A stretch of DNA of 64,000 nt, from positions 104,274-168,273 of the forward strand of contig NZ_JACDSF010000017.1 in the NCBI RefSeq assembly GCF_013449685.1. Direction: 5' to 3'. Positions 1 to 64,000 of this stretch are shown here, piece after piece. The notes beneath the pieces are model-generated. The model was not told the origin of the DNA and searched no databases. It worked only from the letters and a program-made list of their open reading frames with translations. The DNA comes from Pectobacterium brasiliense. Its GTDB lineage: Bacteria > Pseudomonadota > Gammaproteobacteria > Enterobacterales > Enterobacteriaceae. Each line of letters opens with the position of its first letter. The stretch's first letter is position 1. The position numbers were made by a program, and so were the translations under genes.

Positions 1-24
1 TGAAGGTATGAAGGTATGAAGGTA
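1..24. repeat. 8-bp tandem repeat at the left edge
   Basis: Three perfect head-to-tail copies of TGAAGGTA fill the first 24 bases and may continue beyond the window. No gene lies on them here. The rest of 25-230 is non-coding DNA upstream of the PhzF-like gene, and I see no clear promoter in it. Confidence 0.8.
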
Positions 25-230
25 AAGTCTTACCGCAACAATCACCAACAAAGTAGAGTAAAAAGAAATTATTATATATGAAACTGCATGGTGATATTGT
101 TGGTACTTAACACAGCACTTATACTCGAGTCGGAATGTGATTTGGCGCGCATTATGCCACAAGCGCGCGATAGGATCGCGGTTAGTTTTGAGTAATATTT
201 AAGCGATAGCGCATACAGGAGAGAAATGCG

Positions 231-1127
231 ATGCCGATAGTACGTCGTTTCAAACAGGTCGACGTTTTCACCCAGCAGTCTTTCAAGGGCAATCCGCTTG
301 CCGTCATTATGGAGGCGAAGGGATTAACCGATGCGCAAATGCAGGAGATCGCTCGCTGGACAAACCTGTCAGAAACCACGTTTGTCCTGCCAGCCACCGA
401 TCCTTTAGCGGATTACCATGTTCGTATTTTTACGCCAGAATCGGAAATGCCGTTTGCCGGACACCCTACGCTAGGCACCGCGCATTCCCTGCTGGAAGAA
501 GGGTTGCGCCCTAAATCCCCAGGTCAGTTAGTGCAACAGTGCGGCGTTGGCTTAGTGCCAATTAATATTAATGATGACGGCAGTCTGGCTTTTCACGCGC
601 CGCAGGCCACCATGGTTCCGTTTGGTGATGAGCATGCGCCACTGCTGGAAAAAACGCTGGGCATTACTGGTTTGGGTAGTGCCGCTATCGATAACCGCTA
701 CCCGCCCACCGCGGTACACATGGGCATTCGCTGGCTTGTGATTCGCGTCGACAGCGCCGACACTTGCCTGAACATCACACCGGATGCTGAAGCACTCTCA
801 ACCTTGCAAAACCTCAGCCAGACCAACGGCATCGCCATCTATGGCCCCCACGATAATGCGACGCCAGCCGATTATGAAGTTCGTGCGTTCTACATTGAAC
901 GTGGCCATCTCAAAGAAGATCCGGTTACCGGCAGTGCCAACGCCTGTCTGGCAGCGCTGCTTCGCCAACAGCATTCTATCAATAACGTCACCGCGCCACT
1001 CAGCTACCTTGCGCGACAGGGCACCATGCTGCAACGCGATGGCCGCATTACTGTCACTTACCTGAACGATGAACCGTGGATCGGCGGGCACAGCGTCACG
1101 ATCGTTGACGGTACGTTGCAGCGGTAA
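231..1127 (+). CDS. PhzF family isomerase/epimerase-like protein
   Basis: The 298-residue protein has the PhzF fold signatures. NLSETTF at about 45-51 carries the conserved catalytic-type Glu (E48), FAGHPTLG is at about 75-82, and EDPVTGSA at about 229-236 is the second-half motif. The family has two diaminopimelate-epimerase-like halves and includes phenazine-biosynthesis PhzF and many enzymes of unknown substrate. No phenazine genes are nearby, so phenazine synthesis is not supported. The ATG follows GGAGAGAA at good spacing. The acetyltransferase gene starts 13 bases after the stop, so the two probably share a transcript. Family call is strong; the substrate is unknown. Confidence 0.85.
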   Translation: MPIVRRFKQVDVFTQQSFKGNPLAVIMEAKGLTDAQMQEIARWTNLSETTFVLPATDPLADYHVRIFTPESEMPFAGHPTLGTAHSLLEEGLRPKSPGQLVQQCGVGLVPININDDGSLAFHAPQATMVPFGDEHAPLLEKTLGITGLGSAAIDNRYPPTAVHMGIRWLVIRVDSADTCLNITPDAEALSTLQNLSQTNGIAIYGPHDNATPADYEVRAFYIERGHLKEDPVTGSANACLAALLRQQHSINNVTAPLSYLARQGTMLQRDGRITVTYLNDEPWIGGHSVTIVDGTLQR

Positions 1128-1140
1128 AGGGAGCGATTTT

Positions 1141-1701
1141 ATGGAAGCGCCATTTGTCGATACGTCATTTACAGATGCACTGTATGAATTGCGTCATCAG
1201 CCCCACCTGCGCCTAGCGATCCAGGAAGAACGCGATGCAGATACGCTTTTTACCCTGATTCAGCAGGAAAAGGCGCGCTTACGGCGTACTTTACCCTGGC
1301 CGGATTCCGTCAAAAGCGTCGATGACACGCGTGAAACCATTCGCGCCAACCGAAAGGCCTTCTTCTATAAAACGGCCGCCGTGTACATTATTCGCTGGGA
1401 CGACGCGCTGGCTGGCATCGTCTCCTTCAACACGATTCAGGATAAAGAAGGCGTCATCGGCTATTGGATCGCCGAAACCTTTGAAGGCAAAGGCATCGTT
1501 TCTCAGGCTGTCAGTACACTGATAGCCGCCTATACCGATGCAAACCTCGTTGAGCGCAGCGTCATCAGAGCCTCAGCCGCCAACACGCGTAGCAACGCTG
1601 TCGCTCAACGGCTTGGCTTCCGCTTTCACCACACGGAGAAAGACGCTGAGCAGATTGGCGAGCAGTGGTTCGATCACAATATTTATCACTATCCCGCCTG
1701 A
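1141..1701 (+). CDS. GNAT family N-acetyltransferase, RimJ/RimL-like
   Basis: A 186-residue single-domain acetyltransferase that should use acetyl-CoA. The pattern is that of ribosomal-protein-Ser/Ala N-acetyltransferase relatives: an N-terminal R-L-A-I-Q segment, a central G-Y-W-I-A strand near residue 110, the acetyl-CoA loop region FEGKGIVSQAV near 116-126, and the C-terminal N-T-R-S-N-A-V-A-Q-R-L-G-F helix near 152-164. The ATG at 1141 is chosen because AGGGAG precedes it; an in-frame ATG at 1069 lies inside the upstream gene and has no ribosome site. Probably co-transcribed with the PhzF-like gene. Substrate unknown. Confidence 0.8.
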   Translation: MEAPFVDTSFTDALYELRHQPHLRLAIQEERDADTLFTLIQQEKARLRRTLPWPDSVKSVDDTRETIRANRKAFFYKTAAVYIIRWDDALAGIVSFNTIQDKEGVIGYWIAETFEGKGIVSQAVSTLIAAYTDANLVERSVIRASAANTRSNAVAQRLGFRFHHTEKDAEQIGEQWFDHNIYHYPA

Positions 1702-1804
1702 TATGACCTCGCATGCTTTCTACTACCTGATGCGCTGACCTTCCTGCTGCGTATCAGGTTCTTTCGCTCCACGACGTGTTTCATTTATCGTGTCGTTATG
1801 TTTT

Positions 1805-1820
1805 TGTGACTAACGTCACA
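1805..1820. promoter_or_regulatory. Perfect CRP-type operator (site 1)
   Basis: TGTGA-CTAACG-TCACA matches the CRP consensus TGTGA-N6-TCACA in every conserved position and has A/T-rich flanks. Its centre is about 50 bases upstream of the predicted start of the transcript for the small gene at 1907. This is not one of the classical class I or II distances, so the direction of control is uncertain. Confidence 0.75.
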
Positions 1821-1826
1821 AAAATG

Positions 1827-1855
1827 TTGAAATCCGATCTCATCTTCGCTACCAT
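1827..1855 (+). promoter_or_regulatory. Sigma-70-type promoter for the small ORF
   Basis: TTGAAA (1827-1832) and TACCAT (1850-1855) are separated by 17 bases. Transcription would start near 1861-1863, giving a leader of about 45 bases. The promoter sits between two CRP-type palindromes. Confidence 0.5.
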
Positions 1856-1861
1856 TAAAAA

Positions 1862-1877
1862 CGTGATGAACATCACA
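1862..1877. promoter_or_regulatory. Near-perfect CRP-type operator (site 2)
   Basis: CGTGA-TGAACA-TCACA differs from the TGTGA-N6-TCACA consensus at one position. Its centre is 57 bases from site 1. It overlaps the predicted transcription start, so binding there would more likely block than help this promoter. Confidence 0.6.
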
Positions 1878-1906
1878 TTTAACTAACCCGTTAGAGGAGT
1901 CTGATA

Positions 1907-2005
1907 ATGAAAACTTTTCGCAAAATCAGCAAATTCTTTAAAAGAATGGGAGATGTTTATGTCAGTTACTGCGAACGTATTGGGTCAATCATCAGCCCGT
2001 TCTGA
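1907..2005 (+). CDS. Small basic protein of 32 residues, unrecognised
   Basis: I do not recognise this protein. It opens MKTFRKISKFFKRMGDVYVS and ends in a hydrophobic SIISPF. It carries seven basic and two acidic residues (net about +5). The first 20 residues could form an amphipathic helix, which suggests membrane or protein-surface binding (inference). Translation signals are strong: AGAGGAG lies seven bases before the ATG. A promoter, two CRP-type sites and an intrinsic terminator frame the gene, giving a transcript of about 190 bases. That is the size class of dual-function small RNAs. The E. coli small protein AzuC also starts MKxRKIxK and is linked to carbon control, but the similarity is too short to claim homology. 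Confidence 0.65.
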   Translation: MKTFRKISKFFKRMGDVYVSYCERIGSIISPF

Positions 2006-2025
2006 TTGTGATATAAACAATCTCT

Positions 2026-2057
2026 AAAGCCGCCTCCTACAGGCGGCTTTTGTTTTT
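2026..2057 (+). terminator. Intrinsic terminator of the small gene
   Basis: A perfect 10-bp stem (AAAGCCGCCT with AGGCGGCTTT, 2026-2035 and 2041-2050) with a five-base loop is followed by a T-rich run. It lies 20 bases after the stop of the 32-codon gene. Confidence 0.9.
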
Positions 2058-2257
2058 TCAGCTTCTCTTTCACCATGCTCATCCTCCTTTCCTTTTTGTC
2101 TACCTACACGTCGCAGATTGGTGCAGCACGCCGCATGCCTGAACATTCTCTTTTAAAAACAGCTCAATGCATTTTCCTTTCACGGCAAAACCATCTATTG
2201 GGTACAAGGAATACCGGACAAAGAGGATAAGATTCAGGACTAAGGGAAATCGAGAGA

Positions 2258-2281
2258 TGTAGCGGGTAACCCCGCTACATT
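2258..2281. other. Stem-loop downstream of elaB, in the 2006-2317 gap
   Basis: A 10-bp perfect inverted repeat (ATGTAGCGGG / CCCGCTACAT) with a TAAC loop lies 36 bases past the elaB stop. Neither strand has a clear T-run, so it may be a weak terminator or a 3-prime stabiliser. The rest of 2058-2317 shows no ORF or motif I can support. Confidence 0.45.
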
Positions 2282-2317
2282 ATTCCCAGAAATTCAATTA
2301 CCAGAAACTAGAAGGAA

Positions 2318-2629
2318 CTAGCGCTTAGCCAGCAGTAACCCTAATACCAGCCCCACGGTGGCACCAATACCGATACCGTGCCAGGGTTTGTCATGCACAT
2401 AGACGTCGGCTTTGTCGGCCACCTGCTTGGCGCGGGCATAATAACTGTCAGTTACGCCAATACGGGCTTTGACTTCCAGCAGCGCTTTTTCAGCGCCCTT
2501 CTTCAAATCAAGGTAGGCTTGGTCTGCCTGATCGCCCGTATAGCGCAATACCTCATCCAGCGTTTCAGACAGAAGTTTTAAATCATCATCGACACGAATT
2601 TCTTCAGGCTGTTTTTTGGTCGCTGCCAT
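2318..2629 (-). CDS. elaB: ElaB/YqjD/DUF883 family membrane-anchored protein
   Basis: The 103-residue protein has the ElaB layout: a charged alpha-helical, coiled-coil-like body (about 10-75) and one C-terminal membrane segment (about 83-100, GIGIGATVGLVLGLLLAKR). Relatives are tail-anchored inner-membrane proteins, some ribosome-binding and growth-phase controlled (family knowledge). Its place beside nuo is as in E. coli. The start at 2629 is preferred over an upstream in-frame codon at 2659 because GGGAG lies just before it and the ElaB length is matched. Confidence 0.85.
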   Translation of the reverse strand: MAATKKQPEEIRVDDDLKLLSETLDEVLRYTGDQADQAYLDLKKGAEKALLEVKARIGVTDSYYARAKQVADKADVYVHDKPWHGIGIGATVGLVLGLLLAKR

Positions 2630-2767
2630 AAAGTGCTCCCTTCTGTTATGAAAAGTCATGAGTTATAAATCGTTGCCTGATTAACTATAGACAATTTTGC
2701 GCCGTTCCTACGGTTTCAACAGACCAGATCATTCCTAAAACGTATTTGGCTTCCATAAAAAAATGCA

Positions 2768-2811
2768 CGTCGCTTGCGACGGCCCGAAGGGTGGCGAGCA
2801 GGAAGCTCGCC
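2768..2811. repeat. REP-like palindromic element next to the nuo terminator
   Basis: Two small hairpins, CGTCGC-TT-GCGACG (2768-2781) and GGCGAGC-AGGAA-GCTCGCC (2793-2811), flank the core GGCCCGAAGGGTGGC. Nearly the same core follows another palindrome at 24085-24113, so this is a dispersed family rather than chance. Confidence 0.6.
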
Positions 2812-2813
2812 AT

Positions 2814-2844
2814 AAAAAAACGCCGTTGATTCTCATCAACGGCG
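2814..2844 (-). terminator. Intrinsic terminator of the nuo operon
   Basis: Read on the minus strand, CGCCGTTGAT / ATCAACGGCG forms a perfect 10-bp stem with a four-base loop followed by seven T. It sits 31 bases after the nuoN stop. Confidence 0.9.
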
Positions 2845-2875
2845 CTTCATTACTCAAGCAGACTCTCGTCAGTGG

Positions 2876-4333
2876 TTACATCATTGGCTGCGCCAATTGC
2901 ACCAGAGAAATAAGCGGCTGCGGATACAAACCAAAGAACAGTACTGCGATGGAGGAGATCAATACGACTACACCACCAGCAGTTAAAGCCCAGTTGTTTG
3001 GCGTATCACGCTGCAACACCTGCGGCGCATTCAGGAACAAACTGACCATCACGCGCAGATAGTAGTACAGGCCAATGGCGCTACCCAGCACGACCGCACC
3101 AGTCAGCCACCACAGCTCAGCGTTAACACCGACAGCCAGTACGTAGAATTTACCGAAGAAGCCCAGCGTCATCGGAATACCCGCCAGAGACAGCATCATC
3201 ACCGTCATCACCGCAGACAGAATCGGTTTATGCCAGAACAAGCCACGGTAAGAGAACAGTGAGTCGGCATCTGGGCCACGGTACGGGCTGGACATCAGGC
3301 TAACCACACCAAACGCGCCCAGGCTGCTGAACAGGTAACCCACCAGATACACGCCTACGGTTTCCAGTGCCAGTTGATGACTCTGAACCGCAATCAGGGC
3401 AACCAGCAAATAGCCCAAATGCGCGATGGAAGAGTAGCCGAGCAGACGTTTGATGTTGGTTTGCGATACCGCCATCACGTTACCGAACAGGATCGACGCG
3501 AATGCGATGACGCCCAGCACGATTCTGACAGATTCGCTGTCAGCCATCGGCGCATACAGGAACAAACGCATGACTGCACCGAAAACGGCAATTTTACCGG
3601 CCGTCGCCAGAAACGTAGACACAGGTGCAGGCGCGCCCTGATACACATCAGGCGTCCAAAGCTGGAACGGAACCAGAGACAGTTTGAAGCCCAGACCGAC
3701 AATCATCATCCCCAAGCCTGCCAGCAACAGCGGCTCATGGATTTGGTGATCGCTCAGGCTCTTACCGAGGCTGGCAAAGCTCATATCGCCTGATTCAGCA
3801 TAAATCAGCGCCATACCAAACAGCAGGAAGGAAGACGCCGCCGCCGACAGCAGCATGTATTTAATACTGGCTTCCAGCGAACGTTTCAGGCGGAAGGCAT
3901 AACCGACCAGACCAAACAGCGGGAGAGAAAGCAGTTCAATCCCGATGAACAGCGATGCCAGATGGTTAGCGCTCGCCAGCAGGATCCCACCTAACGCAGC
4001 AATCAGAACCAGCAGGTAGAACTCATCACGGTTGTCTGGGTAGCCTTGCAGCCACGGATAGGCAAACGTGCTGGTTGCCAGACTGGCAACCAGAACCAGT
4101 CCGGTATAGAACATCGAGAAGCCATCAACACGCAGCAGCGGCGTCACGTCCGTTGGGCCAACCTGGCCGACAAAGTACAGTGACAGCAACGCAATATTCA
4201 GGCCGATAACCGTCATGGTTGCGTTGACAAAATGGTTGCGTCGCCACGCAATGCACAGCATCACAACCACTACCGTCAATCCGACGATCAACAGCGGCGA
4301 TAGCGCAATTAGTTGTTGAAGAGTTATTGTCAT
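2876..4333 (-). CDS. nuoN: NADH-quinone oxidoreductase subunit N
   Basis: NuoN is one of three antiporter-like, proton-pumping membrane subunits of respiratory complex I. The 485-residue sequence is hydrophobic throughout, with about 14 helices. It keeps the proton-translocation family core, such as [20 protein letters not shown] in the middle and the GLYYYLRV helix near the end. Length equals the E. coli protein. It is the last gene of the operon, starting 6 bases after nuoM and followed by a strong terminator. Confidence 0.97.
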
Positions 4334-4339
4334 GGCGAA

Positions 4340-5875
4340 TTACGGCCTTGTTGTTGAAATAATTGAATCTGGAGCAGACGACATAAACCACTGCTGGATA
4401 TTTGACATCGCGGCACTGGAGGTATCCAGAATCGGTTGCGGGTAAACCCCTAACAACACCAGTAATACCACCAACAGCATCACGATAGACAATTCGCGGA
4501 GCGACATACTCTTCAATGGTTCATCAGATTTAGGCGTACCGTAATAAGCACGCTGAATCATGATCAGTGAGTAGACCGACGCGAATACCAGACCGAAGGT
4601 TGAGATCACCGTAATCACCGGCACAACCTGATAGCTGCCGAACAGAATCATGAATTCGCCGACAAAGTTACCCGTGCCCGGCATACCCAAGGTTGCCACA
4701 GCAAAGAACAAAGACAGCGCAGGCAGGAACTTCAGACGCGACCACAGGCCGCCCATTTCACGCATGTCACGGGTATGCAGACGCTCGTACAGCTGACCAC
4801 ACAGAATGAACAGACCGGCAGCGGACAAGCCGTGCGCAATCATCTGGATCACCGCGCCCTGATAAGCCAGTTGATTACCGGAATAGATGGCAATCATCAC
4901 GAAGCCCATGTGGGACACAGAGGTATAAGCAATCAGACGCTTGATATCCGTCTGTTTAAACGCCAGCCAGGCACCGTAGAAGATACCAATCACGCCCAGC
5001 CACATGGCAATCGGTGCAAAGGCATGGGAAGCATTCGGGAACAGCGGCAGGCTGAAACGCAGCAGACCATAGGCCGCCGTTTTCAACAGTATCCCTGCCA
5101 GGTCAACAGAACCCGCCGTTGGCGCCTGACTGTGTGCATCCGGCAACCAACCGTGCAACGGCACGACAGGCATTTTTACAGCAAATGCGATGAAGAAGCC
5201 CAGCATCAGCAGATATTCAACACCGTATGACATCGGCGTCTTCAGCAGGTCTTCATAGTTGAACGTCCACACGCCGGTGGCATTGTGATGCACAAAGACC
5301 AGCGCCAGAATCGCGATCAACATGATCAGGCCACTTGCCTGGGTATAAATGAAGAACTTGGTTGCCGCCGTAATTCTGGTTTTACCGTCGGAGCCTTTAT
5401 GCCCCCACAGTGCAATCAGGAAGTACATCGGTACCAGCATCATCTCCCAGAAGAAGAAGAACAGGAACATGTCGATGGCAAGGAACACACCGATAACGCC
5501 GCCCAGAATCCACAGCAGGTTCAGGTGGAAGAAACCCTGATAGCGCTGAATTTCATTCCAGGAACAGAGGATTGCCAACACGCCCAGCAGCCCCGTCAGC
5601 ACGACCATCAGCAGCGACAGGCCATCCAGCGCAAGATGGATACCGATGCCGAAGCGTGGAATCCATGGCACATAAAACTCGGATTGCCATTGTGGCACGC
5701 CTGTCGGCGCCGTCAGAGAGTAACCGCCTTGCAACCACAGTTGCAGAGACAGTGCGAGTGTCAGCCCCATTGCAATCAACGCTATCCAGCGCGGTACTTT
5801 CGTACCAAAACGCTCTAACTGCCAGCACAGCAGACCGCCGATAAAGGGGAGAAGAATTAGCCAAGGTAGTAGCAT
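4340..5875 (-). CDS. nuoM: NADH-quinone oxidoreductase subunit M
   Basis: The 511-residue antiporter-like subunit of complex I moves protons across the inner membrane. The key charged membrane residues are visible: E144 in FFFFWEMMLVPMY and K234 in AFAVKMPVVPLHGWLPDAHS, the signature of this family. Length and sequence match enterobacterial NuoM. It lies between nuoL (100-base gap with a small hairpin) and nuoN (6-base gap). Confidence 0.97.
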   Translation of the reverse strand: MLLPWLILLPFIGGLLCWQLERFGTKVPRWIALIAMGLTLALSLQLWLQGGYSLTAPTGVPQWQSEFYVPWIPRFGIGIHLALDGLSLLMVVLTGLLGVLAILCSWNEIQRYQGFFHLNLLWILGGVIGVFLAIDMFLFFFFWEMMLVPMYFLIALWGHKGSDGKTRITAATKFFIYTQASGLIMLIAILALVFVHHNATGVWTFNYEDLLKTPMSYGVEYLLMLGFFIAFAVKMPVVPLHGWLPDAHSQAPTAGSVDLAGILLKTAAYGLLRFSLPLFPNASHAFAPIAMWLGVIGIFYGAWLAFKQTDIKRLIAYTSVSHMGFVMIAIYSGNQLAYQGAVIQMIAHGLSAAGLFILCGQLYERLHTRDMREMGGLWSRLKFLPALSLFFAVATLGMPGTGNFVGEFMILFGSYQVVPVITVISTFGLVFASVYSLIMIQRAYYGTPKSDEPLKSMSLRELSIVMLLVVLLVLLGVYPQPILDTSSAAMSNIQQWFMSSAPDSIISTTRP

Positions 5876-5922
5876 GGCGTTTTGTGTCCCTAAATTAAAG
5901 AAATCTGAAAACTTGCCGTGGC

Positions 5923-5947
5923 GGGCATCCCTATCTGCGGAATGCCC
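5923..5947 (-). other. Hairpin in the nuoL-nuoM spacer
   Basis: GGGCAT and ATGCCC pair around a 13-base loop within the only sizeable gap of the distal nuo operon. There is no T-run, so it may affect mRNA processing or stability rather than end transcription (inference). Confidence 0.35.
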
Positions 5948-5975
5948 TACCTTTTATACGTTACCGGATACTGCC

Positions 5976-7823
5976 TTAGACCAGCAGTAACAAGGCCAGC
6001 ACCAGCACGGCACCAAAGCCCATAGAAGCAACGTACCAGCGCAACTGACCATTCGCACTGAGCGCCAGCCCACGGTTACCCCAACGGGTGATCGTAGCCG
6101 GAAGCGTCATCAATGCATTTAACGGATCACGCTGCAACAGCTTCGCGATAGCCAGATACGGTTTCACAAAGACATGGTCGTACAACCAGTCGAAGCCCCA
6201 CGCGTGGAACCACCAGGTCGAGAAGAAACGACCTGGAGCACTCTTCGCGATGCTGCTCACCGCCTGACGTTTACCCAGCCACAGCACAGCAGCAAGCAGA
6301 ATACCGGCAATCGCCACCATGCCAGAGGTAATTTCCAGCGTCATCAACTGGCCGTGTTCAAGCTCTGTCGTCGCTGGTAATACACCGTGCAACGGCGGAA
6401 CAATCATCGCACCAATAAAGGTGGACAGAATCATCAGCACAACCAGCGGTAAGTGGTGAGAAATGCCTTTTCCTGCATGCGCTTTGGTTTTCTCTTCACC
6501 GTGGAACACGATGAAAATCATACGGAACGTATACAGCGAGGTCATGAAGGCACCGGCCAATCCAGCCACCATCAGATTGACGTGACCATTTGCCCATGCG
6601 CCAGCCAGAATCTCGTCTTTACTGAAGAAGCCTGCGGTAACCAACGGCAGTGCAGCCAACGCCGCGCCCCCGACCAAGAAGCAAACATAAACCAGCGGAA
6701 TCGTTTTACGCAGGCCGCCCATCTTGAAGATGTTCTGCTCGTGGTGGCAGGCCAGAATCACCGAACCAGACGAGAGGAACAGCAGCGCTTTAAAGAACGC
6801 GTGCGTCATCAGGTGGAAAATCGCGGCATCCCATGCCTGAACGCCCAGCGCCAGGAACATGTAACCAATCTGACTCATGGTAGAGTAAGCCAAGACGCGC
6901 TTGATGTCGGTTTGAACCAGAGCGGCAAAACCCGCCAGCACCAGCGTTACTGCACCCACAATCCCTACCAGATGCAGAACATCCGGTGCCATCAGGAAGA
7001 GGCCGTTTGTACGCGCAATCAGGTAAACACCCGCGGTAACCATCGTCGCGGCGTGGATCAGTGCAGATACCGGAGTTGGACCGGCCATTGCATCCGCCAG
7101 CCAGGTTTGCAGCGGAAGCTGTGCCGATTTACCGACCGCACCACCCAGCAACATCAGCGTAGCCCAGGTGATTTCCGGTGAACCCTCAGCCAGTTTCTGC
7201 GGTGCCAATACCATCAGCTCGCGGAAGTTAAGCGTACCCAGTTCTTTGTAAAGGATGAACAGGGCAAAGGCGAGGAAGACGTCACCCACACGCGTAACGA
7301 TGAAAGCTTTCATCGCCGCCGCGCCGTTCTTCGGATTGGTGTAGTAGAAACCGATCAGCAGGTAACTGCACAGCCCCACCCCTTCCCAACCGAGGTACAT
7401 CAACAACAGGTTATCCGCCAGTACCAGAATGACCATACTCGCGATGAACAGGTTGGTGTAGGCGAAGAAGCGGGAATATCCCTCTTCCCCACGCATGTAC
7501 CAGGAGGCAAACAGGTGGATAAAGAAACCAACGCCCGTTACAACGGACAGCATCGTCACCGAAAGGCCATCGAGCGTCAACGTTACGCTGATGTCGAAGT
7601 TGCCAACGGCCATCCATGTCCACAAATGCTGATTAAAGAAGGTCACGCCACCGTGCTGTTGGCCCATGAAATCGACCACAACCCAAGCGGTAACCAACGC
7701 TGCCAGACCAATCGAGCCAACACCGACAGTCGCGGACGTATTTTCCGACCAGCGACCGCGAGAAAATGCCAGCAACAGAAAGCCGAGCAGCGGGAAGAGT
7801 ATTGTTAAATAGAGTAAGTTCAT
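5976..7823 (-). CDS. nuoL: NADH-quinone oxidoreductase subunit L
   Basis: NuoL is the distal antiporter-like subunit of complex I, which carries the long lateral helix along the membrane arm (family knowledge). The 615 residues include the conserved Glu in YLGWEGVG (E147, equal to E. coli E144), the [20 protein letters not shown] helix with its key Lys, and a C-terminal extension ending in a membrane anchor. The nuoK stop overlaps the nuoL start by four bases, implying coupled translation. Confidence 0.97.
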
Positions 7824-8122
7824 CCGCGCATCTCACTGACTGTATCAATATTCAGGGTCTGACGACGACGATACATTTGCAGCAACAGTGCCAGACCAAT
7901 ACTGGCCTCAGCCGCTGCCAACGTAATCGCCAGAATGTACATCACCTGACCATCCGGCTGCTGCCAGTAACTGCCTGCGACGACAAAAGCCAGCGCGGCA
8001 GCATTGATCATAATTTCGAGACTGATCAACATAAACAGCAGGTTACGGCGAATCAACAGACCAGTCAGCCCCAGAACAAACAGGATAGCGGCTAAAATTA
8101 ACCCATGTTGTAACGGAATCAT
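7820..8122 (-). CDS. nuoK: NADH-quinone oxidoreductase subunit K
   Basis: A 100-residue, three-helix membrane subunit of complex I homologous to MrpC. The conserved membrane Glu residues of the second and third helices are present in [14 protein letters not shown] and [14 protein letters not shown]. It overlaps nuoJ upstream and nuoL downstream by four bases each. Length is the family standard. Confidence 0.97.
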
Positions 8123-8679
8123 GCGCGTTCCCCCGTTATTTTCTTCTCAACGTCCTGGTTCGCGCCTTCTTTACTGACAACGTCACCACGTTTATCTTCA
8201 CGACCAATGTGGAAAGCGACAACCAATCCCGCCAGCAGCAGCATTGATGCCAATTCAACAGCCAGAACATAAGGACCAAACAGGCTGATACCCACGGCTT
8301 TCGCCTCAACTGGCGTACCCGTTATGCCCTGCTCTTTCAGGCTAAGGATGGCATTGACGACAATCACCAGTAACGCCAGTGAAAGAATGCTCGGACCGAT
8401 CCAGACGCTAGGCTTCAGCCAATTCCGCTCTTGTTCTTCTACGGAATTACCGAGGTTGAGCATCATGACCACGAATACGAACAGCACCATGATGGCACCT
8501 GCATACACGATGATGCTCAGCGCGCCGGCAAAATTAGCCCCCAGCGAGAAAAATACGCCCGCAATCGCCATAAGCGAGGTGACCATATACAACAATGCAT
8601 GCACAGGATTGGTATGCGTAATGACGCGCAATGTCGCCAGTATCGCAATCAAGCCTGTGGTATAAAAAGCGAATTCCAT
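8119..8679 (-). CDS. nuoJ: NADH-quinone oxidoreductase subunit J
   Basis: A 186-residue membrane subunit of complex I with five predicted helices and a polar C-terminal tail (after about residue 165) rich in Lys, Glu and Asp. The helix with [16 protein letters not shown] is the conserved flexible segment near the quinone and E-channel region. It starts 9 bases after nuoI and overlaps nuoK by four. Confidence 0.96.
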
Positions 8680-8688
8680 GCTAGCTCC

Positions 8689-9231
8689 TTAGGGCAACAG
8701 GCCTTTGACATCAATGGGTTTGGCTTCGTTTTCAGCTTCGCCTTTGTCTTTCCCATCGATTGCCATACCAGCCATCCGGTAGAAATTGTATTCCGGATAT
8801 TTACCCGGCCCCGATATCAGCAAATCTTCTTTCTCGTACACCAGATCCTGACGTTTGTAGTCGCCCATCTCGAAATCCGGCGTCAGTTGGATAGCGGTTG
8901 TAGGGCACGCTTCTTCGCAGAAGCCACAGAAAATGCAGCGCGAGAAGTTGACGCGGAAGAACTCCGGATACCAGCGACCATCTTTGGTTTCCGCTTTCTG
9001 CAATGAGATACAGCCGACCGGACAGGCCACCGCACACAGGTTGCAGGCAACGCAACGCTCTTCACCATCAGGATCACGCGTCAGCACGATACGACCACGA
9101 TAGCGCGGCGGTGGATTCACAGGCTCTTCTGGATACATTCTGGTTTCGCGCTTCTTAAAAGCATTCGATCCCACCATACAGATACTGCGTATCTGGGTGC
9201 CGAAACCAACCACTAACTCTTTCAATGTCAT
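8689..9231 (-). CDS. nuoI: NADH-quinone oxidoreductase subunit I
   Basis: A 180-residue iron-sulfur subunit at the junction of the peripheral and membrane arms. Two 4Fe-4S motifs are complete: C60, C63, C66, C70 ([12 protein letters not shown]) and C99, C102, C105, C109 ([12 protein letters not shown]), forming clusters N6a and N6b that pass electrons to NuoB. Length matches E. coli. Confidence 0.97.
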
Positions 9232-9248
9232 GGTTTATTCACCCCTTC

Positions 9249-10223
9249 TTAAGCGTTGTACAAAATGACGGCCGCTGTCGCCAGCAGATTCAAAAGCGTT
9301 ATCGGCAGACAGACTTTCCAACCGAAAGACATCACCTGGTCATAACGCGGACGGGGTAACGAAGCACGAATCAGGATGAACATCATCATGAAAAAGCCTG
9401 TTTTCAGCGCAAACCAGACAAACGGAGGCAGGATTGGACCATGCCAGCCACCGAAAAATAAGGTCACCATCAGCGCGGAAACAGTCACGATCCCGATATA
9501 TTCCCCGACAAAGAACAGACCGAATTTCATACCGGAGTATTCAATGTGGTAACCATCTGCCAGTTCCTGTTCAGCTTCAGGCTGGTCAAACGGGTGACGG
9601 TGACACACCGCCACGCCTGCGATGGCAAACGTAATAAAGCCGAAGAACTGCGGAATCACGTTCCACAGGTGTTCCTGAGAATCGACGATGTCACGCATGT
9701 TGAACGAGCCCGCTTGCGCGACAACCCCCATCAACGACAGGCCGATGAACACTTCGTAGCTTACGGTTTGAGCAGAAGCACGCACCGCACCCAGCAGCGA
9801 GTATTTGTTGTTACTTGCCCAGCCAGCAAACAGCACCGCGTAAACGGCCAAACCCGCCATCATCAGGAAGAACAGGATACCGATGTTCAGATCGGCGACA
9901 CCCCAGGTTGGCGTGATCGGCACAATCGCAAAGGCAATCAGCATTGACGTAAACGCGATCATCGGTGCCAGCGTGAAGATCACCTTATCGGTGAAATTCG
10001 GCACCCAGTCTTCTTTGAAGAACATTTTGATCATGTCAGCGACAAGCTGCAATGAACCGCCCCAACCTACCCGGTTCGGTCCATAACGTCCCTGGAAGAG
10101 GCCGAGCAGTCGACGTTCACCCATACTCATGAATGCGCCACAGGTCACCACAACCAGCAGAATCACGATCGCTTTTCCGACGGAGATCAGAATTTCGATT
10201 AATTCCGGTGTTAACCAACTCAT
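9249..10223 (-). CDS. nuoH: NADH-quinone oxidoreductase subunit H
   Basis: A 324-residue membrane subunit of about eight helices that forms much of the quinone chamber. The invariant loop [20 protein letters not shown] is intact, as are GRYGPNRVG near the N-terminus and [13 protein letters not shown] near the C-terminus. It overlaps nuoG by four bases. Confidence 0.97.
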
Positions 10224-12946
10224 TGTGCGGCCTCCCGCAGATTTTCAACGGTTGCACCCGCCAGCACCGGTGCAATACCCGGTAAGCCCAGCGGTAAACC
10301 AACCTGTCCCTGACTCAATGCCGCACTTAAGCGCAGTGGCAGACGTAACGTTTGTCCTGCACAGGTCAACTCCAGCAACGCACCGGCGTTAACGCCCAGC
10401 GTTGCCGCATCAGCAGGGTTCACCATCACGTAAGGCTCTGGCATACGCTGCTGAATCACGTCAGAACGCTGTGACATTTCATCACTACCAAACAGGTGAT
10501 AATACGGCGCAACGCGCCATTGACCCTCTTGTGGGACGAAAGCCGCAGGAATGTTATCGAAATACGCCAGCGAACCTTCTCCGGCTTCGATCATACGCAC
10601 ACCCGGATCGCCATGACGCAAATGTCCGCCCACTTCGTCCTGGAATTTGTTCCAGGCTTGCGGTGAGTTCCAGCCTGGTGCCCAGGCAAACGGAATCTGC
10701 TGACGATTAGCTGTCGGGCTGTTGTTCCCTTCCATTGAGAAGGCAAACATAGTGTCTTTATCGACGGGCTGACGCGGTTCATGCACGCTGATATTGGCAC
10801 GCATCGCAGTACGGCCGCTGGAGCGAATCGGTGAACGCGACAGTTTCTGACCACGAATACGGAACGAGGCGTCAGGCGCAGCATCTTTAATTGCAGCCAG
10901 TTGCGGCAATTCAGCAACACACGCATCAATCACGTTATCCAACTGCGTCCAGTCAACCTGACGGCTGTTATAGGTGATATACAGCGAGTGCAGCCAGCGC
11001 CAGCTTTCCAGCATCACTATCTTATCGTTGTAGTACGTTGGGTCATAAACCTGGAAGAAACGCTGAGCGCGGCCTTCCTGATTGACCAACGTACCATCGC
11101 TTTCAGCAAAGCTGGCGGCAGACAGAATGATACTGGCCTTATCCATGATGCGAGTACGCTGATGGTCAACCACAATCAGGTTCTCCGCTTTTTCCAGCGC
11201 GGCATCAACGCGAGCGATGGGGGCATGACGGTAGAGATCGTTCTCCAGCACCACCACGCTGTCGGCGTCACCGTTTTCCAACTGCGCCAGCGCGTCATCC
11301 AGCGAACCGCCACCCATGATTGACAGCCCGATGCTGTTAGCAGCAGAAGCAACAAAGGTGATACCGACGTCAGAACCGCGATTTTTCAGCGCCTTGGCAA
11401 CGTTTGCCGCCGCAGAGATCACTTCCTCGCTACCTGAATTGGTACCGGAGATGATGAGTGGTTTTTTCGCACCGGCCAGCGCCTGTACGATGATATCGAC
11501 TTTCTGGTCGAGGCCCGCAGCCAGATCGGTAACTGCTGGCGCGCTGCTATCCAGACCGTGTGCAATGGCGAAGCCAAGACGAGCCTGATCGGCAACCGGC
11601 GCACGGTAGTTCCATGCGGCGATGTCGTCCAGACGGGTGTTGTCAACGTTGGTGACAAACAGCGGATGCTTGGCATGCTGACCGATGTTCATGATTGCCG
11701 CAATCTGCCAGTCAGCCACTTTCTGTGCGGCTGCCATTTCGCGAGCTTTACCTTTAACGGCCTGGCGAACAGCCAGTGCGATACGCGCACCCGTCTGCGT
11801 CAAGTCTTCACCCAGAATCAGAACCGCATCGTAGCCTTCGATCTCACGCAGCGCCGGTGTTCTCACACCGCTTTCGCGCAGCACTTTCAGGATCAGTTGC
11901 AGACGATTTTGTTCTTCCTGCGCGATACCGGTGTAGAAGTTTTCAGCACCAACTAACTCACGCAACGCGAAGTTGCTTTCAATGCTGGCACGCGGTGAAC
12001 CGATACCGATCGTTTTCTTCGCCTGACGCAGCACATCCGCCGCACCTTGCAATGCCTGATCGGCATTCAGCGCGATCCAGTCATCACCACGACGTTGCAG
12101 CGGCTGGTTCGGACGGTCTTTCTGGTTGACATAGCCGTAACCAAAACGGCCGCGGTCACACAGGAAATAGTGGTTTACGCTACCGTTGAAACGGTTTTCG
12201 ATACGACGCAGTTCGCCATAGCGTTCACCGGGGCTGGTATTACAGCCGATGCTGCACTGCTGGCAGACGCTCGGTGCAAACTGCATATCCCATTTACGGT
12301 TATAGCGCTCAGAGTGCGTTTTATCGGTGAATACACCGGTAGGACACACTTCAACCAGGTTACCGGAGAACTCGCTTTCCAGCGTGCCATCTTCTGGGCG
12401 ACCGAAGTAGACGTTGTCGTGAGCACCGTAAACGCCGAGATCTTTGCCATCCGCGTAATCTTTGTAGTAACGCACGCAGCGATAGCACGCGATACAGCGG
12501 TTCATCTCATGAGAAATGAACGGCCCGAGATCCTGATTGCGATGGGTACGTTTGGTGAAGCGATAGCGACGGAAGTTCTGCCCCGTCATCACCGTCATAT
12601 CCTGCAAATGACAGTTACCGCCTTCCTCACATACCGGACAATCGTGCGGGTGGTTGGTCATCAGAAACTCAACTATCGTCTTACGGAATAGCTTCGCTTC
12701 TTCATCTTCAATCGCGATGAACGTTCCTTCGGTTGCTGGTGTCATACAAGACATCACCAGACGACCGCGGGTGTCTTCCGCGTTTTGGTACTGTTTTACC
12801 GCACAGAGGCGGCAGGATCCGACGCTCCCGAGCGCGGGGTGCCAGCAAAAGTAAGGAATATCAAGTCCCAGAGTCAGGCAAGCTTCCAGAAGGTTGTCTG
12901 CTCCGTTTACTTCATACTCTTTGCCGTCTACATGAATAGTAGCCAT
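10220..12946 (-). CDS. nuoG: NADH-quinone oxidoreductase subunit G
   Basis: The largest peripheral subunit of complex I, carrying clusters N1b, N4, N5 and the extra N7. The N-terminal half has the 2Fe-2S and 4Fe-4S motifs: [19 protein letters not shown] near 34-52, [12 protein letters not shown] near 101-112 and [15 protein letters not shown] near 150-164. A further CQQCSIGC near 228-235 and a later Cys are the N7 ligands. The C-terminal half is molybdopterin-oxidoreductase-like. I chose the ATG at 12946 because it gives 908 residues, as in E. coli, and GGAAG lies about ten bases upstream; upstream in-frame starts at 12955 and 12994 are less likely. Confidence 0.96.
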
Positions 12947-13002
12947 AGTCAGCATGCTTCCATAATGGCCCGTGTTACCACGAGCGCTAATCAAAAATTC
13001 TG

Positions 13003-13066
13003 TATACCCTCACTTTCAAATCGCAAATGCGTTGGCTACCTGCGTCTTGAAATCTATTGGGTTTAT
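13003..13066. repeat. Short, internally deleted ERIC-like element between nuoF and nuoG
   Basis: The sequence begins TATACCC and ends GGGTTTAT, with inner arms TTTCAA / TTGAAA and a central GCGTTGGCT. The same ends and core occur in the two full ERIC copies at 24122 and 59353, but the middle hairpin is missing. Known ERIC families include such deleted forms of about 65-70 bases. It fills much of the 186-base nuoF-nuoG spacer and will fold in the mRNA. Confidence 0.6.
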
Positions 13067-13132
13067 GAGGGGGGCTTATTTGCGCCACCCTGCGGATACA
13101 TTCACTGCATCTCGCACGTGTTGAGCGATATC

Positions 13133-14482
13133 TTACCAGCGCTCTTTCAACAGGTTAGGCTGAATACCGCCAATCGCTTTGACATTGCCTAAATACTGTT
13201 TAGAGATACCCGCTTCGAATTCTTCCCGGAAATACTTGATGGCGCTTTGCAAAGGTTCGACCGCACCCGGCGCATGCGCACAGAAGGTGTTACCCGGTCC
13301 GAGGAAACGGCAAAGTTGCTCCAGCGTTTCGATATCGCCAGGCTGGCCTTCTCCCTTCTCCAACGCACGCAGAATCTTCACACTCCACGGCAGACCATCG
13401 CGGCACGGCGTACACCAGCCACAAGATTCACGGGCGAAGAATTCTTCGAGATTGCGGGTCAGCGAAACCATATTGATTTCGTGATCGACGGCCATCGCCA
13501 GCGCGGTCCCCATACGGCTACCCGCTTTCGCAATGTGCTCAAAATCCATCGGCAGATCGAGATGACTTTCCGTCAAGAAATCCGTACCGGCACCACCCGG
13601 TTGCCAGGCTTTCAGCTTCAGACCATCGCGCATACCGCCCGCGTAGTCTTCCAGAATTTCACGCGCAGTCGTACCGAACGGCAGTTCCCACAGGCCCGGA
13701 TTCTTGACGCGGCCGGAGAAGCCCATCAGTTTCGTGCCTGCATCTTTACTTTTACCCGCAGACAGCCCTTGATACCACGCCGCACCGTGCTCAATAATTG
13801 CCGGTACGTTACACAGCGTTTCCACGTTGTTGACGCAGGTCGGTTTGCCCCACACACCCGCAGACGCCGGGAACGGCGGCTTAGAGCGAGGGTTAGCACG
13901 ACGGCCTTCCAGCGAGTTAATCAGTGCTGTTTCTTCACCGCAGATATAACGCCCAGCACCGGTATGCACGAACAGCTCGAAATCAAACCCGCTGCCCAGA
14001 ATATTTTTACCCAGCAGGCCAGCCGCTTTCGCTTCTTCGATTGCGCGACGCAGGTGAACGGCAGCTTCGATGTATTCACCGCGCAGGAAGATGTAGCCGC
14101 GGTAGGCTTTCAGCGCAAAGGCGCTGATCAGCATGCCTTCAACCAGCAGATGAGGCTCTTGCTCCATCAGCAGGCGGTCTTTATAAGTACCAGGCTCCAT
14201 CTCATCCGCGTTACATAGCAGGTAGCGGATATTCATGCTTTCGTCTTTCGGCATCAAGCTCCACTTCAAGCCTGTCGAAAAACCCGCGCCGCCACGCCCT
14301 TTCAGGCCAGCGTCTTTAACCAGTGAGACCACTTCATCCTGCGCCATGCCGGTTAACGCTTTTTGCGCGGCGACATAGCCGTTTTTGCTGCGATATTCAT
14401 CCAGCCATACTGGCTGTTTGTCTGCACGTAAACGCCAGGTCAGAGGATGCTGCTCAGCAGTCAGAACAATGTCTTTACTCAT
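13133..14482 (-). CDS. nuoF: NADH-quinone oxidoreductase subunit F (NADH and FMN binding)
   Basis: NuoF oxidises NADH and passes electrons from FMN to cluster N3. The 449-residue sequence has the NADH/FMN glycine loop [11 protein letters not shown] (61-71), the [10 protein letters not shown] motif (175-184) with the conserved acidic pair, and the N3 ligands C354, C357, C360 (CGWCTPC) and C401. It overlaps nuoE by four bases; a 186-base spacer containing an ERIC-like hairpin separates it from nuoG. Confidence 0.97.
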
Positions 14483-15024
14483 TGATACTGCTCCAATAAC
14501 GATTCAATACCTTCCGGCGTCACATGGCTGTGGGTATCATCGTCAATCATCATTGACGGCCCCTTGTCGCAGTTCCCCAGGCAGCAGGTCGGCAACAGCG
14601 TGAAACGTCCATCGAACGTTGTCTGTCCCGGTTTGATGCTGAGCTTACGCTCAAGCGCAGCCTGAACGCCCTGATAGCCATTGATGTGGCACACGACGCT
14701 GTCGCAATAGCGAATAACATGACGCCCGACAGGCTGACGGAAAATCTGGCTATAGAACGTTGCCACGCCTTCCACGTCACTGGCCGGGATACCCAGCAGA
14801 TCGGCAATCGCGTGGATAGCCCCATCCGGCACCCAGCCACGTTCTTTTTGCACAATTTTCAGTGCTTCGATTGACGCGGCGCGTGCATCTTCGTAGTGAT
14901 GTTTTTCGTGCTCAATAGCGTCACGTTCGGCGTCAGTCAATACAAAAGCAGTGTCTTTTGTCAGCGAATCGGCAGCAGGCTGTCCCTGAGCGTCAATATG
15001 ATCGTGATTGTTGTGATCATGCAT
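14479..15024 (-). CDS. nuoE: NADH-quinone oxidoreductase subunit E
   Basis: A 181-residue thioredoxin-fold subunit carrying 2Fe-2S cluster N1a. The ligands C107, C112, C148 and C152 are all present (CDSVVC and CCLGNC). Compared with the remembered 166-residue E. coli protein it has about 15 extra N-terminal residues, opening [15 protein letters not shown], a histidine-rich stretch. No other start fits better, because the first Met lies two bases after the nuoCD stop. Confidence 0.96.
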
Positions 15025-15026
15025 AA

Positions 15027-16826
15027 TTAGCGGTCCACATCTGACATTACGAAATCAATACTGCCGAGGTAAACGATCAGGTCGGATACCAAACATCCGC
15101 GAATGACAGAAGGAATCTGTTGCAGATGCGCATAGCTCGGCGTGCGAATACGGGTACGATAGCTCATCGTGCCGCCGTCACTGGTCAGGTAATAGCTGTT
15201 GATGCCTTTCGTTGCCTCGACCATCTGGAATGATTCATTGGCAGGCATAACCGGTCCCCAAGAAACCTGAAGAAAGTGGTTGATCAGCGTATCGATATGC
15301 TGCAACGTGCGCTCTTTTGGCGGCGGCGTCGTCAGCGGGTGATCTGCTTTGAACGGGCCTTCAGGCATGTTCTTGAGGCACTGATCCAGAATACGTAAGC
15401 TCTGGCGCAGTTCTTCAACTTTCAGCATCACGCGGCTATAGCAATCGCTGATGCCGTCGCCTACTGGCACTTCAAAGTCAAAGTTTTCATAGCCGGAATA
15501 CGGACGCCATTTACGTACGTCGAAACCGATACCAGTAGCACGCAGACCTGCACCCGTTACGCCCCATTCCAATGCTTCTTTCGCATTGTAGGCAGCAACG
15601 CCCTGAGTACGGCCTTTTAGAATGGTGTTCTGCAATGCAGATTTGACATAGGTATCCAAACGCGCTGGCATCCAATCAAGGAATTCACGCAGCAGACGTT
15701 CCCAACCGCGTGGTAGATCGTGTGCCACACCGCCAATACGGAACCACGCTGGGTGCATACGGAAGCCGGTAATCGCTTCAACCAAATCGTAAATTTTCTG
15801 GCGGTCTGTAAACGCAAAGAACACCGGTGTCATCGCACCGACGTCCTGAATATAGGTACTGATGTACAGCAGGTGGCTATTAATACGGAACAACTCAGAC
15901 AGCATGACGCGAATCGTTTTGACGCGATCCGGCACCTCAATACCTGCCAGTTTTTCCACGGCCAGTACGTACGGCATTTCGTTAACGCAGCCGCCGAGGT
16001 ATTCAATACGGTCAGTATAAGGAATGTAGCTGTGCCAGGATTGGCGCTCGCCCATTTTCTCCGCACCGCGATGGTGGTAACCCACATCAGGCACGCAGTC
16101 GACGATTTCTTCGCCGTCCAATTGCAGGATAATACGGAAGGCACCGTGTGAAGACGGGTGGTTCGGACCGAGGTTGAGGAACATGAAGTCCTCGTTTTCA
16201 GTACCGCGCTTCATTCCCCACTCTTCCGGTTTGAACGTCAGCGATTCCATCTCCAGATCTTCTTTCTGCTTGGTCAGCTCGAAAGGATCGAATTCGGTCG
16301 CACGCGCCGGATAATCTTTACGCAACGGATGCCCTTCCCACGTCTGCGGCATCATGATGCGCGTCAGGTGCGGGTGACCATCAAAGGTCATACCGAACAT
16401 CTCCCACGTTTCCCGTTCATACCAGTTGGCATTCGGGAACAGTTTGGTCACGGTCGGCAAATGCATATCATTTTCAGCCAACGCGACTTTCAGCATGATA
16501 TCGCGGTTACGCTCAATGGAAATGAGGTGATAAAAGACGGAGTAGTCGGCGGCAGGTAAACCCTCACGATGGGTGCGCAGGCGCTCATCCATACCGTGCA
16601 GGTCAAACAGCATGACATAAGGCTTCGGCTGTTTTTTCAGGAATGCGACAACATCCAGTAATTGCTCACGTTTGACCCACACAACAGGGATACCTGTGCG
16701 GGTTGCCTGTACAGTAAATGCATCTGGTCCAAAACGGTTACACAGTTCGCCAACGACCGGATCGTTAAGATGATCGCGGGTTTGCCAGCCTGGCTGAGCG
16801 AGATCGTGTGTCGTTAAATCTGTCAT
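15027..16826 (-). CDS. nuoC: NADH-quinone oxidoreductase fused subunit C/D
   Basis: A natural NuoC-NuoD fusion of 599 residues, as in other Enterobacterales. The NuoC 30-kDa part spans about 1-190 (with [20 protein letters not shown]) and the NuoD 49-kDa part about 210-599 (NHPSSHGA at its start, a quinone-site loop). NuoD faces the quinone headgroup next to NuoB and NuoH. The 98-base spacer before it (16827-16924) holds nothing I can name. Confidence 0.97.
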
Positions 16827-16924
16827 AAATATGTCACCACATTAAATGTGCTATTTCTGTAGCTGATAATGACCGCACACTATTATCGAGGTATTACACG
16901 GCCACCGGGTTTATCATCTACAGG

Positions 16925-17599
16925 TCAAATCTCATCAGGCGAACGCAGGTTGGTCACAGCGATTCGCTCGCCGCGTTTGCGCTCACGCTCAGATTGCATG
17001 TTGGCGCGGTAAACGCCCTGTTCACCCACCACCCATGACAGAGGGCGGCGTTCTTTACCGATGGATTCTTTCAGCAGCAACAGCGCTTGCATGTAGGCTT
17101 CAGGACGCGGAGGGCAGCCCGGAATATACACATCAACAGGCAGGAATTTATCTACGCCCTGAACGACGGAATAAATATCGTACATACCGCCGGAGTTAGC
17201 ACATGCGCCCATGGAGATAACCCACTTAGGTTCCAGCATTTGCTCGTACAGACGCTGAATCACAGGGGCCATTTTGGTAAAACAGGTTCCCGCGACTACC
17301 ATGAAGTCAGCCTGACGTGGCGACGCACGCAGAACCTCAGCACCAAAACGCGCGACGTCATGGACGGCGGTAAATGATGTCACCATTTCTACGTAGCAAC
17401 AGGACAGGCCAAAGTTGTACGGCCACAGGGAGTTCTGACGACCCCAGTTCACCGTATCGTGTAATGCATGTTCCAGTTTGCCCATGTAGACACTGCGGTG
17501 AACATGTTGCTCCAGAGGGTCGGAAACGATCTCCTGACGTTGCAGGGGATAACGGTCATTCTCACCGTCCGGCTCTATGCGGGTGAGCGTATAGTCCAT
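16925..17599 (-). CDS. nuoB: NADH-quinone oxidoreductase subunit B
   Basis: The 224-residue subunit carries cluster N2, the last electron carrier before ubiquinone. The unusual tandem-cysteine ligands are clear: C67 and C68 (SCCYVEMV), C133 (GACANSGG) and C162 ([10 protein letters not shown]). Starts 17 bases after nuoA. Length is typical for enterobacteria. Confidence 0.97.
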
Positions 17600-17616
17600 C
17601 TTAAAATGCCTCGCTG

Positions 17617-18057
17617 TTACTGCGGATGATTGTTGGTAGTGTTGATGATGTCTGATTTAACGACTTGTCTCTTGGAACGTACTGGGGTCCAGTCAAGTGC
17701 CCCAACGCGAACCAAGTAAATCAAACCAGCCAACAGCACCAAAATGAAAATGGTTGCTTCAATGAAGCCAATCCAGCCGCTTTCTTTGATAGACACAGCC
17801 CAAGCGTAGAGATAGAGGGCTTCAACGTCGAAGATAACGAAGAACATAGCGACAAGATAAAATTTAGCAGACAGGCGTAACCGTGCTGAACCTACGGAGT
17901 CGATACCGGATTCATAAGGTACGTTTTTGGCCCTGCCTTTTGCTCTTCCCCCCAGCAAGAACCCACCGGTCAGCATAAAGACACAAAGGCCTACGGCAAT
18001 GATAAGGAATAGCCCAAATGCCCAATGATGGGCGAGGATTTCAGTAGTTGTTGACAT
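17617..18057 (-). CDS. nuoA: NADH-quinone oxidoreductase subunit A
   Basis: First gene of the operon, encoding a 146-residue, three-helix membrane subunit. The loop between helices one and two, [20 protein letters not shown], is the conserved region that links to the peripheral arm. The AAGAGA before the ATG is a modest ribosome site. A 677-base non-coding region upstream must hold the nuo promoters. Confidence 0.96.
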
Positions 18058-18734
18058 TCTCTTTGCTTACTCATCAAAAGTGGCGGGTAACATCTCTGCT
18101 CTATTATCGGCAGTTAATGCGCCACATCGATTAAAAGGAAGGATTAATAACCACAAAAAAGCACGGAAACGTATCAGGTAAGCCTTGCTTGGTATGGTTG
18201 AGCCCCTAAATTTGTAACCTTTTTTTCAACCTTACTAAAAATAACAGTACATTACTTTACATGCACGCTGTTTTGTTAACATTTTGTGTTCTCATCCGCA
18301 GCTAAATCGAATCAGTACTTTTGTCAGTTAACCAGTGTGCAGCAGCACAGGAAGCAAGTTCACTACGTCACTATACCATTTTCACAGAAAATGCCTGTTC
18401 CCCCATGTGGTTATTAGGGGTATTTTTTGATCCAGCACACATTTTTACCAATTTAGTTAGTAAAAAAATCAAGCTGATGCTGAACAAGGTTTGATGCTAT
18501 TTTCCATAACATTATTTTAAAAAAATAGAACCGGTGTTTTATAAACTGGAAGGGATCATTAATCTCCGCACACCTAGCCTATTGATGTGAAATGGGAAAC
18601 GCAAAGTGGGATCGGCGTGAAGAAATCAGGCCAAGAAGGCGCTGCCGATTTCGGTTTAACACGTTAGTCATAAATCATCATCATTCGGGGTGCATCCCTA
18701 CCCTCCCCGAATGATAGTTAACTTCCCATTACGA
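18058..18734. other. Intergenic region between nuoA and hexA
   Basis: Long AT-rich gap with no credible ORF. Because nuo reads away from it and is otherwise a closed operon, its promoters and redox or nitrate control sites should be here. I could not assign a -35/-10 pair, nor an FNR or NarL site, with confidence. Confidence 0.5.
18680..18715 (-). terminator. Stem-loop after hexA, possible terminator
   Basis: ATCATTCGGGG and CCCCGAATGAT form a perfect 11-bp stem with a 14-base loop, starting 20 bases past the hexA stop. It lacks a T-run on the minus strand, so efficiency is uncertain. Confidence 0.5.
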
Positions 18735-19685
18735 TTAGATCGCGTCCTTCAGTGACGGATCAGAAGACAGTTTTGCATTCGCGCTGTTTGCTAACAGGCT
18801 GACAGGCGTAATGTGAGAGGGCTTCCCTGATTCAATCACATTGAAAATTGCCGTCGCCAGTTCGTTCTCCTGGTTAGGGTTCTGGCAGAGGAAATAACGT
18901 GTTTCAGGCAATCTCGGCAACCCCTCCTCTTCACCCAACACCCGCAGTTCTGGGCTCATCATTTCTACTGAACGTACGGTGATACCCATGCCAGCCTTCA
19001 CCGCAGCACGTACCGCAGACAGCGTTGAAGCCACATAAGCAATTCGCCAAGGGATCCCCGCAGCCGTCAGTTGCTGCATAGCCAGCGTACGGAAAGGGCT
19101 CGGTTCATCCAGAACAACCAGAGGCACGGGTTCTTGCGCTCGGAACTGATAATCCGCGGCGCAGTACCATAGCGTCGGAGAACTACGCAATAACACATGA
19201 GGAAACACCACACCGTTCATTGTGGTAATGACCAGATCTATTTTTCCCTCATTCAGCATCTCCATCATTTCAGCGCTACGCTTTACGCTGACATTGACGG
19301 AGAGTTTAGGAAATACAGATGTCACTCGGTGTAAAATATAAGGAAGGATAGTGTCTGCAGTATCATCAGACGCTCCAATGGTCAACATACCCTGAATATC
19401 GCTGTACATTAATGAAATACAGGCTTCATCATTGAATTGTAATATTTTTCTGGCATAACCCAGAAACTGAACACCATGTTCGGTCAGCAATTTATTGCGC
19501 CCGTGCCGAGCAAATAGCTCCTTTCCGATGAGTTGCTCCAGCCTCTGCATCTGCTGGCTGACAGCCGATTGAGTTCGATTAACTGCGGCCGCCGCAGCTG
19601 CAAACGTATTTAAATCTGCAACGGCGACAAACGTCCTCAGTAAATCAAGATCGAGATTAAGTACTGGTCGATTTGCACTGGTCAT
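18735..19685 (-). CDS. hexA: LysR-type regulator HexA/PecT/LrhA
   Basis: A 316-residue LysR regulator. An N-terminal winged helix-turn-helix (about 12-70, with [18 protein letters not shown]) precedes a substrate-binding-type effector domain. Sequence and position next to nuo match E. coli LrhA. In soft-rot bacteria the ortholog, HexA or PecT, represses plant-cell-wall-degrading enzymes and motility (established). The ATG at 19685 gives the PecT-like length; a GTG four codons upstream at 19697 is the alternative. The long leader (19686 onward) resembles the long untranslated leader of E. coli lrhA, which is regulated by small RNAs. That control here is inference. Confidence 0.93.
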
Positions 19686-20186
19686 ACGATTTTTCACTTA
19701 TCTATTTTAATTTTAACAAAATATTCCTGGTGTTTTATTACATGTACAGGTAATGACCGATACATTTAAAGACACTATCGCAGACGCACGATAAGGGCAA
19801 AAAAATACTTATATTTCGTTACCCCTATCGCCTTTCCATTGGTAAGACATCATATAATTAAATGGCTCACCAGCCTTAATCCTTAATTCAATAAAAACGG
19901 CACCTTCCCTTTATTTCACCTTGCGAAATAAATACGCTCCACACTTAAATAAACGCGATCTCCCTGTCACCCTATTTTGGCGCTAAAAAAGTGCGACATG
20001 AACAGTCGTCCGCCCCCTACCATATCGCACCATCCAACGAGTACACAACCATATAGTGCAGATGCGCAATCATTTGCAGCGAAAGCGATAATCATTCTTC
20101 AAAAGGTACTATAGGAGGAGTACATTAAGCAGGTTATGCTATTCCGTCTGGGAATATGCGCTCTCTGCAAAAGGTTCGTACTATTT
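19686..20186. other. Divergent intergenic region hexA-alaA
   Basis: About 500 AT-rich bases between divergent hexA and alaA, presumably holding both promoters and a long hexA leader. One inverted repeat is visible (CGATAAGGG at 19789 with CCCCTATCG at 19822, one mismatch). I see no tRNA or separate ORF. Confidence 0.5.
20106..20123 (+). promoter_or_regulatory. Strong ribosome site inside a small hairpin upstream of alaA
   Basis: GTACT (20106-20110) can pair with AGTAC (20119-20123), placing most of GGAGGAG (20114-20120) in the loop. No ATG, GTG or TTG follows at proper spacing. An in-frame ATT at 20124 is well placed, and an ATG at 20136 is 15 bases away. Purpose unclear. Confidence 0.35.
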
Positions 20187-21401
20187 ATGTCTCCGATTGA
20201 AAAATCCAAGAAGCTGGAGAACGTATGCTATGACATCCGTGGCCCAGTCTTAAAGGAAGCCAAGCGGCTTGAAGAAGAAGGTAATAAAGTCCTTAAACTG
20301 AATATTGGCAACCCTGCCCCTTTCGGCTTCGAGGCACCGGACGAAATTCTGGTCGATGTCATCCGTAACCTGCCAACGGCACAGGGCTACTGTGATTCCA
20401 AAGGCCTCTATTCCGCTCGCAAAGCCATTGTTCAGCACTATCAGGCGCGGGATATGCGCGATATGACGGTTGAAGACGTCTATATCGGTAACGGTGTTTC
20501 CGAACTCATCGTGCAATCCATGCAGGCTCTGCTTAACCCAGGCGATGAAATGCTGGTACCTGCACCGGACTACCCGCTTTGGACCGCGGCAGTTTCCCTG
20601 TCTAACGGCAATGCCGTTCACTATCTCTGCGATGAATCCTCCGATTGGTTCCCCGATCTGGATGATATCCGTAAAAAAATCACGGCCAATACGCGCGGTA
20701 TTGTCATCATTAACCCTAATAATCCAACGGGTGCGGTCTACAGCAAAGCGCTGCTGCTGGATATCGTGGCAATTGCACGCGAACACAACCTGATCATTTT
20801 CGCCGACGAAATTTACGACAAAATTCTGTATGACGATGCGCAGCACCACTCGATTGCAGCACTCGCCCCAGATCTGCTGACCGTCACGTTTAATGGCCTG
20901 TCCAAGACGTATCGTGTGGCAGGTTTCCGTCAAGGTTGGATGGTACTGAACGGTCCGAAAAAACACGCCAAAGGGTATATTGAAGGGCTGGAAATGCTGG
21001 CTTCCATGCGTTTGTGTGCCAACGTGCCAATGCAGCATGCGATTCAAACCGCCTTGGGCGGCTATCAAAGCATCAGTGAGTTTATTCAACCCGGTGGACG
21101 CCTGTACGAACAGCGCAACCGCTCTTGGGAATTGATCAATCAGATCCCTGGCGTGTCATGCGTAAAACCACGTGGCGCGCTTTATATGTTCCCACGCATT
21201 GATGCCAAACGCTTTAATATCCACGACGACCAAAAACTGGTGCTGGATCTCCTGTTACAGGAAAAAGTGTTGCTGGTTCAGGGAACTGCATTTAACTGGC
21301 CTTACCCAGACCATGTACGTATCGTCACGCTACCGCGTATTGATGAACTGGACATGGCGATCCACAAATTAGGGCGTTTCCTTGGGCACTATCACCAATA
21401 G
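20187..21401 (+). CDS. alaA: Glutamate-pyruvate aminotransferase AlaA
   Basis: A PLP-dependent class I/II aminotransferase that makes alanine from pyruvate and glutamate. The 404 residues carry the Schiff-base Lys240 in NGLSKTYRVAGFRQGW, NPNNPTGAVYS near 176-186 and FADEIYDKILY near 205-215. I chose the ATG at 20187 (MSPIEKS) by alignment to the E. coli start. The frame is open upstream, and an ATG at 20136 would add the hydrophobic stretch MLFRLGICALCKRFVLF. AAAGG lies a long 12 bases before the chosen start, so the start is less than certain. Confidence 0.93.
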   Translation: MSPIEKSKKLENVCYDIRGPVLKEAKRLEEEGNKVLKLNIGNPAPFGFEAPDEILVDVIRNLPTAQGYCDSKGLYSARKAIVQHYQARDMRDMTVEDVYIGNGVSELIVQSMQALLNPGDEMLVPAPDYPLWTAAVSLSNGNAVHYLCDESSDWFPDLDDIRKKITANTRGIVIINPNNPTGAVYSKALLLDIVAIAREHNLIIFADEIYDKILYDDAQHHSIAALAPDLLTVTFNGLSKTYRVAGFRQGWMVLNGPKKHAKGYIEGLEMLASMRLCANVPMQHAIQTALGGYQSISEFIQPGGRLYEQRNRSWELINQIPGVSCVKPRGALYMFPRIDAKRFNIHDDQKLVLDLLLQEKVLLVQGTAFNWPYPDHVRIVTLPRIDELDMAIHKLGRFLGHYHQ

Positions 21402-21424
21402 CCCAGCAGTCATCGCGCCTATCC

Positions 21425-21449
21425 TCGCCGGGCAATCACCGCCCGGCGA
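21425..21449 (+). other. GC-rich stem-loop after alaA
   Basis: TCGCCGGGC and GCCCGGCGA form a perfect 9-bp stem with a seven-base loop 24 bases after the alaA stop. It is followed by A rather than T residues, so it may be a weak terminator or a 3-prime end protector. Confidence 0.4.
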
Positions 21450-21543
21450 AAACCTGACCTTCGTTTGCATAACCCCCAGCAAGTGCCCACAATAGACGCC
21501 CACGATATCGTTATTTCACCGTGCTGTTGTCTGAGAGATCGCC

Positions 21544-22143
21544 ATGAATCAGAGCCACTTTTTCGCCCATTTATCTCGTCTAAAACTCATCAGCCGTTGG
21601 CCGCTCATGCGCAACGTGCGCACGGAAAACGTCTCCGAGCACAGTCTTCAGGTCGCCTTCGTCGCGCATGCACTGGCGGTCATCAAAAACCGCAAGTTCG
21701 ACGGTAACCTGAACGCAGAACGCATCGCGCTGCTGGCGATGTACCATGATGCCAGCGAGGTGCTGACCGGTGACATGCCGACGCCCATCAAGTACTACAA
21801 CGCGCAGATCGCACATGAGTACAAGAAGATAGAGAAGATTGCACAGCAGAAACTGATTGAGATGTTGCCGGAAGAGTTGCAGCAGGATTATCGCATGCTG
21901 CTGGATGATAACTACACCAGCGAAGAAGAACGCCTCATCGTTAAACAGGCAGACGCCCTGTGCGCCTACCTGAAATGTCTGGAAGAATTATCGGCAGGCA
22001 ACGCAGAATTCACGCTTGCCAAAGCGCGGTTAGAAAAAACATTGCAGTTGCGCCACAGCCCGGAAATGGACTATTTCATGACGGTGTTCGTTCCCAGTTT
22101 CAGCCTGTCGCTCGACGAAATCAGCCAGGATTCGCCGCTATAG
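21544..22143 (+). CDS. yfbR: 5-prime-deoxynucleotidase YfbR
   Basis: An HD-domain phosphohydrolase that dephosphorylates deoxyribonucleoside 5-prime-monophosphates. The metal ligands H33, H68, D69 and D137 are all present, along with the R18-W19 pair that selects the deoxy sugar in the E. coli enzyme. Length is 199 residues, as usual. It converges on yfbS with only 29 bases between stops and no obvious terminator. Confidence 0.95.
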
Positions 22144-22172
22144 CGGGCGTCCGCTATAACGGAAAAACACCG

Positions 22173-24005
22173 TCAGAATGGATACAGCCACGGCACCATC
22201 ACCACGCTGACTAACATCACCAGCACGGTAAAAGGGACGCCAATGCGCACAAAGTCCCCGAATTTATAGCCGCCCGGCCCCAGAACCAACGTATTCACTG
22301 GTGACGACACCGGGGTCATAAAGGCGGCAGAAGCTGCAATTGCGATGATCATCGCAAAGGGATAAGGCGACACCCCCATCTGTTTCGCTGCGGCAATCGC
22401 AATCGGTGCCATCAGCACCGCCGTCGCCGTGTTGGAAATAAACAGGCCGATCACGGCACACAGTATGAACAAGCACACCAGCATCACATGCGGCCCAGCG
22501 TTCCCGGCAACATCCATCAACCCGTTAACAATGAGTGCGACACCACCCGTTTGCTGCAACGCCAGCGCAAACGGCATCATCCCGACGATAAGAATAATAC
22601 TCGGCCAATGAATGGCTCGATAAGCACTTTCCATGTCGATGCAGCGGAATTTCCCCATCAGCAAACAAGCAATCAGCGCGGCAATCGCATTCGGTATTTC
22701 ATCCGTCAGCATCATCGCCACCATCAGTGCCAGACAAAACAGCGCATGGGGTGCCTGACTCACCGCAGGCGCAACATCATCCACTTCGGCAGGGAGATTA
22801 AGCAAAAGGAAATCGTTTTTCTGCGTGTGCAGTTGTCGAATCATGCGCCAGTCACCCATCACCAGCAGAATATCACCGAGTTGGAGCCGTTCATCGGCAA
22901 GGATACCGTCCATTGCTTCACCTGACCGGCGAATCCCCACGACACTTAGGCCATAGCGGCTTCGAAACCCGACGTCGTACAGCGTTTTCCCCAACAATTC
23001 GGAATCAGGGATCAACGAGACTTCCGCCATTCCCACATCACGCGCCTGCTCAGAAAAATACTCACCGCGCAGCACCATCGGTTCAAGGCGCTGCGTGGTG
23101 AAAAATTCGCGTAAGTCCACCTCAGAGGCCGACATGTCGATCAGTAAGACATCATTCAGGCGAAGTTCGGTATTGCCCGCCACGCTGATCATCACACGGC
23201 GAAATTTACGCCAGCGCTCAATTCCCACCACGTTCGCCCCGAAGCGCTGACGCAGGCGTAAATCATCAAGACGATGGCCGATAAAAGGCGATCCTGGGCG
23301 AATCGCCAGCCGACGTGCCCTGCCCGTCAGCCGGTAATCACGAATCAGATCGCGAAACGTTCTTCTCTTCCACATCTCTTTTGCTGTTGCCGTCTCGGCA
23401 TTGCCAAGCCAGTAACGCGCCACCATCATATACGCCACGCCCAGCAGCAATACCACCATCCCTATCGGCGTCACGCTGAAAAAACCAAAGCCCGCAACAC
23501 CGTCACGCATCAGCTCACTGCTCACCACCATATTCGGCGGCGTTGCGACCAACGTCATCATGCCGCTAATCAATCCGGCAAAACTCAGCGGCATCATCAG
23601 CCTTCCGGGGGAAATTTTCATCCGAGAGGAAACACTCAGTACCACGGGAATAAAAATCGCGACAACGCCGGTGGAGCTCATAAAAGCCCCTAGCAACGCA
23701 ACGGTAACCATCAGTAAGATCAACATCTTCATCTCACTGCTGCCCGCCACCCGAACCAGCCAATCACCGACTTGATAAGCCACGCCAGTACGAACCAACC
23801 CTTCACCAATCACAAACAGGGCAGCAATCAATATCACGTTAGGATCGCTGAACCCCAACAACGCTTCAGATAGCGTCAGTGTGCCACTCAGTACAAACGC
23901 AATAATGACCAACAGCGCGACGACGTCCATGCGTAATTTATTGGTGGTAAACAACACAATGGCGATCAGCAACAGGGATAAAACCCAGAGAAGTTCGCTA
24001 TTCAA
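22173..24005 (-). CDS. yfbS: SLC13/DASS-family transporter YfbS with RCK_C domains
   Basis: A 610-residue inner-membrane protein of the divalent anion:sodium symporter superfamily. Two membrane halves flank two TrkA-C (RCK_C) domains at roughly 200-390. Substrate is not established. A TTG start at 24005 is chosen: AGGGGA lies six bases before it, the product aligns with E. coli YfbS at exactly 610 residues, and the ATGs upstream (frame open to 24077) lack a ribosome site. Confidence 0.9.
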
Positions 24006-24084
24006 AACGGTTCCCCTGACAGAAAAATGCATATTGAGAGGTGGTGGTTCAGCATGCCATAAAAAATGCAGGCGCATTTTTCAA

Positions 24085-24113
24085 CACCGCGCAGCGGTGG
24101 CCCAAAGGGTGGC
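24085..24113. repeat. REP-like palindromic element
   Basis: CACCGC-GCA-GCGGTG is followed by GGCCCAAAGGGTGGC, which matches the core of the element at 2768-2811 in 14 of 15 positions. It lies upstream of yfbS and directly beside an ERIC element. Confidence 0.55.
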
Positions 24114-24121
24114 AGACGTTG

Positions 24122-24249
<128 letters not shown>

Positions 24250-24258
24250 GTCTGCCAT

Positions 24259-24282
24259 AAAAAAACCTCGCGGATGCGAGGT
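24259..24282 (-). terminator. Intrinsic terminator after hxpA
   Basis: On the minus strand ACCTCGC / GCGAGGT forms a 7-bp stem with a four-base loop followed by seven T. It ends the yfbU-hxpA transcript 44 bases past the hxpA stop. Confidence 0.85.
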
Positions 24283-24326
24283 CTGATCATATTTATTTAC
24301 AATTTTGTCATGATGTTACAGACCAC

Positions 24327-24983
24327 CTACTGGCGCAGAAGCACCTCAACGCCGTTCGGTAATGGTTCTATTTCTATCTGCTCCAACGAATCAAGGATCA
24401 GATCGACCTGATCCAGTTTCGGCGTATCCGCAGGTGCCTTCACCGCAATGACCTTGCAGCCAGCAGCTAGGCCAGATAACACACCCGCTGGTGCATCCTC
24501 AACGACGACACACTCTTCCGGCTTCAGCCCTAGCTGCTGTGCGCCAAGTAAATAGGCATCAGGGTGAGGTTTACCTTTGGCAACCTGCTCCGCGGTAATA
24601 AAGGCACGAGGAGCGGGCAGTTCTCCATGATGATGACGGGCGCTAGCAATCGGCACCGTGCCGGATGTCACAATCGCCCAGGGAATCTCCAGTGCATCCA
24701 AACGTTCCAACAGCACCTTCGCCCCTGGCATGGCAACAATGCCCTGCGTATCAGAGGCTTCTGTTTTCTCCAGTGCATCAAACTCTTGTTGAATCGTTTC
24801 TTCGCTCTGTCCCTGAAGAAAGTGACGCAGGGAGGTGATTGCCTGCTTGCCATGAATAAAATCTAGCACTTCCTGTGGTTCAATATCGTGATTTTTTGCC
24901 CAGTTAATCCACGCACGTTCTACGGCAGGCAGTGAATCAACCAGCGTACCATCGAGGTCGAACAGAAAACCTTTACACTCCAC
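24327..24983 (-). CDS. hxpA: HAD-family sugar/hexitol phosphatase HxpA (YfbT)
   Basis: A 218-residue haloacid-dehalogenase phosphatase with a beta-phosphoglucomutase-like cap. Motif I is FDLDGTLVDS (about 8-17), motif II Thr/Ser lies in AIVTSGTVP (near 108), and motif IV is VVEDAPAGV (near 167). The E. coli ortholog dephosphorylates sugar phosphates. The GTG at 24983 is preferred because AAGGGG precedes it by six bases; an ATG at 25001 six codons upstream lacks a ribosome site. It starts 21 bases after yfbU. Confidence 0.9.
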   Translation of the reverse strand: MECKGFLFDLDGTLVDSLPAVERAWINWAKNHDIEPQEVLDFIHGKQAITSLRHFLQGQSEETIQQEFDALEKTEASDTQGIVAMPGAKVLLERLDALEIPWAIVTSGTVPIASARHHHGELPAPRAFITAEQVAKGKPHPDAYLLGAQQLGLKPEECVVVEDAPAGVLSGLAAGCKVIAVKAPADTPKLDQVDLILDSLEQIEIEPLPNGVEVLLRQ

Positions 24984-25004
24984 AGAAAGCCCCTTTGTCA
25001 TTAA

Positions 25005-25499
25005 TCAGGCGTTGATGATCTGTGCGATCTCAACCGCACTTAAGTGATACTGGCGCGGGCAGGATTGCCAGACAGCCAGCATTCTGTTGTATTTTTCCCA
25101 CATTTTTGTCTGAGCGTTAAACCCATGCGTACCTGCATCAAAGTGGGGATAGCGACCTTCGACATGTACCATAAAGCGTACAAAGCCGAGGTAACGCGCT
25201 TCCGTTGCGGCATCAAAGCCTAGGAAGGTCAGGCGACGCTCATCCAAATCCTGCTTATCTTTCAGATTGGTCCACGACACCTGCAAGGCATGATGCATTT
25301 CCATGATGTTAATAATGGTGCGGCAAACCTCTTCAGTCAGCTCACCAAACTCACGGTCCAGTTCGCGCATCTGCAAACCATAACCACGCTCGATAATGGT
25401 TTGTAACCGGCGATAGCGCTCAGCATTGTCGGGATCGAGCATCGTCATCATTTTATATTGATTTGAAAGGATCAATCTCTGGGCATTTGTCATTTCCAT
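25005..25499 (-). CDS. yfbU: YfbU/UPF0304 family protein
   Basis: A 164-residue soluble protein, almost identical to E. coli YfbU ([20 protein letters not shown] start, [19 protein letters not shown] near 124-142). Its molecular function is not established. It was linked in E. coli to cell-death phenotypes of MazF, but I would not transfer a role. Clear ribosome site GGAG. It is followed at once by hxpA. Confidence 0.93.
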
Positions 25500-25664
25500 G
25501 TTGCTCTCCTGAACCCTTTTTGGGGTAAGCCAATATCGCTAAATAGGTATTTACCCCAGAATCGCATACTGAATCGTGTCACGGTAGCGGTAGCCACCGC
25601 TTCTTTGATTTGAAACAGGGGAAAGAACAAAATAGCCATCAACCCGCACACAGCCTGACGCCGA

Positions 25665-26120
25665 TCACAAATCATCCAGGAAGGTTTTATCAAGCTGGTT
25701 AAACGCACGTTTCAGCACATCCGCCAACGCTTGGTAAGTTGGCGCTTCTTCCAAGGGTGCTAATGCCAGTCCTGACTCCAATAGCTTATGGCGAATCTCA
25801 TGGAACCACTGTGCCAGCGTCGGCGGCAAAGGCGTCACAGAACGGCGACCCAGCCACCAGAGCCCCTGTAACGGCAGGCTACAGGCAAACAGCGCGGTGG
25901 CGATGGCTGGGCCGAGCTGCCCATCGAGCGCAATCTGCCACGTTAAGGTAAACACCGCCAGCGGCGGCATAATGCGGATACCGAACCGCGTCGCTCGCGC
26001 CACGCGATTTTCAGGAAATACGGTCGCCAGCCGCTTATCTGCTGGCCACGTTTTCATGTAATGCTGCCCACATTGGAGTAGCTGTAGCCAACTAATTCTA
26101 CTGTCTGGTTTCGTCGCCAT
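25665..26120 (-). CDS. yfbV: YfbV/UPF0208 inner-membrane protein
   Basis: A 151-residue protein with two adjacent membrane helices (about 42-90) and a conserved C-terminal helix ending LDKTFLDDL. In E. coli YfbV helps confine the Ter macrodomain (reported). The ATG at 26120 gives the E. coli length and has GAGG eight bases upstream; a GTG two codons earlier is the alternative. It is divergent from ackA. Confidence 0.92.
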
Positions 26121-26578
26121 AGCCACACCTCAACTTTACAGATAAAAAATAAAACTTTTGCACAAATCAACAACTCAAGTTGATAAGGTTAAAATATATT
26201 TTGTGTTTAGCCTGCGCTATCGGTATCCTAGATCGGCCTTTTGGCCGCTGTATACCTAAAGTAGTATGACTACACGCAGGGAGTATAATTCCTTCGCGAC
26301 ATAAGCGCAGCCAACGGCCATAACGCGGTTATCCATCGCTTTAAAAGCTGCGGTTTACATCAGGTCGATGTCACGTTGTTGTAGAGATTAGTTATATCGA
26401 TTAATTGTTGTATCGATTATCCGATATAACCTACGGCATCATATCGACCCTATTTCATCATCGTGTCTGGTGTATCACACCAAGGTATGATGTTAATCAT
26501 AAATGCCAGCGGCGGCATGCGATACGCTATATGCCCTGATGACATTTTTTTAACCATGTATAACAAGTAGGTACTTCC
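26121..26578. promoter_or_regulatory. Divergent yfbV-ackA control region
   Basis: A 458-base gap rich in palindromes. These are CGGCC-TTTT-GGCCG near 26235, GTTATATCG (26391-26399) with CGATATAAC (26422-26430), GGTGT-ATC-ACACC (26469-26481), and ATGAT-GTTA-ATCAT (26487-26500), which resembles an FNR site (TTGAT-N4-ATCAA) in 8 of 10 positions. Anaerobic control of ackA-pta by FNR and ArcA is known in E. coli; its site assignment here is tentative. Confidence 0.4.
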
Positions 26579-27781
26579 ATGTCGAGTAAGTTAGTACTGG
26601 TTCTTAACTGCGGTAGTTCATCACTGAAATTCGCGATCATCGATGCGATTAACGGAGAAGAGTACCTGTCTGGTTTAGCCGAATGTTTCAACCTGCCTGA
26701 AGCCCGCATCAAATGGAAAATGGACGGCGGTAAACACGACGCCGAACTGGGTGCCGGTGCAGCTCACAGCGAAGCGCTGAACTTCATCGTCAATACCATT
26801 CTGTCTCAGAAACCGGAGTTGTCAGCTCAACTGGTTGCTATTGGTCACCGTATCGTTCACGGCGGTGAGAAGTTCACCCAATCCGCGATCATCACTGATG
26901 ATGTTCTTCAGGGTATCAAAGATTCCGTACCTTTTGCACCTCTGCACAACCCAGCTCACCTGATCGGTATCGACGAAGCACTGAAATCTTTCCCGCACCT
27001 GGCTGATAAGAACGTCGCTGTTTTCGACACCGCATTCCACCAGAGCATGCCGGAAGAATCCTACCTTTATGCACTGCCGTACAAATTGTATAAAGAAAAC
27101 CACATCCGCCGTTATGGCGCACACGGTACTAGCCACTACTTTGTTTCTCGTGAAGCCGCTAAAGTGCTGAACAAACCTGTAGAAGAGCTGAACGTCATCA
27201 CTTGCCATCTCGGCAACGGCGGTTCCGTTACTGCAATCCGTAACGGCCAATGCGTTGACACCTCTATGGGTCTGACGCCGCTGGAAGGTCTGGTGATGGG
27301 TACGCGTAGTGGCGATATCGATCCGGCGATCATTTTCCACCTGCATGACTCAATGGGCATGAGTGTTGATGCTATCAACAAAATGCTGACCAAAGAATCT
27401 GGTCTGTTGGGCCTGACTGAAGTGACCAGCGACTGCCGCTACGTTGAAGATAACTACGAGACGAAAGCAGACGCTAAACGTGCAATGGACGTTTACTGCC
27501 ACCGTCTGGCTAAGTACATCGGTTCTTACACTGCCCTGATGGAAGGTCGTCTGGACGCAGTGATTTTCACCGGTGGTATCGGTGAAAACGCAGCGATGGT
27601 GCGCGAACTGACGCTGAAAAAACTGGGTCTGCTGGGCTTTGACGTCGACCACGAGCGCAACCTGGCCGCACGCTTCGGTAAAGGTGGCAACATCGCTAAA
27701 GATGGCACCCGCGCGGCGCTGGTTATCCCGACCAATGAAGAGTTGGTCATCGCCGAAGACGCTTACCGTCTGACCGCGTAA
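26579..27781 (+). CDS. ackA: Acetate kinase
   Basis: A 400-residue ASKHA-fold kinase that transfers phosphate between acetyl phosphate and ADP, yielding acetate and ATP. The phosphate-1 motif NCGSSSLKF is at 10-18, with [12 protein letters not shown] near 181-192 and CHLGNGGS near 207-214. With pta it forms the acetate overflow and acetyl-phosphate pathway. AAGTAGG precedes the ATG. Confidence 0.97.
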
Positions 27782-27795
27782 AACACGTAACTCCC

Positions 27796-27828
27796 AACAC
27801 CGTCAGCCAAGGCTGACGGTGTTGTTTT
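27796..27828 (+). terminator. Terminator/attenuator between ackA and pta
   Basis: A 13-bp stem, AACACCGTCAGCC with GGCTGACGGTGTT, with a two-base loop, then GTTTTTG. It lies 15 bases after ackA and would end part of the transcripts, making pta expression depend on read-through or on its own promoter. Confidence 0.85.
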
Positions 27829-27860
27829 TGACTAACGAGCAACCGTAAAGAGGTTCGGCC

Positions 27861-29999
27861 GTGTCCCGTATAATCATGTTGATCCCAACTGGCACCAGCG
27901 TTGGTCTGACAAGCGTCAGCCTGGGTGTCATCCGCTCCATGGAACAGAAAGGCGTTCGCCTGAGCGTGTTCAAACCTATCGCCCAGCCGCGCAGTGGCGA
28001 CAATACGCCAGATCAAACGACTACCATTATTCGTGCTAATTCCGCCATCAGCGCAGCCGAGCCGCTGGCGATGAGCCGCGTTGAAGCGCTGCTGAGCTCC
28101 AACCAACAAGACGTGCTGATGGAAGAGATCATCGCGCGCTACCACGAAAATACCAAAGACGCTGAAGTCGTTCTGGTTGAAGGTCTGGTTCCTACCCGTA
28201 AGCATCAGTTTGCTAACGCACTGAACTATGAAATCGCCAAAACGTTGAACGCAGAAATCGTCTTCGTACTGGCGCTGGGTAACGATTCCCCAGCACAGTT
28301 GAAAGACCGTATCGAACTGGCGCGTTCCAGCTTCGGCGGCAGCAAAAACAAGAACATCACTGGCGTGATCATCAACAAACTGAATGCGCCAGTAGACGAA
28401 CAGGGACGCACTCGCCCTGATCTGTCTGAAATTTTTGATGATTCCACGAAAGCCAGCGTCGCCAACATCGATCCGAAGCAGCTGTTTGCTAACAGCCCGC
28501 TGCCGGTTCTGGGCTGCATCCCGTGGAGCTTTGACCTGATTGCTACGCGTGCCATCGATATGGCGAAGCACCTGAATGCGCGTATCGTCAACGAAGGTGA
28601 CATTCAGACGCGCCGCGTTAAGTCTGTCACCTTCTGCGCACGCAGCATCCCTCACATGTTGGAACATTTCCGTCCAGGCTCACTGCTGGTGACGTCCGCT
28701 GACCGCCCTGATGTTCTGGTTGCTGCCTGTCTGGCTGCCATGAATGGCGTGGAAATCGGCGCCCTGCTGCTGACTGGCGGCTATGAAATGGATCCAAGCA
28801 TTGCCAAATTGTGCGAACGTGCCTTCCAAACTGGCCTGCCGGTATTTATGGTCGACACCAATACCTGGCAGACGTCACTCAGCCTGCAAAGCTTCAACCT
28901 TGAAGTACCGCCTGATGACCGTCAACGTGTTGAGAAAGTGCAGGAATATGTTGCACGCCACATCGACACCCAGTGGATTGATTCACTGAGCGCAGAATCT
29001 GAGCGTTCACGTCGTCTGTCTCCACCAGCATTCCGCTATCAGCTTACCGAGCTGGCGCGTAAAGCAGGCAAACGTATCGTCCTGCCAGAAGGTGATGAAC
29101 CACGTACCGTTAAAGCCGCATCTATCTGTGCTGAACGCGGTATTGCTCACTGTGTGCTGATCGGTAACCCAGAAGAAATCCAGCGTGTTGCTGCTGCTCA
29201 GGGCGTAGAACTGGGCAAAGGCATCGAAATCGTCGATCCGATTGTCGTGCGTGAGCGCTATGTTGCGCGTCTGGTTGAGCTGCGTAAGAGCAAGGGCATG
29301 ACCGAAGTGGTTGCGCGCGAGCAGCTCGAAGACAACGTGGTGCTGGGTACGCTGATGCTGGAACAGGGTGAAGTTGATGGTCTGGTTTCTGGTGCCGTTC
29401 ACACCACCGCTAACACCATCCGTCCGCCATTGCAGTTGATCAAAACCGCGCCGGGCAGCTCGCTGGTGTCGTCTGTGTTCTTCATGCTGCTGCCTGAGCA
29501 GGTTCTGGTTTACGGCGACTGCGCCATCAACCCAGATCCAACGGCAGAGCAATTGGCTGAAATCGCTATCCAGTCTGCTGATTCCGCTATCGCCTTCGGT
29601 ATCGACCCACGCGTTGCGATGATCTCTTACTCTACCGGTAACTCCGGTGCGGGTAGCGATGTTGAGAAAGTGCGTGAAGCGACTCGTCTGGCACAGGAAA
29701 AACGCCCTGATCTGGTTATCGATGGTCCGCTGCAATACGACGCCGCAATCATGGCTGACGTGGCACAGTCCAAAGCGCCGAACTCGCCAGTTGCGGGTAA
29801 AGCTACCGTGTTCATCTTCCCTGACCTGAACACCGGTAACACCACGTACAAAGCGGTACAGCGTTCTGCCGACCTGATCTCCATCGGGCCAATGCTGCAA
29901 GGCATGCGCAAACCGGTTAACGACCTGTCTCGCGGCGCGCTGGTAGACGACATCGTTTACACCGTTGCCCTGACCGCCATTCAGGCTACACAGCTCTAA
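27861..29999 (+). CDS. pta: Phosphate acetyltransferase
   Basis: A 712-residue long-form Pta that converts acetyl-CoA and phosphate to acetyl phosphate. The layout is an N-terminal P-loop-like AAA/DRTGG regulatory region (about 1-370, with [18 protein letters not shown] at the start) and a C-terminal catalytic PTA_PTB domain (about 385-712). The start is GTG with AGAGG seven bases upstream. Length fits enterobacterial Pta (about 714). Confidence 0.97.
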
Positions 30000-30017
30000 T
30001 CATCTTCATGATGACGT

Positions 30018-30046
30018 AAATGCCAGCCTTCGGGCTGGCATTTTTA
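30018..30046 (+). terminator. Intrinsic terminator of pta
   Basis: TGCCAGCC-TTCG-GGCTGGCA, a GC-rich stem closed by the stable TTCG tetraloop and flanked by AAA and TTTTT, 20 bases after the pta stop. The A-run upstream means it may also work for the opposing yfcD transcript. Confidence 0.93.
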
Positions 30047-30106
30047 TTTGAAAGGAGAGCAAGGAAAGATGCCGCAGAAAGAAAGTAACGGCAAAGCGGA
30101 CGCGGA

Positions 30107-30775
30107 TTATTGCTGCGAATCCGTCGCCGATGGAGCAACGACATTGCTGTCGTTTTCATCATGAGCATTTCCATCATGACTGTTTTTATTATTAACAGCA
30201 GGTGTTGCAGCAACTTCGACTGCCTCGTTCAGCTTACGTGAAATCGGCTTACCATATTCCTGATCGCTATAACGCGTCAGCCACAGCGACAGGGCTTTCA
30301 GCGAATCTGGCGTAAACTCATCGCAGCGGGCGGTGATCTCTTGCGGCGTCAGCCAACTGACCTCATCGACCTCTTCCTCCTGTAGCGCAAACGGCCCGTG
30401 GGTGACGCAGCTAAACAACCCGCCCCACACTCGGCACTTATCGCCTTCGTAATAAAACAAGCCGTGTTCTGCAAACGGCACGCCCGCAATGCCAAGTTCC
30501 TCTTCCGCTTCACGACGTGCGGATTCCAGCATTTGCTCACCGCTTTGCACTACGCCACCGGCGGTTGCGTCCAGCAAGCCTGGATAGAAATCTTTGATTT
30601 TCGTCCGACGCTGCACCAGAATTTTACCCATTCCATCATGCACAACAATGTAAGTGGCACGATGACGAAGACTCTGCGCACGCATCTGCTGACGACTTGA
30701 CTGAGCAATTACCTCGTTGTTTTCATTGACGATATCAACCCACTCTGTGCCTGCTGCCTGACTTTGTTCCGCCAT
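30107..30775 (-). CDS. yfcD: Nudix hydrolase YfcD
   Basis: A Nudix hydrolase of the YfcD/IPP-isomerase-like subgroup. The Nudix box fits perfectly: G74-x5-E80-x7-R88-E89-A-E-E92-E93-L-G95-I. The substrate is not established. At 222 residues it is about 40 longer than E. coli YfcD. The extra C-terminal tail (about 180-222) is low-complexity and Asn/Asp/Ala/Ser-rich ([17 protein letters not shown]), probably disordered. Confidence 0.92.
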
Positions 30776-30898
30776 CCTCTGAAACCCTTTAGTATTGGCA
30801 CGTTGCTACGCGCGTCTGTTTTAAATGATCGAACTTTGCTGTGAATATTCCCTACTGCCTTGCCATTATTCAAGGTCAAAAGCAGGGTATACGCTAAA

Positions 30899-31450
30899 TT
30901 AGTGCCTAATCGCGACCTGTGCAATAGGTTCGCCGCCGTGTAACGGCAGAACCCGTAGCGCGTCCTGCTCAAGCAAGCCGTAGCTCGCGGGGAATCCCCC
31001 TTTCGGCAAGCTCACTGAGCCGGGATTGAAAAAATAATATTCACCGTGTTGCTCAGCAACTGGGATATGGGTGTGACCATATACCAATACATCCCCCGCG
31101 TGTAGCGGCGGCATATTCTCTGGATGATAAAGATGACCGTGCGTCAGGAAAAGGCGATTCTGCGGCAATAGCACATGTTGCCAGGGTGCCATTATCGGAA
31201 AGGTCAACAGCATCTGATCCACCTCGCTGTCGCAGTTCCCTCGCACGGCAATGATGCGTGATGCATAGGCGTTCAGTCGGGCAGCCACTTCCGCAGGCTG
31301 ATATGTTTCCGGCAGCGGGTTGCGCGGGCCATGATTGAGAAAATCACCCAGCAAGATAAGCCAGTCGGCATGACTCTGCTCAAAGATCTCCAGCACGCGA
31401 TCCGTCGCACTAAGAGAACCGTGTATATCTGACGCAAACATCAACCTCAT
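30899..31450 (-). CDS. yfcE: Metallophosphoesterase YfcE
   Basis: A 183-residue calcineurin-like phosphodiesterase. The five metal motifs are visible: D8-x-H10 (SDIHG), GDFLNHG, RGNCD, THGHLY and GHTH. The E. coli ortholog hydrolyses phosphodiesters with Mn. The start at 31450 (MRLMFAS) is chosen because GGAG lies six bases upstream and the remaining upstream frame has no homolog. Confidence 0.94.
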   Translation of the reverse strand: MRLMFASDIHGSLSATDRVLEIFEQSHADWLILLGDFLNHGPRNPLPETYQPAEVAARLNAYASRIIAVRGNCDSEVDQMLLTFPIMAPWQHVLLPQNRLFLTHGHLYHPENMPPLHAGDVLVYGHTHIPVAEQHGEYYFFNPGSVSLPKGGFPASYGLLEQDALRVLPLHGGEPIAQVAIRH

Positions 31451-31712
31451 CGTTATCTCCACAACGTTTATATCAACCATGCTACACCTACAACACCCGC
31501 ATCCTTTATCGGACCTAGTCTACCAAAATTGGCAATGTGCTTCCGGTAAAGATCACTCAATGGCGTGCGTCATCGCTTATTTTTCACTCGCAGAAGTGGT
31601 AGGGTAAGAGCCCGTTCCTCAATTCGTTATTCTGACAGCGCGTCGCTCTCTGAAGCGATTAACTGCCATACAGTCCATGATGTTTTTCTGAATTAAAACG
31701 GAGACTTGATTC

Positions 31713-32339
31713 ATGATTGACCTGTATTACGCACCAACCCCTAACGGGCACAAGATCACCCTGTTTCTGGAAGAAGCTAATCTCCCCTACCAGCTCCACC
31801 GCGTGAATATCAGCAAAGGTGAACAGTTCAGACCGGAGTTTCTGGCTATCTCGCCTAATAATAAAATTCCCGCAATTGTTGATACGCAGCCTGCGGAAGG
31901 TGACACGCCGATTAGCCTGTTTGAGTCAGGCGCTATTCTGCTCTATCTGGCGGAAAAACACGGTGTGCTGCTGAGCACCTCATTACGTGAGCGCACCGCC
32001 ACACTGCAATGGCTGTTCTGGCAGGTTGCTGGTTTCGGACCGATGCTGGGGCAGAATCATCATTTTAACCACTATGCGCCTCAGCCAGTACCTTACGCGA
32101 TTGAACGCTATCAGCAGGAGACGCAGCGCCTGTACCGCGTGTTGGATAAACATCTTCAAGATAGCCCTTGGCTAGCAGGAGAAAATTACAGCATCGCTGA
32201 TATCGCGACCTACCCGTGGGTGGTTTCTTATGCTCGCCAGCGCGTCGATCTTGATGACTACCCAGCGGTGAAGGCATGGTATACGCGTATCAGTGAACGC
32301 CCGGCGACGCAACGGGCTTACCAGCTCGCCGAGCAATAA
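31713..32339 (+). CDS. yfcG: GSH-dependent disulfide-bond oxidoreductase YfcG
   Basis: A 208-residue glutathione-S-transferase-family protein of the Nu class. It has a thioredoxin-fold N-terminal domain (TPNGHKIT at 9-16, NNKIPAIVD near 49-57, ESGAIL near 71-76) and an all-helical C-terminal domain with GQNHHFNHYAP. E. coli YfcG reduces disulfides using bound GSSG and has little classical GST activity. The leader carries CGGAG. E. coli yfcF, the usual neighbour, is absent. Confidence 0.93.
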   Translation: MIDLYYAPTPNGHKITLFLEEANLPYQLHRVNISKGEQFRPEFLAISPNNKIPAIVDTQPAEGDTPISLFESGAILLYLAEKHGVLLSTSLRERTATLQWLFWQVAGFGPMLGQNHHFNHYAPQPVPYAIERYQQETQRLYRVLDKHLQDSPWLAGENYSIADIATYPWVVSYARQRVDLDDYPAVKAWYTRISERPATQRAYQLAEQ

Positions 32340-32464
32340 AATTCTGGCATCATCTCATTCGGCCTTCGGGTATCTTCTGCTATGGTAATCAACATATTGT
32401 CGTTAACGATACCCCGTAACGCTGCGGCTTAGTCGCAGTAACAGAAGCAACCGAGGGCCGAGCA

Positions 32465-32836
32465 ATGCCACATCACTATTCTGACGCCATTATTCGTATA
32501 AAAAATCTGCGGCTGCGCACCTTCATCGGTATCAAAGATGAGGAAATCACGAATAAGCAGGATGTGATCATCAACGTTGTGATTCACTACCCAGCAGAAC
32601 AGGCACGCAACAGCGAGAATATCGCTGATGCACTGAACTACCGCACCATCACCAAGAGCATTATTCGCCACGTGGAAGATAACCGCTTCGCTTTGCTGGA
32701 AAAATTAACGCAGGATGTGCTCAATATCGCCAGCGATCACGAATGGATCACCTATGCTGAAGTAGAAGTCGATAAACCGTTTGCCCTGCGATACGCCGAT
32801 TCGGTTTCCATGACCCTGCGTTATCACAAGGCATAA
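32465..32836 (+). CDS. folX: Dihydroneopterin triphosphate 2-prime-epimerase
   Basis: A 123-residue tunnelling-fold enzyme related to FolB that epimerises dihydroneopterin triphosphate to the monapterin form. [18 protein letters not shown] near 10-27 and [15 protein letters not shown] at the C-terminus are FolX-specific. GAGGG precedes the ATG. yfcH follows 19 bases later, so they form a unit. Confidence 0.95.
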
Positions 32837-32855
32837 AGATAGGGAGAGGAGTGCG

Positions 32856-33761
32856 ATGCAACTACTTATAACCGGCGGAACCGGCCTTATTGGTCGCCAT
32901 CTTATCCAACAATTACAGCTGCTTTCCCATCACATCACGGTACTGACACGCGATCCGGAGCGCGCTCGAGGCGTTCTCGGCAATCAGGTGGAATACTGGT
33001 CCACGTTGAGTAATATCACCTCACTGAACGGCTTTGATGGTGTCATCAATCTGGCGGGTGAACCTATCGCCGACAAACGGTGGACACCACAGCAAAAGCA
33101 GCGTCTGGCAAAGAGCCGCTGGAATATCACCGAGCAACTTGCCGCGCTGATAAAAGCCAGCAGTGAGCCGCCGGCCGTTTTTATCTCGGGTTCCGCTGTC
33201 GGCTATTATGGCGATCAGGGGGAGGCGCTGGTCACAGAAGATGAATCTCCGGTCGATGAATTCACCCATCATCTGTGCGCCCGCTGGGAAGCGCTGGCCC
33301 AGTCCGCCGAAAGCGATAAAACCCGCGTCTGCCTGCTGCGCACTGGCATTGTTCTTTCAGCACAAGGTGGCGCGCTGGCAAAAATGCTGCCAATTTTCCG
33401 CCTCGGGATTGGCGGGCCGATGGGTTCCGGCAAGCAATATATGCCGTGGATTCACATTGATGATATGGTGAACGGCATTATTTATCTGCTGAACCAGCCG
33501 ATACTGAGCGGCCCCTTCAATATGGTTTCGCCCTACCCAGTTCATAATGAACAATTTTCCGCCACGCTGGCACACATCTTGGATCGACCCGGTTTTCTGC
33601 GAGCACCCGCTTTTGCAATCAAACTACTGATGGGAGAAGCTTCGACGCTGGTACTGGGCGGACAGCGCGCCATGCCGCAGCGGTTAGAGGCCGCAGGCTT
33701 TAATTTCCGCTTCCTTGAGCTGGAAGAAGCCATGCAGGACATCATCAAGAAACCGAACTGA
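32856..33761 (+). CDS. yfcH: SDR-family epimerase-like protein YfcH (TIGR01777)
   Basis: A 301-residue extended short-chain-dehydrogenase fold. The NAD(P)-binding loop [14 protein letters not shown] is at 7-20, and the conserved GYYGDQ takes the position of the catalytic Tyr motif. Related to SulA-family and epimerase proteins; physiological substrate unknown. The ribosome site GGAGAGGAG is strong. It ends in a gap converging on hisP. Confidence 0.92.
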
Positions 33762-33837
33762 TAACTATCCATTTCAGGTTGCTGGTAGCCTTTTCGCAGA
33801 ACGGGAACGATGATAATGAGATAGAAGAGTAAAGCGT

Positions 33838-33857
33838 CCGCGCCAAGGATGGCGCGG
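33838..33857. other. Stem-loop in the yfcH-hisP convergent gap
   Basis: CCGCGCC-AAGGAT-GGCGCGG, a perfect 7-bp GC-rich stem about midway between the converging genes. It has no T-run on either side. A palindromic unit or weak bidirectional terminator is possible. Confidence 0.4.
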
Positions 33858-33939
33858 CTCGAGCGTACAGGGATGTATTAACAGCGTCTTTACGATCTAC
33901 CCATTATCATCGCTCAACGCACTCCATCAGCCCTAAAAC

Positions 33940-34713
33940 CTACTTCAACGCACCTGACAAAAACTGCTGCAAACGTGCACTTTTCGGGCTACCGAACAGC
34001 TGATCAGGTGGGCCCTCTTCCTCGATCACACCCTGATGCAGGAAGATAACGTGGCTGGAGACATGGCGGGCAAACTCCATTTCATGCGTCACCACCACCA
34101 TCGTTTTTCCTTCCTCCGCAAGCTGCTGCATGATGCGCAACACCTCGCCGACCAGTTCGGGATCGAGCGCTGACGTAGGTTCATCAAATAACAAGACTTC
34201 CGGCTCCATCGCCAGCGCCCGTGCAATGGAAACACGCTGCTGTTGGCCACCGGAAAGATCTGACGGATATTTCTGTTGAGCCGCATCCGTGATCCCGACC
34301 TTGTTCAGGTAGAACACCGCACGTTCACGCGCTTCCGCTTTACTGAGTCCTAACACCTGAACCGGCGCTTCCATCACGTTTTCCAACGCCGTCATGAAGC
34401 TCCACAGGTTAAAGTGCTGAAACACCATCGTCAGACGCGTCCGCAGCATCTGAAGCTGCTTTTTATCAAAAACTTTCAGCTGCCCGTCAGTATCACGCAC
34501 CATGCGAATTTCCTGATCGCTGACGTAAATCGCCCCTTCACAGGGTTTTTCCAGAAAATTAATACAGCGCAGTAAGGTACTTTTCCCCGAACCGGACGAT
34601 CCAATAATTGAAATAACGTCACCCGCTTTCGCCTGTAATGAGATCCCTTTCAGTACCTCATGCTGGCCATAGCGTTTACGCAGTTCCGTCACCATCAGTT
34701 TGTTATTCGACAT
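33940..34713 (-). CDS. hisP: Histidine/basic amino-acid ABC transporter ATPase
   Basis: A 257-residue ABC ATPase that energises the HisQM permease. Walker [10 protein letters not shown] (38-46), signature LSGGQQQR (153-160), Walker B with D177-E178 in [13 protein letters not shown], and switch His210 are all present. Starts 16 bases after hisM. Last gene of the operon. Confidence 0.96.
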
Positions 34714-34729
34714 GCTCTTTTTCCTGCGT

Positions 34730-35446
34730 TTAATGAGATGAACGGGTATAAAGATGACGTAACCAGCGCCGTTCCGCCCTTCTGAACAGCCCGATTAACA
34801 CAAACGAAATCGCCAGATAGATAACCGCCGCGATGCCAAATGCATAAAACGGCTGGTAGGTTGCCGCGTTGATATCACGGGCAATCTTCAGAATATCCGG
34901 CACCGTTACGGTAAAGGCCAACGCCGTTGAATGCAGCATCAGAATCACTTCGTTGCTGTAGGCAGGCAGCGCAATACGCAGTGCACTTGGCAAAATAATG
35001 CAGCGATACTGCTTAAAGCGGGAGAAGCCGTATGCTCTGGCCGCTTCAATTTCCCCATGAGGTACTGAGCGGATTGCTCCCGCGAAAATCTCTGTCGTGT
35101 ACGCACAGGTATTCAGCGCCAGCGCCAAAATGGCGCAGTTTAGCCCGCTGCGAAAAAAGGCATTCAGCATGTCGGTGCCGCGCACAATCTCCAGGCTATA
35201 CACGCCAGAATAGAACACCAGAAGCTGTACGTAGAGCGGCGTGCCGCGGAACACATAGGTGAATAGCCAAACCGGAAAGCTGAACCGGCGTCGCGGCGAC
35301 ACACGGGCGATCGCCAGCGGCAGCGCCATCAGCCCGCCGATAACCACCGAAGAAATGAGCAGCCAGAGCGTCATCGCCAGCCCGGTCAGGCGGTAACCAT
35401 CGCTCCACAATAGCGGCTGCCAATATTGTTGCAGGATCTCACTCAT
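34730..35446 (-). CDS. hisM: Histidine/basic amino-acid ABC transporter permease
   Basis: A 238-residue membrane permease of the polar amino-acid family with about five helices. The EAA-type loop that contacts HisP is visible as [20 protein letters not shown] near 152-171. It overlaps hisQ by eight bases, so translation is probably coupled. Confidence 0.95.
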
Positions 35447-36128
35447 AGTTTACTTTTTTGACTCCCTGCGAATAGTGCCTTTCCAGCCACCACAACACGC
35501 CGTTAGAAACGGTGGTAAAAATCAGGTACATCGCCCCAGCAACCAGCGCAAAATAAAACGGTTCGTGTGTGCCCTTACCGGCCAATTGCGTCGCCTTAAT
35601 CACATCGTTCAGGCCAAGCAGTGACACCAGCGCCGTCGCTTTCAGGATAACCTGCCAGTTGTTGCCGATGCCCGGCAGTGCGAAACGCATCATGGAAGGA
35701 AACAGAATACGGCGGAACACCTTCATCGGAGAGAAACCGAACGCAACGGCAGCTTCGATTTGCCCGCGCGGCACGGCAAGATAGGCACCACGAAAGGTTT
35801 CCGTGAAATACGCGCCGTAAATAAAGCCCAGTGTAATAATCCCGGCAGTCAACGGATCGATGTCTATCTGATCCAGACCGATCGATTCCGTCACGCCGTT
35901 TAAGGCAATTTGCAGACCATAGAAAATCAGCAGCATCAGTACCAGATCGGGAATGCCGCGAATCAGCGTGGTATAGCAGGAAAAGCACCCCGCCAGCAGA
36001 CGGTTGGAAGACAGTTTCGCCGACGCGCCGATCAGGCCGATAGCCAACGCCAGCAGTAACGAACTTGCTGCCAGCTCCAGCGTCATGATGGCACCATCCA
36101 GAATTAGCGGGGAATAGCCATAGAGCAT
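35439..36128 (-). CDS. hisQ: Histidine/basic amino-acid ABC transporter permease
   Basis: The partner permease of HisM, 229 residues. The EAA loop is GQIEAAVAFGFSPMKVFRRI near 138-157. The ATG at 36128 (MLYGYSPLIL) matches the E. coli start; a TTG immediately before it is unlikely. A 140-base spacer with a hairpin separates it from hisJ. Confidence 0.95.
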   Translation of the reverse strand: MLYGYSPLILDGAIMTLELAASSLLLALAIGLIGASAKLSSNRLLAGCFSCYTTLIRGIPDLVLMLLIFYGLQIALNGVTESIGLDQIDIDPLTAGIITLGFIYGAYFTETFRGAYLAVPRGQIEAAVAFGFSPMKVFRRILFPSMMRFALPGIGNNWQVILKATALVSLLGLNDVIKATQLAGKGTHEPFYFALVAGAMYLIFTTVSNGVLWWLERHYSQGVKKVNYE

Positions 36129-36187
36129 CAATGATATCCGTTGAAATAGCGGTTAATGGCACGCTGCGTCATCAGTCAGGAACACGA

Positions 36188-36208
36188 CACGGGAGGAACG
36201 ATCCCGTG
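36188..36208 (-). other. Hairpin in the hisJ-hisQ spacer
   Basis: CACGGGA and TCCCGTG form a perfect 7-bp stem with a seven-base loop. In Salmonella a REP hairpin in the same position keeps hisJ mRNA more abundant than hisQMP; a similar role here is an inference. Confidence 0.55.
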
Positions 36209-36268
36209 CCGCATGCCCTACGATCCCGCTACACATGTGATAAAGCAATGAGCGTCATCTTGGCAACA

Positions 36269-37048
36269 TTAGCCGCCGTAGACGTCAAAATCGAAGTATT
36301 TTTTCGCGAAGGTATCGTAGGTACCGTCTTTACGCATTTCGTCAAAAGCTTTATCCAGTGCGGCTTTCAGTTCGGTATCCGCTTTGCGCAAGCCCATACC
36401 CGTACCCACACCGAAGAATTTGTCATCTTTTACCGCTGGGCCGGCAAACTCATAGCCTTTACCTGCGTCCAATTTCAGGAAGCCTTCACTTGCTGCAACT
36501 TCATCCTGAAAGGCTGCATCAATACGGCCTGCGGCCAGATCGGCATAAATCAGATCCTGATTTTGGTAAGCGACAACGTCAACGCCTTTAGGCTGCCAGT
36601 TAGCATTAGCAAAGGCCTCCTGTGTCGATGCCTGCAATACGCCAACACGTTTGCCGCCCAGAGAAGCCAACGTGGGTTCAATGCTCGTCCCTTTCTTCGC
36701 AATCAGGCGTGAATTGGCCGCATACAGCTTCTCGGTGAAGGCAATTTCCTGCTGGCGTTTTTCGGTGATAGACAGAGAAGAGATGATGGCATCGATTTTT
36801 TTCGCTTTCAGGGACGGAATTAACGCATCAAAGTCACTTTCTACAAACGTGCAGTGAGTCTGAATACGCTTGCACAGCTCTTTCGCCAGATCGATATCAA
36901 ATCCAACCAGTTCGCTGCTGGCATTTTTGGATTCAAAGGGAGCATAGGTAGGATCGGTACCAATTTTAATATTCTTAGGAATCTCCGCCATCGCGCTACC
37001 TGCGGCCAGAATGAGTGCCAATGGCAAGACTTTGATCAGTTTCTTCAT
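36269..37048 (-). CDS. hisJ: Periplasmic amino-acid-binding protein (HisJ/ArgT type)
   Basis: A 259-residue class II solute-binding protein. The signal peptide is about 1-21 ([21 protein letters not shown]). The mature part has [14 protein letters not shown], the disulfide pair in CKRIQTHC, and ends [11 protein letters not shown]. The sequence mixes HisJ-like and ArgT-like (LAO) positions; HisJ is closer in the N- and C-terminal parts. Only one binding-protein gene lies here, whereas E. coli and Salmonella have argT and hisJ in tandem. The ATG has AAGGG just upstream. A sigma-54-type promoter with NtrC-like sites lies upstream. Confidence 0.9.
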
Positions 37049-37175
37049 ATTGCTACCCTTATCATGAGTGATTGATGTCATGTGTCGTCAATGTCGGAAT
37101 TATTTAGAGTGAATCGCTTTAAAAATGAACGATGTGAGTGCTATTTGTTTTCTGTGCCGACTATTACCGTTTTTG

Positions 37176-37192
37176 TAGCAGTTTTCATGCCA
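37176..37192 (-). promoter_or_regulatory. Sigma-54 promoter for hisJQMP
   Basis: On the minus strand the sequence reads TGGCATGAAAACTGCTA. GG and GC are separated by exactly ten bases, and the match to TGGCACG-N4-TTGCW is good. Transcription would start near 37166, about 118 bases before the hisJ ATG. The Salmonella argT promoter has a similar sequence and is RpoN/NtrC dependent. Confidence 0.7.
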
Positions 37193-37340
37193 CAATGCAC
37201 GCAGGGATGTCGTAAAAATCCCATGAGCGAAGCCCGTAGAAAATAAGGGTTAACCCTTTGATTCTGAAATATTTTCAGAGGGGATTTTTGGCGCGTAACA
37301 ATAAGGATAGATAACATTGTCATGAATACAAAAATTCAGA

Positions 37341-37357
37341 CGCACCATTTTGATGCA
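37341..37357. promoter_or_regulatory. NtrC-like binding site, promoter-proximal
   Basis: CGCACCATTTTGATGCA fits the NtrC dyad GCACCA-N5-TGGTGC with imperfect right arm. Its centre is about 183 bases upstream of the predicted start and 21 bases from the next site, so both sites face the same side of the helix. Confidence 0.6.
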
Positions 37358-37361
37358 TTTA

Positions 37362-37378
37362 CGCACAAAATTAGTGCA
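37362..37378. promoter_or_regulatory. NtrC-like binding site, distal
   Basis: CGCACAAAATTAGTGCA keeps the GCAC-N7-GTGC dyad of NtrC sites. A weaker TGCA-N7-TGCA dyad follows at 37380-37394, giving a possible array of three. Confidence 0.6.
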
Positions 37379-37395
37379 ATGCAATAAAAATGCAC

Positions 37396-37424
37396 AAAAA
37401 AAGGGCAGTGGAAATTTACCGCCC
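37396..37424 (-). terminator. Intrinsic terminator of ubiX
   Basis: On the minus strand GGGCGGT pairs imperfectly with ACTGCCC and is followed by seven T. It lies 37 bases after the ubiX stop and ends the pdxB-to-ubiX block. Confidence 0.75.
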
Positions 37425-37461
37425 CGAGAGAAAAAATAGCGTGTCTGGGTCTTTTATCCTG

Positions 37462-38034
37462 CTAAGACGCACCTTGCCAGCGGATAAAGAGATCTTTTGG
37501 CAGGTCAATATCAAATTGGTCCAGAATACGATTCACCGTCTGATCGACAATATCCTGCACACTTTCTGGGCGATGATAAAATGCAGGCACCGGCGGCATG
37601 ATTATCGCCCCCAGCTCAACGGCGGTAGTCATCAGCCGCAAATGCCCTAAATGTAGCGGCGTTTCACGCACCCCCAGCACCAGAGGACGACGCTCCTTCA
37701 GCACCACATCAGCCGCGCGGGTCAATAGATTGTCGCTGTAGCTGTGCACAATGCCGGAAAGGGTTTTTATCGAACAGGGTAAAATCACCATCCCCGCCGT
37801 TTTAAACGACCCCGAAGAGACGCTGGCAGCAATATCACGCGTGTCGTGTACCACATCGGCCAACGCCTGCACGTCACGCAGGCTAAAATCCGTTTCTAAC
37901 GCCAGCGTCTGCCGAGCGGCCTGACTCATGATCAGATGCGTTTCGATACCTTCCAGCGTCTGTAAAACCTGTAGCAGCCGGATGCCGTAAATGACGCCGC
38001 TGGCACCGGAAATTCCTACAATGAGTCGCTTCAT
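37462..38034 (-). CDS. ubiX: Flavin prenyltransferase UbiX
   Basis: A 190-residue flavoprotein-family enzyme that attaches a dimethylallyl group to FMN, making the prenyl-FMN cofactor of the UbiD decarboxylase in ubiquinone synthesis. The Rossmann-type loop GISGASGVIYG is at 8-18, with the ILPCSIKTLSGIVHSYSDNL region and the late MTTAVELGAIIMPPVPAFY all conserved. Same place as in E. coli, after purF. Confidence 0.95.
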   Translation of the reverse strand: MKRLIVGISGASGVIYGIRLLQVLQTLEGIETHLIMSQAARQTLALETDFSLRDVQALADVVHDTRDIAASVSSGSFKTAGMVILPCSIKTLSGIVHSYSDNLLTRAADVVLKERRPLVLGVRETPLHLGHLRLMTTAVELGAIIMPPVPAFYHRPESVQDIVDQTVNRILDQFDIDLPKDLFIRWQGAS

Positions 38035-38139
38035 TCATACTGCCTCTGGCTGGCCGCGTAAGCAGAAACGCGGAAAAATCATCTGCACAAACTTTGCCGC
38101 ATTGATTAGCGATAAGCAAGGGTAAGCACCGAAACCCTG

Positions 38140-38188
38140 TTTTCTCTATGCAATTTTTCTCTACATACAAAATTTTCTCTACATACAA
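38140..38188. repeat. Short tandem repeat between ubiX and purF
   Basis: TTTTCTCTACATACAA occurs at 38155-38170 and 38173-38188 (18-base period), preceded by a degenerate copy TTTTCTCTATGCAA at 38140. It lies just past the purF hairpin on the transcript side. Confidence 0.75.
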
Positions 38189-38189
38189 C

Positions 38190-38221
38190 AAGGGGGAGGA
38201 CACTTTCGTGCCCTCCCCCTT
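38190..38221 (-). terminator. Strong stem-loop after purF, probable terminator
   Basis: AAGGGGGAGG and CCTCCCCCTT form a 10-bp stem, extended inward by ACAC/GTG pairing. The following minus-strand sequence is TTGTTGTATG, a poor T-run, so termination may be partial and let transcripts reach ubiX. Confidence 0.65.
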
Positions 38222-38249
38222 CAACACAGCCTTCATGTGCGACTAGCTG

Positions 38250-39767
38250 TTAACCTTCGTTGTGCAATTCCAGATCTTCAACTTCATTCTGGCTACGCAG
38301 CGCTTTGGCATCGTCATTGCGCAAGACTTCCAGATAATCCAGATAACCTTGATCAACGTCCTTCGTCACATAAATCCCGTTGAACACCGAGCATTCAAAC
38401 TGAGCGATATCCGGGTTATCTTCACGCGCGGCTTCAATCAGATCGTCGAGATCCTGGAATATCAGCTCATCGGCACCAATAATCTTACAGATTTCATCCA
38501 CTTCACGACCGTGGGCAATCAGCTCATTGACGCTTGGCATATCAATGCCGTACACGTTAGGGAAGCGAATTTCCGGTGCCGCTGAGGCCAGATAAACACG
38601 CTTGGCTCCTGCTTCACGCGCCATCTCCACAATCTGTTCTGACGTTGTACCACGCACGATGGAGTCATCCACCAGCAGCACGTTCTTGTCACGGAACTCA
38701 GCACGGTTGGCGTTCAGCTTACGGCGTACCGATTTCTTACGCGCCTGCTGCCCCGGCATGATAAACGTGCGGCCAACATAGCGGTTTTTCACAAATCCCT
38801 GACGATACGGCTTGTTGATGATGCGCGCAATTTCCAGCGCGATATCACAAGAGGTTTCAGGAATCGGGATCACGACATCAATATCGAGATCTTCCCACTG
38901 ACGCGCAATTTTCTCACCGAGCTTCTGGCCCATGCGAACGCGTGCGCTGTAGACCGAGATTTTATCAATGAAAGAGTCTGGGCGAGCGAAGTAAACATAT
39001 TCGAACAGGCACGGATTGCTCTTTGGATTCTCTGCACACTGGCGGGTAAACAACTGCCCTTTTTCCGTAATGTAGATCGCTTCTCCCGGCGCCACATCGC
39101 GTAAAAATTCAAAGCCCAGCGTATCCAGTGCGACACTTTCTGACGCCACCATATACTCGCTGCGGCCATCTTCCAGATCGCGCTTACCGATCACCAGAGG
39201 ACGAATCCCATTAGGATCGCGGAAAGCGACCATACCGTGACCGATAATCATGCCAACACAGGCATAGGCACCGCGAATTTGCTGGTGCGTTGCGGCAACG
39301 GCCGCAAAAATATTATCGGCTTCCAGTGGGTAGTGTTGGAAACGGTCCAGCTCTCTGGCGAAAATATTCAACAAAATTTCAGAATCAGACGTGGTGTTGA
39401 CATGACGACGCTCCTGCTCGAACAGCTTTTTACGCAATTCGTGGGCGTTAGTCAGGTTACCGTTGTGAGCCAGCGTGATACCGAACGGAGAGTTCACATA
39501 GAAAGGCTGTGCTTCCGAGGCGCTGGAACTGCCTGCGGTAGGATAACGCACATGACCAAGCCCCATGTTTCCCTGTAGGCGCTGCATGTGCCGCGCTTCA
39601 AACACATCTTTCACCAGGCCATTGGCCTTACGCAGGCGAAAACAATTAAAGGCATCGATGGTCACAATACCCGCAGCATCCTGCCCACGGTGTTGCAACA
39701 CCGTTAACGCGTCATAAATCGACTGGTTGACCGGTGTAAAACCGGCGATACCGACAATACCGCACAT
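38250..39767 (-). CDS. purF: Amidophosphoribosyltransferase
   Basis: First committed enzyme of purine synthesis: PRPP plus glutamine gives phosphoribosylamine. The 505-residue protein starts MCGIVGIAG, so Cys2 becomes the N-terminal nucleophile of the class II glutaminase domain. The C-terminal phosphoribosyltransferase domain has the PRPP motif [13 protein letters not shown] near 362-374. It sits 21 bases after cvpA, whose promoter region has a PurR box. Confidence 0.97.
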
Positions 39768-39788
39768 GGTGTCTTTTCCTCATCAGCG

Positions 39789-40289
39789 CTACCGCAGCGG
39801 TAAATGCTGCGGCAAGAAACTTGACGTGCTTTGCAGGTAGTCAAAAAACCACCTGATAATATAACTGAACTGCGGGATTAACTGGGACAGCTTCCAGTCA
39901 TCACTTTGTGAAAAACCGGTGAACGTATCCAGAAAGAATAGCAGTGCGGAAACGATCAGCACCCCGCGCAGCGCACCAAAACAGATGCCCAGAACGCGAT
40001 CGGTGCCGGATAATCCGGTACGTTCAACCAGTGAACTAATCACATAGTTGACGATAGCTCCCACAATCAACGTTGCAATAAACAGAATGGCAATCGCAAT
40101 GCCGTTACGCACCAGCTCATCATCAAAACGGGTGAAGTAGACCGCGAGGTAAGCGTAGTAATGACTGGCAACAAAAAAAGCACATCCCCAGCTTACTAAC
40201 GACAGCGCTTCGCGAACAAACCCCCGGATCAGGCTAACCAAAGCCGAAAATCCGATGATGCCAATAATGACGTAATCAACCCAAACCAT
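39789..40289 (-). CDS. cvpA: CvpA family inner-membrane protein
   Basis: A 166-residue membrane protein with four predicted helices, known in E. coli as required for colicin V production; its biochemical function is unknown. The [18 protein letters not shown] loop near 94-111 is the family signature. First gene of the PurR-controlled cvpA-purF unit. Confidence 0.94.
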
Positions 40290-40350
40290 GAACTATCCTA
40301 ATAATGAACGATGCTACCGATAAGCCGCTACGTCATCCTGTTCGCGGCGC

Positions 40351-40379
40351 ATTCTAACAGAAAAAGAAAACGTTTGCGT
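40351..40379 (-). promoter_or_regulatory. cvpA-purF promoter with PurR operator
   Basis: The PurR box lies at 40364-40379 (minus strand ACGCAAACGTTTTCTT), a perfect match to the purine-repressor consensus. It overlaps a -35 (ACGCAA) that is 17 bases from the -10 TAGAAT (40351-40356 on the plus strand as ATTCTA). PurR with hypoxanthine or guanine would block this promoter. The rest of the 315-base gap 40290-40604 holds only small hairpins. Confidence 0.85.
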
Positions 40380-40554
40380 AGCGTATTTCCGCCGATTTCA
40401 TCGATAGATAATCAGGCGAAAAAACCGACAATACGTCATGGCTGCTTCTATTCACTCTCGGCATCTCAAAACTCACAGCAAGCATCTTAAAACAGATGCG
40501 GGGCGAAGTATCACTGATGCGAACCTCATCCCCGCTGCCTGCTTTTGCTTATTT

Positions 40555-40584
40555 ACGTGACCGGCTGCGAGCCAGCCATCACGT
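40555..40584 (-). terminator. Stem-loop after dedD, possible terminator
   Basis: ACGTGA-GGCTG pairs with CAGCC-TCACGT with small bulges and a five-base loop, 20 bases past the dedD stop. No T-run follows on the minus strand. Confidence 0.4.
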
Positions 40585-40604
40585 CATCATCACGCTCGAC
40601 GACC

Positions 40605-41384
40605 TTAACGAACGGAATGTGCTCGCACCTGCCCGCTTAGCCCGCTGAGCTGTTTCAGCTCACCCAGTGAAGACTCTAGCTTCTGCTTCGACGCATCCGG
40701 CCCCACGTAAATACGGGTGATTTCGCCTGAAACCGGCGTTGATGGCACGGTATACGCGCGGTAACCAGAAAGACGAAGCTTGGCGACAATCTCGTTCACC
40801 TTATCCGCGTTTTTCAGCGCACCAAGCTGCACAATGTAGGCCTGCCCGACAGGCGCTTGCTGCGTCGGCTGCGTTTCAGGCTTCATTTCCGGTTTGGGTT
40901 CCGGTTTAGGTTCTGGCTTCGGTTTCACTTCTGGCTTCACCTCAGGCTTTGGCTGAGGTTTCGGCGTCACTGGTGCTGGCGTCTGAACCGGCGGGCGCTC
41001 AACCACCACTGGCGGTGCCATCATGGCTGGCGTATTCGTGCCAGAATGGGACGATGGCGGCGTCTGCGTCGTGGTTTCCGGTGCTGTCATTGTAGATGGC
41101 GTAGTTGCAGATGATGCAGACGATCTCGCTTCAGCGGCTTCGGCTTCCCCGCTGTTTTGCATCGCCGCTTCCGCCCCTTCCGGCGGCTGACTCGGCAGCG
41201 ACGGGTTCAGCGCAGGCAGCGCTTCCATCTCATTGCTGTCAGCTGGATTAGGGATCAGCGGAATCGACGCAAATTCGTCTTCGTAGTGCTTTTTCTTGCC
41301 ATCCAGCAGGCCAGGTAAAACGATCACGCCCAGCGCGACTAGAATAACCGTACCGACTAGTCGATTCTGAAATTTACTCGCCAT
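40605..41384 (-). CDS. dedD: SPOR-domain cell-division protein DedD
   Basis: A 259-residue bitopic inner-membrane protein that goes to the division septum. There is one membrane helix (about 11-27), a long Pro/Thr/Ser-rich periplasmic linker (60-140), a charged Lys-Pro/Glu-Pro repeat (141-170, units of KPEP and KPEV) and a C-terminal SPOR domain (181-256) that binds denuded peptidoglycan glycans. The start at 41384 has GGAG upstream and matches the E. coli start MASKFQNRLVG; it overlaps folC by 11 bases. The linker is longer than in E. coli (259 versus about 220 residues). Confidence 0.94.
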   Translation of the reverse strand: MASKFQNRLVGTVILVALGVIVLPGLLDGKKKHYEDEFASIPLIPNPADSNEMEALPALNPSLPSQPPEGAEAAMQNSGEAEAAEARSSASSATTPSTMTAPETTTQTPPSSHSGTNTPAMMAPPVVVERPPVQTPAPVTPKPQPKPEVKPEVKPKPEPKPEPKPEMKPETQPTQQAPVGQAYIVQLGALKNADKVNEIVAKLRLSGYRAYTVPSTPVSGEITRIYVGPDASKQKLESSLGELKQLSGLSGQVRAHSVR

Positions 41385-42642
41385 TCGCCTTCTCCTCATC
41401 CAGCGCTTCCATCACATGCGCTACCGTATGAAAAGATCCACACACAATGACGATATCCTGCTCCGTTGCCTCGGACATGGCTTGCTTCCAGGCGGCAACG
41501 ACATCGGAGAACGATTGGCTGCGCGTCAGGTGCTCGGCAATTTGCTGCGCTGTGGCACCACGCGGCCCTTCCAGCGGTGCGCAATACCACGCATCCACCA
41601 GCGGCGTTAAGTGAGCCAGCGTACCGGCAATGTCTTTATCAGACAGCATGCCGACGACGGCTCGCACTTTTCCGGTTTTCGGCAACTCAGCCAAGCGGTT
41701 TGCCAGATATGCCGCCGCATGAGGGTTGTGTGCAACATCAAGAATCAAACGCGGTGACGCCTGCACGGTCTGAAAACGGCCGGGTAATGCGGCGTGCTGC
41801 AAACCTTGTCGAATCGCTTCTTCACTCACGTTGAGTGAAGAATAGTGCAATGCAGCCAGTGCCGTAGCGGCATTGGCTAACGGGACGTTGGGTAACGGCA
41901 ACCGTGACAGCTCGCGCTGTTTATCCTGCCAGCTCCACGTCTCACGCTGCATTGAATACTCCCAGTCGCGACCACGGCGGTGCAGCTGTGCGCCTTTCTC
42001 AGCGGCAACGTCGGCAATCGTTCCCGGCATATCTGGTTCACCAACAACGGCAGGTCTACCCTGTCGGAATATCCCGGCTTTCTCGCGGCCAATGCTTTCC
42101 CGATCGTTTCCTAACCAATCGGTATGGTCGATAGCAATGCTGGTGACCACGGATACATCCGCATCCACAATATTGGTGGCATCCAGACGCCCGCCTAGTC
42201 CTACTTCAAGAATGACGACATCCAGATTCGCCTGCTTGAAGAGTTGCAGCGCCGACAGCGTACCGAATTCAAAATAGGTGAGCGATACTGCCCCTCTCCC
42301 TGCTTCGATATCCGCAAACGCCTGCGTGTGCAGCGCTTCAGGCAATTCTTTGCCCTGAATACGTACTCGCTCGGTATAGCGAACAAGATGGGGAGAACTG
42401 TACACGCCCACCCGCAGCCCGGCGGCTAACAGAATGGATTCCAGCGTACAGCAGGTGGTTCCCTTGCCGTTCGTCCCCGCGACGGTGAAAACTGTTGGGG
42501 CAGGCTGGAGCAGTTGGAGATGTTCAGCCACCTGCTTAACGCGCTCCAGGCCTAAATCAATGGCCTGAGCGTGCAGGTGCTCAAGATAATGAAGCCACGT
42601 GACCAAAGGTGACGTGGCTTGAGGTGTTTGAAGTGTATCCAT
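41374..42642 (-). CDS. folC: Bifunctional folylpolyglutamate/dihydrofolate synthase
   Basis: A 422-residue Mur-ligase-family ATPase that adds glutamate to dihydropteroate and then to folates. The P-loop VAGTNGKGTT is near 57-66, the conserved ILEVGLGGRLDATNIVD near 142-158 and the HTDWLG metal-loop near 173-178. Starts 104 bases after accD. Confidence 0.96.
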   Translation of the reverse strand: MDTLQTPQATSPLVTWLHYLEHLHAQAIDLGLERVKQVAEHLQLLQPAPTVFTVAGTNGKGTTCCTLESILLAAGLRVGVYSSPHLVRYTERVRIQGKELPEALHTQAFADIEAGRGAVSLTYFEFGTLSALQLFKQANLDVVILEVGLGGRLDATNIVDADVSVVTSIAIDHTDWLGNDRESIGREKAGIFRQGRPAVVGEPDMPGTIADVAAEKGAQLHRRGRDWEYSMQRETWSWQDKQRELSRLPLPNVPLANAATALAALHYSSLNVSEEAIRQGLQHAALPGRFQTVQASPRLILDVAHNPHAAAYLANRLAELPKTGKVRAVVGMLSDKDIAGTLAHLTPLVDAWYCAPLEGPRGATAQQIAEHLTRSQSFSDVVAAWKQAMSEATEQDIVIVCGSFHTVAHVMEALDEEKANGE

Positions 42643-42746
42643 GAGTCCCGTTCACTGGCTTACGGTTCATTGCGGGCAGAGCGTGCATTGTGCACTCAGT
42701 CGAGAACGACGTGGTCGAGTACCACACGCCCTGCCCATCATGTCAA

Positions 42747-43664
42747 TTATGCGTCATCCTGTGATGATTCAGACGGCGCATCGCTGCGGATTTCCACGTC
42801 ATCGTTGCCCGGTTCTGGATGGTTCGTCAGTTTGGCAAGAATAGTGGCCAGCTTGTAGCGCATTTCCGGACGACGAACGATCATATCGATCGCCCCTTTC
42901 TCAATCAGGAATTCACTGCGCTGGAAGCCCGGCGGCAGTTTTTCACGCACGGTTTGTTCGATAACGCGTGGGCCGGCAAAACCGATCAACGCTTTCGGTT
43001 CGGCAATGTTCAGGTCGCCCAGCATCGCCAAACTCGCGGAAACACCACCCATGGTTGGGTCGGTCAGCACAGAAATGTAAGGCAAGCCGCGATCGCGCAT
43101 TTTTGCCAAGGCCGCACTGGTTTTCGCCATTTGCATCAGCGACATCAGCGCTTCCTGCATACGCGCACCACCACTGGCGGAGAAACACACGAGCGGACAA
43201 CCGTCTTCCAATGACTGCTCAACGGCACGCACAAAGCGCGCACCCACAACAGACGCCATTGAACCGCCCATGAAAGAGAATTCGAAGGACGCGACGACAA
43301 TCGGCATGCCGTACAATGTGCCTTTCATCACGACCAGCGCATCTTTCTCATCGGACTGTTTCTGTGCAGAAACCAGACGATCTTTATATTTTTTGGAATC
43401 CCGGAATTTCAGGACATCCTTCGGTTCCAGTTCGCTTCCCAGCTCGACAGTGTTTTCTTTATCCAGAAAAGCCTGTAGACGGGCGCGCGCGGAAAGGCGC
43501 ATATGGTGATCGCACTTCGGGCAGACACCCAGATTGCGCTCCAACTCAGCACGATAAAGAACCTGACCGCAGCTATCACATTTTGTCCAGACCCCTTCAG
43601 GGATGTTCGCTTTACGGGTCGGTGTAATATTGCTTTTGTTAAGAATTCGTTCAATCCAGCTCAT
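42747..43664 (-). CDS. accD: Acetyl-CoA carboxylase carboxyltransferase subunit beta
   Basis: A 305-residue crotonase-fold subunit that, with AccA, moves the carboxyl group from biotin to acetyl-CoA. The N-terminal zinc ribbon is complete: C29, C32, C48, C51 (CDSC and CPKC). The C-terminal domain has the [20 protein letters not shown] oxyanion region. Confidence 0.97.
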
Positions 43665-43888
43665 TGATAACCTTTCTGCTTGAACCTGGCAAATGCCAGT
43701 CCGCTGTTCATGTTATTCCCTGACAACATTGCCAATGAAAAAATGCCTGAGACGCACGACAATCGCGGTACAAAGGCATCGGCACCAAGGGTGTTCCCAA
43801 GAACAGACCATAAATGCTGCCCATTAAACCATAACGTTCCGGTACTGTGGATAAAAAACTGGTCAAACCGGATGTTAAAATACTTCAC
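43665..43888. other. dedA-accD spacer
   Basis: A 224-base gap, relatively AT-rich, which should hold the accD promoter (accD is separately promoted and translationally autoregulated in E. coli). I could not define a confident -35/-10 pair, and no ORF fits. Confidence 0.4.
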
Positions 43889-44551
43889 TTATTTTACATT
43901 GCCGCGCGAGGCCGCTCTACGATGACGGGCAACCTCAATCATGCCCGGCAGGATAGAGACGAAAATAATCGCAACAATCAGTAATTTCAGATTTTCCTGA
44001 ACCACAGGCAAATCGCCAAACAGGTAGCCCGCATAGGTGAATGACAACACCCACAGCAGCGCCCCAATGACATTATAGGCCGCAAAATGCCGATAGCTCA
44101 TGTGTCCCATCCCAGCGACAAACGGCGCAAATGTTCTCACAATCGGGACAAAGCGCGCCAGAATTATCGTCTTGCCACCGTGACGTGTGTAAAACGCATG
44201 CGTTTTATCCAGATAGCGGCGGCGGAAAATCTTTGAGTTCGGGTTGCTAAACAGCTTCTCACCGAACAGTCGTCCAATCGTGTAGTTCACTGCATCGCCC
44301 GTAATCGCGGCAAGAATCATCAGGAACACCATCGTGTGCACATTCAGATCGTTCGACGGCAACGCTGCCAGTGCCCCTGCGACAAACAGCAGCGAATCCC
44401 CCGGCAGAAACGGCGTCACAACCAGCCCAGTCTCACAGAACAGAATCAGGAACAAAATGGCATAAACCCAGACACCATATTGCGCCACCAGTTCCGCCAG
44501 GTGAACGTCAATGTGCAGAATAAAATCAATAATAAACTGTATAAACTCCAT
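43889..44551 (-). CDS. dedA: DedA-family inner-membrane protein
   Basis: A 220-residue polytopic membrane protein of the DedA/VTT (TMEM41B-like) family, implicated in lipid scrambling and proton-motive-force homeostasis. The conserved [15 protein letters not shown] loop with the membrane acid and the [19 protein letters not shown] arginine motif are present. The ATG at 44551 has GGAGAAG eight bases upstream; an ATG 12 codons earlier at 44587 has none. Confidence 0.95.
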
Positions 44552-44671
44552 CACAACATCTTCTCCCAAAATGTCTATCGAACGCACGCGGTCGATATAC
44601 GCAAGGCAGCCGCACTAGCCGTGTTGCCTTGCGTATAGCAGGCTGAATAGCCTCGTCCTTAATACGCATCA

Positions 44672-44708
44672 CACCCTGCCTTTTGGCCTGCGGCCAAAAG
44701 GCAGGGTG
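44672..44708. repeat. 17-bp perfect hairpin between truA and dedA
   Basis: Two perfect 17-base arms (CACCCTGCCTTTTGGCC and its complement) around a TGC loop. It lies about 50 bases after truA and 120 before dedA, inside the operon. No T-run follows, so it looks like a small palindromic element rather than a terminator. Confidence 0.8.
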
Positions 44709-44743
44709 CAACAGGTAAAAAACGCACTCGTTATAATCAAAAA

Positions 44744-44775
44744 CGTCAATCTGCTAAAACGTCAATCTGCTAAAA
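44744..44775. repeat. 16-bp tandem duplication across the truA stop
   Basis: CGTCAATCTGCTAAAA appears twice without a gap (44744-44759 and 44760-44775). The second copy encodes the last residues and the stop of truA (L-A-D-stop); the first lies just downstream. Confidence 0.9.
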
Positions 44776-45613
44776 AGAGCGGCCCCATCGTAGGCTGCGG
44801 CAAAGCAAAACGCGCAGGATAATCTACCGCCACTAAATACAGCCCTTCGGCTCTGGCCGTCGCTGCAGCCAGCGTACGATCTTTGGCCGCCAGCAGCTCA
44901 GCAATCCACGACTCTGGACGATTGCCACAGCCGACCTCCATCAAGCTACCAACAATATTACGCACCATATGATGCACGAACGCATTGGCCTTAATATCTA
45001 CCACGATATAGTCACCGTGACGTGTAACCTTTAAATGATTTACATAGCGCCACGGCGTGCGCGACTGGCACTGCACGGCACGAAAAGAGGTAAAATCATT
45101 CTCCCCCAACAGGCATTGCCCGGCTCGCTCCATGCGTTCCACGTCTAGCGGGTGATAAAAGTGCGTCATACCGCGCGAAAGCACTGCAGGACGATAGCGG
45201 TGATTGTAAATCACATAACGGTAGCGACGTGCCGTGGCGCTGAAGCGCGCATGGAAATCCTCATCCACCGTTTTCACCCAACGCACCGCGATATCCGGCG
45301 GTAAATTTGCATTCACGCCCATCGTCCAAGCGGCGTCTTTTCGGATCGCGTGTGTGGTGAAATGCACAACCTGCCCAGTGCCATGAACGCCAGCATCGGT
45401 TCGCCCGGCGCAAAACACCTCTATCGGCTCATCCGCCACTTTGCTCAGCGCCTTTTCAAGACAGGCCTGCACGCTAGCAACGTCAGATTGACGCTGCCAG
45501 CCATAATAGAGGCTACCGTCGTACTCAATGCCTAGCGCGATTTTCAGCGGGGCGCGTTCGTTTTCCGCAGCGGCATCGGCCTGAGTAGCCTCTGCCTGAG
45601 TGGTTTCCGACAT
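44762..45613 (-). CDS. truA: tRNA pseudouridine(38-40) synthase
   Basis: A 283-residue enzyme that makes pseudouridine at positions 38-40 of tRNA anticodon arms. The catalytic Asp is in [16 protein letters not shown] near residue 74. It aligns with E. coli TruA from [19 protein letters not shown] on but has a longer Ala/Glu/Thr-rich N-terminus ([20 protein letters not shown]). The start at 45613 overlaps the usg stop as TAATG, implying coupled translation; an in-frame upstream start at 45640 is less likely. The 3-prime end lies in a 16-bp tandem duplication. Confidence 0.95.
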
Positions 45614-46623
45614 TACCCGAGATACTCCCGCACCAGACATTCTGCCGTTTCCACCGCCATCAGTGCACCGCCAAAGCGAGCGTTATCGGCGACCGACCAG
45701 AATTGCAGTAGCTCAGGAATGCCGTAATCATTACGCAGACAGCCGACGCTCAGTTGTCCATTGCCGGACGCATCACCCACCTGCGTCGGGTAATCCTGCT
45801 CATCGCTTACCTCAATATTCCCTGCATTGAGCAGTTCATCGCGGGCTTCTTCCGCAGACAGCGGACGCAGTGATTCAAGATGCACAACCTGCGCGTGACC
45901 ATAGAACACAGGAGACTGAATACAGGTCACTGAAATCGGCAATCCATCATCCTGCAAGACTTTACGCACCTGATCGACCAGACCGCGCTCTTCGCGCACA
46001 CTACCTGCATCATCGGGCAGTAAAGGCAACAGATTGAATGCCAGCTGTTTCGGGAAAATCCCGGCCTCAGGCGGAACACCATTCAGCAGACGAGCGCTTT
46101 GCCCCGCCAGATCGTCTATCGCCGCTTTACCGAGTGCGGAAACGGACAACATATTGACGACATGCAGGCGCGAGAGCCCAGCCGCGTCGGTCAACGGCTT
46201 AATCGCCGTCAGCAGTTGGCTGGTCAGGCTGTCTGCCACCGCGACAATATTGCGGTTACGATAATCTGCCAGCGTATGCGTATTCACGCCGGGCACCACC
46301 AGCGGGACATCCGGCTCCAGCGCAAACAGACCGCTGCTGTCGATAACCAGACAGCCCGCGTCCCCCGCCTCTTCCGCATAGCGGGCGCTGACATCCTGAC
46401 CGGCGACAAAAAACGCCAGCTGCGCCTGTGACCAGTCAAAATCCGCCACATCAGTAACCAGGCAAGATTTGCCGTTAAAACGTATGGTTTCACCCGCGCT
46501 ACGTTCACTGGCCAGCGGATAGAATTCCCCCACTGGGAATTCGCGTTCCTGCAATAATTCCAGTAACGCCGTGCCTACTGCGCCCGTTGCGCCCAGCAGA
46601 GCAATATTCCAGCCGTCAGACAT
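45613..46623 (-). CDS. usg: Usg, Asd-like protein without the catalytic cysteine
   Basis: A 336-residue paralog of aspartate-semialdehyde dehydrogenase. The N-terminal NAD(P) loop [16 protein letters not shown] is intact, and so is much of the Asd-like core ([20 protein letters not shown]). The position that holds the active-site Cys in Asd (N-C-T/S) reads A-D-S-L-T-S here, as E. coli Usg reads P-N-S-L-T-S, so the dehydrogenase reaction should not occur. True function unknown. The start at 46623 has GGGAGAG upstream. Confidence 0.93.
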
Positions 46624-46735
46624 TTGGTTCTCTCCCAAATTTTGAATGAAACACAAATCATGAATGGAACCGGCAGACGGTAGCGACACCGTCTGTCAGT
46701 TCATGAATAAAAAAGTGTGCTCGCGCGAAACGCCG

Positions 46736-47872
46736 TTAGCGTGCGCCCCGCACTGACGCCGTGAATCCCAGCGCGTTCAGGCAATCTGCGCTGTCAGCAT
46801 CGGCGCAGATAACATGGAGTGACGACCATTCGCGTCGTTCCTGATAATGTTTGCGCAGACGATCGAACTCGCCTTCCTGATGCGCAACATGACGCAACAG
46901 TGCATCGTCCCGGCGCACATCATACACCAGATGCACCAGACGTTTTAGCAACGCCTCATCCAGCGGCGCGGTCAATGTGACTTCGGCATACTCTGGGGCA
47001 GGCAAAAGCGACGAAAGCGCAACCTGCTGCGGGGTTCCGATAAACTCGCTCCACGCCTCAAACACCTGCGTGGTGCCGCGCGCTTTCCCTTCCAGCGTAT
47101 AGCCAGCGATATGCGCCGTGCCAATGTCTACTCGCGCCAGCAGATCGGTCGATAAGGCAGGTTCTGGCTCCCAGACGTCAAGAATGACGCTGAGCTTTTT
47201 ACCCTGTTGCAGCGCCTTAAGCAGTGCAGCATTGTCCACCACCGGGCCACGGCAGGCGTTAATCAGAATACGTCCGTCCGCAAACGCGTTCAGTACGGCG
47301 GCATCAACCAAATGATGAGTACGGTACGGGCCGTCGAGATACAGCGGCGTATGCAGCGTCAGAATGTCGGCATCACGCACCAGCGTTTCGAGCGGCAGGA
47401 AATCGCCCGCCTCACCGCGATCGGCACGCGGCGGATCGCACAGCAGCGTATTAACGCCCCAGGCTTTCAGACGTGCATCCAGACGTCTGCCAACATTGCC
47501 CACGCCGACAATCCCGACGGTTTTATCACGCAGTTGGAAGCCATCACGCTCGGCCAGCATCAGCAAAGAAGAAAAGACGTACTCCACTACCGCAATAGCA
47601 TTGCAGCCGGGGGCAGCAGAAAACGCGATCCCGTTGGCGTTAAGCCAGGTGTCATCGACATGGTCGGTGCCTGCTGTCGCGCTGCCGACAAATTTTACAG
47701 CCGAACCAGACAGCAGATCCGCGTTCACCTTCGTGACCGAGCGCACCATCAACGCATCCGCGTCGGCCAGCAGCTCGCGCGGCAAAGGACGTCCCGGCAC
47801 GGCCTGAACCTCGCCCAGACGGCTAAATAGCTCGCGGGCATACGGCATATTCTCATCAACCAGAATCTTCAT
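46736..47872 (-). CDS. pdxB: 4-phosphoerythronate dehydrogenase
   Basis: A 378-residue D-2-hydroxyacid-dehydrogenase-family enzyme of pyridoxal-5-phosphate synthesis. The NAD-binding loop [13 protein letters not shown] is near 116-128, the catalytic Arg region [11 protein letters not shown] near 203-213 and the His region [18 protein letters not shown] near 250-267. The C-terminal PdxB dimerisation domain follows. The ATG at 47872 gives exactly the E. coli length and has GGAG upstream, rather than the start 39 codons earlier. Confidence 0.96.
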
Positions 47873-48064
47873 TGTCTTCTCCGACATCGGTAGCCAGCCA
47901 AAAAAAGCGGGGGGATATTTTGCCACCGAATGGTGCAGAAACCCAAGGCAATTACACTGCGTAGCTTTTTCTTCACTGAGTTGTATCAATATCCCTCAAT
48001 AGCTATTCCTGCATTAGCGATATAGGGTTGACGGTAGCCTAGCGAGTGTCTGCCTCCGGCATTA

Positions 48065-48101
48065 GTACGAATGTCATAGCACTCCCCCATAAGATTCGTA
48101 C
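48065..48101. promoter_or_regulatory. Inverted repeat in the pdxB-flk divergent gap
   Basis: Perfect 8-base arms GTACGAAT (48065-48072) and ATTCGTAC (48094-48101) are 29 bases apart centre to centre. They lie in the 313-base gap between the divergent starts, about 90 bases upstream of flk. A binding site for a dimeric regulator or pair of dimers is possible. No known regulator matches. Confidence 0.45.
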
Positions 48102-48185
48102 CGTTTTAAGTGACGTCTGACTATCGGCCGTCACGGGAGATTGCTATGATTCATCTCAATCATGACGGCAGTGAGGATAACCGAT

Positions 48186-49445
48186 ATGCAACCTGTAAGC
48201 GGCCCTGGTGCCCCGCTGCCCGGCGAACGTTCGGTGACGCCAACCACCACATCGTCAACCTCTACCTCATCCGCTAACGCTGCGGGTTCCTCCGCCAACG
48301 GCGATCGACCGCTGACGCTGGCGCAGCGCACGACGTTGGAAAATCTGGTGCTTAAAGTTGCCGCACTGACAACGTCAAAGGCAGCGGAAGTCTGGACAAC
48401 GGTAAAACAGGGATTAGGGCTGGCAGAAAATAATGAACTGCTGTCCCGCCATTACCAACCTGCCGAGCAGATACTCCAGACGCGTTTAACGCAGGCGCAA
48501 GATAGCGGTGGACGTCAGCAACTGCTTCAGCGCCTGACAGATATGCTGTCTCAGGGAAATAATCGTCAGGCAGTCAGCAATTTCATCCAGCAACAGTTCG
48601 GTAGCACTACGCTAAGCGCACTGACTAAAACACAGCTACAGCAGGTGGTTACGCTGCTGCAAAACGGGCAAATTCCGCAGTCAACGGCATCAGCCAGCGC
48701 ATCGCAAACCACTCAGGCCGCCAACTCGCCCGATCGTCCGCTCTCTCCTGCTGAACAGCGCGGCTTGAATCAGTTAGTCACCCGATTAGCGACAATGACC
48801 GGTGAACAGCCTGCAAGGGTGCTGAACACTCTTATGATGATGCAGAATCTTAGCCCGGGTGACGCCATCCCGTTAAAACATCTGCCGCTGATCACGCAGT
48901 TTCTGCAAGCACAGGTTGAGCTGCAACAGACACAAACATTGCTGCGCGCCACCCCGCCAACGCAGCAGGGAACACCGGTCAATACAGGCACGACAGGGGC
49001 AGCGTCAGAACCACGGGTAGCCAACACTACCAATACGGCTAACGCGAATTCGTCATCCGCCGCGAATCTATCATCACAGCCGCTACCGACACAGAACACG
49101 CTGCTTTCCCCGAATCTCGCCCCGTTACAGGCTTTGCTACAACAACCCATGACCGCGCAGGAACAGCAATTAGTGATGGATTACACGCAGAATCGCTTCA
49201 ATATTGGGTTACAAACGCCGCTGACGCCGATGCAGGTCAGCGATCTGCTGACGTTCCTGTTTACACAGCGCATTCAGCGCTCACAGGAAACGGACTGGAC
49301 AACCACGTCACAGCTGCTGCATCCGCTGTTTAACCCGCTGATTGCTTCGCTACCGCTCAGTTGGCAATCCCTGTTCCATAAGCCGATGTTTTTGGTGATT
49401 GTCAGCACCTGCGTGGCTGCCTTTCTACTTTGGGTATTGATCTAG
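48186..49445 (+). CDS. flk: Flagella biosynthesis regulator Flk (RflH)
   Basis: Flk helps prevent premature secretion switching during flagellar assembly in Salmonella. The 419 residues have Flk-like helical repeats (with NNRQAVSNFIQQQFG near 130-144 and DRPLSPAEQRGLNQLVTRLA near 190-209) and a C-terminal membrane anchor (about 400-418). It is about 90 residues longer than E. coli Flk because of Ser/Thr/Asn/Gln-rich inserts near 20-45 and 255-305. The ATG at 48186 is chosen because GAGG lies nine bases upstream; an ATG at 48162 has no ribosome site. Position between pdxB and fabB is as in E. coli. Confidence 0.88.
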   Translation: MQPVSGPGAPLPGERSVTPTTTSSTSTSSANAAGSSANGDRPLTLAQRTTLENLVLKVAALTTSKAAEVWTTVKQGLGLAENNELLSRHYQPAEQILQTRLTQAQDSGGRQQLLQRLTDMLSQGNNRQAVSNFIQQQFGSTTLSALTKTQLQQVVTLLQNGQIPQSTASASASQTTQAANSPDRPLSPAEQRGLNQLVTRLATMTGEQPARVLNTLMMMQNLSPGDAIPLKHLPLITQFLQAQVELQQTQTLLRATPPTQQGTPVNTGTTGAASEPRVANTTNTANANSSSAANLSSQPLPTQNTLLSPNLAPLQALLQQPMTAQEQQLVMDYTQNRFNIGLQTPLTPMQVSDLLTFLFTQRIQRSQETDWTTTSQLLHPLFNPLIASLPLSWQSLFHKPMFLVIVSTCVAAFLLWVLI

Positions 49446-49523
49446 CACTAATACCGTTAAGACCAAGCTTATCGCTCATGACTATCGCTAACTGATCATC
49501 ATCAAGCAAACCAGTACAAACAA

Positions 49524-49554
49524 AAAACCCCGCGGCTTGCGCCAGTGGGGTTTT
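49524..49554. terminator. Bidirectional terminator between flk and fabB
   Basis: AAAACCCC (49524-49531) pairs with GGGGTTTT (49547-49554), with inner GCGGC-type pairing, giving A- and T-runs on opposite flanks. It can serve flk on plus and fabB on minus. Confidence 0.85.
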
Positions 49555-49604
49555 ATTTATTTCGATGAGAACGTTTGAATGAAAATGTTCGAATGATAAA
49601 CCGA

Positions 49605-50822
49605 TTACTTATCGAGCTTTCTCATTACCAGCGCGGCGTTGGTGCCACCGAACCCGAAACCGTTAGACATCACCGTTTTCAGTTCGCGCTCGGTCATTTC
49701 AGTGATGACATTCATGCCTTCAGCACGTTCATCAAGTGTTTCCACGTTGATGCTCGGCGCAATAAACCCGTGTTCCAGCATCAACAGTGTATAGATGGCT
49801 TCCTGAACGCCAGCCGCGCCCAGAGAGTGGCCGGTCATCGCTTTGGTCGCAGAAATCGGCGGAACATTGTCACCGAAGACTTCGCGAATCGCCCACAGTT
49901 CCTTCACATCACCCACTGGCGTAGAGGTGCCGTGCGTGTTGATATAATCGATTGGTGTATCGATATCCTGCATCGCCATCTTCATGCAACGTACTGCGCC
50001 TTCACCTGACGGGGCAACCATATCCGCACCATCAGACGTCGCGCCGTAGCCGACTACTTCGGCATAGATGTGCGCGCCACGCGCCAGCGCGTGCTCCAGT
50101 TCTTCTACAACGACCATACCGCCGCCGCCAGCAATGACGAAACCATCACGGTCGGCGTCATAAGTACGGGATGCTTTCTCTGGTGTCTCATTGTATTTGG
50201 TTGACAGTGCGCCCATCGCATCAAATTCACAGGCCAATTCCCAGCACAGCTCCTCGCCACCACCAGCAAAAACGATGTCCTGTTTACCCATCTGGATTTG
50301 TTCAACCGCGTTACCGATGCAGTGTGCAGAGGTCGCACAGGCAGAGCTAATCGAGTAGTTCACACCGTGAATTTTGAATGGCGTTGCCAGACACGCAGAT
50401 ACCGCAGATCCCATGGATTTGGTTACCACATAAGGACCAACGGCTTTCAGGCCGCGCGGGCTACGCATCGCGTCAGCACCGAACACCTGATAGCGTGCAG
50501 AGCCGCCGGAACCGGCGATCAGGCCAACGCGTGGGTTATTCTGATAAACCTCATCAGACAGCCCGGAATCTTGAATCGCCTGCTCCATGGATAAGTAGGC
50601 ATAAATCGATGCATCACTCATAAAACGCACAATTTTGCGATCGATGAGGCCAGTGGTGTCCAGTTTGACATTCCCCCAGACGTGACTACGCATGCCGGAA
50701 TCTTTCAGCTCTTGAGAGAAGGTAATGCCCGAGCGGCCTTCTCGCAATGATGCCAGAACTTCCTGCTGGTTATTACCGATGCTTGATACGATCCCTAGGC
50801 CAGTAATCACTGCACGTTTCAT
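49605..50822 (-). CDS. fabB: Beta-ketoacyl-ACP synthase I
   Basis: A 405-residue condensing enzyme essential for unsaturated fatty-acid elongation. The Cys-His-His triad is visible: C162 in [11 protein letters not shown], with His in [11 protein letters not shown] and in [10 protein letters not shown]. Its upstream region has FadR- and FabR-type operators, the usual dual control of this gene. Confidence 0.97.
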
Positions 50823-50867
50823 TTAATACCTCGTCTTCCACTTGTAGAGTTTGGGATTTCGCTTCGC

Positions 50868-50896
50868 ACTTTAGCGTACAGTTGTAAGCTGAACAA
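50868..50896 (-). promoter_or_regulatory. fabB promoter
   Basis: On the minus strand TTGTTC (-35) and TAAAGT (-10) are separated by 17 bases, about 46 bases before the fabB ATG. The FabR-like palindrome fills the spacer and the FadR-like site overlaps and precedes the -35, the order reported for fabB in E. coli. Confidence 0.7.
50873..50890. promoter_or_regulatory. FabR-type operator of fabB
   Basis: AGCGTACA-GT-TGTAAGCT is an 18-base palindrome with one mismatch, matching the FabR consensus half AGCGTACA. Binding here would cover the promoter spacer and repress, responding to unsaturated acyl-ACP or acyl-CoA. Confidence 0.75.
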
Positions 50897-50908
50897 GTCC
50901 GATCAGCC
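50892..50908. promoter_or_regulatory. FadR-type operator of fabB
   Basis: The minus-strand reading GGCTGATCGGACTTGTT matches the FadR consensus AACTGGTCNGACCTGTT in 12 of 16 defined positions. Its placement just upstream of the -35 fits activation of fabB by FadR. Confidence 0.7.
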
Positions 50909-50995
50909 AAACTATCGCGAAATCATTGCTAAATTTGCGCCACAATATTCAGCCCGATAGAATCTCATCATCACTTGAATAATGAGCTTTTTGTC

Positions 50996-53023
50996 GTGAC
51001 CAACCTCCCCATCCAACACGCGTCGTTAAGTTGGAACGCTCAGGGTACACCTGTATCGCAACAATTTGATGACGTCTATTTTTCGAATCAGGATGGGTTG
51101 GCAGAAACCCGTTATGTGTTTTTAAAGGGTAATCAGTTTCCCGAGCGTTTCACCACGCACCCGCGCACTGCCTGCGTGATAGCAGAAACCGGCTTTGGTA
51201 CGGGTCTGAATTTTCTGACGTTGTGGCAAGCGTTTGCCGACTTTCGTCAACAGCAGCCACAGGCGACATTGCGCCACCTGCATTTCATTAGCTTCGAGAA
51301 ATTCCCCCTGCGCCGGCATGATTTGGCTGCGGCACACGCCCAGTGGCCGGAGCTAGCTGCATTCGCGGATGAACTACGAGAGCAATGGCCACGAGCGCTA
51401 CCAGGCTGCCATCGTCTGATTCTGGCGCAAGGTACTATCACGCTCGATCTATGGTTCGGTGACGTTAACGTCTTACTGCCTGAGCTGGATGATACTCAGA
51501 ATCATCAGGTCGACGCCTGGTTTCTGGATGGCTTTGCGCCGGCCAAAAACCCAGATATGTGGACGGATAATCTGTTTCAGGCAATGGCTCGTCTGTGCCG
51601 AAAAGAAGGGACGTTCGCCACCTTTACGGCCGCAGGCTTTGTGCGTCGCGGTCTGCAACAGGCGGGGTTTCAGGTCAGCAAAATTAAAGGATTCGGGCAG
51701 AAACGGGAAATGTTGAGCGGCATGCTTCCCGACGCGCTTCCCGCCACCTCACCAACACCGTGGTATGCACGCCCTGCCGCCAGCACGACTGACGATATTG
51801 CGATTATCGGCGGTGGCATCGCCAGCGTGCTCACCGCGCTGGCGCTGCAACGGCGCGGTGCAAACGCCACGCTCTACTGCGCGGAGGCACAGCCTGCCAC
51901 GGGCGCATCCGGCAATCGTCAGGGGGCGCTGTATCCTCTGCTGAATAACCGGCACGATGCGGTATCCCGCTTTTTCTCGCTCGCCTTTGACTTTGCCCAC
52001 CGCAGCTATACCGCGCTGGCACAGCAGGGTCTGGAGTTTGAGCACCAATGGTGTGGCGTCAGCCAGCTTGCTTGGGATGAAAAAAGTGCGCGTAAAATCG
52101 AACAGATTCTGCAAGGCGAATGGCCGGAAGAGCTGGTCGTTAACGTGGATGCGCAGCAACTGGAAACGCAAAGCGGCCTGAATATCGGCGTAAATGGCAT
52201 CACTTATCCTGACGGCGGCTGGCTGTGTCCAGCGGAGCTGACGGCTTCTGCGCTGAAACTGGCACAGCAAAACGGTCTGTCGGTACAGATGAGCACCGCC
52301 GTTTCCGCACTGGAGAAAACGGACGGCGGCTGGGCGCTCACCCTGAGCACCGGCCAGCGGGTAAATCATGCCGTCGTGGTGCTGGCAAATGGTCATCACA
52401 TTACCAACTGGCCACAGACATCCCATTTACCCGCTTACGCCGTGCGCGGGCAGGTCAGCCATGTTCCGACCAACTCTGTACTAGGCCAGCTCAAACAGGT
52501 GTTGTGCTACGACGGCTATCTGACGCCGGTGAGTCCGCAACATCAGACGCACTGCATCGGGGCGAGCTATTTACGGGGGGAAACACACTGTGATTATCGG
52601 GAAGACGAGCAGCAAGAAAACCGCCAGCGGCTGCTGAATTGTTTGCCTGACGCAGACTGGGCGAAAACGATCGATGTCAGCGATGCACTGGCGCGCCAAG
52701 GCGTCCGCTGTGCGCTGCGCGATCATCTGCCGCTATTAGGCGCGGTACCGGACTATGAGCAAACGCTGGCCGAGTATGAAGATCGGTTGCACCCTCAACA
52801 CCGTGCCGACGCGGTGCCAAGCGCCCCCTATTGGCAGGATCTGTTTATTATCGGTGCGTTGGGCTCACGCGGGCTCTGCTCCGCCCCACTCGCAGCAGAA
52901 ATTTTGGCATCACAGATGTATGGTGAACCGCTACCGCTGGACCGCGATACGCTCGCCGCACTCAACCCAAATCGTTTCTGGATAAGGAAACTGCTGAAAG
53001 GCAAACCCATCGCTCAGGATTAA
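50996..53023 (+). CDS. mnmC: tRNA 5-methylaminomethyl-2-thiouridine synthase MnmC
   Basis: A bifunctional 675-residue enzyme. The N-terminal methyltransferase domain (about 1-240, [15 protein letters not shown]) makes the final methylation. The C-terminal FAD oxidase domain (from about 255, [15 protein letters not shown]) converts cmnm5U to nm5U at tRNA position 34. The GTG at 50996 aligns exactly with the E. coli start (T-N-L-P-I-Q-H-A against K-H-Y-S-I-Q-P-A). A TTG seven codons upstream at 50975 is possible. The ribosome site is weak. Divergent from fabB. Confidence 0.95.
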
Positions 53024-53056
53024 TTGAGAATAGCGAAGGATTAATGAGGAAGAAAA

Positions 53057-53081
53057 CGTGCTGGCTTGACTGAGCCAGCAC
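53057..53081 (-). terminator. Terminator after yfcL
   Basis: GTGCTGGCT and AGCCAGCAC form a perfect 9-bp stem with a six-base loop; on the minus strand GTTTTCTTCC follows. It ends the prmB-to-yfcL operon and faces the mnmC stop. Confidence 0.8.
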
Positions 53082-53111
53082 TGACAGAGTGGCAATTAGC
53101 CCACAGGGAAA

Positions 53112-53396
53112 TCAGTGCGTACTATTCTGCGCCTGCTGGAACAGACGTTCCCACATCCCGTTAACCAGTACCTGATCCGGCGGTGACAGTTCACCGTTTT
53201 TGATGGCGTTATTAATGCTGTCGCTAACGCGCAAATGCAGTGCTTCAAGCGTGTGTTCCCCATGCTCTTCCGCTTCTGCCACCGACACCGTCAGATGACC
53301 ACGCAAATAGCCGCCGGCAAACAGTTCATCGTCGCTGGCATGCTCTACCATGTCATCAATCAGCGCCAGAATGCGCGTTTCAAATTCTGCGATCAT
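53112..53396 (-). CDS. yfcL: YfcL family protein
   Basis: A small acidic protein of 94 residues, closely similar to E. coli YfcL ([27 protein letters not shown] start). Function unknown. Last gene of a minus-strand group, 33 bases after epmC. Confidence 0.92.
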
Positions 53397-53429
53397 TTCT
53401 TATCCTCAAATTTTTGCGGTTCCCGTGCA

Positions 53430-53975
53430 TCACAGATCGGCTGGATACGGGAAGCTCGCCGCCGTCAGCGGTGGCGTATTGTAAAACGATTGTAATGCAC
53501 GAATAAAGCTGGCAGGACGCGCGGGAATCCCCTCTTCCAGATATTGCATCACTTGCGCATGCACGCGTCGCTGGAAATCAATGCGGTCCGGCTCACAGTC
53601 GCCGTTCAGGTTGTCGCAGCTGACGTTAAACGGAAAGCCCGAGGCGACACAGAACAGCCAGTCGAAGGCCTGCGGTTTGATCTCCACCACCTCGAACTGG
53701 CTTTGCGTCGCCGCATCGCGGCCATCCGGGCAGTACCAGTAGCCAAAATCGACCTGCAAGCGCCGCTGGGCACCAGCAATGCACCAGTGAGAAATCTCGT
53801 GTAGCGCGCTGGCATAAAAGCCATGGGCAAACACAATCCGGTGATACGGAATGTCATCATCCGCTGGCAGATAAATCGGCTCATCATCGCCTTTTACCAG
53901 ACGGGTATTGTATTCATCGCCAAAGCAATCATTAAAAATATCAATCAGCTGTTGATAGTAGTGCGTCGTAGTCAT
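53430..53975 (-). CDS. epmC: Elongation factor P hydroxylase EpmC (YfcM)
   Basis: EpmC hydroxylates the beta-lysylated Lys of EF-P, the last step of its modification. The conserved metal-binding HEISHWCIAG segment follows FAHGFYASAL, and the protein ends as other EpmC proteins do. I take the ATG at 53975 (MTTTHYYQQL, 181 residues, close to E. coli). An ATG six codons upstream at 53993 is equally open, and neither has a clear ribosome site. Confidence 0.92.
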   Translation of the reverse strand: MTTTHYYQQLIDIFNDCFGDEYNTRLVKGDDEPIYLPADDDIPYHRIVFAHGFYASALHEISHWCIAGAQRRLQVDFGYWYCPDGRDAATQSQFEVVEIKPQAFDWLFCVASGFPFNVSCDNLNGDCEPDRIDFQRRVHAQVMQYLEEGIPARPASFIRALQSFYNTPPLTAASFPYPADL

Positions 53976-54002
53976 GTTATCGGTTGTTATCATAATGTGT
54001 TG

Positions 54003-54803
54003 TCATAGAAACTGTCCCAGCCAAACGGCAATCTCATGCCCGTGGCTGTCATAAATCAGCTTGCCACTCATGATGGCGGAAACCAACACCAGCATAGGAC
54101 GAATCAGCTTTTGCCCTTTCGTCATCACCATTTTGGCTCCCAGCCGCGCACCGAGGATCTGCCCGATCAGCATGACGCCGCCGACCACCCAGACAACCTG
54201 ACCGCCCAGAATGAAAAACAGTAGCCCGCCGAAGTTGGAGGTAAAGTTCAGGATCTTGGCATGCGCCGTCGCTTTTGCCAGATTGAAGCCATACAGGGTG
54301 ACAAACGCCAGTGCGTAAAACGATCCGGCACCGGGGCCGAAGAAGCCGTCATAAAAACCGACACAACAGCCTGCCACAATCGCAAACGGAAGTGGCGACA
54401 GGCGACGCTGCCGATCTTCATCACCGATTTTGGGCGTTAATAAAAAGTAGAGGCCAATGCCAATGATCAGCACCGGCAGCAGTTGGCGTAGAAAATCGGC
54501 GTGAATTTGCTGGATCAGCCAGGCACCAAAGGTCGAACCGACAAAGGTCAGCGCAATCGCCAACTTCTGCTCACCCAGATTCACCGCGCGGCGGCGGATG
54601 AAATACAGGCTGGCGGAAAAAGATCCGCCAACGGCTTGAAGTTTATTCGTTGCCAGCGCCTGCGCCGGGGATAAACCCGCCGCTAGCAAAGCAGGGATCG
54701 TCAATAAACCGCCCCCGCCCGCAATCGAATCAATAAATCCAGCCAACGCCCCGACAAAAAACAGCACGGCCAGCATATCTGGCCCAAGAACTAACCAGTC
54801 CAT
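54003..54803 (-). CDS. yfcA: TSUP/TauE-SafE family membrane protein YfcA
   Basis: A 266-residue polytopic protein with about eight helices and the two family repeats. Signature loops are GFIDSIAGGGGLLTIPALLAAG (about 22-43) and GFYDGFFGPGAGSFYALAFV (about 147-166). Members export or import sulfur compounds or organic anions; substrate here unknown. Confidence 0.93.
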   Translation of the reverse strand: MDWLVLGPDMLAVLFFVGALAGFIDSIAGGGGLLTIPALLAAGLSPAQALATNKLQAVGGSFSASLYFIRRRAVNLGEQKLAIALTFVGSTFGAWLIQQIHADFLRQLLPVLIIGIGLYFLLTPKIGDEDRQRRLSPLPFAIVAGCCVGFYDGFFGPGAGSFYALAFVTLYGFNLAKATAHAKILNFTSNFGGLLFFILGGQVVWVVGGVMLIGQILGARLGAKMVMTKGQKLIRPMLVLVSAIMSGKLIYDSHGHEIAVWLGQFL

Positions 54804-54835
54804 AATTATTTTTTATCTCGCGACATAGTTATTCG

Positions 54836-55681
54836 TTATCTCGCGGCAAAATGTCTGTCGAGTAATGCCTGACAAGACGGAGGCAACGGCGGCGGCGTGG
54901 TTTTTTCCGGGGCTTCGGTACTCGGCTGTTTTGGCTGGAACCAGCTGGTTAACTCAGCACCGCATCCATCACCGACAGGGGGTTCGTCCTGATCCTGACA
55001 CTCAAGGCTGTCCGCCGGGCAGCGCAGGCGCACATGCATATGCGCACGGTGTGCAAACCAAGGGCGAACTTTGCGCAGCCAGTCACGATCGTGGCCTGCT
55101 TCAACACACAGCTGTTTTTTAATCGCCGGATTAACGAAGATGCGCGTTACGTCGCTATCCAACGCAGCGGTTTTGATCAGGGTGGTGATTTCCGGTCGCC
55201 AAACGCGTGGGTTAACGTTCAGCCCGCTGGCGTTAACCAAATCGATAGGCTGCGGTTTCAGCAACTGCTGCTCGCTCCAGCGCTGTCTGGGCAATTGCAG
55301 CCAGATGTCAACATCCAGCCCGGATTGGTGACTGGCGTGGCCGCTGCTGAATCGTCCCCCAACAGGCATGCCCATATCCCCCACCAGCACATTACCGGAG
55401 GTCGTACGCTTAACCTCGTTGCTCAGGCGGTGAATAAACGCCAGAAGATCGGGGTGACCGAAATAGCGGCGCTGATCGATGCGCATCACCTGATAATCCA
55501 GCGACTGCAATGGCAGCGGCTGGGCACCGATGATACAGCCATTGGAAAAACTACCAATTGACTGCGGCGTACCCGCAACCGGATGCGCAATCTCCTGCCA
55601 GGGCGTTTTCGCCCACGCGGCGTTCGATAACAGCGGCGCGCTCAGTGCCAGCGCGAGAACCCCGATTAACCCTTGTTTCAT
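54836..55681 (-). CDS. mepA: Penicillin-insensitive murein endopeptidase MepA
   Basis: A periplasmic LAS-family metallo-endopeptidase of 281 residues that cleaves D-Ala-meso-DAP cross-links. The signal peptide is about 1-24 (ending SNAAWA). Zinc ligands sit in [16 protein letters not shown] and HRAHMHVRL. The enzyme ends in a Pro/Thr-rich stretch and a short tail. Starts 6 bases after aroC. Confidence 0.95.
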
Positions 55682-55687
55682 TATTTT

Positions 55688-56773
55688 TTACCAGCGAGGA
55701 ACCTGACTGTTCACATCCCCACACTGTGCGCGTTGGCGCAGCAGGTGATCCATTAACACAATCGCCATCATGGCTTCGGCAATCGGCACCGCACGGATGC
55801 CCACACACGGGTCGTGACGCCCGCGCGTCACCATTTCAGTCGCTTCGCCCTGGCGGTTGATCGTTTTCCCCGGCACCATAATGCTGGAGGTCGGCTTCAA
55901 CGCCAGATGTGCAACGATGTTCTGACCGCTGCTGATCCCGCCCAAAATGCCGCCAGCGTGATTGCTTTGGAAACCGTCCGGCGTGATTTCGTCTCGGTTT
56001 TCACTGCCACGTTTGGTGACAACGGCAAAGCCATCGCCAATTTCGACGCCTTTCACGGCGTTGATGCTCATCAGTGCGTGAGCCAAATCGGCATCCAGAC
56101 GGTCAAAGACCGGCTCGCCTAATCCGACAGGCACCGATTCCGCCACGACGCTGACCTTCGCGCCAATCGAGTCGCCCTCTTTTTTCAGCGCCCGCATCAG
56201 TTCATCCAGGGCTTCCAGCCTGTCGATATCCGGGCAGAAGAACGGGTTTTGCTCAACCTGTTCCCAATCTTTCAGCTCGCAGGTGACATCGCCAATCTGC
56301 GACAGATAGCCACGTACCTTCACACCATGTTGCTGTTGCAGGTATTTCTTCGCAATCGCACCCGCGGCAACGCGCATTGCGGTTTCACGCGCGGAAGAGC
56401 GGCCACCGCCACGGTAATCGCGCAGGCCATATTTTTGCTCGTAGGTGTAATCAGCATGACCGGGGCGGAAGACATCTTTAATCGCACCGTAATCCTGAGA
56501 ACGCTGATCGGTGTTTTCAATCAACAGGCCAATACTGGTCCCCGTTGTCACACCTTCAAAAACGCCGGACAGAATCTTGACCTGATCGGGTTCACGGCGC
56601 TGCGTCGTATAGCGGGAGGTCCCCGGACGACGGCGATCCAAATCGTGTTGCAGATCCGCTTCCGTTAGCGGGATCCCCGGCGGTACGCCGTCAACAATAC
56701 ATCCCAGGGCAATACCGTGGGATTCACCAAATGTAGTGACGCGGAAAAATTGCCCAATACTGTTGCCTGCCAT
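55688..56773 (-). CDS. aroC: Chorismate synthase
   Basis: The last enzyme of the shikimate pathway, FMN-dependent, 361 residues. Conserved stretches include [18 protein letters not shown] near 15-32, [17 protein letters not shown] near 48-64, the [18 protein letters not shown] region and [18 protein letters not shown] near 324-341. GAAGGAG sits five bases before the ATG; an in-frame GTG immediately upstream is not needed. Confidence 0.97.
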
Positions 56774-56848
56774 CACAACTCCTTCGCATGTTTTCTGTTT
56801 CTGCCTTACCGTCTACACGGTAAGGCGAATAAATATCGTTATGACCGC

Positions 56849-57781
56849 TTAATCACGGTAAGCGCTGAAATGCGCTTTGCAATCGACCAGTTGTGATTGC
56901 GTTAGCATAAACACACCGTCACCGCCATTATCAAACTCCAGCCAGGTGAACGGGATGTCTGGGTATTGATCGATAAGGTGCACCATACTGTTGCCCACTT
57001 CGCAAATCAGCACGCCGTCATCGCTCAGATAGTCTGGCGCACAAGCCAGAATACGGCGCACCAGATCCAAGCCGTCGTTGCCCGCCGCCAGCCCCAGCTC
57101 AGGCTCGAAACGGAACTCCTGCGGCAGATCGAACATATCTTCTTCATCCACATACGGTGGATTGGTCACGATTAGATCATAGCGAATCGCCGGTAAATCG
57201 CGGAACAGATCAGAGCGAATCGGCGTCACGCGGTATTCCAGACCGTGCTGCTGAATATTTTGCTCGGTTACCGCCAGCGCCTCGCTGGAGATATCGACCG
57301 CATCGACTTCCGCTTCTGGGAACGCCTGAGCGCAGGCAATAGCAATACAGCCGCTGCCCGTGCACAGATCCAGAATATGGTTTGGCGTTTTTGGCAGTTG
57401 CTCATCAAAATAGTTATTGATCAGCTCACCGATGGGAGAGCGCGGCACCAGCACGCGTTCGTCCACGTAGAATTCCAGGCCGCAGAACCAGGCCTTGTTG
57501 GTCAAATAGGCGACAGGAATACGCTCATTGACGCGGCGGATCACACGTTCAACAATGCGCTGCCGCTCGCTGGTGATCAAACGCGACGTGTACATATCTT
57601 CAGGAATATCGAGCGGCAGATACAGGCTAGGCAAGACGAGCTGTATGGCTTCATCCCAGGGATTATCCGTCCCGTGACCGTAATAGACGTTGGCTGCGTT
57701 AAACCGGCTGACAGCCCAGCGCAACATATCCTGAATGGTATGAAGTTCACTGACGGCCTCATCGACGAAAATTTTGTCCAA
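56849..57781 (-). CDS. prmB: 50S ribosomal protein L3 glutamine methyltransferase
   Basis: A SAM-dependent methyltransferase that modifies Gln150 of ribosomal protein L3. The SAM loop [15 protein letters not shown] is near 137-151 and the catalytic NPPY near 204-207. A TTG start at 57781 is chosen: GGAGG lies six bases upstream, and the product ([19 protein letters not shown]) then has exactly the 310 residues of the E. coli protein. The frame is open further to 57847, but that part has no homolog. Confidence 0.94.
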
Positions 57782-57952
57782 GGGTGTCCTCCGCAGACAG
57801 TTCTGAATGGCAAATTGGCGCTTAGTTTGCCATGAAGCCTGCGACAAATCAGCAGATATAACCGACTGAACGCGCTCCGATACAGACTTTTATTTAGCGA
57901 CAGCGGGGAGACAAGGTAAACTGATCGAATGTTGACGCAAGATGAATGAAAC

Positions 57953-58495
57953 ATGAGTAATAAATATTCGCTAAATGACGACGAATTACAGCTTTTTCGC
58001 ACGTCAATCACTGGCACAAAAAAATTGCGTCAGGATACCTATACCCACAAACCGCTGCGCAAAAAACTGGGCGAATTGCCCGCCAAACGGGTATTGCAGG
58101 AGCAGGTTGATGCCAGTTTCTATTTTTCGGATGAATTTCAGCCACAGCTGGATGCGGAAGGCCCGACGCGCTATGTGCGCCCAGGTGCCAGCCATTATGA
58201 ATTGAAGAAACTTCGACGAGGGGATTATTCACCGGAGCTGTTTCTGGACTTGCATGGCCTGACGCAGCTTCAGGCAAAGAAGGAACTGGGCGCGCTGCTG
58301 GCGGCCTGTCGGCGGGAGCACGTTTACTGCACCTGTGTGATGCACGGGCACGGCAAGCATATCCTTAAGCAGCAAACGCCGCTCTGGCTGGCACAGCACC
58401 CTGACGTGCTGGCTTTTCATCAGGCTCCGAAAGAGTTCGGTGGGAATGCCGCGCTGCTGATTTTGGTGGCGTTAGAGGCGCCTTTGCTTGAGTAA
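57953..58495 (+). CDS. smrB: Smr-domain ribosome-rescue nuclease SmrB
   Basis: A 180-residue protein with a C-terminal Smr domain (about 95-175). Characteristic pieces are the [11 protein letters not shown] segment and the [16 protein letters not shown] motif. E. coli SmrB cleaves mRNA between collided ribosomes. The basic N-terminal extension is retained. It is divergent from prmB, which lies 171 bases away. Confidence 0.94.
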
Positions 58496-58520
58496 TCCCG
58501 CCCTTCTTCGAAGAACGACA

Positions 58521-58545
58521 AGGCGTGTCAGTCCATTACACGCCT
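58521..58545. other. Stem-loop in the smrB-sixA convergent gap
   Basis: AGGCGTGT and ACACGCCT form an 8-bp perfect stem with a nine-base loop between the converging stops. Neither side has a strong T-run, so it is only a candidate bidirectional terminator. Confidence 0.45.
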
Positions 58546-58584
58546 CATACCATATAAATTCAGGCGTTGAAGTTAGGTTAGCAT

Positions 58585-59067
58585 TCAGGATTTTGCGCTC
58601 AACTGCGCTGGGCTGACTTGCCAGTGCAGAAGGCCATGACCGGATTCCGCTTCCACCTTCACGCAGGCAATAGCGGATGTGGCGAACATCGGCGCGGTTT
58701 CATTCTGGCATAATTCGGCAACCAGATAGCCCACCAGCGGCAGATGCGACACAACCAGAACCGCCCCCACACCTTCTCTCGCCAGCGTTTGCAGATAATA
58801 GCTAACGAGCTGGGCATCGCCGCCGGGCGTCAACTCATTCAGACAATCCGCTTCTTCCGGCAGCGGCAACGCTTTTTTCACCACCTCGAGCGTTTGCTGG
58901 GCACGCAAATAAGGGCTCACCAGAACGCGCTCAATATCGATAGTTTGCTCATTCAACCAACACGCCATCTGACGGGATTCATCACGACCAGCGTCGCTCA
59001 ATGGCCGAACAGCATCACTCGCTGCATCAAGTACTGCATCACCATGACGCATTATCAACACTTGCAT
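58585..59067 (-). CDS. sixA: Phosphohistidine phosphatase SixA
   Basis: A 160-residue histidine-phosphatase-superfamily enzyme. The catalytic RHG motif is in MRHGDA with His8 at the start. E. coli SixA acts on phosphohistidine of the nitrogen PTS (NPr), with earlier evidence for ArcB. Length is typical. Confidence 0.95.
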   Translation of the reverse strand: MQVLIMRHGDAVLDAASDAVRPLSDAGRDESRQMACWLNEQTIDIERVLVSPYLRAQQTLEVVKKALPLPEEADCLNELTPGGDAQLVSYYLQTLAREGVGAVLVVSHLPLVGYLVAELCQNETAPMFATSAIACVKVEAESGHGLLHWQVSPAQLSAKS

Positions 59068-59352
59068 ATTACACCGCTATGTTAATGAAATAATTATGTA
59101 TTTTCTATAATTTAAGTTGCCTATGCAGGGATTATCCTGCATAGGCCATTCAAATTATGTAGGGTATAAATCGTCTTATTCCTGTAGGTTACCTGAGTTT
59201 CTCGTTCTGATAAACTCGCCGAGTACTGGTTTCAATATGACGCAGGTCCTGTTCCCATTTATCTAATGGTAATACCATGATAAATAAAAGTTTAATGTCC
59301 CCCTAGTCGAACACATATTATTGGAAAGGTATATTTACAAAATCAAGAGGGG

Positions 59353-59480
59353 CATATTCCGTCATACTTCAAGCTGCTTGTGCGTTGGCCGCCCTTATTC
59401 ACCCCAGTCACTTACCTGAGTAAGCTCCTGGGGATTCATGCGATTGCCACCTACACGCAACTCGAATTATCTAGAATATA
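59353..59480 (-). repeat. ERIC element, inverse orientation
   Basis: About 128 bases matching the reverse complement of the copy at 24122-24249. It includes CACCCCAGTCACTTAC and AAGCTCCTGGGGATTCATG, the diagnostic ERIC primer regions. It lies in the 484-base sixA upstream gap (59068-59551), which otherwise holds no gene I can support. Confidence 0.9.
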
Positions 59481-59551
59481 TTTAGGTTATATAATCGACT
59501 AGTTGAAAATATTACCTAATTTTTCAACGTATTATCAGGCTAGTTTGAATA

Positions 59552-60268
59552 TTATTCATGCTCCGATTCAGGCATAAATTCCGACAGACGTTTTTTTTGT
59601 CTGCCTAGATCATCAAGATTGGATGGATGTAGCCACCATTGCATGGCCTGAGAGATAGCGGACCATTCACTATCAATAATTGAATACCAGCGGACATCAC
59701 GGCTATGACCTTTGGAAACCTGAGTTTGTCGGAGTGTTCCTTCATATCTGAACCCCAGCCGCTCCGCTGCACTGATTGCAGACTGATGCAAGCTGTCACA
59801 TTTCCAGCCACATCGACGGTATTGTAACGTGTCAAAAATATAATTGAGTAAAAGAAAAATGGCCTCGGTGCTAGATAACGTTCGTTTCATCAGAGGAGAC
59901 CAGTTAATCCAACCAATCTCTACAGCACCATTATCCGGATCCATCCGCTGTAATGCGATAAACCCCACCGCTTTACCCGTAGAAAGGCTGATAACGGCGA
60001 AGAAAAGTGGATCCTTGCTCGCGGCAAGCGAAGCAATATAGTGATCACATTGTCTAATGGTCACTGGGCGTTTGATATGAAAATACGTCCAATCTCGCTC
60101 GTCATCAATGCTGTGCCAAGCATCAAATAAATCCTGACTATGTTTGAGATCAATAGGTTCAAGAAGACAGTACTTTCCTTTAAGCACCACTTTTTGTGGA
60201 AGCGATCGTGGTTGCCACTCAGGCAATGATTTACCCAATTCCTGACCGTAAACATTGAACTCTGTCAT
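59552..60268 (-). CDS. GNAT N-acetyltransferase, RimJ/RimL-like, long form
   Basis: A 238-residue acetyltransferase of the Acetyltransf_3 type. The domain spans about 30-195: a LLEPIDLKHSQDLFDAWHS start, VGFIALQRMDP, GAVEIGWINWSP and SAISAAERLGFRYEGTLRQ as the acetyl-CoA half. It has a longer C-terminal region than most relatives, with a Trp-rich stretch and a charged tail. It interrupts the sixA-fadJ neighbourhood known from E. coli and lies next to an ERIC element, so it may be acquired or lineage-specific (inference). Substrate unknown. Confidence 0.8.
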   Translation of the reverse strand: MTEFNVYGQELGKSLPEWQPRSLPQKVVLKGKYCLLEPIDLKHSQDLFDAWHSIDDERDWTYFHIKRPVTIRQCDHYIASLAASKDPLFFAVISLSTGKAVGFIALQRMDPDNGAVEIGWINWSPLMKRTLSSTEAIFLLLNYIFDTLQYRRCGWKCDSLHQSAISAAERLGFRYEGTLRQTQVSKGHSRDVRWYSIIDSEWSAISQAMQWWLHPSNLDDLGRQKKRLSEFMPESEHE

Positions 60269-60446
60269 GATAACGCCGCCTTTTTCGTATTATTACATTA
60301 ATAAAAAACCATAAAGGTATTCATTGGGTATTACCCGTTGCGGTCCTAGCCACGTAATATAGAAAACAGCCTAAATCACTTCACCAACCTCATTAATATG
60401 AGTCAGACAAACCAGTCAGCTCGAACGTATAGAAATGCCGTCACGA

Positions 60447-62663
60447 TCAACTAGCGATCTGGTCTTCATCGGTTGGCGGATAAAACGTCCGTCGACCTTC
60501 CCGCATCGCGAGCAGACGTTCACAGGGTGCGAACCGATCGCCATACTGTTGTTGCAGCACCAGTAGCGTTTTCACGACCGTTTCCACTCCCAGACGATCC
60601 ATATAGTGGAACGGCCCGCCGAGGAAAGGGGGGAAGCCAATGCCAAATACCGCGCCGATATCGCCATCGCGGGCGCACTGGATCACGCCTTCATCCAGAC
60701 AACGCGCTGCCTCGTTCAGCATCATCATCACGGCACGCTGGTTGATCAGCGCGGGGTCAATATGGGCTTTCGCCGTCACATCCAGCAGCGGATAAACCGA
60801 GCTATCCACCTCTCTGCCCGACTGCCAGAAACGGCGCGTTTTATTGTATCGATAGAATCCTTTCCCATTCTTGCGCCCTTTGCGTCCATCTTTCAGGATC
60901 GCATCAAACGCGGGTGGAGAGGTGAAACGCTTGCCCAGTTCTTCACTCAGCACCGGTACAATTTTGGTCGCGACATCAATACCGACTTCATCAAGCAGCG
61001 CCAGCGGACCAACGGGGAAGCCAAAGCGCACCAACGCATAATCGATCGATTCAATCGGTTCCCCTTCCAGCAGGCAATAAGCCGCTTCGTTGATATAAGG
61101 CGCTAATATGCGGTTCACATAAAAACCGGCGCTGTCGCCTACGACGATCGCGGTTTTCCCCTGCTTTCTCGCCAGTGCCACCGTCGTCGCAACCGTCTCT
61201 GCGCTGGTGTGCGCGTGAGGAATCACTTCAACCAGCGGCATTTTGTCCACCGGGCTAAAGTAATGCAGACCCACAACCTGTTGCGGACGGCGCGCGCCCT
61301 CTGCAATCTGATGGATCGGCAGCGAGGAGGTATTCGATGCAAAAATCGTGTGCGGCGCAGCGTGCTCTTCAATCTCCGCCACCATCTGCCGCTTCAGCGC
61401 CAGATCTTCAAAAACGGCCTCAATGACGATATCCGCATGTTCAAAACCGCGATAGTCCGTACTACCGGAAATCAACGTCATCAACCGCTGGCGCTCCGTC
61501 GGCTTCATCCGCTTACTCTGAACGCGTTTGGTCAGCAACTGCCAGTTGTACTTCAGCGCATGGTTAATGCCCTGTTCATTGATATCTTTAATGCGCACTG
61601 GTAACTGCCCGCGCGTCGCCGTCACGCTGGCGATCCCACCGCCCATCAACCCACCGCCGAGAATACCGACGCGGTGGATCGGCTTCGCTTCAGAGTCCGC
61701 ACCGGCGGTTTTCTTTAATGCATTGGAGGCAAAGAATAGATGGCGTAGCGCGGCCGATTCCGGCGTCATCACCAGTTTGCCAAACGCTCGCGCCTCGTGC
61801 CGATACCCTTCGTCACGGCCTTTTTCTATGCCCCGACGTACCACCTGAATGATTTTTTCCGTGGCCGGATAGTTGCCGTGTGTTTTCGCTCGCGTTTTGT
61901 GTTTCACTATTTTGAACAATACATCGCGAATACCTAGGCTACTCAGCAAACGCGAACGCCAGCCCAGCGGCACGACTTTGCGTTTTCCTTTTTTGAGAAT
62001 CTCGACCGCCGTCTCCAGCAGAATATCGTGCGGAACGGCTTCATCAACCAGCCCTTGTCGTAACGCCTGACTCGCACGGAGGTGGCGGCCGGTCAGAATG
62101 AGATCCAGCGCGCTATCCAGGCCAATCAACCGTGGCAACCGCTGCGTTCCACCTGAGCCGGGAAGCAGGCCAAGCTGCACTTCCGGTAGCCCCAGCACCG
62201 TTTTTTCATCCAGCGAGCAGACGCGATAGTCGCAGGCCAAGGCCAATTCCAGCCCACCGCCCAGACAGGCACCGTGGATCGCGGCCACCACGGGGAACGG
62301 CAGCGCGGCTACCTGATCGAACGTTTCCTGCCCTTGTTTCGCCAGATTTTCTGCCTGTTCGGCACTGCTGCACTGGTTCAACATGGTGATATCCGCACCG
62401 GCGATAAACGAATCAGGCTTGGCGGAAATAAAAATCAGCCCCCTGAGCGTCGCATGCTGCCGCGCCTGTTCAAAGACCGAAAGAATCTGTTCTGCAAATT
62501 CGCTCTTTAGCGTGTTCACCTTCTCGCCGGGAACATCAATGCAAATAACACCGATATTGTCCGGCCGAATCGTTAGGGAAAAGGCAGAGGGGCTTTCCGT
62601 CACAGATGATGTTGTTTCGATTGCAGACGATGTTGTCACGGAGAAAGGCTGTTGATCGTTCAT
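60447..62663 (-). CDS. fadJ: Fatty-acid oxidation complex alpha subunit FadJ
   Basis: A 738-residue multifunctional enzyme. The N-terminal enoyl-CoA hydratase/isomerase domain (about 30-210) has [19 protein letters not shown]. The 3-hydroxyacyl-CoA dehydrogenase domains (about 330-720) have the Rossmann loop [15 protein letters not shown]. With FadI it runs beta-oxidation, mainly anaerobically. The N-terminus is about 25 residues longer than E. coli FadJ, a Ser/Thr-rich stretch built from an imperfect repeat. Start overlaps the fadI stop by four bases. Confidence 0.96.
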
Positions 62664-63973
62664 GGCGTCACCTCCAGTACCATTGCCGCACCCAGCCCGC
62701 CAGCCGCGCAGGCGGTGGTTAACCCCAGCCCGCCGCCACGACGGCGCAGTTCATTCAGCGTTTGGGTAATCATCCTCGCGCCAGTGGCAGCAAAGGGATG
62801 TCCATAGGCAATGGATCCCCCCAGCACATTGAACTTGGCGCGATCGACCTCACCCAGTGCGGCATTTCTACCCAGTTGATTCCGGGCAAACTCATCGCTG
62901 GCAAACAGTTTGAGATTTGCCAACGTCTGCGCGGCAAAGGCTTCGTGCATATCAATAAGCGTCAGATCGGCCAGCGTCACGCCAGCCCTTGCCAACGCCA
63001 GCGGGGAGGCATAAGCCGGTCCCAGCAACATGTCACGCTGTACGCCGATGGCGCTAAATGCATAGCTGCGCAGATAGCCTAGCGGCGTGAGCCCCAGACG
63101 TTCCGCCTTGGATTCACTCATCATCAACACCGCCGCCGCGCCATCCGTGAGCGGCGTACTGTTCGCCGCCGTGACCGTACCGTGTCGGCGATCGAACGCC
63201 GGACGTAAACGGGAATACTGCTCCAGCGAGGAATCATGGCGCACGTTGTTATCTTCACTCAGCGCCTTGTCATAAGGCGGGACGTAAGCCGTCATCACTT
63301 CATCGCGCAGCACGCCGGATTCCCAGGCCTGAGCCGCCAGCTTGTGTGAGCGGTGCGCCAGTTCATCCTGCTCTTCACGCGTGATACCGTAGGTTTTTGC
63401 CATTTGTTCGGCGGTATCGCCCATGCGCAGCCCGGTGGAATACTCCGCCACAGCGGGCGCAACCGGCAGCAGATCTTTCGGGCGCAGGCCGCTTAACAGT
63501 TTCAACTTCTGGCTCAGCGTCCGAGCCTTGTTCATATCCACCAACGTTCTGGCCAACGCTTTGCTGACGCCAATCGGCAGCACGGAAGAGGAATCCGCCC
63601 CGCCGGCAATGCCGACGTCCACCGTCCCCGCCATAATGCTTTCCGCCACGTTGGCGACCGCCTGAAAGCTGGTGGCGCAGGCGCGCGACACGCTGTAGGC
63701 ATCGGTATGCACACTCATGCCCGTGCCGAGCACGATCTCCCTAGCGATATTCGGCGCTTCGGGCATCTGAACCACCTGCCCAAAAACCAATAGCTCGATC
63801 AATTCAGGATCGATCCCAGTGCGAACCAGTAGTTCGCTGGTGACGAGCTTCCCTAATTCGATGGCAGGTACGCCATGATAGGCCGTTGCCTGCCGGGCAA
63901 ATGGGGTGCGTAATCCGCTCACGAACGCAATGCGATCGCCACGGCGGGTTATCAGAGGTAATACCTCGCTCAT
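62660..63973 (-). CDS. fadI: Acetyl-CoA acyltransferase (3-ketoacyl-CoA thiolase) FadI
   Basis: A 437-residue thiolase that cleaves 3-ketoacyl-CoA in beta-oxidation. The nucleophile Cys99 is in [11 protein letters not shown], the C-terminal base is in [13 protein letters not shown], and the GHP motif is in [13 protein letters not shown]. Complete at both ends. Only 27 bases remain before the window edge, so its promoter and any FadR site are out of view. GGAG lies just upstream of the ATG. Confidence 0.97.
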
Positions 63974-64000
63974 AAACGCTCCTGTTAACCGAAAATACTT

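What the first reader, a model, noticed from the sequence alone, without database searches (positions are those of the whole stretch)
1801..2057. Unrecognised 32-codon gene bracketed by two CRP-type palindromes
Seen: TGTGA-N6-TCACA (perfect) at 1805, a promoter-like TTGAAA/TACCAT, CGTGA-N6-TCACA overlapping the likely transcription start, AGAGGAG before an ATG, 32 codons, then a perfect 10-bp terminator. The unit is a complete, isolated transcript of about 190 bases. Known: small CRP-controlled transcripts can encode both a small protein and a regulatory RNA, as E. coli AzuCR does. Inference: this may be a carbon-responsive small membrane-associated protein or dual-function RNA. The second CRP site suggests repression or a switch rather than simple activation.
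Basis: partly seen in the sequence, partly recalled or inferred. Interest (0 to 1): 0.7.

Follow-up and report, generated by a model that had tools for sequence, protein, structure and literature searches.

The report
CRP-bracketed 32-residue microprotein gene
A real but unrecognised 32-residue protein gene of soft-rot bacteria sits between two conserved binding sites for the sugar-signal regulator CRP, and the same promoter design stands before other tiny genes in related bacteria, which points to a shared set of probably sugar-switched microproteins.

Summary
The 32-codon ORF is a genuine gene: it is in 25 of 25 Pectobacterium genomes searched and in Samsonia, Symbiopectobacterium and Dickeya records, usually just behind a phzF-like and/or GNAT gene. 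It is under strong purifying selection (pN/pS 0.18; 0.07 for codons 8-32; other sense frames 0.96-1.83). Both CRP-like sites are intact in 33 of 34 distinct loci at almost fixed spacing. No Pfam, NCBIfam or gathering-level Rfam family covers it.

Searching for the promoter layout alone gave 28 hits in 149 genomes, one per genus (reversed-pattern control 0), and 27 of 28 precede a 16-52-codon ORF with a ribosome-binding site. The window's genome has two such units plus a true AzuC. The 32-mer resembles a microprotein of the other unit and, weakly, AzuC. AzuC and VcdP are reported products of CRP-repressed genes that stimulate metabolic enzymes. Best reading: a CRP-repressed, glucose-on amphipathic microprotein that binds a partner protein. 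In Pectobacterium the 20 bases after the stop are nearly invariant and synonymous sites are slow, so an RNA role is possible. Regulation, start site and partner are untested inference.

The parts
1802..1823 (+). CRP site 1 (core TGTGA-CTAACG-TCACA 1805-1820), centred about -48.5 from the inferred start, directly upstream of the -35
   Evidence: sequence; mean pairwise difference 0.059 in the genus; GTGA-N6-TCAC-N6..8-TTG in 34 of 34 distinct loci
1827..1832 (+). -35 hexamer TTGAAA
   Evidence: no difference within the genus
1850..1855 (+). -10 hexamer TACCAT (mostly TAnnnT in relatives, by eye)
1861..1861 (+). likely transcription start (inferred from -10 spacing)
   Evidence: inference only
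1859..1880 (+). CRP site 2 (core CGTGA-TGAACA-TCACA 1862-1877), centred about +9.5, covering the inferred start
   Evidence: difference 0.041 in the genus; intact in 33 of 34 distinct loci, degenerate in one insect symbiont, L142
1893..1899 (+). ribosome-binding site AGAGGAG
   Evidence: a Shine-Dalgarno-like motif in 34 of 34 distinct loci
1907..2005 (+). 32-codon microprotein gene, MKTFRKISKFFKRMGDVYVSYCERIGSIISPF (stop included in coordinates)
2006..2025 (+). near-invariant 3' element TTGTGATATAAACAATCTCT; a 6-bp hairpin can form at 2004-2022, or it can pair with codons 15-20
   Evidence: two sequences only in 25 genus loci, 21 and 4; difference 0.014; folds
2026..2057 (+). intrinsic terminator, 10-bp stem and T tract
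   Evidence: by eye the stem is kept through paired changes in other genera

Best explanation
The unit is a monocistronic microprotein gene probably repressed by CRP-cAMP. One CRP dimer sits against the upstream edge of the -35 and a second covers the start site, 57 bp away centre to centre, so with high cAMP RNA polymerase is blocked and with PTS sugar (low cAMP) about 197 nt of mRNA is made. It is translated into a 32-residue basic amphipathic peptide whose first helix probably lies on the membrane surface and whose conserved tail (YVSYCERIGSIISPF) binds a partner protein, most likely an enzyme or transporter of carbon or respiratory metabolism, as AzuC (GlpD) and VcdP (GltA) are reported to do. 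Shown: coding, conservation, promoter layout, recurrence with other microproteins. Inferred: CRP occupancy, repression, start site, membrane position, partner. In Pectobacterium the RNA may carry an extra function in its 3' end.
For: Coding: 25 of 25 genus genomes; pN/pS 0.184 over 26 distinct ORFs, 0.070 for codons 8-32, against 1.83 and 0.96 in the other sense frames; 0 of 200 column shuffles as low. Conserved upstream neighbours in 25 of 25 genus loci. Layout GTGA-N6-TCAC-N6..8-TTG-N30..34-GTGA-N6-TCAC: 22 of 149 family genomes, one per genus (28 hits), and 12 of 394 order genomes; reversed-pattern control 0 in both. Of the 28 family hits 27 precede a 15-60-codon ORF (16-52 seen) with a ribosome-binding motif, start 20-50 nt downstream, against 1 of 52 for looser CRP pairs and 125 of 3840 random places. 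Own genome: second unit at C148 and an azuC at C115. azuC loci elsewhere carry a CRP-like site (at most 1 mismatch) at the same offset from a TTG in 40 of 42 loci checked. Profile comparison: 32-mer vs second ORF of the other unit, probability 92%, E 6e-7, 0 of 100 column shuffles as good. Amphipathicity of residues 1-18: moment 0.74, reached by 0.04% of shuffles. Repression of vcdRP by CRP bound upstream of the -35: PMC8672173 section 8; azuCR repression and the GlpD role: passage of its Discussion.
Against: No expression, binding or protein data here. A site near -48 is not excluded as an activator site, and site 1 could activate while site 2 represses. The direct link to AzuC is weak (probability 18.6%; the best of 100 shuffles equals it to the printed decimal), and the AzuC model does not hit the window protein. 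The two azuC loci without the same offset include the window genome's own azuC. The profiles compared are short, shallow and amphipathic, so composition may help the scores.
Confidence: 0.6

Rival explanations
1. Dual-function RNA: the transcript encodes the peptide and also base-pairs with other mRNAs through its 3' end, like VcdRP, SgrS/T or AzuCR.
For: The 20 bases after the stop differ by 0.014 within the genus, as little as the stretch between -10 and start (0.013) and more than the -35 alone (0); two variants in 25 loci. Synonymous divergence of the ORF is 0.167 against 0.380 in the neighbouring GNAT gene of the same 21 genomes, below every 32-codon GNAT window examined (minimum 0.273). 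The whole transcript folds better than shuffles (z -3.7). The terminator ends in a T tract.
Against: The 3' element is absent outside Pectobacterium and Samsonia while the protein persists. Without promoter-side leader and terminator the fold is unremarkable (z -1.4; -1.9 to +0.9 in 7 relatives). No VcdR-type CCCC in the window's 70 nt after the stop (4 of 25 genus loci and 7 of 34 overall have one). No other near-complementary site in the genome at up to 3 mismatches in 20 (a weak test). High expression alone can slow synonymous change.
Confidence: 0.3
2. CRP switch or activation: site 1 activates at moderate cAMP and site 2 at the start represses at high cAMP, giving a pulse.
For: Two sites, one perfect and one with a mismatch, both conserved.
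Against: Site 1 at about -48.5 is at neither of the standard activating positions (-41.5, -61.5; recalled). For vcdRP a site upstream of the -35 is shown to repress, and azuCR is stated to be CRP-repressed.
Confidence: 0.25
3. Purely regulatory RNA or leader: the ORF is incidental, or a leader peptide of an attenuator.
For: Sub-threshold Rfam hits, best Phe_leader with 30 bits against a gathering score of 55.
Against: Strong protein-level selection. In the window the next large ORF (ElaB-like by recall, 2318-2659) is convergent, so there is nothing to attenuate.
Confidence: 0.03
4. Small toxin or type I toxin-antitoxin peptide: a basic amphipathic peptide harmful when overproduced.
For: Short, amphipathic and cationic, net charge +5.
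Against: One match per genome in 25 of 25 genus genomes, conserved upstream neighbours, a metabolic-type promoter, no family hit in Pfam or NCBIfam. No search for an antisense partner was made beyond frame statistics.
Confidence: 0.05

Closest known systems
AzuC / AzuCR (E. coli; NCBIfam NF033642)
   Same: 28-residue basic amphipathic microprotein from a small stand-alone transcript; CRP-type site abutting the -35 at the same offset (40 of 42 azuC loci checked) and, in E. coli and its nearer kin by eye, a second CRP-like site in the core promoter; stated to be CRP-repressed, AzuC activating GlpD (PMC8672173 Discussion passage)
   Different: Second site lies inside the -35/-10 spacer, not over the start; tail is PPGxM, not GSIISPF; the family model does not hit the 32-mer; the window's genome has its own azuC
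VcdRP / VcdP (Vibrio cholerae)
   Same: 29-residue microprotein on a CRP-repressed transcript, CRP site upstream of the -35 (PMC8672173)
   Different: 306-nt transcript with a four-cytosine pairing site, not present in the window; sequence of VcdP not seen; no relative in the genus taken for Vibrio with a combined profile
Second CRP-bracketed unit of the same genome (MKLLNKIIAMFENININFGTFNQ + MRVVRKINQILKALGKTYRGVNPHAIFR), found here
   Same: Same promoter layout; second peptide aligns to the 32-mer (probability 92%)
   Different: Two ORFs in a row, other locus (C148); the first ORF also stands alone in other genera
Spot 42 / SpfP
   Same: CRP-repressed small transcript (PMC8672173) that encodes a 15-residue protein (PMC11188072 passage)
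   Different: 15-residue ORF, best known as a base-pairing RNA; no Rfam hit at gathering score in window 1-10000

Membership tests
AzuC (NF033642) | match to the curated family model at 30 bits or more | tested here: not met
   window protein: 0 NCBIfam families at E up to 10; E. coli AzuC scores 75.9, own-genome azuC 48.8
AzuC (NF033642) | C-terminal PPGxM/PPGxL tail (as seen in the azuC loci fetched) | tested here: not met
   tail is GS[IV]ISPF in 17 of 18 and GTDVSPF in 1 of 18 distinct proteins
AzuC (NF033642) | CRP-type site abutting the -35 of a small transcript | tested here: met
   GTGA-N6-TCAC-N6..8-TTG in 34 of 34 loci of this family; same offset in 40 of 42 azuC loci
AzuC (NF033642) | protein binds and activates GlpD | not testable with these tools
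   none
VcdRP | VcdP homology | not testable with these tools
VcdRP | four-cytosine pairing site in the 3' part | tested here: not met
   no CCCC in the 70 nt after the stop in the window; 4 of 25 genus loci and 7 of 34 overall have one
CRP-repressed promoters | conserved CRP-type sites at the promoter | tested here: met
   33 of 34 distinct loci have both
CRP-repressed promoters | CRP binding and repression | not testable with these tools
   none
CRP-bracketed microprotein genes (defined here) | strict two-site layout followed by a ribosome-binding motif and a 15-60-codon ORF | tested here: met
   27 of 28 strict hits, the window's included

The most novel reading that the evidence does not exclude
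Enterobacteria hold a previously unrecognised regulon of AzuC-superfamily microproteins marked by a stereotyped CRP-bracketed promoter, several members per genome in the soft-rot group, each induced when cAMP is low and each tuning a different enzyme of central metabolism; the window gene is one branch, with its partner perhaps a respiratory or TCA protein.
Probability: 0.35. Interest if true: 0.75.

Novelty: new variant of a known kind. Interest (0 to 1): 0.6.

Why it matters
Very small proteins are often missed by annotation and by homology search. Here the promoter itself is a better beacon than the protein: one DNA pattern gave 28 hits in 149 genomes, 27 of them before a tiny ORF. If the members are CRP-repressed enzyme modulators, as AzuC and VcdP are reported to be, then sugar status would reach central metabolism through a whole set of peptides, testable gene by gene. 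For soft-rot bacteria, where CRP is a known virulence regulator (recalled), it adds an unstudied output of the same regulator.

Tried and rejected
Order-level profile search: 178 of 394 genomes had something at E up to 1, but only 3 (all the same genus) were strong. The centre of 9 further loci was printed and 27 loci of that search (L047-L073) were scanned for a CRP pair, none having one; they are treated as chance. In the family search 19 of 149 genomes matched at E up to 1: 6 strong, 13 weak, of which one (G136) on inspection has a CRP pair and a related-looking 27-mer.

Gene order with nuoN: my first idea of a fixed place beside nuoN was wrong. phzF-like and GNAT genes lie just upstream in 25 of 25 genus loci, but ElaB-like and nuoN genes are within 1.5 kb downstream in only 3 of 25, and within 3 kb in 1 of 10 longer Pectobacterium loci.

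E. coli: blastn of two loci of the MKLxNKIIA gene found nothing in 5,426 genomes. There a CRP-plus-TTGA pattern in two genomes gave 7 places, none looking like vcdRP, and a combined profile in 31 genomes gave no recurrent hit.

Rfam: nothing at gathering score in window 1-10000; 7 hits below gathering in 1780-2080. Trans target of the 3' element: only its own locus, with 1 hit for the reversed control. Antisense frame 1 also shows a low ratio (0.19), read as the usual shadow of the codon register, not a second gene. AzuC against the 23-residue family was not clear (3 of 100 shuffles as good, probability 2.9%), and the second peptide against the 23-residue family only 3.4%.

Papers: in PMC4710047 (P. 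atrosepticum sRNAs) and PMC9239193 (Dickeya transcript map) I searched six terms each and saw passages only; none showed this transcript. Their supplementary tables were not opened (no look-ups allowed). The AzuCR paper itself is not held. I found no print mention of this gene in searches, of which I saw the listings; the library holds only open-licence papers. PMC11188072 was seen as passages and one section.

Structure prediction was never run: the machine was busy each time.

Full report
WHAT IS THERE. Taken singly, the sites are not remarkable for 64 kb. Conservation is what makes them real.

IT IS A GENE. The protein is in 25 of 25 genomes of the genus, one match each. The genus is Pectobacterium: 10 of these loci are identical over the compared region to records named so. 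One genome per genus across the family gave 6 of 149 strong matches, own included. Named records add Samsonia, Symbiopectobacterium, Dickeya and one labelled Serratia marcescens whose protein is identical to that of two Symbiopectobacterium records (17 loci from 36 candidate stretches). Of 47 loci extracted, 34 regions are distinct, with 18 distinct proteins. Neighbours: phzF-like and GNAT genes just upstream in 25 of 25 genus loci and in Samsonia; GNAT alone in the Symbiopectobacterium-type loci; phzF-like alone in Dickeya; neither found beside the most divergent form, L030. Downstream order varies: ElaB-like and nuoN genes lie within 1.5 kb in 3 of 25 genus loci and within 3 kb in 1 of 10 longer ones. 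The names phzF, ElaB and nuoN are recalled; GNAT rests on Pfam. Pairwise pN/pS is 0.184 for 26 distinct 32-codon ORFs from 31 loci (two 29-codon forms and L030 were left out), 0.070 for codons 8-32 and 0.476 for codons 1-7; the other sense frames give 1.83 and 0.96, and none of 200 column shuffles is as low. Antisense frame 1 also gives 0.19, the usual shadow of the codon register.

THE PROMOTER. Both CRP cores are intact in 25 of 25 genus loci and 33 of 34 overall; the exception is an insect symbiont with a decayed second site. The pair is 71 bases long in 29, 72 in 3 and 70 in 1 of the 33. Within the genus, mean pairwise difference is 0.059 (site 1), 0 (-35), 0.120 (spacer), 0.050 (-10), 0.041 (site 2), against 0.283 upstream and 0.511 downstream. 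With the start inferred at 1861, site 1 is centred near -48.5 and site 2 near +9.5.

THE SAME LAYOUT STANDS BEFORE OTHER MICROPROTEINS. A looser search suggested, and a strict one (GTGA-N6-TCAC-N6..8-TTG-N30..34-GTGA-N6-TCAC) showed, 28 hits in 22 of 149 family genomes, one per genus, with none for the reversed pattern, and hits in 12 of 394 order genomes, again with none reversed. Of the 28, 27 are followed at 20-50 nt by a ribosome-binding motif and an ORF of 16-52 codons; looser pairs that fail the strict pattern do so in 1 of 52, random places in 125 of 3840. Three kinds appear: the window family; a 23-residue MKLxNKIIAxFxxxxxxFGTFNx-like family, alone or followed by a 27-28-residue peptide (like MRVVRKINQILKALGKTYRGVNPHAIFR); and single oddities. 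The 23-mer and the second peptide are also under purifying selection (pN/pS 0.30 for 21 distinct and 0.30 for 6 distinct). The window's genome has the window unit and a bicistronic unit at C148. Outside the family two order genomes matched: one has a 27-codon ORF starting 132 nt downstream (L148), the other no such ORF (L159).

RELATION TO AzuC. The AzuC model NF033642 finds a real azuC in the window's genome at C115 (48.8 bits) and is over its cut-off in 46 of 149 genomes. In 40 of 42 azuC loci checked a CRP-like site (at most one mismatch) is followed after 6-8 nt by TTG, the same offset as here; the two exceptions are the window genome's own azuC and that of Samsonia, which have a CRP-type site farther from any TTG. 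In E. coli and its nearer kin a second CRP-like site lies inside the spacer (by eye). By profile comparison the 32-mer aligns best with the second peptide of the C148 type (probability 92%), that peptide with AzuC (74%), the 32-mer with the 23-mer (73.5%), and the 32-mer with AzuC directly only weakly (18.6%); column shuffles reached the observed score in 0 of 100 for each of these four, though in the last the best shuffle equals it to the printed decimal. AzuC vs 23-mer was not clear (3 of 100), and second peptide vs 23-mer had probability 3.4% (0 of 100). These are short shallow profiles, so common descent is likely only for the first pair and possible for the rest.

MECHANISM. PMC8672173 (abstract, passages, section 8, section 29 and part 1 of 2 of the Discussion read) reports that CRP bound upstream of the -35 represses vcdRP, that VcdP binds and stimulates citrate synthase, and that azuCR is CRP-repressed with AzuC stimulating GlpD. 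The window promoter has that upstream site plus a second one on the start. I therefore infer repression at high cAMP and expression on PTS sugars. Residues 1-18 form a strongly amphipathic basic helix on paper (moment 0.74; 0.04% of shuffles reach it), and residues 18-32 are nearly invariant except in L030, which suggests a membrane-surface helix and a partner-binding tail. No structure could be predicted.

RNA ROLE. Within the genus the 20 bases after the stop come in two forms differing at one base (21 and 4 of 25), and synonymous divergence of the ORF is 0.167 against 0.380 in GNAT from the same 21 genomes (4 of 25 genus loci lacked a gap-free near-full GNAT alignment), whose lowest 32-codon window examined is 0.273. 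The element can form a small hairpin or pair with codons 15-20; folding without the terminator is ordinary. It is shared with Samsonia only. A pairing role in trans is possible in that lineage; a search of the own genome for near-complements found only the locus itself.

VERDICT. The gene is absent from the family libraries searched and was not met in the papers I could search (listings, with passages in 35, 54, 55). It is a new variant of the AzuC/VcdP kind of CRP-controlled microprotein gene, and the recurrent promoter is the more interesting part.

Noticed in passing
L104 minus strand from 1944 (own genome C148:197887-197957): Second CRP-bracketed unit in the same genome, bicistronic: MKLLNKIIAMFENININFGTFNQ then MRVVRKINQILKALGKTYRGVNPHAIFR; the same arrangement shows in at least 5 other genera.
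   Followed up: yes
L110-L117, L119, L120, L149-L152, L157, L158: A 23-residue gene (MKLxNKIIA...FGTxNx and close variants) alone behind the same promoter in other genera of the family; two of these loci gave no blastn match in 5,426 E. coli genomes.
   Followed up: partly
L211 (own genome C115:25587-25664): A GTG-started azuC (KVRNFFKKMLAAYLNTYKNVPPGALF) with a CRP-type site upstream, but not at the usual offset from a TTG.
   Followed up: partly
L148 from 1501: In another family of the order the same promoter layout precedes a different 27-codon ORF, MVGSNASYWFAHALYTQSFQYPNPFRR, 132 nt downstream.
   Followed up: no
L121 minus strand from 1946: A CRP pair of slightly different geometry before MKLMKKINKLMKELGDIYLEAAKVTKY, resembling the first half of the window protein.
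   Followed up: partly
L118 from 2068: Strict promoter before a 52-codon ORF whose last part (LPWLHQLLQMLGQNFVGAGKRMY) looks like a microprotein behind a polar leader.
   Followed up: no
L003-L008, L131, L133, L135-L141: Downstream of the unit most Pectobacterium loci lack the ElaB-like and nuoN genes within 1.5-3 kb, so this interval varies between species; what replaces them was not studied.
   Followed up: no
window 2757-2850: Palindromic stretch between the ElaB-like gene and nuoN, including GGCGAGCAGGAAGCTCGCC and a terminator-like hairpin.
   Followed up: no
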